A DNA stretch of 33,715 nt from Gemmatimonadota bacterium (lineage in GTDB: Bacteria > Gemmatimonadota > Gemmatimonadetes > Longimicrobiales > RSA9), in NCBI GenBank assembly GCA_007126035.1, contig SLCC01000085.1, forward strand, positions 1 to 33,715, in the 5' to 3' direction. The notes beneath the pieces are model-generated. The model worked only from the letters and a program-made list of their open reading frames with translations, was not told the DNA's origin and made no database searches. Made by a program: the position numbers and the translations under genes. This document shows, piece after piece, positions 1 through 33,715 of the stretch. Positions within the stretch are counted from its first letter, which is position 1; each line of letters opens with the position of its first letter.

Positions 1-133
1 CGCTGAAACGGGCAGCGCGGATCGCCGCCCGGCGGGCATGGGCCTCGAGGGCGGCGATCACCTCGTCGCCAGGTTCGAAGATGAGGGCGTTGGATACGCC
101 TACCCTCTCGCGGTCAAGCTGGTGTATGTGCAT
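1..133 (-). CDS. PPC/DUF296-like domain protein, N-terminal fragment (runs off the left edge)
   Basis: Reading leftwards from an ATG at 133-131, 44 codons are open to the window edge. They begin MHIHQLDRERVGVSNALIF and continue with a segment containing EPGDEVIAALEAHARRAAIR and then AARFS. The pattern 'G-[DE]-[DE]-hydrophobic-x2-[AS]-L-x3-A/C-x3-I-R-A' is what I expect at the start of PPC/DUF296 domains, found in bacterial DNA-binding-like and stand-alone proteins that form trimers. A GAGG ribosome site lies a few bases upstream of the ATG on the minus strand (near 138-141). Only the first third of the domain is visible, so function beyond the family cannot be stated; the family itself is assigned from a short stretch. 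Confidence 0.55.
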   Translation of the reverse strand, partial: MHIHQLDRERVGVSNALIFEPGDEVIAALEAHARRAAIRAARFS

Positions 134-382
134 GGTTCCTCGTTCCCAGAGTGATCCTCCCGGGTGGAGGCAGGATCCATTCCCATCCCGGTGCCAGCCG
201 GTGGCTCACAGCGGAGGAGGCATGACCGCCAGCACCAGCAGCGCCGCCGCGTGGAGCCGGGCCGCCCGCCTCGATAGGGGCAAGATCCATGCTGAGCATG
301 ACGGACCTTGCCGCTGCCGCAGCGATGAGCCAGGGCTGGTCCGCCATTGGAACGGGACGTGCGACGGAGTGGCCGCCGGGTC

Positions 383-408
383 GCAGGGCGAGAGCGCAGG
401 GCGAGAGC
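383..408. repeat. Perfect 13-bp tandem duplication
   Basis: GCAGGGCGAGAGC occurs twice head to tail (383-395 and 396-408) with no mismatch. It ends nine bases before the Shine-Dalgarno of the following gene (GGAGG at 417-421). It lies in the 293-base gap 134-426, which otherwise holds no gene I can support; the long open frames across it look like shadows of GC-rich DNA. Confidence 0.8.
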
Positions 409-426
409 CTCAGCACGGAGGTGCAC

Positions 427-1194
427 ATGGCGGAGGAGCAGAACAAGGTGGAGACCCTGGAACAGGGGAACGTCTACTTCTTCTACCGCCCCCGGGTGGA
501 ACAGGAGGACCCGGAGGACATCGAAGACGTCCAGAACATGTACATGGTCCTCTCGCCCCACGGCAGGGATCGTTACCGCCTGGCCATCATTGGCCGCAAG
601 CACCTGCCGGACCCGGGCGCGAAGCAGGAGCGGATCTGGGGATTCGTGGACATGGTGGAGAAGGACCCGAAGAAGGTGGTGGGCGCTCTGGGCGAGGAGG
701 AGTACGAAACCAAGACGCGTGGCAAGCGACACCGCCCCGCGGCCCGGCCGGCCGGTGAGGGGATCTACCGGATCGTCCGGCACGACGACCACACCCACCT
801 GGTCTACGCCCGTGAGCTGCCCGAGCGGACCGGCGAGGTGCAGGAGGAGCTGGAGATCGAGGACGAGGCCAACTACGTCATCAGCGTCAAGAACCCGGAC
901 AAGCCCTCGCCGGAGGGCGCGGGTCTGCCGGAGGACCGGGAGGCGGAGTACCCGGAGAGACTACAGGAGCGATTCGGCGACCGGCGCTTTATCGATGCGG
1001 ACCCGCCTGACCTCCTGGACTACGAGGGCAGCCAGTTCGTGCTGATCTCCGCCGCCAGGGACGTCAAGGAGGACCTGGGTATCGAGTTGAACCCCCAGAA
1101 CGAGGACGAGTCGAGGGCTGAGATCTTCAGCGACCTCAGACTCGAGAAGTCGAAGCAACCCATCGAGCCGCTGCTGGAAGGCGAGTGGGAGTGA
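427..1194 (+). CDS. Acidic conserved hypothetical protein (255 aa)
   Basis: The ATG at 427 follows GGAGGTG at 417-423 with good spacing. An ATG at 289 in the same frame would add a low-complexity Ala/Gly/Arg leader and has no ribosome site, so it was not used. The protein is soluble, has no signal peptide or membrane segment, and is rich in Glu and Asp. It contains GNVYFFYRPRVEQED near residue 14, then MYMVLSPHGRDRYRLAIIGR, a Trp-containing segment IWGFVDMVEKD, and a run around residues 97-125 with TKTRGKRHRPAARPAGEG followed by YRIVRHDDHTHLVY. A later block reads NYVISVKNP. The alternation of beta-like strands and conserved-looking motifs suggests a real, widely distributed family, but I do not recognise a named domain and assign no function. 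It appears to be monocistronic, since a separate ribosome site and gap precede the next gene. Confidence 0.8.
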   Translation: MAEEQNKVETLEQGNVYFFYRPRVEQEDPEDIEDVQNMYMVLSPHGRDRYRLAIIGRKHLPDPGAKQERIWGFVDMVEKDPKKVVGALGEEEYETKTRGKRHRPAARPAGEGIYRIVRHDDHTHLVYARELPERTGEVQEELEIEDEANYVISVKNPDKPSPEGAGLPEDREAEYPERLQERFGDRRFIDADPPDLLDYEGSQFVLISAARDVKEDLGIELNPQNEDESRAEIFSDLRLEKSKQPIEPLLEGEWE

Positions 1195-1297
1195 AGCGCC
1201 CGCGGCCTCAGCGGCCCCAGGATTGCGTAGGGAAGCCAAACTCGTAATGTTGTTTGCGCGCTGGAAGTATCCTCAGAACCCATTCGGAGGAGTAACC

Positions 1298-1516
1298 ATG
1301 CGATTGCCGGCTCTCGTTGTATTCGCCACCGTGCTGTTCATCACCGGATGCCCGGATCCAGAGCCCGAACCGGTGCCACCGCCTGACCCAGCCGTCGTTG
1401 ACACGCCGCCACCGGCACCGCCGCCGCCCGCGGTAGTGGACACGCCGCCACCGCCGGACACGCCGCCGCCGGATCCGGCGATGGACGACCCGGCCCAGCC
1501 GCAGCCGGAGTACTGA
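1298..1516 (+). CDS. Small Pro/Asp-rich lipoprotein (paralogue 1)
   Basis: This 72-residue protein starts at the ATG at 1298, behind GGAGGAG at 1286-1292. An in-frame upstream start at 1223 was rejected because it would bury the signal peptide. It has a classic lipoprotein signal: MRLPALVVFATVLFITGC, with lipobox ITG-C. The mature part is almost entirely Pro, Asp, Glu, Thr and Val, with repeats of the type VVDTPPPAPPPP and PDPEPEPVPPPDP. Such a chain is probably extended and may act as a spacer or periplasmic tether, but this is inference from composition only. The next gene (1633-1938) is a paralogue that shares the GCPDPE start of the mature protein and a VVDTPP motif. No homologous domain is recognised. 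Confidence 0.75.
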   Translation: MRLPALVVFATVLFITGCPDPEPEPVPPPDPAVVDTPPPAPPPPAVVDTPPPPDTPPPDPAMDDPAQPQPEY

Positions 1517-1552
1517 TCGCGGCACCGGGCACGGCGAAGTCTGGAGCCGAGA

Positions 1553-1592
1553 CGTGGGCCGGCGTGCTGCGGTAATGGCGCGCCGGCCCACG
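1553..1592 (+). terminator. 12-bp GC-rich hairpin between the two lipoprotein genes
   Basis: CGTGGGCCGGCG (1553-1564) is perfectly complementary to CGCCGGCCCACG (1581-1592), with a 16-base loop. It lies 36 bases after the first lipoprotein stop and 40 bases before the next start. There is no T-run after it, so it may be a GC-type terminator, an attenuator or an mRNA-stability hairpin. Confidence 0.5.
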
Positions 1593-1632
1593 GCGCCTGG
1601 TAATCCGATCCTGGGCTGACGAGGAGTACATC

Positions 1633-1938
1633 ATGAGATGGCAGGGCCTGGTAGTCCTTCTGTGCCTGGTCGTTCTGACGGGCTGTCCCGACCCGGAGCA
1701 TGAACCGGAGACCGACCCGCCCCACCCGCTGGTGGTGGACACGCCGCCAGGAGACACGATCCCGCTGGTGCCCGAGGAGGTGGACCCCCTCGCGCCCGGT
1801 CCCTCACGGGTCGATCCCGGCGTAGGAGAGGTGCTGCCGGCACCGCCCGACGACCCGGACACAGTCCCCGAAGCCTACCGTGGACCCGACGCCGAACCGG
1901 AGCCGGGCGCCGAACCGGAGCCGGGCGTCGACCCGTAG
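1633..1938 (+). CDS. Small Pro/acid-rich lipoprotein (paralogue 2)
   Basis: This 101-residue protein has the signal peptide MRWQGLVVLLCLVVLTGC, with lipobox LTG-C at residues 15-18. A GAGGAG at 1620-1625 serves as ribosome site. The mature chain begins PDPEHEPETDPP and is dominated by Pro, Asp, Glu and Val, ending with the tandem unit AEPEPG repeated twice (GAEPEPGAEPEPG). The start of the mature protein (CPDPE) and the later VVDTPP match the upstream lipoprotein, so the pair is most likely a tandem duplication that diverged in length. It has no folded domain that I can see. The next gene is an L,D-transpeptidase, so a role at the peptidoglycan/outer membrane interface is plausible but unproven. 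Confidence 0.75.
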   Translation: MRWQGLVVLLCLVVLTGCPDPEHEPETDPPHPLVVDTPPGDTIPLVPEEVDPLAPGPSRVDPGVGEVLPAPPDDPDTVPEAYRGPDAEPEPGAEPEPGVDP

Positions 1939-1988
1939 GGGGAGTGGACCGGGCCTGTTTCCCGCGCGGAAGAATACTTGCAACAGGG

Positions 1989-2016
1989 TCTGGTGGTACT
2001 GACCTGAACCACCAGA
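1989..2016 (+). promoter_or_regulatory. Perfect 9-bp inverted repeat just before a start codon
   Basis: TCTGGTGGT (1989-1997) and ACCACCAGA (2008-2016) form a perfect dyad with a 10-base centre, ending four bases before the ATG at 2021. No Shine-Dalgarno is visible between the dyad and the ATG. It could be an operator for a dimeric regulator, an RNA hairpin controlling initiation, or a terminator of the upstream lipoprotein gene. Confidence 0.6.
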
Positions 2017-2020
2017 TGGT

Positions 2021-2716
2021 ATGAGTAGATTCGAGCTCCACATCCGCCGGCGTCACACCAGGGCGACGACGCCCCCTGCCCCGTGGCGGTCGGCCGGCGC
2101 GATTGGTGCCGTGGCCGGATTCCTGGTCCTGACCATTGCTCTCGTGGCCACGGCCGTGGCCGTGACCGGTGTCGACGCCCGAGCGGCCCCCGCCGGCCTC
2201 TCGTCCAGTGCGGCCGGCGGACCGACACCCGCCGACCAGGCCATGCGGCTGGAGATCAGCCTTTCCGAGCGCGAGTTGTACGAGTACGTGGGCGACGAAC
2301 TGGTCAACACCTATCCCGTGGCCGTCGGCCAGCCAGGTCACGAGACGCCCACCGGTCAGTGGGGGATCCACCAGGTGGACTGGAACCCGGACTGGATCCC
2401 GCCGGACAGCGACTGGGCGGAGGGCGAAGAGTACCGGCCGCCCGGTCATCCGGAGAACCCCATGGGCCGTGTCCGGATGATATATCGGCCGCCGTACAGC
2501 ATACATGGCACCGATGACCTGGAGTCGCTGGGTCGTGCCGCTTCCCACGGATCGTTGCGCATGGCCAATGATGACATCATGGATCTGGCTCGGCGAGTCA
2601 TGGAGCACGGCGGCGCCAGTCGATCGGAGGAGTGGTTCCAGGAGGTCAAGGCGGACCCTACCGACATGCGGGAAGTCCTGTTGCCGAACCCGGTGCCACT
2701 GGTCAACCGGCCATGA
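2021..2716 (+). CDS. YkuD-type L,D-transpeptidase domain protein with Ser at the catalytic Cys position
   Basis: The 231-residue protein has a basic N-terminus, one membrane segment at about residues 26-50, and a YkuD domain from about residue 75 to 190. Family hallmarks are LEISLSERELYEY at the start, TPTGQWGI in the middle, HGT at 162-164, and then the signature read here as SHGSLRM at 175-181. In YkuD enzymes this signature is SHGC-x-R/N, and the Cys is the nucleophile that cross-links peptidoglycan meso-DAP residues. Here codon 2552-2554 is TCG (Ser178). The His and Arg of the motif remain. The protein may thus be a Ser-variant enzyme, a non-catalytic peptidoglycan binder, or a recently inactivated copy. 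The start at 2021 lacks a clear ribosome site and follows the 1989-2016 dyad. It is topologically a periplasmic domain on a single anchor. Confidence 0.85.
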   Translation: MSRFELHIRRRHTRATTPPAPWRSAGAIGAVAGFLVLTIALVATAVAVTGVDARAAPAGLSSSAAGGPTPADQAMRLEISLSERELYEYVGDELVNTYPVAVGQPGHETPTGQWGIHQVDWNPDWIPPDSDWAEGEEYRPPGHPENPMGRVRMIYRPPYSIHGTDDLESLGRAASHGSLRMANDDIMDLARRVMEHGGASRSEEWFQEVKADPTDMREVLLPNPVPLVNRP

Positions 2717-2738
2717 CCCGCTCTGGAAGGAGACGTCA

Positions 2739-3191
2739 ATGAGACCTGGGATCTATACGACGTTGATGCTTACGCTCGTGCCGTCGATGATGGCGTGTGC
2801 GGCAATGCCGGGGGCCGAGGGTCCGGCACCGGCCGACCCACTCCCGGGCGAGGCAGCGAGCGCGGACGCACGAGTCGTGGCGGTGGCTCTGGCCGCCAAC
2901 GGCGCGGCTGCCGAACTGGCCAACCTGGCCGTGAAGCGGGCCAGCCACCCTCTCGTGAGGGAGCTTGCCTGCCTGCTGGTGCACCAGCAGGAGGAGGCGG
3001 GGCAGGCGCTCCAGGACGCGTCCGAGCTAGCGGGTATGCCGGCGAGCCGCACCCCGGAAGCCGAGCGAGTGGAAGCCGAGTTGGATGCGGTCATGGTCGG
3101 ATTGCGGAGCCGGTGGGGCATGAGCTTCGACCGGGCATGGCTGAACGCCAACACTCGCCTGGGCGAATGGCTGTCGGGTCCGTCTGGATGA
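2739..3191 (+). CDS. DUF4142-like secreted helical protein, probably frameshifted at the 3' end
   Basis: The ATG at 2739 follows GGAAGGAG (2726-2733). The 150-residue product has a signal-type N-terminus with a possible lipid-attached Cys (SMMAC, Cys20), then a helical domain. The helix pattern ANGAAAELANLAVKRA-SHPLVRELA, followed by an FDRAWLNAN motif around residue 128, is that of DUF4142 (ferritin-like, usually periplasmic, of unknown role). The frame ends abruptly at TGA 3189-3191 after GEWLSGPSG. One base later in register, frame +1 reads on as RLDDATLAAVDDRHLRESLE and further helix-forming residues to a TGA at 3316-3318. That is where the missing C-terminal helix of the family should be. 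A single extra base near 3170-3180 explains this. The restored protein would be about 192 residues and would stop 12 bases before the convergent gene. Confidence 0.65.
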   Translation: MRPGIYTTLMLTLVPSMMACAAMPGAEGPAPADPLPGEAASADARVVAVALAANGAAAELANLAVKRASHPLVRELACLLVHQQEEAGQALQDASELAGMPASRTPEAERVEAELDAVMVGLRSRWGMSFDRAWLNANTRLGEWLSGPSG

Positions 3192-3330
3192 CGCGACCCT
3201 TGCTGCCGTTGACGACCGTCACCTGCGGGAGTCACTGGAACGTATTCGCGACGGCGCGGGCACCACGGCCCGTGACATGTCCTCCCTGGGGCCCAGCCTT
3301 GTGGGGTTCCACTACTGAGCATCAGGAGCG

Positions 3331-4002
3331 TCAGCGGACGGCCGCCTGTAACGCAGCCCCCACGGCCTGGAAATAGGCCACCAGTACGAGACGCTGCTCC
3401 ATCAGGGAGACGTCGTCCTGCATGGCATCCGCCGCCTCTCCGATCCGCTGGGCCGCACGGTCCAGGTCCGGTCGGTCCGGTCGCTCCGCCACGAGCGGCG
3501 CCAGCGCGTCGCTCGCGTTCCGCATCGCCTGGACGGCGATGACGGCTTCGTCCGCGTGACCGGGCGGTAGTCGGCGAAGCCGGTCCGCGCTACGTACCAG
3601 CTGCTGCGCCACCTGCTCCACGTCCAGCTCGACGAACTCCACGGCCGCCACCGCGGAAATGGCGCCCGCCATGCGCTCGAAGCAGACCGCGGTGAAGCGC
3701 TGGGGCTCCTCGAACCTGGCCGGCGGCCCGGCCACCCCGGTGCACTCCCGGAAGAAGTCCTCCACCTGGGGGACCACCGCCGGCGGCGGGGCGTCGGGCG
3801 CCCGGGCCTCGGCGGCCGGGGAGACGGGCGCACCAGGAGAAACGGGCGCTTCCAGCTGTTCGATGGGATCGCCCGCCTCGACCACGGCCTCTCGGTCGTA
3901 GATCAAGAGCACGCCGACTATGACCAACGCCACTGTCCCGAGACCAAGAACCCAGGGCCACCTCGGACCGCGGGTCTCTCGCCCTGTCTCCACCTCCGCC
4001 AT
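3331..4002 (-). CDS. Single-pass membrane protein with helical periplasmic domain, function unknown
   Basis: The ATG at 4002 has GGGAG about seven bases upstream on the minus strand. A longer in-frame extension to 4137 was rejected because it precedes this ribosome site. The 223-residue product has a short charged cytoplasmic N-terminus, a membrane helix at about residues 16-36 (WPWVLGLGTVALVIVGVLLI), a Pro/Ala linker at about 48-75 (with VSPGAPVSP), and a C-terminal, mostly helical region containing three Cys-poor amphipathic helices rich in Asp and Arg. Two Cys residues (in RECTG and VCFER) could form a disulphide. I recognise no named domain. It is convergent with the DUF4142-like gene, and upstream of it lies the repeat-filled gap 4003-4434. 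Confidence 0.7.
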   Translation of the reverse strand: MAEVETGRETRGPRWPWVLGLGTVALVIVGVLLIYDREAVVEAGDPIEQLEAPVSPGAPVSPAAEARAPDAPPPAVVPQVEDFFRECTGVAGPPARFEEPQRFTAVCFERMAGAISAVAAVEFVELDVEQVAQQLVRSADRLRRLPPGHADEAVIAVQAMRNASDALAPLVAERPDRPDLDRAAQRIGEAADAMQDDVSLMEQRLVLVAYFQAVGAALQAAVR

Positions 4003-4193
4003 GACCAGTGCTCCCTTCCCTATCGTGGTACGAACGACTCTCCATTGGCAGGAAGTCGCAATCGGCGTTCCCGTAGAGCCGAACCGGAGCGGGCAGGGGG
4101 AAGTACGAACTCCGACCGCCCCGCCAGCGCCCGCCATCCGCTTGCCGGGCCTCGGCGGATTGCAGGGCGGCAGCTAGTCTCAGCCGCTCGACT

Positions 4194-4355
4194 CGAGTTC
4201 CGAGTTCCGGGTTCAAGAGGCTGTCTGGCAAACCCGCAGGCTTCGAGGGTGGCACAATCTTCGAACAGCTTGACACGGAGGGCGCGGACGAGTCGGAGGA
4301 CGCGGAGACTCTCCGAGTTCCGAGTTCCGAGTTCCGAGTTCCGAGTTCCGAGTTC
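4194..4355. repeat. Composite tandem-repeat element (7-bp and 9-bp units)
   Basis: CGAGTTC (minus-strand reading GAACTCG) occurs twice at 4194-4207, plus one variant copy, CGGGTTC, at 4208-4214. It recurs as six perfect tandem copies at 4314-4355. Between the blocks, the minus strand of 4272-4307 carries four degenerate 9-mers of the form YTCCGNNNN or GTCCGNNNN (CTCCGCGTC, CTCCGACTC, GTCCGCGCC, CTCCGTGTC), followed by AAGCTGTTCG (4271-4262). The whole element is about 160 bp and sits in the gene-free region 4003-4434. Its translation on either strand is low-complexity, so I treat it as non-coding. Confidence 0.8.
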
Positions 4356-4434
4356 CCGCTGGCCAGGTCGGCCTGGGCGTCGTACGCTTCCGTAATGGTT
4401 CGAAACCCGAGCAGGCAGCCGGAGTGACGGACAA

Positions 4435-5424
4435 ATGGCCTGGATTGGAAAAACGAGCGGCGGCGGCACCCCGGAGCCGCGGAGGTCGTGGTCTGTACTG
4501 GTGGCCGTCGTGCTGGCCAACTCTTGGCTGGCCGCGGGCTGCGGTAGCCGGCCCACGCAGCCACCGGAGGACACCCACGCGCCGCCGGCGAATGGCCCGG
4601 AATGGGTGACGGAAGCAGTTACGGCGGTGAACGTGGAGCAGATACGCTTCTACAGCCGTGCCGCCAACGCGGAAGTCAGCGCTCACATCTACCTGCCGGA
4701 TGCCTACAAGGCCGAGCCGTCCCGCGGGTTTCCGGTCCTCTACTGGCTCCACGGAGGGGGCGTCTCCACCGCCCAGGGCATCCCTTTTCTCGCCCAATTC
4801 TTCCACGACGGCATGACCAGGGGTTTCATGGAGCCAACCATCGTCGTCTTCCCGAACGGACTGCCGTTGGGGATGTGGGTGGACTCGAAGGACGGGCGGC
4901 AACCTGTGGAGACCGTCCTCATGACCGAGCTGATCCCGCTGGTAGACCGGCAGTTCAGGGCGCTGGGCGCCCAGCGCCGCGTGGTCGAGGGCTTCAGCAT
5001 GGGCGGGTATGGCGCCGCCCGGCTGGGGTTCAAGTACCCGGACCAGTTCAGCGGCATATCGCTCCTGGGTGCCGGGCCGCTTCAGCTCGACTTCCTCGCC
5101 GAGGGCCCCAGAACTTCCCTGGCAGCCCGCCAGTCCGTCTTCCAGCGCGTGTACGGCGGTTGCATGGAATACTTCCAGGCGCAGAGTCCCTGGCGACTGG
5201 CCGAGGGATTGGCCACCAACGAGCCGCCCGGGCCGGGTCTGCCGGTGCGGATCGCCATAGGTACCGTGGACGAGATGATCGATATCAACCGGAGGTTTCA
5301 CGACCATCTCACGGCCCTGGGCATCCCCCACACCTACATTGAGCTGGCCGGAGTCGATCACTCGCCCGTACGGACGCTCCAAGCCCTGGGCGAGGCTCTG
5401 TGGGCGTTCTACAACGAGCCATGA
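4435..5424 (+). CDS. Esterase lipoprotein, alpha/beta-hydrolase (esterase D / PF00756-like)
   Basis: The 329-residue protein has an N-terminal lipoprotein-type signal ending in LAAGC (Cys36), although the N-terminus before the hydrophobic core is long. The ATG at 4435 has GGAG ten bases upstream. The hydrolase fold is clear: WLHGGG at about residues 105-109 supplies the oxyanion hole, GFSMGG carries the nucleophile Ser188, GTVDEM carries the probable acid Asp279, and AGVDHS carries His309. This arrangement is typical of the esterase D/tributyrin esterase/feruloyl esterase group that hydrolyses carboxyl esters, probably at the outer membrane or in the periplasm. Substrate cannot be predicted. 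Its stop codon overlaps the start of the next gene (ATGA at 5421-5424), so the two are probably translated together. Confidence 0.88.
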   Translation: MAWIGKTSGGGTPEPRRSWSVLVAVVLANSWLAAGCGSRPTQPPEDTHAPPANGPEWVTEAVTAVNVEQIRFYSRAANAEVSAHIYLPDAYKAEPSRGFPVLYWLHGGGVSTAQGIPFLAQFFHDGMTRGFMEPTIVVFPNGLPLGMWVDSKDGRQPVETVLMTELIPLVDRQFRALGAQRRVVEGFSMGGYGAARLGFKYPDQFSGISLLGAGPLQLDFLAEGPRTSLAARQSVFQRVYGGCMEYFQAQSPWRLAEGLATNEPPGPGLPVRIAIGTVDEMIDINRRFHDHLTALGIPHTYIELAGVDHSPVRTLQALGEALWAFYNEP

Positions 5425-6173
5425 GGGGGCTGACGCAAGAGATCTTCTGGCTCGGAATGCTGGTGGAGGTGCTGGCGCTGGGCAGCATTGCTTACGCCAG
5501 CGGGATCCTGGCCACGAAGTACGGTGTGAAGGTCAACTACACGCGCAAGATCAACCACTTCGCCATCTTCTTCCTGCCGGTCTTCATCGCCGACGCCTTC
5601 CCGTTCGATCCCACGCTCTCCACCATACTGGTGAACGCCGGCATCTTCGCCCTGGCCCTGGCCCTCCTGACCAAGCCGGTGCGGACACGCTCCGGTGTAC
5701 TTGGGACCATCTTCGCCTCCTTCGACCGGCCGGAGGACCGGCCCCACACTCTGCTCTGGTTGAGCACGCAGGTGGCCGCTGGCTATGCGGTCCTGATCCC
5801 GCTGGCATACGTGCTCTACCTGGCGGACGCACCGGGGTTGGTCTACGTGCCCATCCTGATCAACGGCATAGGCGACGGTCTGGCCGAGCCCATCGGCGTG
5901 CGCTTCGGTCGCCACACCTACCAGGTCAGCGCCCTCTTCTCCGAGCGCACCTACTCCCGGTCCTGGGAAGGCAGCGCCGCGGTCTTCGCAGTGAGCGTGC
6001 TGGTGGTCATCTTCTTCCGGGACCAGTTCACGCCGGTCCAGTTCTGGGCTGCCCTGGCCGCTGTCCCGATCGCCATGACACTGGCGGAGGCGCGGGCGCC
6101 CCACACCTGGGACACGCCGTTCCTGTTCCTGGTGGGCGGGGCCGTGCCTCTGGCCATCGTCAGCTGGCTGTGA
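5421..6173 (+). CDS. Phytol/dolichol-kinase-like integral membrane protein (CTP- or lipid-alcohol kinase family)
   Basis: Start ATG 5421 overlaps the esterase stop by four bases. The 250-residue product has about seven hydrophobic segments. Family features are an N-terminal RKINH (residues 36-40), NGIGDGLAEPIG with GVRFG (about 154-169), and SWEGS (about 188-192). These match the CTP-dependent lipid kinases of the SEC59/VTE5 group and the related phosphatidate cytidylyltransferase-like proteins, where GDG-x2-[DE] and S-[FW]-EG-[ST] are conserved. The likely reaction is phosphorylation of a membrane-bound lipid alcohol (phytol, polyprenol or diacylglycerol). Coupling with the secreted esterase could mean that a lipid alcohol released by ester hydrolysis is taken up and phosphorylated, but this is inference. 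Confidence 0.75.
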   Translation: MRGLTQEIFWLGMLVEVLALGSIAYASGILATKYGVKVNYTRKINHFAIFFLPVFIADAFPFDPTLSTILVNAGIFALALALLTKPVRTRSGVLGTIFASFDRPEDRPHTLLWLSTQVAAGYAVLIPLAYVLYLADAPGLVYVPILINGIGDGLAEPIGVRFGRHTYQVSALFSERTYSRSWEGSAAVFAVSVLVVIFFRDQFTPVQFWAALAAVPIAMTLAEARAPHTWDTPFLFLVGGAVPLAIVSWL

Positions 6174-6207
6174 CGCTTGGCGGAGGCGCCGGAACCGGCC
6201 GACAGGC

Positions 6208-7038
6208 TCAGCGAGCGTTGTGCAGGACCCGGGCACCGAGGCGTGCCTCGATGACCGCGCCCAGCTTGGCCCCGATAAGAACCGCTATCGCCGCCAGGAA
6301 GAGCCACAGGATCATGACGATGACCGTACCCAACGCGCCGTAGAGGGCTGTCATGTCGCCTACCACCGCGATGTACAGCCGGATCCCCAGCGTGGCCAGG
6401 CCCAGCAGCACAGTCCCGACCAGGGCCCCGGCGAACACGCCGCGCCAACGTACACTGCGGTGCCGGTTCGGCAGCGCGTAGAGGAAGAAGGCCAGCACGA
6501 TCACGAGGAGTGAAGCCGCCAGCGGCCAGCGCAGCACGAGCCACACAGGGTCGAGCCCGAGGAACTCGGCGGCCTCGGGGCCGAAGAGCAGGACGGCCAG
6601 CCCCACCAGGAGGATCAGGCTGCCGGCCAGCAGCATGCCCACGGCGTACAGCCGACGGAGGAGCAGGCTCCACCGATGCTCCAGGCCGTACATGACGTTC
6701 AGCGATGACGACAGCTGGAACAGGGCCATGGACCCGGCCCAGAGGGTCAGCACCAGACCGATCGACAACGCCTCGGGGTGGTCCTCCAGCACCACTTCCT
6801 CCACGAACTGCTGCACGAAGGCTGCGGGCTCCGGCGGCAATGCTCCACGAATCACCCTCATGATGATCTCGAACGCCGCTTCGCCACCTATGATGCTGGT
6901 CAGAGACATGACCGCCATCAGCATGGGGAAGATGGACAGCGTCAGGAAGAAGGCGATCTTGGCCGCCTCACCCAGGACATCGTCCCGGGCGAGCCCCTTT
7001 ATCGTATCCCGTATGACCTTCCAGGTGGACCTGAGCAT
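6208..7038 (-). CDS. YihY/BrkB-family inner-membrane protein
   Basis: The 276-residue protein begins MLRSTWKVIRDTIKGLARDD and has six predicted membrane helices. The family-typical early segment AAKIAFFLTLSIFPMLMA (residues 25-42) follows a short amphipathic helix. Later blocks include SSSLNVMYGLEHRW (about 109-122) and YGALGTVIVMILWLF near the C-terminus. All match YihY/virulence factor BrkB proteins (formerly annotated RNase BN), whose molecular function is not firmly known. GAGGA lies six bases upstream of the ATG at 7038. It is convergent with the kinase-like gene and follows the SLC13 gene on the same strand after an 87-base gap. The length is within the family's usual range. Confidence 0.9.
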   Translation of the reverse strand: MLRSTWKVIRDTIKGLARDDVLGEAAKIAFFLTLSIFPMLMAVMSLTSIIGGEAAFEIIMRVIRGALPPEPAAFVQQFVEEVVLEDHPEALSIGLVLTLWAGSMALFQLSSSLNVMYGLEHRWSLLLRRLYAVGMLLAGSLILLVGLAVLLFGPEAAEFLGLDPVWLVLRWPLAASLLVIVLAFFLYALPNRHRSVRWRGVFAGALVGTVLLGLATLGIRLYIAVVGDMTALYGALGTVIVMILWLFLAAIAVLIGAKLGAVIEARLGARVLHNAR

Positions 7039-7125
7039 GGGCGTCCTCGACAGTAGGGCGCCGCACGGTGCCAGGTCCGTGCCGCCGGGGATGGCGGTGA
7101 GGCAAGACGGCGAACTTCGCCCGGG

Positions 7126-9480
7126 TCAGGGGGCGAGCGGGAAGATGAAGGGCAGTATCAGGACCACTATCAGCAGCACCAGCACGGTTAGTGGCACGCC
7201 GAGCCGCAGGTAGTCGGAATAGCGGTAGCCACCGGGTCCCATGACCAGAATGTTCACCGGATGTGACACCGGACTCGAGAGGCTGGCCGCCGACAGCGCC
7301 ACGCCCATCAGTAGCGAGTGGGGCGAGAGCCCCAGGTCGGCGGCTGTGGTCAGGGCTATGGGCGCCATGATGACTATGACGGCAGAGGAAGGGATCATCT
7401 GGACCGCAAGCGCGGTTATGAGGCAGAGCCCGGCCAGAACACCTCGCGGGCCCAGCTCGGCCGTCATGCCCAGGACTCCGTCCGAGATCAGCCGGGCCCC
7501 GCCGGACTGCTCCAGCGCGGTGCCCAGGGGGAGCATCCCGGCTATCAGGATGATGGACGGCCATTCGACCGCCCGGTAGGCCTCCTCGGGCTGGAGACAA
7601 CGCGACAGCACCATGGCGACGGCGCCCATTATCACGGCTACAGCGATGGGTATGAAGCCGAGAAGCACGGGCAGCAGCATCGCGGTCAGTATGGCCACCG
7701 ACACGGGTGCCTTGGCGGTGAGGGGCGGCTCCTGCACCGACTCGGTCAGCCCCAGGAAATTCGGCTCCCGGCCCAGCATCTTCAGACGATCCCGCGGGCC
7801 GAAGACGAGCAGGCCATCACCGAACTTCAGGGGCATGTCTCGCAGGTTGGATCGGTAGGACCTGTCACCGCGCCAGACCGCCACCACGCTGACCCCGTAC
7901 TTCTCCCGGAACCCGATCTCACGGGGTGTCCTGTCCACCAAGGTGGAGCGAGGCGCCAGGACCACCTCGAGCAGGCCAACCCGCTCGGACTCCAGCAGCT
8001 TCAGCGGCGCCTGACCCCGATCGATCTTCAGCCGCCGCAGGCCCCGGAGGATTTCCAGGTCAGCGGGGTGCGTCTTGATCAACAGGACGTCGTCGGCGTG
8101 AAAGACCTCGTCCGGGTCGGGGAGCAGGGCTGTCTTACCGTGGCGGATGATGGCCAGCACCGTGATTCCTGCCGCGTCTCCCACCCGTAGCTCCGCCAGG
8201 CTCCGCCCCACGAGCAGCGAGCGCTCCGTGACCCGAACGCTCAAAAGCCTCTCCTCGAGACGGAACCGGTGGAAGGCTTCGCCGGGACCGATTGGGCGCA
8301 CCTCATCGAACGACGGGGACGCTTGGAGGCCTTCAAGCTCCGCTGGGTGCCCCTGCAACAGGAGCACGTCGCCGGACCTGAGCGGGATCCGCTCCAGGTG
8401 GGTGCGCCGGACCGTGCCATCCCGCTCCAGCGCCAGCACGATGGCGCCATAGCGCTGACGGAACTCGAGCTGGAGCAGCGTGCTGCCCGCCAGCTCCGAA
8501 TCCGGAGCGATCCGGGCCTCCACCAGGCCCACATCTTCCGAGACCAGTCGCTCCGCCGCCGCCTTCTCCTCCTCGATGGCCAGATGCCGGCGGTTACGGA
8601 ACTCGTTGAGGAGGTCGGGCTGGCCCTGGACCACGAGGCGATCCCCTGCCTGCAGCACCGTGTCAGGAGACGGGGCCAGAGAGGTCTGCCCCTCCCGCAG
8701 GACCGCCAGCACGTGCAGACCCAGGGCGGAGCCCAGACGACTCTCGGCCAGCAGCTTACCCGCCAGAGGAGAGCGGGACGGGATCCGCACCGTGAACACG
8801 CGCTCGTGAAGATTGAAGGCCTTCACCAGGTCAGCGTCCGCGTTCCTGCCCACATCGCCCCGGGGGTCCCTGCTCGGCAGGACACGGATACCGATCAGCG
8901 CCACGAAAGCCACCCCCGACAGCAGGATCAGCGCGCCCGGCGGCGTGAAGTCCAGCAGCCGGAACGGGGCCAGGCCCCACTCGCTCAACGCCTCGCTGGC
9001 AAGGATGTTCGGCGGCGTGCCGATCAGGGTGGTCAGCCCACCCATGAGAGAGCCCAACGCCAGCGGCATCAGCAGTTTGGACGGCGCCCGCTCGGTCCGG
9101 CGGGCGATGTCCATGACCACCGGCAGCAGCATGGCGGCCACGCCGATGTTGTTCATCACCGAAGAGAGCACACCCGCCGTGAGCATGATCCCCACCACCA
9201 AAGGCGTCTCCCGCACGCCGACGACGCGCAGGAGATGCCGGCCCAACAGGCTGGCGACGCCGGTCCGGGCCAGCGCCGCGCTGATGACGAACATCCCGCC
9301 CACGGTGATGACCGCTGAGCTGCTGAACCCAGCGAAGGCCTGGGCAGGCGTGAGTATCCCCGTCACCGCCAGCAGCACCAGCACAAGGAGGGCGGTGATG
9401 TCCATTCGCAGAAGGCCCGTCACGAAGAGGGTGACGGCGCCGACGAGAATGGCGAAGACCAGGATGATTTCCGGGCTCAT
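7126..9480 (-). CDS. SLC13/DASS-type permease with four TrkA_C (RCK_C) domains
   Basis: The 784-residue protein starts at ATG 9480 (MSPEIILVFAIL); a GTG 21 bases upstream is possible, and neither has a clear ribosome site. The N-terminal half has membrane helices with SVMNNIGVAAMLLPV (about 107-121) and LIGTPPNILASEAL (about 152-165), typical of the ArsB/NhaD/SLC13 group. Residues about 225-570 form a large cytoplasmic insert with four TrkA_C-like units near 225-295, 315-385, 412-483 and 498-570. Each runs from a variable beta strand to a 'GD-x-L-L-V/L-x-G' ending (GDRLVVQG, GDVLLLQG, DDVLLIKT, GDGLLVFG). The C-terminal half has further helices with MIPSSAVIVIMAPIAL. The family moves anions such as sulfate or dicarboxylates with Na+. 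Homologues I know often have two TrkA_C units, so four is on the high side. TrkA_C domains usually bind ligands that gate transport. Confidence 0.9.
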   Translation of the reverse strand: MSPEIILVFAILVGAVTLFVTGLLRMDITALLVLVLLAVTGILTPAQAFAGFSSSAVITVGGMFVISAALARTGVASLLGRHLLRVVGVRETPLVVGIMLTAGVLSSVMNNIGVAAMLLPVVMDIARRTERAPSKLLMPLALGSLMGGLTTLIGTPPNILASEALSEWGLAPFRLLDFTPPGALILLSGVAFVALIGIRVLPSRDPRGDVGRNADADLVKAFNLHERVFTVRIPSRSPLAGKLLAESRLGSALGLHVLAVLREGQTSLAPSPDTVLQAGDRLVVQGQPDLLNEFRNRRHLAIEEEKAAAERLVSEDVGLVEARIAPDSELAGSTLLQLEFRQRYGAIVLALERDGTVRRTHLERIPLRSGDVLLLQGHPAELEGLQASPSFDEVRPIGPGEAFHRFRLEERLLSVRVTERSLLVGRSLAELRVGDAAGITVLAIIRHGKTALLPDPDEVFHADDVLLIKTHPADLEILRGLRRLKIDRGQAPLKLLESERVGLLEVVLAPRSTLVDRTPREIGFREKYGVSVVAVWRGDRSYRSNLRDMPLKFGDGLLVFGPRDRLKMLGREPNFLGLTESVQEPPLTAKAPVSVAILTAMLLPVLLGFIPIAVAVIMGAVAMVLSRCLQPEEAYRAVEWPSIILIAGMLPLGTALEQSGGARLISDGVLGMTAELGPRGVLAGLCLITALAVQMIPSSAVIVIMAPIALTTAADLGLSPHSLLMGVALSAASLSSPVSHPVNILVMGPGGYRYSDYLRLGVPLTVLVLLIVVLILPFIFPLAP

Positions 9481-9560
9481 GAGATGAGCGGGCACGAGCA
9501 CAGGCGGTGCCAGGTCGAAGCTGCTTCAATCGGAGCTGTAGCCCCGATCATCTGCGTCCG

Positions 9561-10664
9561 TCAGTTCCCCAGCGGACAGACCGTGACCAGCACGTCGGCC
9601 ACGTCCATGAACTGGTCGTGCGTGACGCGGCGTCCATCGCCGGGCACCGTCTTGTGGGCCACGACCAGGTCCAGCGCCGGGACCACCAGCAGGTGCTGGC
9701 CGACGGCGCCCAGCCCCACGTAGGCGCCATCGAAGGCCGGGGGCTGGCCGTCCTCGTCGAAGATCCACCAGAGGTAGCCATAGCCGAGCCTGCCAGCGCG
9801 CCTGCGCTCCGGGTTCATCTCCGCCCGGGGCGTCCACAGGTAGACGCTCTCACGGACCCAGTCCCTGGGGATGATCTGCTCACCGTTCCAGGCACCTTCC
9901 CGCAGCATCAGGTACCCCACGCGGGCCATGTCGCGGGTGGAGAGGTGCATGTGGTAGGCGGGATGTATGGATCGCGTCAGGTCGCCGCTCTTCTGATGCC
10001 GCTCCCGGTCGAAGTCCCGCATGCCGAGGGGTATGGCCAGGTCCGTCTCCAGGGCGTCGAAGATGTTCCGCCCCGTGGTCATCTCGAAGGCTGTGCCCAG
10101 GGCGTTGAAGTCCCAGTTGCTGTACAGGTAGTACGTGCCCGGCGCCTGGGACCCCCGCTCCGGGGCGTAGGCCAGGTCGTCGCCGGCGTTGGACGCGGGC
10201 AGATACACGCCGGAGCGCGCTTGTAGGAGGTGCCGGATCGTGGCCTGCCGCTCGGTCTCGAGCAGCGGCGTGTGGTCGGTGATGCCCACGTCGCCGATGG
10301 TCCGATCCAGGTCCACCGTGCCGTCGGCCACATAGTTGCCGAACAGCATTGCCAGTATGCTCTTCCGCACCGAGGCCAGGTAGCTGACCACCTCGAGGTC
10401 TCCGTATTCGAACAGCACCCGGCCACCCGCTACCACCATCATTCCGCTGCTGGACAGCTCCTCGAGCTGGGCGCGCACGTCGTCCAGGCAGTCGCTCGAC
10501 CAGCCGACGGTCTCCGCTACGGCTATCCGCTCCCAGACGGTGTCGGGGTATACTGCGGTCGGGACGGGCGCGGGCGCCTCCGTCGGCATACAGCCACCGA
10601 GCACGCCGACCAGGAGCAGGACTGAGATTGCGATGGGCACAGGACGGGACGACGGGACTTTCAT
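9561..10664 (-). CDS. Serine hydrolase lipoprotein, beta-lactamase/penicillin-binding class C fold
   Basis: The 367-residue protein has a lipoprotein signal ending LGGC (Cys25). The class C beta-lactamase-fold motifs are present: S-V-R-K (Ser98/Lys101) as the S-x-x-K nucleophile, and Y-S-N (Tyr181-Asn183). A later Gly-rich GLGAVGQH stands where an H/K-[ST]-G motif is usual. RHLLQARSGV precedes the Tyr motif, as in esterase EstB and D-amino-peptidase relatives. Such proteins act on amide or ester bonds in the periplasm; genuine beta-lactamase activity cannot be inferred. It stands alone on the minus strand, ending 80 bases before the SLC13 start. The upstream intergenic region 10665-10989 contains the second repeat copy. 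Confidence 0.88.
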   Translation of the reverse strand: MKVPSSRPVPIAISVLLLVGVLGGCMPTEAPAPVPTAVYPDTVWERIAVAETVGWSSDCLDDVRAQLEELSSSGMMVVAGGRVLFEYGDLEVVSYLASVRKSILAMLFGNYVADGTVDLDRTIGDVGITDHTPLLETERQATIRHLLQARSGVYLPASNAGDDLAYAPERGSQAPGTYYLYSNWDFNALGTAFEMTTGRNIFDALETDLAIPLGMRDFDRERHQKSGDLTRSIHPAYHMHLSTRDMARVGYLMLREGAWNGEQIIPRDWVRESVYLWTPRAEMNPERRRAGRLGYGYLWWIFDEDGQPPAFDGAYVGLGAVGQHLLVVPALDLVVAHKTVPGDGRRVTHDQFMDVADVLVTVCPLGN

Positions 10665-10793
10665 GTCACCTCATTGAGCGATCCGCTCGCTGCGTTGGCT
10701 ATTATCCAGATCGGGTACAAACTGGCAGGTGACCGGATCGGGCGCCAGGGCGATCAGTACCGTCCAATCAGCCGAGGCATCGACCCGTGCCCA

Positions 10794-10840
10794 CTCCGTC
10801 TGCTCCGGCTCTTCCGAGCATTCCGAGTCGAAGCTGTTCG
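10794..10840 (+). repeat. Second, dispersed copy of the 9-mer array
   Basis: The plus strand reads CTCCGTCTG, CTCCGGCTC, TTCCGAGCA and TTCCGAGTC, then GAAGCTGTTCG. Aligned with the minus strand of 4307-4262, I count 37 identities over 46 bases with one gap. The copy lacks the flanking 7-mers seen at 4194-4355. It lies 150 bases before the M16 protease start in the 325-base gap 10665-10989, which otherwise shows no gene. Confidence 0.7.
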
Positions 10841-10989
10841 GCCCTTCCCGGCCCGGCGGAATGCATCTATCTTGGTTTCCGCATCACGTACGGTGGTCGG
10901 GTCAACTGCCCAACCCGATCAACCCCGCCCCTGCCAGCCACGTGATTTCGGCTGAGCACCTCAGGACAGACGGAGACACGGGACCTATC

Positions 10990-13818
10990 ATGAGACGTCA
11001 ACTACGAGGCGCAACTCTGGCGGCGCTGGCGCTGCTCCTTCCGGTACAGGCAGCATGGGGCCAGGCCTCCCAGCCGGGCCCCGATACGCCGCTGCCCCTG
11101 GACCCGCGGGTCACGGTGGGCAACCTGGAGAACGGCCTCCGCTACTACGTCCGGGCAAACCAGCGGCCGGAGAACAGGGCCGAGTTGAGGCTGGTGGTCA
11201 ACGCGGGCTCGGTCCTGGAGGCCGAGCACGAGCGAGGGCTGGCCCACTACGTGGAGCACATGGCGTTCAACGGGACGAAGAACTTCGAGCGCCAGGCACT
11301 GGTGGAGTACCTGGAGTCCATCGGCATGCGGTTCGGTCCGGACCTGAACGCGTATACCAGCTTCGACGAGACCGTCTACATGCTCACCATCCCGTTGGAC
11401 GATCCGGAGGTGGTGACCACGGCCTTCCAGATCCTCGGGGACTGGGCCACGAACCTGCTCTTCGACCCTGAAGACGTGGAGAAGGAGCGCGGGGTGATCA
11501 TCGAGGAATGGCGCGTAGGGCGGGGCGCCCAGGCGCGCATCATGGATCAGCAGATCCCCGTTCTGCTCCAGGGCTCCCGCTACGCGGAGCGACTGCCCAT
11601 CGGGGTGCTGGAGACCATCGAGGCGGCGACCCCCGAGATCCTCCGTGCCTTCTACGAGCGCTGGTACCGTCCGGACCAGATGGCGGTGATCGCGGTGGGA
11701 GACTTCGATCCGGCAGCCATAAAGGCGCTGATCCGCGAGCACTTCTCGGGCATCCCGATGCCCGCGGAGGTGATCGAGCGACCGCAGTACGAGGTGCCGC
11801 ATCACGACCATACCCTGTTCCACGCGGCAACCGACCCGGAGATGCCGGTCACGCGGATCGAGGTACTGCACAAGCAGCCGCCCAGGCAACCTACGAACCT
11901 GATCGAGTACCGCCAGTCGCTGATCGAGCGGGCGTTCTCCGGCATACTGAACGAGAGGTTCCGGGAGATCACGCAGAACCCGAACCCCCCTTTCCTCCAG
12001 GCCATCTCCAGCCGCGGCGGGTTCGTCCACTCCGCTGACGCCTTCATGCTGCTGGCGATCGTGGCGGACGGCGGCGGCGAGCGAGGTCTGGAAGCGCTGA
12101 TGACGGAGGCGGAACGGGTCGCCCGCCACGGCTTCACGACGGGCGAACTGGACCGCTTCAGGCTGAACCTGCTCCGATCGCTGGAACGAGCCCACGCCGA
12201 ACGGGAGCGGACGAACTCGGCGGCATTCGCCAATACGTACGTCCAGCATTTCCTCCGGGGCAGCCCTGCCCCGGGCATCGAGTTCGAGTACCAGCTCGCC
12301 CAGGCCCTGCTGCCCACCATCACACTGGCGGAGGTGGATCGCCTGGCCCGTGAGTGGATCACCGAGGAGAACCGCGTGGTGCTGGTGAGCGGTCCGGAGA
12401 AGGAAGGCGCCACCCTGCCTACCGGGGCCCAGTTGCGCGCGGTGATGTCGGGGGTGCAGACGGCGAGCATCGATCCCTACGAGGACGCAACCAGCGACGA
12501 GCCTCTGCTGGCGGAGGTGCCCGCGCCCGGCCGCGTGGTGGGAGTGGAGCGTCACGAGGTGGTGGATGTGATCGAATGGCGCCTGGACAATGGCGTGCGG
12601 GTCCTGCTCAAGACCACCGACTTCCGGGACGACGAGATAGTGATGCGGGCCTACAGCCCCGGCGGACTCTCCACCGCCCCGGAGGAGCATCATCTGTCGG
12701 CCAGCTTCGCGGCGCAGATGGTACAAGCCAGCGGGGTCGGCAGCTTCAGCGCGGTGAACCTCCAGCGGGCCCTGGCGGGGCGGGCCGCGAACGTAACGCC
12801 GTTCATCGATGGGTTCGAGCAAGGCTTCGCAGGCAACTCGTCCAACGCCGACCTGGAGACGCTGTTCCAGCTCGTCCACCTCTATTTCACGGCTCCACGG
12901 TACGACGAGGGCCCGGTTGCCTCGCTGGTGGAAAGACAGCGCTCGCTACTGGCGAACAGGAGTCTGGACCCCATGTCCGCATTCGCGGATACTCTCCAGT
13001 TGACGCTCTCGCAACATCACCCGAGGTTCCGACCGCCCACAGCTGACCAACTGGACGAGCTGGACGTAGAGTACGCCCACGCCTTCTACCGGTCCCGCTT
13101 CGAGGATGCCAGCGACTTCACCTTCGTATTCGTCGGGAACCTGGATCTCGAGGCTCTCGAGCCGTTGGTCCTGACGTACCTGGCCACGCTGCCCTCTACG
13201 GGCCGGGCCGACAGCTGGCGAGATACCGGGGTGCGCCGACCGGCGGGCGTGATCGAGCGCGTGGTCAGACAGGGACTGGAGCCTCGGTCCATCACCAGCA
13301 TAGTCTTCTCCGGCCCCTTCGAGCCGAGCCTGGAGACGAGCTACGCCCTCAGCTCCCTGGCCAGCGTTCTCCGGATCCGGCTGCGGGAGGTCCTGCGCGA
13401 GGGCATGGGCGGAACGTACGGAGTCCAGGTCAGCGCCAACTCCGGCCGCAGACCCACTCACGGCTACACCGTCAACGTAACCTTCGGCACGGACCCCGAC
13501 CGTCTGGAAGACCTGGTCTCGGCGGTATTCGAGCAGATCGAGGAGATCAAGACGAACGGTCCCCGGGATCAGGACCTGATACGTGTCAGGGAGATCCAGC
13601 GGAGGGAGCGGGAGACCAACCTGCGCCAGAACGGGTTCTGGGTCGGCCAACTGGTGGGTTACGATCGGGACGGCCTGGACTTCGCCGATATCCTGACGTA
13701 CGACCAGCGCGTCGACAGCCTGTCGGCGGACCTGATACGGGACGCCGCGCGGCAATGGCTACGCACCGACAACTACGTCCGGGTATCCCTGCTGCCGGCA
13801 GAGGCCAGCGGGAACTGA
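10990..13818 (+). CDS. M16-family zinc metalloprotease (two-domain, secreted)
   Basis: I use ATG 10990 because it begins a clean signal peptide (MRRQLRGATLAALALLLPVQ then AAWGQA); longer frames upstream run through the repeat. The 942-residue product has the inverted zinc motif H-x-x-E-H at residues 86-90 (HYVEH) and the third ligand in EKERG (Glu166). The peptidase half covers about residues 37-510. A second M16 half without the zinc motif runs to the end, as in pitrilysin/PqqL-type enzymes, where the two halves clamp the substrate. GGTYGVQVSANSGRRPTHGY is the typical C-domain substrate-binding strand. The length is normal for the family. It is likely periplasmic and degrades oligopeptides or misfolded proteins. 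A hairpin at 13840-13864 may end the transcript. Confidence 0.92.
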   Translation: MRRQLRGATLAALALLLPVQAAWGQASQPGPDTPLPLDPRVTVGNLENGLRYYVRANQRPENRAELRLVVNAGSVLEAEHERGLAHYVEHMAFNGTKNFERQALVEYLESIGMRFGPDLNAYTSFDETVYMLTIPLDDPEVVTTAFQILGDWATNLLFDPEDVEKERGVIIEEWRVGRGAQARIMDQQIPVLLQGSRYAERLPIGVLETIEAATPEILRAFYERWYRPDQMAVIAVGDFDPAAIKALIREHFSGIPMPAEVIERPQYEVPHHDHTLFHAATDPEMPVTRIEVLHKQPPRQPTNLIEYRQSLIERAFSGILNERFREITQNPNPPFLQAISSRGGFVHSADAFMLLAIVADGGGERGLEALMTEAERVARHGFTTGELDRFRLNLLRSLERAHAERERTNSAAFANTYVQHFLRGSPAPGIEFEYQLAQALLPTITLAEVDRLAREWITEENRVVLVSGPEKEGATLPTGAQLRAVMSGVQTASIDPYEDATSDEPLLAEVPAPGRVVGVERHEVVDVIEWRLDNGVRVLLKTTDFRDDEIVMRAYSPGGLSTAPEEHHLSASFAAQMVQASGVGSFSAVNLQRALAGRAANVTPFIDGFEQGFAGNSSNADLETLFQLVHLYFTAPRYDEGPVASLVERQRSLLANRSLDPMSAFADTLQLTLSQHHPRFRPPTADQLDELDVEYAHAFYRSRFEDASDFTFVFVGNLDLEALEPLVLTYLATLPSTGRADSWRDTGVRRPAGVIERVVRQGLEPRSITSIVFSGPFEPSLETSYALSSLASVLRIRLREVLREGMGGTYGVQVSANSGRRPTHGYTVNVTFGTDPDRLEDLVSAVFEQIEEIKTNGPRDQDLIRVREIQRRERETNLRQNGFWVGQLVGYDRDGLDFADILTYDQRVDSLSADLIRDAARQWLRTDNYVRVSLLPAEASGN

Positions 13819-13839
13819 TTCGTCCTGGCACGCGGGGAC

Positions 13840-13864
13840 GGCCGGCGCTACGCGCAAGCCGGCC
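13840..13864. terminator. 7-bp hairpin between convergent genes
   Basis: GGCCGGC (13840-13846) and GCCGGCC (13858-13864) are perfectly complementary, with an 11-base loop. The hairpin lies 21 bases after the M16 protease stop and 47 bases before the end of the convergent MRJP-like gene. There is no T-run; termination is inferred from position only. Confidence 0.4.
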
Positions 13865-13911
13865 AACTCCGCGTGCTCGGATCCGATCGGCCCGTGACCG
13901 TGCTCGTCACC

Positions 13912-15057
13912 TCAGTGCCCCGGATGCGCGCCGGGACCGGGGCGGAAGCGGACCACATGGTAGGGCGCATGCCCGCTGACAGTCGAGGGCGGTCGGCCCA
14001 TGTACAGGTGGATGGCTGAGCAGGTCAGGTACAGCCAGCCGTCAGGCCCGAAGCTAAACCCGTCGGGCCAGCGCAAGAGGCGAGCATCCCGGACAAGGGT
14101 CTCGAGGCGTCGGTCCGGGCCGAGCCGGGCCACGGCGGAATGCTCGACGTCGGTGATGTAGATATTGCCGTCGTCGTCTGTGGTGATCCCGTCGGACATG
14201 GTCTTGTCCGCATACACCTGCACCAGAGAACCGAGCTCCCTGGCTGTCAGTTCGGGATCCAGCAAGTCGGACAGCCGGAGCCGGTACATGGCGCGGTCGG
14301 TGACGGGTGCGAAGTAGAGCCACTCGCCCGCCCGGTCCAGCGCGATGGAGTCCACGCCGGGTCGCACGCTGATCAGGCCCAGGATCTCGACCTTGCGACC
14401 CTCGACACGGGGCGTGTAGTACTCGGGCACGACGGAGAAGTGGCCGTCCAGCAGGCGCCGGCTGTGGCGCTCGACTGAGTCGTACACGATCAGGGCGGGC
14501 TTGCGGGCGAAGAACCCATCGTCGGAGATGATGACGTGCCGGCCGTCGTGGCTGATCTGGAGGTCGTTCAGGTGGGACCCGAGCCCGACCACCGAGCGAG
14601 GGAACGTGTACTCATGGACCAGGGCCCTGGAATCCAGATCGAAAGCCAGGACCCGCCCAGGCCGGAGCCCGTGGGTCCCGTTGTCCAGCGCCCACAGTCG
14701 GTTCTGACGATCTATCCTGATCCCGAGCACGTTGTCGAAAGCATCCGGGTCGGGGCCTCGCCGCTGGAAGCTATAGTCGGGGAACGGGACCACCGCCCCG
14801 TCGACGAGCTCCGCCACGTTGATGGACGGCCAGCTCTCGGGATGCAGGGAGAGGAAGACGCGGCCCTGGGCGCTGACGGCGATGTTGCCGGGCGGCTGCT
14901 CCAGCTCGGCGACGACGTCGAGGTCGTCGGCGGAGAGGCGCGGCGGCGTGCTGCGGTCCGGGAAGTTGTACCCGCCACCATAGCGGTGCCTGAGGCTAGC
15001 GGCGGCGAGGGCGATCGGTGCGACGATCAGCGCGGCGAGACGTAGTGCGCGAGCCAT
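13912..15057 (-). CDS. MRJP/yellow-like beta-propeller protein (SMP-30-like fold)
   Basis: The 381-residue protein has an N-terminal hydrophobic signal segment (about residues 4-21). Its body has recurrent propeller strands of the type 'G-x-L/V-[YW]-x-[AT]-D': NRLWALDNGTHG (about 120), HVIISDDGFF, GEWLYFAPVTDRAMYRL, and SDGITTDDDGNIYITDVEHS (about 290-310). The last block is the signature I associate with the major royal jelly protein/yellow family, which is six-bladed. Bacterial members are often annotated as gluconolactonase or dopachrome-tautomerase-like, with no secure activity. GGAAGG lies upstream of ATG 15057. It is divergent from the PAP2 gene across a 149-base region that includes a short palindrome. 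Confidence 0.8.
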   Translation of the reverse strand: MARALRLAALIVAPIALAAASLRHRYGGGYNFPDRSTPPRLSADDLDVVAELEQPPGNIAVSAQGRVFLSLHPESWPSINVAELVDGAVVPFPDYSFQRRGPDPDAFDNVLGIRIDRQNRLWALDNGTHGLRPGRVLAFDLDSRALVHEYTFPRSVVGLGSHLNDLQISHDGRHVIISDDGFFARKPALIVYDSVERHSRRLLDGHFSVVPEYYTPRVEGRKVEILGLISVRPGVDSIALDRAGEWLYFAPVTDRAMYRLRLSDLLDPELTARELGSLVQVYADKTMSDGITTDDDGNIYITDVEHSAVARLGPDRRLETLVRDARLLRWPDGFSFGPDGWLYLTCSAIHLYMGRPPSTVSGHAPYHVVRFRPGPGAHPGH

Positions 15058-15121
15058 GGGCGGTCACCTTCCGGGCCAGGCGGTATCGTTGGGTCCGAGA
15101 AAGGGCAATTGTCGTAGCCTG

Positions 15122-15139
15122 GTGGCGCATGCACGCCAC
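15122..15139. promoter_or_regulatory. Short inverted repeat in a divergent intergenic region
   Basis: GTGGCG (15122-15127) and CGCCAC (15134-15139) flank a CATGCA centre. It lies midway between the divergent MRJP-like and PAP2 genes, so it could be a shared operator. Six-base arms in GC-rich DNA are common, and I hold this lightly. Confidence 0.25.
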
Positions 15140-15206
15140 ATGCCGAAGCGGGCCGGACCGGATCTTGCCCGCCCGGCGGCCGGATTACCAGCAGCCGGGA
15201 CCGACC

Positions 15207-15959
15207 ATGCGACGCATTGGCCTGACCAGCCTCATCATCGTCACCACCTTCTCCCTGGCCGGAGCGGATCAGGGCCAGGCCCAGCAGCTCAGCCCCTCGG
15301 ACCGTGCCTTCTGGGTGGCATCGGGTGCGGCCTTCGCCGGTGGCTGGCTCCTGGACGAAGAACTTCGCCGGGAGCCGCCCGCCCAGCGCGCGGGGACGCC
15401 CGGGCGTCTGGCACTCATCGGGGACGAGATCGCGGTGCGCCGGAATGTGGTACCGGCTCTATTCACCGCGATAGTCATCGCGGAGCTCATGGAGTGGCCT
15501 GCTGATTCGGAGAGGTTCGTGCGCCTCTCCGCCGGCGTGGCCGCCTCGCAGTTCGCTACGAGCCTCGTCAAGATGGGGCTCGGACGAGGGCGGCCTCGCA
15601 CAGCAGGAGAGCCCCTGACGTTCCGGCCGCTCACCAACGACAACGAGTGGCAGTCGCTGCCCTCAGGCCACGCGTCCTCCGCCTTCTCCATCGCGGCGGG
15701 ACTGGCCGCCGAATTCGACCTGCCCCTCCCCGCCGAAGCCCTGGCCTACGCCCTCGCTACCCTATCAGCCTGGTCACGCGTCTACGACGACGCCCACTGG
15801 ACCAGCGACGTGGTGGCAGGAGCGGTGCTGGGCATAGCCGGCGCGCGGACCACCGTGCGCTGGCTACAGCGCCGGTCGGAGTCTGACGAAGGGGCGGCGG
15901 CAGGCGAGGGCGGAGGCGGAGGCGTGCCTGTCGTGCTGTTGCGGGTCCGACTACCATAG
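15207..15959 (+). CDS. PAP2-family lipid/acid phosphatase, secreted
   Basis: The 250-residue protein starts at ATG 15207 with a GGGA site and a signal peptide to about residue 25. The three phosphatase motifs are complete: K-x6-RP (Lys122 to Pro130), PSGH (residues 152-155), and SR-x5-H (Ser190-Arg191, His197), followed by SDVVAG with Asp201. These form the vanadate-type phosphatase site, acting on phosphatidate, undecaprenyl-diphosphate or similar lipid phosphates. Hydrophobic segments lie around 36-50, 84-95 and 110-120, so it may be membrane-associated with a periplasmic active site. The C-terminus has a Gly/Glu-rich stretch (GAAAGEGGGGG). It ends 41 bases before the convergent NagB/PIG-L gene. 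Confidence 0.9.
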   Translation: MRRIGLTSLIIVTTFSLAGADQGQAQQLSPSDRAFWVASGAAFAGGWLLDEELRREPPAQRAGTPGRLALIGDEIAVRRNVVPALFTAIVIAELMEWPADSERFVRLSAGVAASQFATSLVKMGLGRGRPRTAGEPLTFRPLTNDNEWQSLPSGHASSAFSIAAGLAAEFDLPLPAEALAYALATLSAWSRVYDDAHWTSDVVAGAVLGIAGARTTVRWLQRRSESDEGAAAGEGGGGGVPVVLLRVRLP

Positions 15960-16000
15960 CACGGCCGGGTCGCGGACTGTGCCGGCAGGGCACGGCTGCC

Positions 16001-18349
16001 CTATGCGTCCTCAACGAGCTGCTTCAGCTTCCGGCTCGACCGGTAGAACTCGGCCAGGTCCATCTCGCTGAGGAAGACCAGGCCGCGCGTGGCGCGAATG
16101 AGGGCGCTGGGGTTCTCGTGGAACCATTCCCGGCCCAGGCAGATCTTGAGGACCTGGTACTGCTCCACCTGGATCTTCTGGGCCAGCTCGGAGAACGGGC
16201 CGTCGTGCTCGTAGCTGGGGAATGAGGCGTCCTTCTGGGACAGGAACGTGTTCATGAAGGCGTTCTCCATGACGGCAAACATATTCAGCGATACCGGCAC
16301 ATAGACGTTCGCCTCGGCGGGGTGGAATCGATACCAGACGTTGCGGTAGCCCCAGATCCGGAGGTCGTCCCTACCCGTCCGCTCCACGTACTTCTCGATG
16401 GCGGCGTTGGACGCCTGGAGCACCTTGTAATGGGTGTCGGGCCCGCTGCCTTCCGGATCGAACGCCACTGATACGACGTCGGGCTGCACCCTGTCGAGCA
16501 GGTGGAGGATGGGCTCCACGTCCCGCTCCAGGGTGGGCTCCTCGGTGAAGATCTCGCCGGTATAGAACCCCAGCCGCAGGTGGATGACGTTGGAGCAGTT
16601 CCAGCCGAAGTAGCCCCACAGGCACTCGGCCTCGTACTCCCTGGTCATCCCCTTCAGCTGCTGGATGTCCGCCGGGTCCTTCGTGCCCGGATACTGGCTC
16701 TGGAAGTACTGCTTCAGATGGTCCAGACGCCGCTTCAGCCCGGCGGTGTCGGACTCGCCGTATAGTGCGATGAGGTCGCGGATGGTACGCCTCGCGATCC
16801 CCTCGTTGCGTATGTCCTCGTTGCACGAAGCTACGCCGTCCAGGAACTGCCAGACATCCCGGTTGCGATCCAGCTCGTTCCCGGGCGAGAAATAGCCGTC
16901 ATCGCCGAGTTCCTGGTACTCACCCGTGTCCAGGAACTCCTCGGCCCAGCCCAGCCGGTCCAGCATGAACTGGTTCGTCACGGCGGTGAACCCGCTGGTC
17001 AGGCACGCGAAGTAATGGGCGTTGGACGGGTCCCGGACGTGGCGGACGATGGACGGCAGGTAGCCGAGCATCAGGTCGTCGTGGTGCGGCTCGGTATGCA
17101 GGAAGCGTGTGGCCTCCAGCGCCTGGGCGCCCCGTTCGATCCGGGCGACCAGCGCCGCCGCCACGCTGGCCGCCAGCTCGTGGTAGGGCTCGGGCCTCTT
17201 CTCCAGGATCTCGGCTGTGAACCGGTTCTGGCGGAAGTCTTCCTCGGTCAGGTCCAGGATGCGCTTACGCCGTTCCACGGCCAGGTCGACCAGGTGCCGC
17301 TCCACCGCCTGGTCGGTGACGTCTGGAGTCTGGCGCAGGAGCTGGAAACAGCGTTCCGCGAGCTGTTTGGCGGCGCCCTGGGTCAGGTAGAAGCGGGCGT
17401 TGGGCAGCACATGGAGCGCCGTGGCCGGATACAGGACGTGCTTGTCGCTCTCGATGGCCTGGCGCACTATCTCCGCCTTGGCCTCTCCTGCGGCGATTAT
17501 CAGCGCGGTGCATTCCGGGTTGTAGGTGATGGTGGCCAGGCCGATGGTGATGACCAAGCGCCTCCGGGAAACCTCTATCCCGCCCAGGTCGGCCGCCGCC
17601 GCGGCCTGGGTCTCGTAGTTGGTCTCGGTCAGTCGGGTGGTCGAGTGGTGGTCCGAGCCGCGGACGTTGAAGCCGATGTGCCCATCAGGTCCGATGCCGC
17701 CCAGGAAGAAGCCGATCCCGCCGAGGGCGCGGATCCTGTCCTCGTACTCCTGGCACCAATGGTCTATCTGCTCCAGGACGGCCTTCTGCTTGTTCTCGAG
17801 CTCGGTCCTCCCCGGCCGCACACGCAGCGACAGGTCGACCACGTGGCCGGGCCAGACCGAGTCCAGGGTGTCGCCCGGATCGAGACCGATCCTGGAGCCA
17901 TCGATCAGGAGCGCCTTGTCGCGGTCCAGGCCGAAGCCGTCGATGTAATACTTGCTGGCGTAGTAGTAGAAGCTGTTGTGCTGACGGGGATCGATTGGAT
18001 AGAACTCGTCGATCTGCACGAAGTGCAGACTGCCCATGTCCGGCACGACGCCGGGTTCGACCCCTGCTTCTTCCAGAAGGGCGCGGGTCTCCCGTTCGTC
18101 CCAGCTGCCCAGGAGACGCTGGACCCAACTTATGAAATGCTCCGGCGTCTTCCCGGTCGGTAGCGATATCACACCCCCGGGGTTCTTCTGAACCCATTCC
18201 AGGAAGCGGAGCGCCGTGAGTCTTCCCAGGGCGGGGAAGTTCTCCACCACCAGCGTCCCGATCTTCTCGGTGGGAGGGTACATGATGTCGAATGGCGAAC
18301 TGGCCAGCCCGTGCTGCTCCACGGGTCTCAGGCGTGGCGGCCGAGTCAT
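16001..18349 (-). CDS. Glucosamine-6-phosphate deaminase (NagB-like) fused to PIG-L-type deacetylase
   Basis: The 782-residue protein has a NagB/6-phosphogluconolactonase-type domain at about residues 25-340: SLPTGKTPE (62-70), a FVQIDEFYP segment, and GGIGPDGHIGFN (217-228), the deaminase signature. A linker is followed by a PIG-L/LmbE-type domain from about residue 415: HTEPHHDDLMLGY, in which His422 and Asp424/Asp425 match the zinc/catalytic HPDD motif, with His for the usual Pro and Leu for the usual Glu. Together these could deacetylate and isomerise-deaminate amino sugars, feeding fructose-6-phosphate, or the second domain could have another N-acyl substrate. This domain pairing is known in several phyla, but I cannot state how common it is here. 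ATG 18349 follows an AAAGGA site. It is transcribed alone; the gap 18350-18474 holds no gene I can see. Confidence 0.88.
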   Translation of the reverse strand: MTRPPRLRPVEQHGLASSPFDIMYPPTEKIGTLVVENFPALGRLTALRFLEWVQKNPGGVISLPTGKTPEHFISWVQRLLGSWDERETRALLEEAGVEPGVVPDMGSLHFVQIDEFYPIDPRQHNSFYYYASKYYIDGFGLDRDKALLIDGSRIGLDPGDTLDSVWPGHVVDLSLRVRPGRTELENKQKAVLEQIDHWCQEYEDRIRALGGIGFFLGGIGPDGHIGFNVRGSDHHSTTRLTETNYETQAAAAADLGGIEVSRRRLVITIGLATITYNPECTALIIAAGEAKAEIVRQAIESDKHVLYPATALHVLPNARFYLTQGAAKQLAERCFQLLRQTPDVTDQAVERHLVDLAVERRKRILDLTEEDFRQNRFTAEILEKRPEPYHELAASVAAALVARIERGAQALEATRFLHTEPHHDDLMLGYLPSIVRHVRDPSNAHYFACLTSGFTAVTNQFMLDRLGWAEEFLDTGEYQELGDDGYFSPGNELDRNRDVWQFLDGVASCNEDIRNEGIARRTIRDLIALYGESDTAGLKRRLDHLKQYFQSQYPGTKDPADIQQLKGMTREYEAECLWGYFGWNCSNVIHLRLGFYTGEIFTEEPTLERDVEPILHLLDRVQPDVVSVAFDPEGSGPDTHYKVLQASNAAIEKYVERTGRDDLRIWGYRNVWYRFHPAEANVYVPVSLNMFAVMENAFMNTFLSQKDASFPSYEHDGPFSELAQKIQVEQYQVLKICLGREWFHENPSALIRATRGLVFLSEMDLAEFYRSSRKLKQLVEDA

Positions 18350-18474
18350 GTACCGGTCCTTTTACGAGGGCATCACCAGGACGATCATATGCAGCGCAGA
18401 AGCGCCCCGAAGACTACGGGCCCAGGCCGGCCCGGAGCAAGGTCGGGGCCACTCCTTCAGCCCCGGCCGTCGCC

Positions 18475-19128
18475 TCAACGGTCGGACTCCGGTTCGTCGG
18501 CCTCTCCCTTGGCCGCCACGTACTCGCGCAGGTCCCCTTTCAGGGTGAAGCCGCGAATCACCCGGAACGGCTTGAGTACCTGTGCCACCTGTGCCGGCAG
18601 AAGCCGCGGCAGTGCCGGGCGAGCCGGGCCGGTGTGCTCGTAGCGCATGTGCTCGGTGTCCAGGAGCATGAGTCGAAGCGGTCGCGTGGTGCTCTTCTCG
18701 CCGGCACTCACCACCACGTGGAGACGGGCGCCGGGGGCGGTCACCTCCACCAGCCGGGCGACCAGGGGGGCGTGGTACTCGGGGAGGAGCCGATCCAGGA
18801 CGTCCCAGGCGAAGACCAGGTCATACGGCTGGTCGGGTTGAGGCGGCAGGGCTTGGGCGAACTGGTCGGCGGGGCCGCGCCCTCGCGATGAGGCAGCCTG
18901 GCCGGTGAGGTCGGCGAAGCGGATACGGCTGGCGAACCGGCTGTAGACGCGCAAGTTGCTGGGCGCGGCGGGCCCCAGATCAAGGACCGCGTGGCTCCCG
19001 TTCTCCGCCAGTTCGTCCAACATGACGGCGACACCGGGGGCAGCCGTCTCCACGCCCGGGGTGGCCTCTTCGGCCCGCTGCGTCCCGGGTGGCGGAGAGC
19101 GGCGCGTGAGCCGGCCCAGCCAGTCCAT
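18475..19128 (-). CDS. Class I SAM-dependent methyltransferase-like protein
   Basis: The 217-residue protein has a Rossmann-like pattern: AVLDLGPAAPSNL (about 47-59) is motif I in a variant form (D-x-G-x-A instead of G-x-G), followed by RIRFADL (about 68-74) as the acidic strand and YDLVFAWDVLDRL (about 101-113) as motif IV. The later GARLHVVVSAG strand fits the beta5 region. The variant motif I leaves catalytic activity uncertain. It lies 23 bases after the bactofilin gene, same strand, with GGGAG-type site, so they are probably one operon. I would expect it to act near the cell envelope or cytoskeleton only by association. Confidence 0.65.
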   Translation of the reverse strand: MDWLGRLTRRSPPPGTQRAEEATPGVETAAPGVAVMLDELAENGSHAVLDLGPAAPSNLRVYSRFASRIRFADLTGQAASSRGRGPADQFAQALPPQPDQPYDLVFAWDVLDRLLPEYHAPLVARLVEVTAPGARLHVVVSAGEKSTTRPLRLMLLDTEHMRYEHTGPARPALPRLLPAQVAQVLKPFRVIRGFTLKGDLREYVAAKGEADEPESDR

Positions 19129-19151
19129 ATGACCCCGCTCCCTGCCCTGGG

Positions 19152-19712
19152 CTACGCCCGGTCGTGTTCAGGTCGCGTGCTGCCGCCGGCGCCAGACTGG
19201 CCTTCGGCCTTCTCCGGCGCTGTCCCAGCGGGACTTGCCATACCCGACTCCAGAGATGGACCGGCCGTCCGGCGTCCCTGCTGAGTCTCGCCCCGGCGGC
19301 CTGCCTCCGTCATCTCGACACTGCCGCGGAAGTAGGCCCCGTCCTCGAGCATGACCCGCGGAGCCGTGATGTCTCCCTGTAGCCGTGCCGAATCCCGCAG
19401 GATGACCTGCTCGTCGGCGGCGAGGTTACCGTCCACCACGCCTTCCACTGTGATCACCCGGCCGCTTATGTCGGCCTTGACCTCACCTTCCGGCCCCACC
19501 GTCACCGAGTGCTGCTTCAGGTCCACGGACCCTTCGACCCGGCCCTGGATCAGGAGGTCCTCATCGCCGGTGACTTCACCCTTGATGGTGATGGAGCGAC
19601 CGATGGTAGCCCGTTCGGCGCCCTGGGGGCCCGGCTGCCGCTGCTCCTGGCTGGGTGGCCTATCGGCTCCGGGAGTGGTGGTCCGCTTCTGCGTCTCTTC
19701 CTTCTTCCACAT
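19152..19712 (-). CDS. Bactofilin
   Basis: The 186-residue protein has a central beta-helical bactofilin domain at about residues 35-135: ATIGRSITIKGEVTGDEDLL, then IQGRVEGSVDLK, GEVKADISGRVITVEGVVDG, and AARLQGDI-like repeats ending in GAYFRGSVEM. These alternate short beta strands every ~18 residues, typical of the family. Disordered Pro/Gln/Gly-rich tails flank it on both sides, as usual. Bactofilins polymerise without nucleotide into filaments, often attached to the membrane, and scaffold envelope-modifying enzymes. An AGGAGG ribosome site precedes ATG 19712. The methyltransferase-like gene follows on the same strand. Confidence 0.93.
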   Translation of the reverse strand: MWKKEETQKRTTTPGADRPPSQEQRQPGPQGAERATIGRSITIKGEVTGDEDLLIQGRVEGSVDLKQHSVTVGPEGEVKADISGRVITVEGVVDGNLAADEQVILRDSARLQGDITAPRVMLEDGAYFRGSVEMTEAGRRGETQQGRRTAGPSLESGMASPAGTAPEKAEGQSGAGGSTRPEHDRA

Positions 19713-19975
19713 TGGCTGCCTCCTGCCTGCTCGTGCTTCGATGGATCAGGGCTCCCCGGGCCTTGCCGCCGACACGTCCGGGCCGGCGGGGGAGTGCCTG
19801 TGCGAGGCCGCTGAGCGGGCCGCGGGGAACCGAACGGTCGCACGCAACGGGCCACAGTGAAATAACCGGGAGTGGCGCCGGGATCGCAAGGCCTACGGTC
19901 ACTCGGGTCACATGTTGCCGCCAGCGACGCCGTGCGTCAAACTATCAACCTATCGGAGGACGCCAGCCCATCGAC

Positions 19976-20010
19976 CCGGCGATCTCTCGATCAACCGGCG
20001 ATCTTTCGAT
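19976..20010 (+). repeat. Direct repeat of 16 bp in a divergent promoter region
   Basis: CCGGCGATCTCTCGAT (19976-19991) and CCGGCGATCTTTCGAT (19995-20010) differ at one base and begin 19 bp apart, ending 18 bases before the ATG at 20029. Two turns of helix spacing suggests tandem operator half-sites for the SnoaL-like gene or for the divergent bactofilin operon. The surrounding gap 19713-20028 shows no gene. Confidence 0.6.
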
Positions 20011-20028
20011 AGACAGGACGTGAGCGCG

Positions 20029-20508
20029 ATGAAGCCGAAGACTTGCCTGCTGGGCGTCTGGCTCGTGGTACTGGCCACGCAGCCGGCCATGGGGCAGGAG
20101 CTACCCGTCCAGCGCGAGGAGTGGCGGGATCCGCCCATGAGCCCATCACGTCTGGCCCACCAGTTCAGTATGCGGCACGAGCTGAACTATCTCCTGGTCC
20201 GCTGGCTGGAGAGTCTCCAGCGCCGCGAGTTGGACCGACTTCCAGGCCTCTACGCCCCTGACGCGCGGCTGACCCTGCCCGGCGGCCGGTCCGTGAACGG
20301 CACACCTGCCATCGTCGAGTTCTGGGCCTCGACCACGCCTCCCGGGCCCGCCCATATCGTGTTGGAGGACGTGCGAGCCAGCGACGGACTGGCGACGGTG
20401 GTGGCGCTCCTGGTCCCGACGGACCGGGAGCGCGACTTTGCCGGCACACATGCCATGGCGCCGCGTTCCGGGAGGTCCGGGGACGCTGGGTTATCACCGA
20501 CCAGCTGA
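20029..20508 (+). CDS. Secreted SnoaL/NTF2-like protein, probably frameshifted at the 3' end
   Basis: The ATG at 20029 begins a signal peptide (MKPKTCLLGVWLVVLATQPA, cleavage after MGQ-type site). The 159-residue product then reads LLVRWLESLQRRELDRLPGLYAPDARLTLP and later GTPAIVEFW, the standard start of SnoaL-like/NTF2-like cone-fold proteins. After ERDFAGTHAMA the frame turns into PRSGRSGDAGLSPTS and stops at 20506-20508. In another frame the next codons, from 20463, read AFREVRGRWVITDQLIS, which is the expected closing strand of the fold. A missing base, or two extra, near 20455-20462 explains this. The repaired frame would run to a stop at 20619-20621, overlapping the convergent transglycosylase gene by about 99 bases, so the exact end is uncertain. 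Earlier in-frame starts were rejected because they precede the signal peptide. Confidence 0.6.
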   Translation: MKPKTCLLGVWLVVLATQPAMGQELPVQREEWRDPPMSPSRLAHQFSMRHELNYLLVRWLESLQRRELDRLPGLYAPDARLTLPGGRSVNGTPAIVEFWASTTPPGPAHIVLEDVRASDGLATVVALLVPTDRERDFAGTHAMAPRSGRSGDAGLSPTS

Positions 20509-20522
20509 TCAGCAGAGTGGCG

Positions 20523-22535
20523 TCACCGGCCGTCGTACAGCGCGCGATAGATGGCGGTGTTGGTCTGGACGATCCGGACGTAGTCCCTGGTCTCGGTGAA
20601 CGGGATCCGCTCGGCGAATAGCTCCGGGTCACCGTGCTCGGGGAACGACCGCCAGCGATTCATCCGCGTGGGGCCGGCGTTGTAGGCCACCAGGGCATCG
20701 GTGGTCCGGCCGCCGTATCGCTCGAGCATAGTGGCCAGGTACCGTGTCCCCATCCGTACGTTCAGCTCGGGCTCCACCAGGCGACCGGTCCTGAAGTTGC
20801 CGACGCCCAGCTCCCGGGCCAGGCCAGTGCCGGTGGCGGGCATGATCTGCATCAGCCCCAACGCTCCTGCCGGACTCCGGGCGGTAGGCAGGAATCCTGA
20901 CTCCTGCCGGATGAGACCGGCCACCAGGAACGGGTCCAGGTCGTGCCTGCGCGACTCCCGCTCGATGGCGGCCCGGTAGGGGAAGGGGTAGACGAGCCTG
21001 AGCAGCGCATCGTTCCAGTTCCCCTCCCGGCGCTGGAGCGACCGGCCGACCCGGATCCCGGGGCCAGGCAGCACACGAGCGTGGAGGGCATCGCCCAGGG
21101 CGTAGAGGACCGACACTTCCTCCGACTCGAGGGCCCGGCCCACCTCGTACGACGCCCGGACAACCAGCCCGGCGCCGGTCAGGACGGCCGTCCGATCAGC
21201 GATCTCCGCCGCCCGCCGCGTCGCGCCTGGCGACGCCGCGCCCGCCCGGGGCCGGATCCGGGACTGCAACTCCGAGCTGAGGCCCAGCGAGGCTGCCGCC
21301 AGCATACCGTAGTAGGTGAACGGGGCGGTCTGCCACAGCGACTCCAGTAGCTCCGACGGTTCCGGCGCTCCCGCCCGCGCCAGCCAGTAGGCCCGCTGCT
21401 GCCCCTCGAAGGTGGACAGGTCCGGCTGGCCGCCGGTTCGCAAGACCTCCAGGACGCCGGTCCGGTCCCCGACAGACCAGCCCATGGTCACCAGGCGCAT
21501 GCCCGACAGCGCCGCATCCTCGCCCCCGAGCCGGATCGCCTCCTCGTAATGGGCGCGGGCCCGGGCCAGCTCGCCGTCGTCGTGGGCCAGGTCGGCCAGC
21601 AGGTAGTGGGCGCGACCCGCCGCCCTGGTGTCCGGGTGCTCGGCGATCACCCGACGGAAGGTGGCCATGGCAGCGTCCCGTCGACCGTCCCTGAACTGGC
21701 TCCGGGCCTGGAACAGCACCCGCTCGGCCCGGACCTCGTCCGCCGCGGCGGCGGGCCCCGCCCCCGACGCCAACCGCGGCGGCGCCAGCCAACGCTCCGC
21801 CTCGGCATAACGCCGGGCCGACCAGAACGCCAGCCCCACCTCCAGCTTCAGCTCGCCCTCGAGCGTGGGACGGGCGGCGATCTCCTGCTCGAAGAGGGGG
21901 AGGGCCCGGCGGAAGTCGCCATGGCGCAGGAAGACCCGAGCCACGGCAAGACGATCGGCGGAGGCCAGCCCCACGCTGTCCGCCAGCATCCGGGCCGCAG
22001 CCAGGCCGCTGGCCGAACCCGGGGTGGCGCCCACGACCTCCCGGTACGCCGCGGCCGCACCGGGACGACCCAACGCCCGTCCCAGGTCGGCGATCCGGAG
22101 CGTGGCCTGGGCCCGCCGGCCCCCATCGGCGATCCGGCCCCGCACCACCTCCAGATGGGCCAGGGCGGCGGCGGTGTCGCCCAGGACGAGCCTGGCCTCG
22201 GCACCGGTGATCCAGCCCCACTCCCCGACCAGCTCCGGGTCGCCCACGGCTTCGTGGCGGACCCGCACCCCGGTGGTGTCTCCCATACCCGCAAGGGCAC
22301 GGGCGGCCTGCAACTGCGCCCAGGGAGAGAACGCCGGCACCAGGGCCGCAGCCTCGTCATAAGCCTGCACCGCCTCGGCAAAGCGATCCTCGCCCGCCAG
22401 CTCCATCCCCCTGGCCACAGCCGCCGCGGCACGGCGGATGGCAGCCGTGTCCGGGGTGGCAACGGGTGGCGCTGGGGCCACGCCGGTGGACAGTGTCAGA
22501 GTCAGGATCGGGACCAGGAGTGTGCTCAGCATCAT
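20523..22535 (-). CDS. slt: Soluble lytic murein transglycosylase (Slt70-like, TPR-rich)
   Basis: The 670-residue protein starts at one of two adjacent ATGs (22535 or 22532); longer in-frame extensions enter the C-tract region and lack a signal. A signal peptide (MMLSTLLVPILTLTLSTGV) is followed by a long superhelical part (about 30-480) of Ala-rich TPR-like repeats such as MELAGEDRFAEAVQAYDEAA. The C-terminal catalytic SLT domain carries RQESGF with Glu545 as the acid, then AGALGLMQIMPATG and AYNAGPTRMNRW. It cleaves peptidoglycan glycan strands non-hydrolytically in the periplasm, forming 1,6-anhydroMurNAc. A run of C-tracts (G-tracts on this gene's strand) lies upstream at 22601-22654. Confidence 0.92.
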   Translation of the reverse strand: MMLSTLLVPILTLTLSTGVAPAPPVATPDTAAIRRAAAAVARGMELAGEDRFAEAVQAYDEAAALVPAFSPWAQLQAARALAGMGDTTGVRVRHEAVGDPELVGEWGWITGAEARLVLGDTAAALAHLEVVRGRIADGGRRAQATLRIADLGRALGRPGAAAAYREVVGATPGSASGLAAARMLADSVGLASADRLAVARVFLRHGDFRRALPLFEQEIAARPTLEGELKLEVGLAFWSARRYAEAERWLAPPRLASGAGPAAAADEVRAERVLFQARSQFRDGRRDAAMATFRRVIAEHPDTRAAGRAHYLLADLAHDDGELARARAHYEEAIRLGGEDAALSGMRLVTMGWSVGDRTGVLEVLRTGGQPDLSTFEGQQRAYWLARAGAPEPSELLESLWQTAPFTYYGMLAAASLGLSSELQSRIRPRAGAASPGATRRAAEIADRTAVLTGAGLVVRASYEVGRALESEEVSVLYALGDALHARVLPGPGIRVGRSLQRREGNWNDALLRLVYPFPYRAAIERESRRHDLDPFLVAGLIRQESGFLPTARSPAGALGLMQIMPATGTGLARELGVGNFRTGRLVEPELNVRMGTRYLATMLERYGGRTTDALVAYNAGPTRMNRWRSFPEHGDPELFAERIPFTETRDYVRIVQTNTAIYRALYDGR

Positions 22536-22600
22536 TTCGGAAGAACCGCTCGGAGCCAGAGTGACGACAGCGGGCCGATATGCCCCACGAACAGGTGAGA

Positions 22601-22654
22601 CCCCCCCGGCACCCACCCTGTTCCCTGCCGTCCCCCCCCGCCTCTCCCCTGCCC
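22601..22654 (-). other. G-quadruplex-forming tract upstream of the transglycosylase gene
   Basis: On the minus strand, seven runs of three or more G follow each other with loops of one to six bases (C7 at 22601-22607, C3 at 22612-22614, 22616-22618 and 22623-22625, C8 at 22632-22639, C4 at 22646-22649, C3 at 22652-22654 on the plus strand). It lies 66 bases upstream of the transglycosylase start. Structure is predicted from sequence pattern only. Confidence 0.5.
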
Positions 22655-22821
22655 GTGCCGTGTCCTTGCCCGAAGCCCGCCGAAGCTGATGGTCGAGCCG
22701 GCGGCGATCCCACCCGCGGTGGCCGGTGGGTTGCCAGCGCGCGGAACGCCGGGTCGGGGAGAACGGGCACAGGCAGGAAGTCAGTGACGATTTCTGGGGA
22801 CAGTCCTGCAACCGAAATCTA

Positions 22822-22850
22822 TTGCCCCCCGATCTCTGGTTTCATATGTA
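22822..22850 (+). promoter_or_regulatory. Possible sigma-70-type promoter for the HIRAN-like gene
   Basis: TTGCCC (22822-22827) and TATGTA (22845-22850) are separated by 17 bases in a locally AT-richer stretch that contrasts with the rest of the window. The match to consensus is only moderate (four and three of six). The remaining gap 22536-22899 holds the G-tract and no gene I can see. Confidence 0.3.
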
Positions 22851-22899
22851 TGGTAAAAGGCGAGTTCGATGCTGTCGTCCCTCACACCACGGTACACCG

Positions 22900-23514
22900 A
22901 TGCCCAGAACGATTGCGCTCTCGCTGGTTCCCCATGAAACTGATGCTGGTCGCGGGTTCATCCTCGAACGCCACGACGGGCAGCGGTTGGACTGGGATCA
23001 CCTCGAGGTGGACGACCCGTACCTGGTGTCGTTCATCGTGGAAGGGACTTCCGATGTACCGGAGCTTCTGAACCTGCCAGCGTTCAGCCCCGGCCAGGTC
23101 CTGTCGCTGGTCCCCGAAGGAGAGGGTCCCGATGACCCGGTGGGTGTCTGGGACCGGGAGGGTCGTCATCGCGTGGGGTGCGTGCCCGCGGATCACAAGC
23201 GGTTCGTCCACGCCATGCACTTCGACTGCACGGTGGTCTGGGAAGAGCTGGACGGCGGCGTGCGGACCGGCCTGCGCGTGCTGGCTCACACCGGCGACCG
23301 GATCAAGGGGCACACCGCTCCCCTGAGCCCTCCCACCACCCACGAGGCCGAGGCGGCGGGAGCGCCCGACTTGGCCGGGAGCCCGGCGACGGCAGAGGTC
23401 GCTGCCCACTCGGTGCCGGAGCCAGGCCGGAGCCGGTCTCCGTCGTGGCTGCTGGCCCTGGTCCTGGTGCTGGTCCTGGTGCTGACGGCTGGGGCCTTCC
23501 TCTACCTGGGATAG
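22900..23514 (+). CDS. HIRAN-like domain protein with C-terminal membrane tail anchor
   Basis: The ATG at 22900 gives a 204-residue protein; earlier Mets in frame sit in the promoter-like region. Residues about 42-105 read FIVEGTSDVPELLNLPAFSP then GQVLSLVPEGEGPDDPVGVW and DREGRHRVGCVP. This is the HIRAN pattern: G-x-x-[LV]-x-L-x-x-E, a D-P-[VA]-x-V segment and a final [VI]-G-[YC]-[VL]-P. HIRAN domains, named for HIP116 and Rad5, often bind DNA ends or accompany helicases and nucleases. A Pro/Ala-rich linker (about 135-180) leads to a C-terminal membrane helix (about 187-203, LLALVLVLVLVLTAGAFLYL). No enzymatic domain is attached. The last base of its stop overlaps a GTG that could begin the next gene. 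The HIRAN match is by eye. Confidence 0.6.
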   Translation: MPRTIALSLVPHETDAGRGFILERHDGQRLDWDHLEVDDPYLVSFIVEGTSDVPELLNLPAFSPGQVLSLVPEGEGPDDPVGVWDREGRHRVGCVPADHKRFVHAMHFDCTVVWEELDGGVRTGLRVLAHTGDRIKGHTAPLSPPTTHEAEAAGAPDLAGSPATAEVAAHSVPEPGRSRSPSWLLALVLVLVLVLTAGAFLYLG

Positions 23515-23587
23515 TGGACCGCCGCTGCCGGACCGCTGGCTGATCCTGTCCGTCCAGGCGCCGCCACGCGGCGAGGAGCACCTGCTG

Positions 23588-24409
23588 GTGGACGCCCTCC
23601 GCCGGGCGGGTGCCCGCGGCGTGGACCGGGAGGGCGCCCACGTTCTGGCCCTCTTCCCGCCGCCCCATGATATCGAGCCGCTGGTTCGAGAGGTGGAGGC
23701 GGCGGTCCGGGCCAGCACAACGTTGGAAAACCCCACCATCACCTGTCGCTGGGAGCCGGCCGAGTCGCTGCGGGAGCGCTGGGCCGCTGGCCTGGCGCCG
23801 CGACGGGCCAGCGGTCGGATCGTGGTGTGGCCTGGTGGCGAGCCGCCCGAGACCCGTCCGGGCGACGCGGTGGTCCGCTTGCTACCGGGCCCGGCCTTCG
23901 GAACGGCGGAGCACCCCACCACGCGGGCGTGCCTGAGGCTCCTCGATTCCAGGATCCGGCCGGGCGACCGTGTGCTGGACATCGGTGCCGGCTCCGCCGT
24001 CCTGTCCATCGCCGCGGCGTTGCTGGGTGCCCGTCGCGTGCTGGCCCTCGAGGCAGACGACGTCGCTTGCGCCGCGGCCCGGGCGAACGTCCGGGAGAAC
24101 GGCGTCGCCACGACCGTCGAGGTCCGGGAGCTGCTGGTCCGGCCCCATCACCTGCCCGGCCTGGGCCGGTTCGAAGGTATCCTGGCCAACCTGGAGACGG
24201 AGACGCTGGTGCCCCTGATCCCGGCCATGACGCCGGCTCTGGTCAGCGGCGGCTGGCTCATCGTCTCCGGCGTGCTGACCCAGGAGAGCGGCCGGGTGCT
24301 GGAAGCGGCGCACCGAACCGGACTCACGCCCGAGGTGGCGGACCGGGACGCGGGCTGGTGGACCGCCGGGTTCAGGTCTCAGAACGGATCGACAGCCCCC
24401 GCCGCGTAG
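23588..24409 (+). CDS. prmA: Ribosomal protein L11 methyltransferase-like (PrmA)
   Basis: The first standard start codon in this frame is GTG 23588, giving 273 residues. But the same frame is open back to 23488 and reads LPDRWLILSVQAPPRGEEHL just before it, which looks like the missing first beta strand of PrmA. A GTG at 23514 overlaps the preceding stop (TAGTG) and would be an ideal coupled start, but it is one base out of register, so an indel near 23517-23524 is likely. In the visible protein, PGPAFGTAEHPTTRACL (about residues 101-117) is the PrmA signature that precedes SAM motif I, DIGAGSAVLSIAA (about 130-142), and ILANLETETLVPLIP is the N-P-P-Y-equivalent region. PrmA trimethylates L11. 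The 3' end overlaps the convergent dmsC gene by 31 bases. Confidence 0.8.
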   Translation: MDALRRAGARGVDREGAHVLALFPPPHDIEPLVREVEAAVRASTTLENPTITCRWEPAESLRERWAAGLAPRRASGRIVVWPGGEPPETRPGDAVVRLLPGPAFGTAEHPTTRACLRLLDSRIRPGDRVLDIGAGSAVLSIAAALLGARRVLALEADDVACAAARANVRENGVATTVEVRELLVRPHHLPGLGRFEGILANLETETLVPLIPAMTPALVSGGWLIVSGVLTQESGRVLEAAHRTGLTPEVADRDAGWWTAGFRSQNGSTAPAA

Positions 24410-25326
24410 AAGAGCATCCTGCCCACGGCTTCGGAGGCCAGCAGCAGCAGGAGCATGGCCACGATCCATCGCCCGCGTCCCCTGGCCGCGGCGGCCGAGC
24501 CAGGGTCGAGTGCGGGTCTCACCAGCAAGCCCATGATGAGCAGGCCGGCCACGAGCAGCAGCGCCAGTCGGCCGGCGGTCAGCGCCGAGCCGGTGGCGGA
24601 CGCGGCCAGCTCCCGGGTCACCGGGTGGTACAGCGTGGCCGCGGCCTGGGCCACTATCGCGGCCAGCCCCACCGCCAGGAGCACGAGGCCCGGCCTCGCA
24701 CCTCCCGGGGCAGCCGACTCGCCACCCACCGGATCCGGCAGCGGTCGAGCCTCCAGGTAGGCCGCCATGGCCACGGTGCCCAGCAACAGCGTGGTCAGCA
24801 GGAAGCTGGCGGGCGTGAGCCAGCTATTCCAGACCGGTCGGGCGGGCAGCATGTAGACCTGGGCCACGCTCCAGACCAGGAGCAGCCCGGCCAGGGCCAG
24901 CGCCGGCGGGAGAGCCGGCGCCAGCACCCGGCGGGCTCGGGTCGCCGCTGCTGGCCGGCGGTTCAGCTGGAAGGTGACAGCCCACAGCCCGAAGAACACC
25001 AGCCCCGCCAGGATCTCGCGGCTTAGCCAGGAGCTGCCCAGGTTGGTCAGAGCCCACACTGCGTTCAGTGGTGCGCCCAGGTGAAGCAGCGAAGCGGCCA
25101 GCCCCACGGCGGTGGCGACCCCCACCAGCAGGAGCGGCCGGTGTGACCAGGCCGCCCAGGCCCCGTCCCGGTACCGGTCCGCACCGCCAGCCATGCCATC
25201 CGCGGCCGCGGCCTCGCCGCCAGCCCACAGCATCCGCCTCACCACCAGCAGGGCCAGGCACGACCCCACCGCGAGCTGGACGGCCAGGGTAAAGACCACC
25301 AGGGGCAGTTCGTGGAAGAGGCTCAT
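24379..25326 (-). CDS. dmsC: DmsC-type membrane anchor subunit of a molybdopterin oxidoreductase
   Basis: The 315-residue protein has about eight membrane helices and starts MSLFHELPLVVFTLAVQLAV, the usual DmsC N-terminus ('E-x-P-L-V-x-F'). Family features include SLLHLGAP with AWRA/ALTNLGSSWLSREIL (about 80-107) and VYMLPARPVWNSW (about 155-168). DmsC binds quinol and passes electrons to the iron-sulfur subunit, replacing a cytochrome. Its ATG (25326) overlaps the dmsB stop in an ATGA, so the subunits are translationally coupled. The end overlaps prmA by 31 bases. No separate DmsD/TorD-type maturation chaperone was seen within this window. Confidence 0.9.
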   Translation of the reverse strand: MSLFHELPLVVFTLAVQLAVGSCLALLVVRRMLWAGGEAAAADGMAGGADRYRDGAWAAWSHRPLLLVGVATAVGLAASLLHLGAPLNAVWALTNLGSSWLSREILAGLVFFGLWAVTFQLNRRPAAATRARRVLAPALPPALALAGLLLVWSVAQVYMLPARPVWNSWLTPASFLLTTLLLGTVAMAAYLEARPLPDPVGGESAAPGGARPGLVLLAVGLAAIVAQAAATLYHPVTRELAASATGSALTAGRLALLLVAGLLIMGLLVRPALDPGSAAAARGRGRWIVAMLLLLLASEAVGRMLFYAAGAVDPF

Positions 25327-25958
25327 CGCAGGTCCCGCTCCGGGTTCGAGGAGTGGCCGGTCCCCCGCCCCGCCAGCTGCCCATGGGGGTGCGGCGTGAT
25401 GACCAGCCGAGGCCGTGTGCGCTCGCCCGGCGGCAGCGGCGCCAGCGCGTCCAGGCTCCCGTACCGTTCCCGCAGCTCATGAATGGGCCCCACCTCCAGC
25501 GCCCTGGTAACGCACGCCGTCACGCACCACGGCTCCTCGCCCCCGTCGACCAGGTCGATGCACAGGTCGCACTTGGCCATACGTCCCGACGACGGGTCGT
25601 AAGACAGCGCGCCGTACGGGCATGCCCACTCGCAGTAGCGGCAGCCCGCGCAGCGGCTGGACTCGATGACCACCACCCCGTCGTCCCGCTGCCGGAGAGC
25701 GCCGGTGGGACAAGCCCTCAGGCAGGCCGGCTCCTCACAGTGCATGCAGGAGACGGACAGGCAGTAGGCGAAGATGCCCGACGGCGCCATGAGGGTCGGG
25801 TCCTCGGGGTCAGGGATCCAGCCACCACCGCTGTACTCCACGACCCGGCGGAAATGCCGTCCGGGTGGCAGCCCGTTCTTCGACTTGCAGGCTATCACGC
25901 AGGTCCGGCAGCCGATGCAGGCGGACGCGTCGATGCGGAATCCGAGAGCGGTCGTCAT
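25323..25958 (-). CDS. dmsB: DmsB-type four-cluster ferredoxin subunit
   Basis: Starting at ATG 25958 gives MTTALGFRIDASACIGCRTC; a GTG at 25964 overlapping the dmsA stop (GTGA) is also possible, and AGGAG fits both. Four cysteine clusters are complete: CIGCRTCVIAC, CMHCEEPACLRAC with a following CP, CAGCRYCEWACP, and CDLCIDLVDGGEEPWCVTAC. They bind four 4Fe-4S clusters, forming the wire between the quinol-oxidising membrane subunit and the molybdenum subunit. The first cluster is followed by KSKNGLPPG and a FRRVVEY strand, typical of DmsB/PhsB-type proteins. The C-terminal tail (about 175-211) is Pro/Arg-rich. The length fits the family. Confidence 0.93.
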   Translation of the reverse strand: MTTALGFRIDASACIGCRTCVIACKSKNGLPPGRHFRRVVEYSGGGWIPDPEDPTLMAPSGIFAYCLSVSCMHCEEPACLRACPTGALRQRDDGVVVIESSRCAGCRYCEWACPYGALSYDPSSGRMAKCDLCIDLVDGGEEPWCVTACVTRALEVGPIHELRERYGSLDALAPLPPGERTRPRLVITPHPHGQLAGRGTGHSSNPERDLR

Positions 25959-25960
25959 GC

Positions 25961-28597
25961 TCACACCGCTCCTTTCGGCTGTCGCGGCGGCTGCCGCCAG
26001 TCAGGCGGCAGGCGCTGGGGACCCCGGTAGCGGGTCACCTCGACCGCGCAGGTGTTCCAGCCCTGGTGCCCCTGCCCGGTGGGCCTGGCGCCGTTCAGCA
26101 CGTTCGTGGCGCCGCCACGGTCCAGTCCGGTCCGGAAATCCACGTCGGCCCACGCGCCCTCGCCCAGCGCCACCACGCCGGGCATCATGCGCTCGGTGAC
26201 GAAGAGGGGCCGGAGCACCGACCCATGCCGGCTGCGGATCAGCACGACGTCGCCCGTGGCCAGGTCCCGGGCCTCGGCGTCCACGGAGCTCATGATGAAC
26301 TCCTGCGGGAACGATTCCCGGAGCCAGCCCACGTTGTCGAAGACGGAATGGGTCCGGCGCCGGTAGTGCAGCGTGATCAACTGGAGCGGGTGCGGTCCCT
26401 TGATCCCCCGCTCGAAGTCGTCGAACGTCTCCTCATACCCCTCCGCCGGCGGGCGGTAGACCGGGATCGGGTCGATGCGGGAGAAGCCCACGTCCCGGAC
26501 GAACTCGGCCATCCGCTGGCAGTGGAGCTCGAAGCGGCCGCTCCGGGTGGACAGCGGGTGCCGCTCGGGCTCCCGGCGGAACGACTCGAAGGCGATGTGG
26601 CCCAGCCCGTCGCCCGGCCGGCGAGGCACCAGGTAGATGCCCTTCTCGCGGAACTCCGGCAGCGTGATCCGACCCTCCTGGGGCTGGCCCTCTACTCCCA
26701 TCTCCCGGATGTCATCCTTCGTGATGGTGACGAGCCGCTCCCGACCCCGCCCATCAGGGCCCACCACCCAGGCGCCGGCCAGACGGTTGAACGTCTGCTG
26801 CTCCGGCGAGACCGGCAGCATGTCGGCGAAATCGATCCCCATCCGCCGGCCCAGCTCCGCGGCTATCCAGGCGTCGTCCCGGGCCTCGTACTGGGGCTCC
26901 ACCACCTGTCGGGCCCAGATCAGGTGGTCACGATTGCCCTTGAAGTAGCTGTGTCGCTCCCACTGGGTGGTGACCGGGAGCACGATGTCCGAGAAGCGGG
27001 CGTTGGGGTTGTAGACGAAGTTCAGGGTCAGGACGAACTCCGCCCGCCGGTGCGCCTCGATCCCCTTCATCAGCCCCGAGACCTGGTTCAGGGCCGACGC
27101 GCCGTCGTGGACGATGGCGCGCAGGTCGATGGGCCGGCGGTCGCCATCACCGGCGGTGTACTCGCCCTCCAGGATCGCGGACCAGAGCTCGCTGTTGTTG
27201 ATCCGGGCCGTGGTCCGGCGCGGCACGCCGCGGAGCGGCGGCACTCCGGTCCCGCCGGCGCCCACCAGGAACGGCCCACCGTCCGCCGTCCGCTCCCAGC
27301 AGCTCACGCCCGTCATGCGACCCTGCTGGCCGATGTGGCCGGTCATGCAGCCCAGGGTCAGGAACATCTGGGGCCAGCTGTCGCTGTCGTGGGTCCGGGC
27401 CGGGGCCCAGGCGGTGAGCAGCGCGGTCCGGCGAGTGCGGGCGATCCGCCTGGCCAGCCGTCGGATCCGGGGCGCGCTCACGCCGCAGATGCGCGCCGCC
27501 CACTCGGGCGTCTTGGGCACGCCGTCGCGACGGCCCAGGATGTAGTCCCGCACGTTGTCGGCGGGATCGGCGCCTTCTGGCATGTGGTCCGGGTCGAAGC
27601 CCACGGTGCAGCGGTTCAGGAAGTCCCAGTCGACGAGGGGGTTCCGCTCCGGGTCGTCCTCGTCCAGGAGCGCGTACGCCATGCCCAGGGCCAGAGCGTG
27701 GTCGGTGCCGGGCCGCACGGGCACCCACTCGTCGGCCAGGGTCATGGCCGAGTCGTTGTAGTACGGGTCGATGAAGAGGAATTTGGCCCCGGCCCGCCTG
27801 GCCTGGAGGTAGTAGTACATGGAGTTGCCCTGGGCGCTCCAGGCCGGGTTGCCGCCCCACAGGACGATCAGCTCGCAGTTCTCCAGGTCCAGGCGGTCGT
27901 TGTGGCTGGTGCTGCTCAGCCCGTCGCCCAGCCCGATCATGGGGCCGGTGTGATACCAGGTGCCCCATGAGGTGGAGCCCCAGTTGGTGACCGCGCCGCC
28001 CAGGGCGGTGAACAGCCGGCGCAGCGTGCTGCCCAGCTCCAGGACCGACTCGTTGCCGTGCTCGGCCATGATGCGCTCCAGCTCGGCCGCCGTCAGGTCC
28101 AGCGCCTCGTCCCACGAGATGCGCTCCCACTCATCCTCGCCACGCAGCTCCCGCCGCCCACCGCCCGGCTCCCAGTTCCGGCGCTTCATGGGGTAGCGCA
28201 GGCGGTCCGGGCCGAAGACCTGCCCCTGCTGGGCCCGGCCCCTGGCGCAGGCCCGCATCTGGGGCGTCTCCGGCGAGTCGGGGTGCGTGTCGTCGCTCTT
28301 CACCGCCAGGACCCGGCCCTCCACCACGTAGGCGGACAGCAGACAGCGCTGGCCGCCGCAGTTGTGCCAGCACGGAGCGGGTATCCACTCGCCGCCGGTC
28401 AGGGGCACGGGTCCGGAAGGAGGCAGGCCGATGTCGTCGATGTCCCACGGCAGGCGAGGCCCCTTGAGCAGCGGCAGCCCGGCGCCCACGCCGCCGGCCG
28501 CCAGAACGGAACCACCCGCCACGGCACCCCACTTGAGGAAATCCCGCCGGTCGAGGCTGGAGGGTCCCGTCAGGCCATCATCGGCATGATCCGACAT
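25961..28597 (-). CDS. dmsA: DmsA-type molybdopterin oxidoreductase catalytic subunit (Tat-exported)
   Basis: The 878-residue protein has a twin-arginine signal (RRDFLKWGA at 17-25) followed by a hydrophobic Gly/Ala core. Cysteines 76, 80, 85 and 117 (CWHNCGGQRC and RACARG) fit the N-terminal 4Fe-4S site of the DMSO reductase family. NWGSTSWGT (203-211) aligns with the DmsA region that supplies the Ser ligand of molybdenum, so a Ser-ligated subtype is likely. GNPAWSAQGNS, ARFSDIVLPVTTQWER and a C-terminal molydopterin-binding domain (TGDVVLIRSRHGSV, GHQGWNTCAVEV) complete the fold. Substrate could be DMSO, an N-oxide, or an oxyanion such as selenate; sequence alone does not decide. An AAAGGA site precedes ATG 28597 and a perfect hairpin lies just upstream. 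Confidence 0.92.
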   Translation of the reverse strand: MSDHADDGLTGPSSLDRRDFLKWGAVAGGSVLAAGGVGAGLPLLKGPRLPWDIDDIGLPPSGPVPLTGGEWIPAPCWHNCGGQRCLLSAYVVEGRVLAVKSDDTHPDSPETPQMRACARGRAQQGQVFGPDRLRYPMKRRNWEPGGGRRELRGEDEWERISWDEALDLTAAELERIMAEHGNESVLELGSTLRRLFTALGGAVTNWGSTSWGTWYHTGPMIGLGDGLSSTSHNDRLDLENCELIVLWGGNPAWSAQGNSMYYYLQARRAGAKFLFIDPYYNDSAMTLADEWVPVRPGTDHALALGMAYALLDEDDPERNPLVDWDFLNRCTVGFDPDHMPEGADPADNVRDYILGRRDGVPKTPEWAARICGVSAPRIRRLARRIARTRRTALLTAWAPARTHDSDSWPQMFLTLGCMTGHIGQQGRMTGVSCWERTADGGPFLVGAGGTGVPPLRGVPRRTTARINNSELWSAILEGEYTAGDGDRRPIDLRAIVHDGASALNQVSGLMKGIEAHRRAEFVLTLNFVYNPNARFSDIVLPVTTQWERHSYFKGNRDHLIWARQVVEPQYEARDDAWIAAELGRRMGIDFADMLPVSPEQQTFNRLAGAWVVGPDGRGRERLVTITKDDIREMGVEGQPQEGRITLPEFREKGIYLVPRRPGDGLGHIAFESFRREPERHPLSTRSGRFELHCQRMAEFVRDVGFSRIDPIPVYRPPAEGYEETFDDFERGIKGPHPLQLITLHYRRRTHSVFDNVGWLRESFPQEFIMSSVDAEARDLATGDVVLIRSRHGSVLRPLFVTERMMPGVVALGEGAWADVDFRTGLDRGGATNVLNGARPTGQGHQGWNTCAVEVTRYRGPQRLPPDWRQPPRQPKGAV

Positions 28598-28614
28598 GCA
28601 ACTCTATCCTTTCA

Positions 28615-28637
28615 GGAGGCCGCCAGCGATGGCCTCC
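28615..28637 (-). promoter_or_regulatory. Perfect 7-bp hairpin in the dmsA leader
   Basis: GGAGGCC (28615-28621) and GGCCTCC (28631-28637) form a perfect stem with a nine-base loop, ending six bases before the AAAGGA ribosome site of dmsA in the minus-strand reading. It may modulate translation or be the site of a regulator. The divergent gap 28598-28804 shows no convincing FNR-type TTGAT-N4-ATCAA site. Confidence 0.45.
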
Positions 28638-28804
28638 ACCGTCAACGTGCGTGCGCGGGTCTCACGGAATAGTGCACGCTTCTCACCGTCCGCTCAAGTC
28701 CGCGGGTCGCAGTCGGCTCGTTCTTGTGGCCCTGGTGCCCCGTCCGGCGTATCTTGTATCGAGTGCCCGCAGAGTGCTCCTCCCGCTAGAACACCAATAC
28801 GGTG

Positions 28805-31297
28805 ATGAGGGCAACACGGCCCATGTTCCACACCAGCTTAGACCAGGTTCCCGGTAGCGGCGTAGTGGCAATCAACCGACGGCTGACGGAACTCGTGGAC
28901 AGTTCCTTCCCCGGCCTCATCGCTCACCTCTACCCGGTGGCGGAGGACGGTTCGCTGCCAGAGACTCCTCACGGGCTCGAGACCGGCTCGCCCACGGCGC
29001 CACCGGCCAGGCTCATGAGATCCCTGGCGGAGCGGGTGGTCCGGGAAGGCGGTGCCGAGCCGGTCCATGAGGCAGCCGGCGGGCACGCGGTGGTCAGCCT
29101 GCCCCTGCACGGTCCCGAAGGGTCGTCGCTCCTGGGCGTCCTGGTGCTGGCGGCCGCCGGCGGGGAGCAGGTCCCGGGCGAGGCGCGCCTGTTGGCGGCA
29201 CTCGCCTCGGCGGAGCTGGCGCGGGAGGCCGAGCGGCTGGCAAGGCTGCGCGCGGAAGCGCTGTCGGGGGGCCAGAACCAGGTGCTCCAGTCAATCGCGT
29301 CGGGCGCGCCGCTGAGCGAAACGCTGGACGTGCTGACGCGTGAGCTCGAGCAACTCATCCGCGACACCCGCTGCGCCGTCTTCGTCGCCGATCCGGAGCA
29401 GGCCTCGCTCCGGCCCGAAGCAGCGCCCTCGTTACCCGCTGAGTTCATCGTGAGGTTCGGCGACGTGGCCCTCCGCGACGACATCTCGCCCTATGCCGAG
29501 GCTGCCCGGACCGGCGCCCAGGTCATAGCGTGCCGGCTCCATGCCGATCCCCGGTGGGCCGGGTTCGCCGGTATGGTAGGGGACCTGGGCGTCGAGTCTT
29601 GCTGGGCGGTGCCTGTCCTGGACGACCACGGCGAGGTGCTGGGCGTCCTGGCCCTCCACCACCAGTCGTCCCGCCCGCCGGAAGGCTGGGAGAGCGACCT
29701 GGTGGAAGCCCTGGCGCGGACCACCGGCATCGCCATCGAGGGAGCCCGTGCGGAGCGAGCACTGCGCGCCAGTGAGGCCCGTTTCCGGGACCTGGTGGAA
29801 GCCTCCAGCGACTACATCTGGGAGATGAACGAGCACGGGGTGAACGTCTATTCCAGCCCCCAGATCGAGGAGATCATGGGCTACACCCCGGACGAGGTGG
29901 TGGGGATGCGCCCGACCGATCCCATGACGTCCGACGAGCGGAACCGCCTGTCACCGGTCTACCAGTCCATCATGGAGTCCCGGGAGCCATTCCATTGCCT
30001 CGAGAACGTCAACATAGCCAAGGACGGCCGCACGGTGGTGCTGGAGACCAGCGGCGTCCCCATCTTCGACGATGAGGGCGTTTTCCGCGGCTACCGCGGC
30101 GTGGACCGCGACATCACCCGGCGGAAGCGGCTCGAGGACCAGCTCCGGGTGGCCCAGAAGCTCGAGGCCGTGGGTCGGCTGGCCGGCGGTGTGGCCCACG
30201 ACTTCGACAACCTCCTCACCGCTGTCAAGGGACACGCCGAGCTGCTGGCAGCCGAGCTGCCCGCCGATCACCCGCACATAGAGGACCTGGACGGGATCAG
30301 GGCAGCGGCAGAAAAGGCCAGCTCCCTCACCCGGGGGCTCCTTGCGTTCAGCCGCAGGCAGCTCCTCCGACCGGAGCTCCTGGACCCGAACCAGGTCATC
30401 ACTGACGTCCAGGACATGCTGGCCCGCCTCCTGCCCGACAACATAAACTTGCACGTCCAGTTGGACCGCGCCATCGGGTCAGTGCGCGCGGACCGCGGAC
30501 AGATCGAACAGGTGCTGGTCAACGTGGCCGTCAACGGTAGCGACGCCATGCCCGATGGCGGCGACCTGTCCATCCGTACCTACGAGGCCACGGTCGCCCC
30601 GGCGGACCTGCTGGGCAAGCCGGTGGACATCGGCGCGGGCCGGTACGTGGTCATCGAGGTCGAGGACACGGGCGTGGGCATGACCGAGGACGTGCAGTCA
30701 CGCGCCTTCGAGCCGTTCTTCACCACCAAGCCCGTGGGAGAAGGAACGGGGCTCGGCCTGTCCGCCGTCTACGGGATAGTGCAACAGAGTGGTGGAGCGG
30801 TGCGCGTTGATTCCGAGCCCGACAGGGGCTCCGTCTTCCGCGCCTACCTCCCCCGGGTCGACGCCGGGGCCGACCTCCCCACAAGCGACGCGGCGGCCTC
30901 GGAACCGGCCGACGGCGCAGAAACCATCCTACTGGTCGAGGAGGAAGAATCGGTGCGGCGGCTGCTTCGCCGTACCCTCGAACGACAGGGGCACACGGTC
31001 ATCGAGGCGGGTAACGGCGCGGCCGGCCTCAACGCGGTGGTGCAGCATGAAGGTCGTATCGATCTCCTGGTGACAGGCATGTTGATGCCGGAAATGGGTG
31101 GACCCGAGCTGGCCGCCGCCGTGCGCGCCCGCCAGCCGGGCCTGCCCGTCCTCTTCTTGTCCGGCGTGGCGGACCGTGGCGCCGCACCGCCGGTCGGCAT
31201 GTCATGGACCGAAGCCGACCTACTGGAGAAACCGTTCTCCAACCGGGAGTTCCTCCAGCGGGTCCGACGGGCCCTGGAGGCCCGACCGATGCCGTGA
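28805..31297 (+). CDS. GAF-PAS hybrid sensor histidine kinase with a degenerate receiver domain
   Basis: From ATG 28805 (a GTG directly before it is also possible), the 830-residue soluble protein has a GAF-like N-terminus (to about 145), a GAF domain (about 155-315, with [21 protein letters not shown]), a PAS domain (about 322-445, with [19 protein letters not shown]), a HisKA box around His465 ([11 protein letters not shown]), and HATPase_c (about 560-680: [40 protein letters not shown]). A receiver-like domain fills about 706-825. Its acidic pocket is EE (712-713), LSG and EKPF are kept, but the phospho-acceptor region reads [14 protein letters not shown]: the expected Asp is Gly758. The kinase part looks functional. 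It lies divergent from dmsABC, making a regulatory link thinkable, but not shown. No response regulator gene is adjacent. Confidence 0.9.
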
Positions 31298-31347
31298 GGC
31301 AGGCCTGCTCCTGTTCGGCTGCGGGTCGTGCTCCGGCGGGTATTCCC

Positions 31348-33093
31348 TTACCGGACCCGCTCGAACCTGATGTCTCGCGCCCGGATGTTGCCCGCCCGGA
31401 ACGCGGTGACGTTGCCGTGCTCGTCCCGCTCGAACTCCACCTGGACCAGTGGGAAGGCGCCGACAAAGGCGTCGCCGTGGCCGTGTCTCAGGGTGACGGG
31501 GTCGCGGCGCCGGTGTCTGACCACCAGGTGGTCGTCACCAGCGGTGACGGTGTAGTAGGTCTCGAACTCGGCGCTGTAGTAGCGGCCCTCGTAGGCGGCC
31601 AGGTCCAGTGTCGCCTCGTCGTCGGGCAGGCGGCGAGCCTCGAAGTCCATTCCGCCCTGGTGCCAGGTCAGTCCGGTCACGGTGCCCGCCGGGTCCTTGT
31701 GGAACGTCACGGCCGAGGCCGCTTCCGGGACGGTGAAGGTAGAGTCGCTGGTGGGTGTCATCTCCAGCACTGTCTGACCCGTGGGCTCGACCAGCAGTCG
31801 GTCTTCTTCCCGCCGGAAGCTCAGGGCCATGCCCGGCTGAATGGTCACGGAGTACCGGCCCGCGAAAATGTCGAACGACGCGGGGTCGTACGACGCCGGG
31901 TCGACGTCCTCCGTGGCGGCGGCCACCGGCTCCGCGGGCGGCGGTGTTGCGGCAGCGGGCGCCTGCCGGGGAGCCATGTGCTCGCCAAAGAAGATCTCGG
32001 CGATGCGGCCCGGTATGCTGCCGTCGAAGCGGCCGTGGTTGCTCAGCACGATGAGCCCCGCGTCCAGGTCGGGGTAGTACCGGAAGGCCGACTGGTGACC
32101 CATCTCCCCACCGCCGTGCTCGATCATGCGCAGCCCTCGCACTGTCCGGACGTAGAGGCCGAGCCCGTACATGGTGGTGTCTCCGGTGGTCAGGACGTTG
32201 CGCGTGGTCATGGCATCCAGCACGGCACGGCCGCCCAGGTCACCGGTGCCCAGGTTGGTCATCCAGCGGGCCAGGTCGCCCACGGTGGAGTAGATGTCGC
32301 CTGCGCCCAAACCGCCACCCATGTCCGGCGCGTCGTGGAAGGCGTCGTCACCCACCGGCGCGTAGCCCTGGGCAGCGCCCGGCACCAACTGCCTCGAGTG
32401 CTCCCGGACCACCGTCGCCGTCATGCCCAGGGGCTCGAATACGTTGTCCCGTAGCCAGTCGGCGAACGGCTGGCCCGTCACCCGCTCCACCACTTTGGCC
32501 AACAGCACGTAGCCCGTGTTGTTGTAGTTGTGCTCGGCGCCGGGGCTGTTCTGGAGCTCCGGCTGACGACGGACCACCTCCAGCGCCTCGCGGGTGGAGA
32601 TGTGGTCCAGGTCCTCGATCCGCCAGCCGCCGATGGCCAGCGCGTTGAGGAACTCGCGGTACCCGCTGGTGTGGGTCAGGAGGTGCCGCAGCGTCACCGC
32701 CTCGCCCAGGTCCGGCAGCTCCGGGAGGTGGACCCGCACGTCGTCGTCCAGCCCCAGCCTTCCCTGCTCCGCCAGCAGCGCCACGGCGAACGCGGTGAAT
32801 TGCTTGGCGGTGGACGCCAGGTTGCCACGGGTGTCAACGGTGAGCGGGACCTGGTGGGTCAGGTTGGCCATGCCGTAGGCCCGCTGGAACACGATCTCGC
32901 CGTTCCGGACCACGGCCACCACCGCGCCCGGACTCTCCGGGCTCGAGTACGGCGCCATGAGCGCATCCACCCGGGCTTGCGGGGTCTCCGCCTCCTGTGC
33001 GGGCAGGGGGTGCACGGCCGCCAGGAGAGCCATGGCGGCGATGAGGGGGAACGGGGATGCCGCACCGCTAGTATTCATGATCGTCCCATTCAT
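31348..33093 (-). CDS. Secreted serine hydrolase, beta-lactamase/class C PBP fold with C-terminal extension
   Basis: The 581-residue protein starts at ATG 33093 with AAGGA eight bases upstream, and has a signal peptide ending PLPAQ-A (about residue 32). The active-site motifs are S-T-A-K (Ser94/Lys97), Y-N-N (Tyr190-Asn192) and HGGGEMGH (about 322-329). LRHLLTHTSGY is the typical class C-fold strand. Residues about 385-410 are a Pro/Ala/Glu linker (RQAPAAATPPPAEP), followed by a beta-rich C-terminal domain with FAGRYSV and YEGRYYSAEFETYYTV blocks, which resemble the lipocalin-like or DUF3471-type tails in this family. Activity may be peptidase or esterase. It is convergent with the histidine kinase gene, 50 bases apart, and has no obvious operon partner. 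Confidence 0.9.
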   Translation of the reverse strand: MNGTIMNTSGAASPFPLIAAMALLAAVHPLPAQEAETPQARVDALMAPYSSPESPGAVVAVVRNGEIVFQRAYGMANLTHQVPLTVDTRGNLASTAKQFTAFAVALLAEQGRLGLDDDVRVHLPELPDLGEAVTLRHLLTHTSGYREFLNALAIGGWRIEDLDHISTREALEVVRRQPELQNSPGAEHNYNNTGYVLLAKVVERVTGQPFADWLRDNVFEPLGMTATVVREHSRQLVPGAAQGYAPVGDDAFHDAPDMGGGLGAGDIYSTVGDLARWMTNLGTGDLGGRAVLDAMTTRNVLTTGDTTMYGLGLYVRTVRGLRMIEHGGGEMGHQSAFRYYPDLDAGLIVLSNHGRFDGSIPGRIAEIFFGEHMAPRQAPAAATPPPAEPVAAATEDVDPASYDPASFDIFAGRYSVTIQPGMALSFRREEDRLLVEPTGQTVLEMTPTSDSTFTVPEAASAVTFHKDPAGTVTGLTWHQGGMDFEARRLPDDEATLDLAAYEGRYYSAEFETYYTVTAGDDHLVVRHRRRDPVTLRHGHGDAFVGAFPLVQVEFERDEHGNVTAFRAGNIRARDIRFERVR

Positions 33094-33219
33094 TATCGGA
33101 TTCCTTCACAACCGACGCCATCCTGTCGGGGACAGCAACGAGCTTCGGTACGCCATACGTCGGAGCACGCCGCCGGGTTTCGACGCGGCCACCTGCCGCG
33201 GCCACCTGCGAATTCGCCG

Positions 33220-33291
33220 ACGGTGGTGGTGGTCCGGGACGGAGACCGGGGCTGGCGCGTCGCCGGGTACTTCGTCCAGCCGGCAGGATAG
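33220..33291 (+). pseudogene. Possible 3' remnant of a DUF4019-like gene
   Basis: A 23-codon stretch before TAG 33289-33291 reads TVVVVRDGDRGWRVAGYFVQ, then PAG. The GWRV-[AS]-GY-[FY] ending is what I recall from the C-terminus of DUF4019-type small secreted proteins. Upstream in the frame there is no plausible start or domain, so this could be a relic of a decayed gene, or chance. The gap 33094-33387 has no other gene I can support. Confidence 0.3.
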
Positions 33292-33387
33292 CGGAGCGCG
33301 CGCCGGACGTGGTCGCCGGGCGTGGTTCGTGCAACGTGCGACCCGCGGCTTGATGGTCCAGTGTTCATTCGGCTCGGGAGGAGCGCG

Positions 33388-33639
33388 GTGCGATCGAAAC
33401 GATGGGATCAGTTGTCCCCCGGCAAGAAGGTACTTGTCATGCTGCTGACGTCCGTGCAGGTCTCACTGGCCGTCGCCGCCTGGACTGACCTGGCGCAGCG
33501 GCCGGCACGAGAGGTCAACGGCCGGAAGCGGACGTGGTCGGCCATCATCGCCATCAACTTCATCGGGCCGCTGCTGTACTTCCGCAAGGGCCGGCGGCGG
33601 GCAGGCCAGCGTCTGAGACCCTTCTCCGGTCGGGCGTAG
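33388..33639 (+). CDS. Small membrane protein, PLDc_N-like
   Basis: The GTG at 33388 has GGGAGGAG (33376-33383) at good spacing; an upstream ATG at 33322 lacks a site and adds unsupported residues. The 83-residue product has two hydrophobic segments, VLVMLLTSVQVSLAVAAW (about 13-30) and WSAIIAINFIGPLLYFRKGR (about 50-69). The second ends in the typical 'N-x-I-GP-x-x-Y-x-x-x-GR' of PLDc_N domains, which occur alone or at the start of cardiolipin synthases. The partner enzyme is not in view. The C-terminal tail is Arg/Gly-rich. Confidence 0.7.
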   Translation: MRSKRWDQLSPGKKVLVMLLTSVQVSLAVAAWTDLAQRPAREVNGRKRTWSAIIAINFIGPLLYFRKGRRRAGQRLRPFSGRA

Positions 33640-33685
33640 CCGCGCTGGGCGGGCTGGGGGGGGCTCCGGCCGGCACCAACCCGTG

Positions 33686-33715
33686 CCCCCGTGCCCCCCT
33701 GCCCCCCTGGCCCCC
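33686..33715 (-). other. G-quadruplex-forming C-tract repeat at the window's right edge
   Basis: Four C-runs (33686-33690, 33694-33699, 33702-33707, 33711-33715) of five or six bases, separated by two or three bases, read as a perfect four-tract quadruplex motif on the minus strand. It coincides with the end of the sequence, where assembly often breaks. Confidence 0.6.

Follow-up and report, generated by a model that had tools for sequence, protein, structure and literature searches.

Locus and domain architecture

The window, a stretch of 33,715 nucleotides from a Gemmatimonadota bacterium (assembly GCA_007126035.1, contig SLCC01000085.1), carries a gene whose product matches the YkuD family (PF03734) with an E value of 5.6e-18 and a bit score of 66.4, where the cut-off is 23.4 (Table 1). 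This is the only Pfam match of the protein, and neither a penicillin-binding transpeptidase domain nor a beta-lactamase domain is present. L,D-transpeptidases are described as cysteine enzymes (PMC12729407; PMC11410929). The earlier note had read serine in place of the catalytic cysteine within an otherwise intact YkuD signature, spanning 2504-2572 from the His162 codon to just beyond Arg180, and this reading holds in the frame of the ORF: codon 178 is TCG, and His162, Ser175, His176, Gly177 and Arg180 are all in place, giving P-Y-S-I-H162-G-T-x10-S-H176-G-S178-L-R180. Compared with the canonical pattern (H-x-S/T-H-G-C), the protein has the histidine of HGT and the arginine after the nucleophile but lacks the cysteine. 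Relocation of the nucleophile to another cysteine is ruled out, because the protein contains no cysteine at all. Seven other YkuD matches were found in the same genome, five of them with a recognizable motif, and all five have cysteine.

Table 1. Features of the Ser-type YkuD gene and its surroundings in the window
Feature	Position	Strand	Basis
Small proline-rich lipoprotein-like ORF	1223-1516	+	
Second proline-rich lipoprotein-like ORF	1633-1938	+	
Short 18-bp tandem repeat in the second ORF	1890-1935		
Ser-type YkuD protein, 231 aa, no Cys	2021-2716	+	ORF, translation, Pfam
N-terminal hydrophobic segment (signal peptide or membrane anchor)	2093-2164	+	Translation read by eye
YkuD domain	2246-2602	+	PF03734 match; AlphaFold2 pLDDT 94.1, pTM 0.89
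Ser160, two residues before the catalytic His, same strand	2498-2500	+	Alignment, AlphaFold2 model
His162 of HGT, catalytic His position, invariant	2504-2506	+	Alignment
Ser175-His176-Gly177 of the SHG motif, invariant	2543-2551	+	Alignment
Ser178 (TCG), catalytic Cys position	2552-2554	+	Codon in ORF frame
Arg180, invariant	2558-2560	+	Alignment
C-terminal extension (...LPNPVPL...), common to near Cys-type relatives	2603-2713	+	Alignment
Small exported ORF, no Pfam match, seemingly shortened by a frame change	2741-3193	+	
Continuation in another frame, similar helical, charged sequence	2741 to about 3319	+	
Perfect 7-bp tandem repeat (TCCGAGT), 6.4 copies, apparently intergenic	4312-4356		
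Large permease, citrate-transporter domain and four TrkA_C domains	7126-9501	-	

A Foldseek search with the AlphaFold2 model returned Bacillus subtilis YkuD (1y7m_A) as the top match (E 2.9e-11, TM 0.59); YcbB and LdtMt structures were among the others, indicating that the YkuD fold is present. No solved structure of a Ser-type relative was found among the sequence matches.

The two small ORFs directly upstream of the gene resemble each other (GCPDPE..., VVDTPP...), and neither has a Pfam match. The frame change in the ORF just downstream seems to reflect a frameshift, present in the gene itself or introduced by the draft assembly.

Distribution and ancestry of the Ser-type proteins

When 154 genomes of the same order were searched with the window protein as the query, homologues with serine were found in several genera, with identities of 63%, 53% and about 40-50%. 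Close relatives thus do not all carry cysteine, which is what the earlier note would have taken, along with read data, as a sign of an isolated mutation or a sequencing error. The nucleophile codon, read in the fetched loci, showed these Ser homologues occurring alongside Cys-type paralogues. A degenerate DNA pattern, HG[TS]-x5-[LI]G-x3-[ST]-H-G-Ser(TCN)-[LIVMF]-R, matches once in the window and in none of 100 shuffles; across 85,000 species genomes it identified 46 loci, for one motif spacing and TCN codons. All 46 belong to one subfamily, with the lid NPxWxPP...NP[LM]G and the signature P-[YRN]-[ST]-[IVL]-H-G-T...S-H-G-S. The hosts are Gemmatimonadota, Balneolota (Balneolales), Bacteroidota (many Sphingobacterium, Pontibacter diazotrophicus and a member of the Chitinophagales) and Alphaproteobacteria (Sphingomonadaceae, Erythrobacteraceae and a member of the Methylocystaceae), and several are cultured, type strains included. 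An AGY-codon version of the motif matched in 0 of 395 Gemmatimonadota genomes, compared with 20 of 395 for TCN.

Profile searches that were not conditioned on serine covered Sphingobacteriaceae, Balneolales, Sphingomonadales and one Gemmatimonadota family (f5), which by inference is Gemmatimonadaceae-like. The subfamily was present in 5 of 201 Sphingobacteriaceae genomes, with serine in every one; in Balneolales, 12 of 129 genomes had the Ser-type protein and one distant Cys-type protein was also found; and in Sphingomonadales the Ser type occurred in 1 of 249 genomes. Position 178 was either serine or cysteine throughout these searches, with no alanine, glycine or threonine. Together, the pattern and profile searches yielded 60 distinct Ser domains, of which 48 came from the searches that did not require serine, and the Ser178 codons are TCG (27), TCC (27), TCA (5) and TCT (1), with no AGY. 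The patchy host distribution suggests horizontal transfer and loss. Viral contigs contained no exact match to the pattern, and plasmids had only partial matches, below 60% identity and none spanning 80% of the query. Within family f5, a Cys-type group (L193, L195 and L196) has SKGC in place of SHGC, the same His-to-Lys change as in B. subtilis YkuD.

A careful maximum-likelihood analysis of 97 rows, in which columns 178 and 160 were masked, distant Cys proteins served as the root and one long-branch protein (L165) was left out, recovered all 46 Ser rows as a single clade with support of 100/98. The tree length within this clade is 12.6 substitutions per column. Repeated independent Cys-to-Ser changes were also considered and are unsupported, the masked tree requiring one change. 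The ratio of dN to dS within the clade has a median of 0.15 and lies at about 0.02-0.15 in most close pairs, with 0.147 for the window gene and its closest relative and 0.25-0.32 in three near-identical pairs; these values indicate that the gene is maintained under purifying selection. The monophyletic, invariant serine that the earlier note had proposed looking for among homologues was thus found, and the alignments and tree make it almost certain that the proteins form a conserved YkuD subfamily of single origin. Although the window contig belongs to a draft, many-contig assembly, the chance that the serine reflects sequencing error, an isolated mutation or gene decay is negligible and, for the clade, refuted by 60 distinct domains from four phyla, cultured isolates among them, in a single clade under purifying selection.

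The excluded protein, L165, comes from a Balneolales-order genome (G765) and is of the Cys type, with an SYGC motif, arginine at -2 and a very long branch. In a quick tree it branched basally to the Ser clade, although its position is unsure: it may descend from an early lineage that still had cysteine, have reverted to cysteine, or owe its placement to its long branch.

Residues that differ along with position 178

The residue two positions before the catalytic histidine, residue 160, is serine or threonine in every Ser-type protein, whereas the sampled Cys-type proteins have Tyr, Phe, Leu, Gly, Ala, Arg or Asn and never Ser or Thr. The pairing of Ser178 with Ser/Thr160 has zero exceptions among all sampled YkuD proteins. 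The window protein shows both residues and falls within the single clade, the combination by which we propose to define the Ser type. Comparison of 54 Ser-type rows with the 44 nearest Cys-type rows revealed fixed differences at position 178 (S versus C), 160 (S,T versus Y,F), 154 (V,I versus F,Y) and 152 (Q,R versus K), and a nearly fixed one at 155, where the Ser type has tyrosine (rarely phenylalanine) and the near Cys type phenylalanine. Relative to these Cys-type proteins, the Ser clade has also lost one residue just ahead of the catalytic strand by deletion. His162, Thr164, Ser175, His176, Gly177 and Arg180 are retained across the clade in the alignment, and no conserved acidic residue that could complete a Ser-His-Asp triad was found in it. 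The AlphaFold2 model places residues 160 and 162 two apart on one strand, and 178 just ahead of the next. Two residues so spaced would lie on the same face, and strand alternation therefore suggests that residue 160 faces the active site.

The nearest relatives outside the clade are Gemmatimonadota Cys-type proteins (for example, L012, L041 and L039), which have about 40-54% identity and the same C-terminal extension and in some genomes sit beside Ser paralogues. They differ in having Cys178, Tyr/Phe160, Lys152, Phe154, Phe155 and, ahead of the catalytic strand, one additional residue. B. subtilis YkuD (1y7m), Escherichia coli LdtA-E and LdtMt2 share the fold, the HGT...SHGxxR signature, the lid motif and the domain order with the clade, which departs from them in its serine nucleophile position, the Ser/Thr at -2 from the histidine and the altered strand before it. 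We found no published natural Ser YkuD clade in the open-access literature, most subscription papers being outside the search.

A crude scan detected a lipobox-like motif in 41 of the 60 Ser-type members; others, the window protein included, have a hydrophobic N terminus instead. These N termini and lipoboxes suggest that the Ser-type protein is probably exported and stays anchored to the cell envelope. No conserved operon or partner gene was found apart from local synteny among Balneolales, with ORF calling in the GC-rich loci being crude. The flanking genes in different hosts are unrelated to each other, and the Ser-type gene thus stands alone. Balneolales carriers number 12, several of them draft genomes, and in each one the Ser-type protein is the sole PF03734 protein and YkuD_2 is absent; in these hosts it is therefore no helper of a Cys enzyme of the PF03734 or YkuD_2 families.

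Possible catalysis by Ser178 and alternative functions

Of the three options that the earlier note had listed, decay has dropped out, and a serine nucleophile and a protein that only binds peptidoglycan both remain, the sequence not choosing between them; the members of the Ser clade are either enzymes that work with serine or relatives that bind the cell wall. Why acyl-transfer enzymes use serine or cysteine is stated to be not understood (PMC6391942). A working enzyme is favoured by the co-fixed package of active-site changes and by the fact that Balneolales carriers have no second YkuD protein, whereas the dead engineered Cys-to-Ser mutants and the missing conserved acid call for caution on catalysis. 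On these grounds, we give about even chances to Ser178 being the working nucleophile of a YkuD enzyme. Our best explanation, also finely balanced, is a natural Ser-nucleophile branch of YkuD, in which one ancestral Cys-to-Ser switch was accompanied by compensating changes and which, across four phyla, would hydrolyse or transfer peptidoglycan through an oxygen ester.

In the mechanism that we propose, the cleft typical of YkuD proteins would probably hold the peptidoglycan stem peptide. His162 would activate Ser178, which, aided by the new hydroxyl of Ser/Thr160, would attack the L,D amide bond to form an oxygen-ester acyl-enzyme. An oxygen ester is resolved by water, as opposed to an amine, more readily than a thioester is. 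Because the ester favours water in this way, the likely outcome would be trimming, by L,D-carboxypeptidase or endopeptidase activity, rather than 3-3 cross-linking; this last step, drawn from general chemistry, is the least certain. Subtilisin S221C acquires transpeptidase activity (PMC6391942) and, by the reverse logic, a change from cysteine to serine should favour hydrolysis. We consider hydrolysis more likely than cross-linking for the Ser-type proteins. Hydrolases with the YkuD fold are known, namely the L,D-carboxypeptidase ElsL (PMC8649774) and the amidase DpaA/YafK (PMC10653827), which hydrolyse rather than cross-link, although both are Cys-dependent and their sequences are not close to the Ser clade; ElsL C138S is non-functional (PMC8649774).

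The main rival is a pseudoenzyme: the domain would bind peptidoglycan, or a stem peptide that has been modified, but catalyse nothing, and its role would be that of an anchor or sensor in the envelope, with the serine keeping the shape of the cleft and a hydrogen bond. LdtMt2 C354S gave no product from natural muropeptides and was not acylated by beta-lactams (PMC11410929, PMC6391942), yet it was co-crystallized with a substrate (PMC11410929); with the missing acid, and with the many lipoprotein-like members that would suit an anchor, this makes the binding role a tenable, if tentative, reading. Against it, Ser178 has not drifted to Ala, Gly or Thr over 60 domains, both histidines and the arginine are retained, the changes around the nucleophile resemble re-tuning rather than relaxation, and Balneolales carriers have no YkuD protein besides this one. 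LdtMt2 C354S and Ldtfm C442S (2hkl) have serine at exactly the same position but were made in the laboratory and lack the co-changes of the natural clade. A natural clade that switched once, kept serine and reveals which residues changed with it offers a direct test of what serine needs on the YkuD scaffold.

If Ser178 is catalytic, its acyl-enzyme might instead be passed to an amine, forming 3-3 cross-links or attaching lipoproteins to peptidoglycan. The overall architecture is of the LdtA/B/C/E type (the best NCBIfam match of the window protein is LdtE, E 1.1e-12, far under the cut-off of that model), the lid NPxWxPP...NPLG is retained, and penicillin-binding proteins transpeptidate with a serine nucleophile. 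We nevertheless regard a working transpeptidase as unlikely, as oxygen esters are less prone to aminolysis than thioesters and no partner gene or substrate protein was found to recur beside the gene. The confidence in this reading and in the next overlaps in part with that in Ser178 as the nucleophile, both being forms of serine catalysis.

Ser-dependent turnover of beta-lactams by a YkuD-fold protein has been published for Legionella Lpg1514, a YafK protein (PMC13400389), and the Ser-type proteins might likewise bind or hydrolyse beta-lactams. The active residue of Lpg1514 is Ser132, which lies outside the Cys position, and its canonical Cys174 is retained though dispensable (PMC13400389), whereas the window protein has its serine at the Cys position and no cysteine; no resistance context surrounds the Ser-type genes, and we consider this role improbable. 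The clade also bears on beta-lactam chemistry, since an ester adduct does not behave like a thioester adduct. It matters for automatic annotation too, which assigns Ser-type proteins to the L,D-transpeptidase catalytic domain of Pfam.
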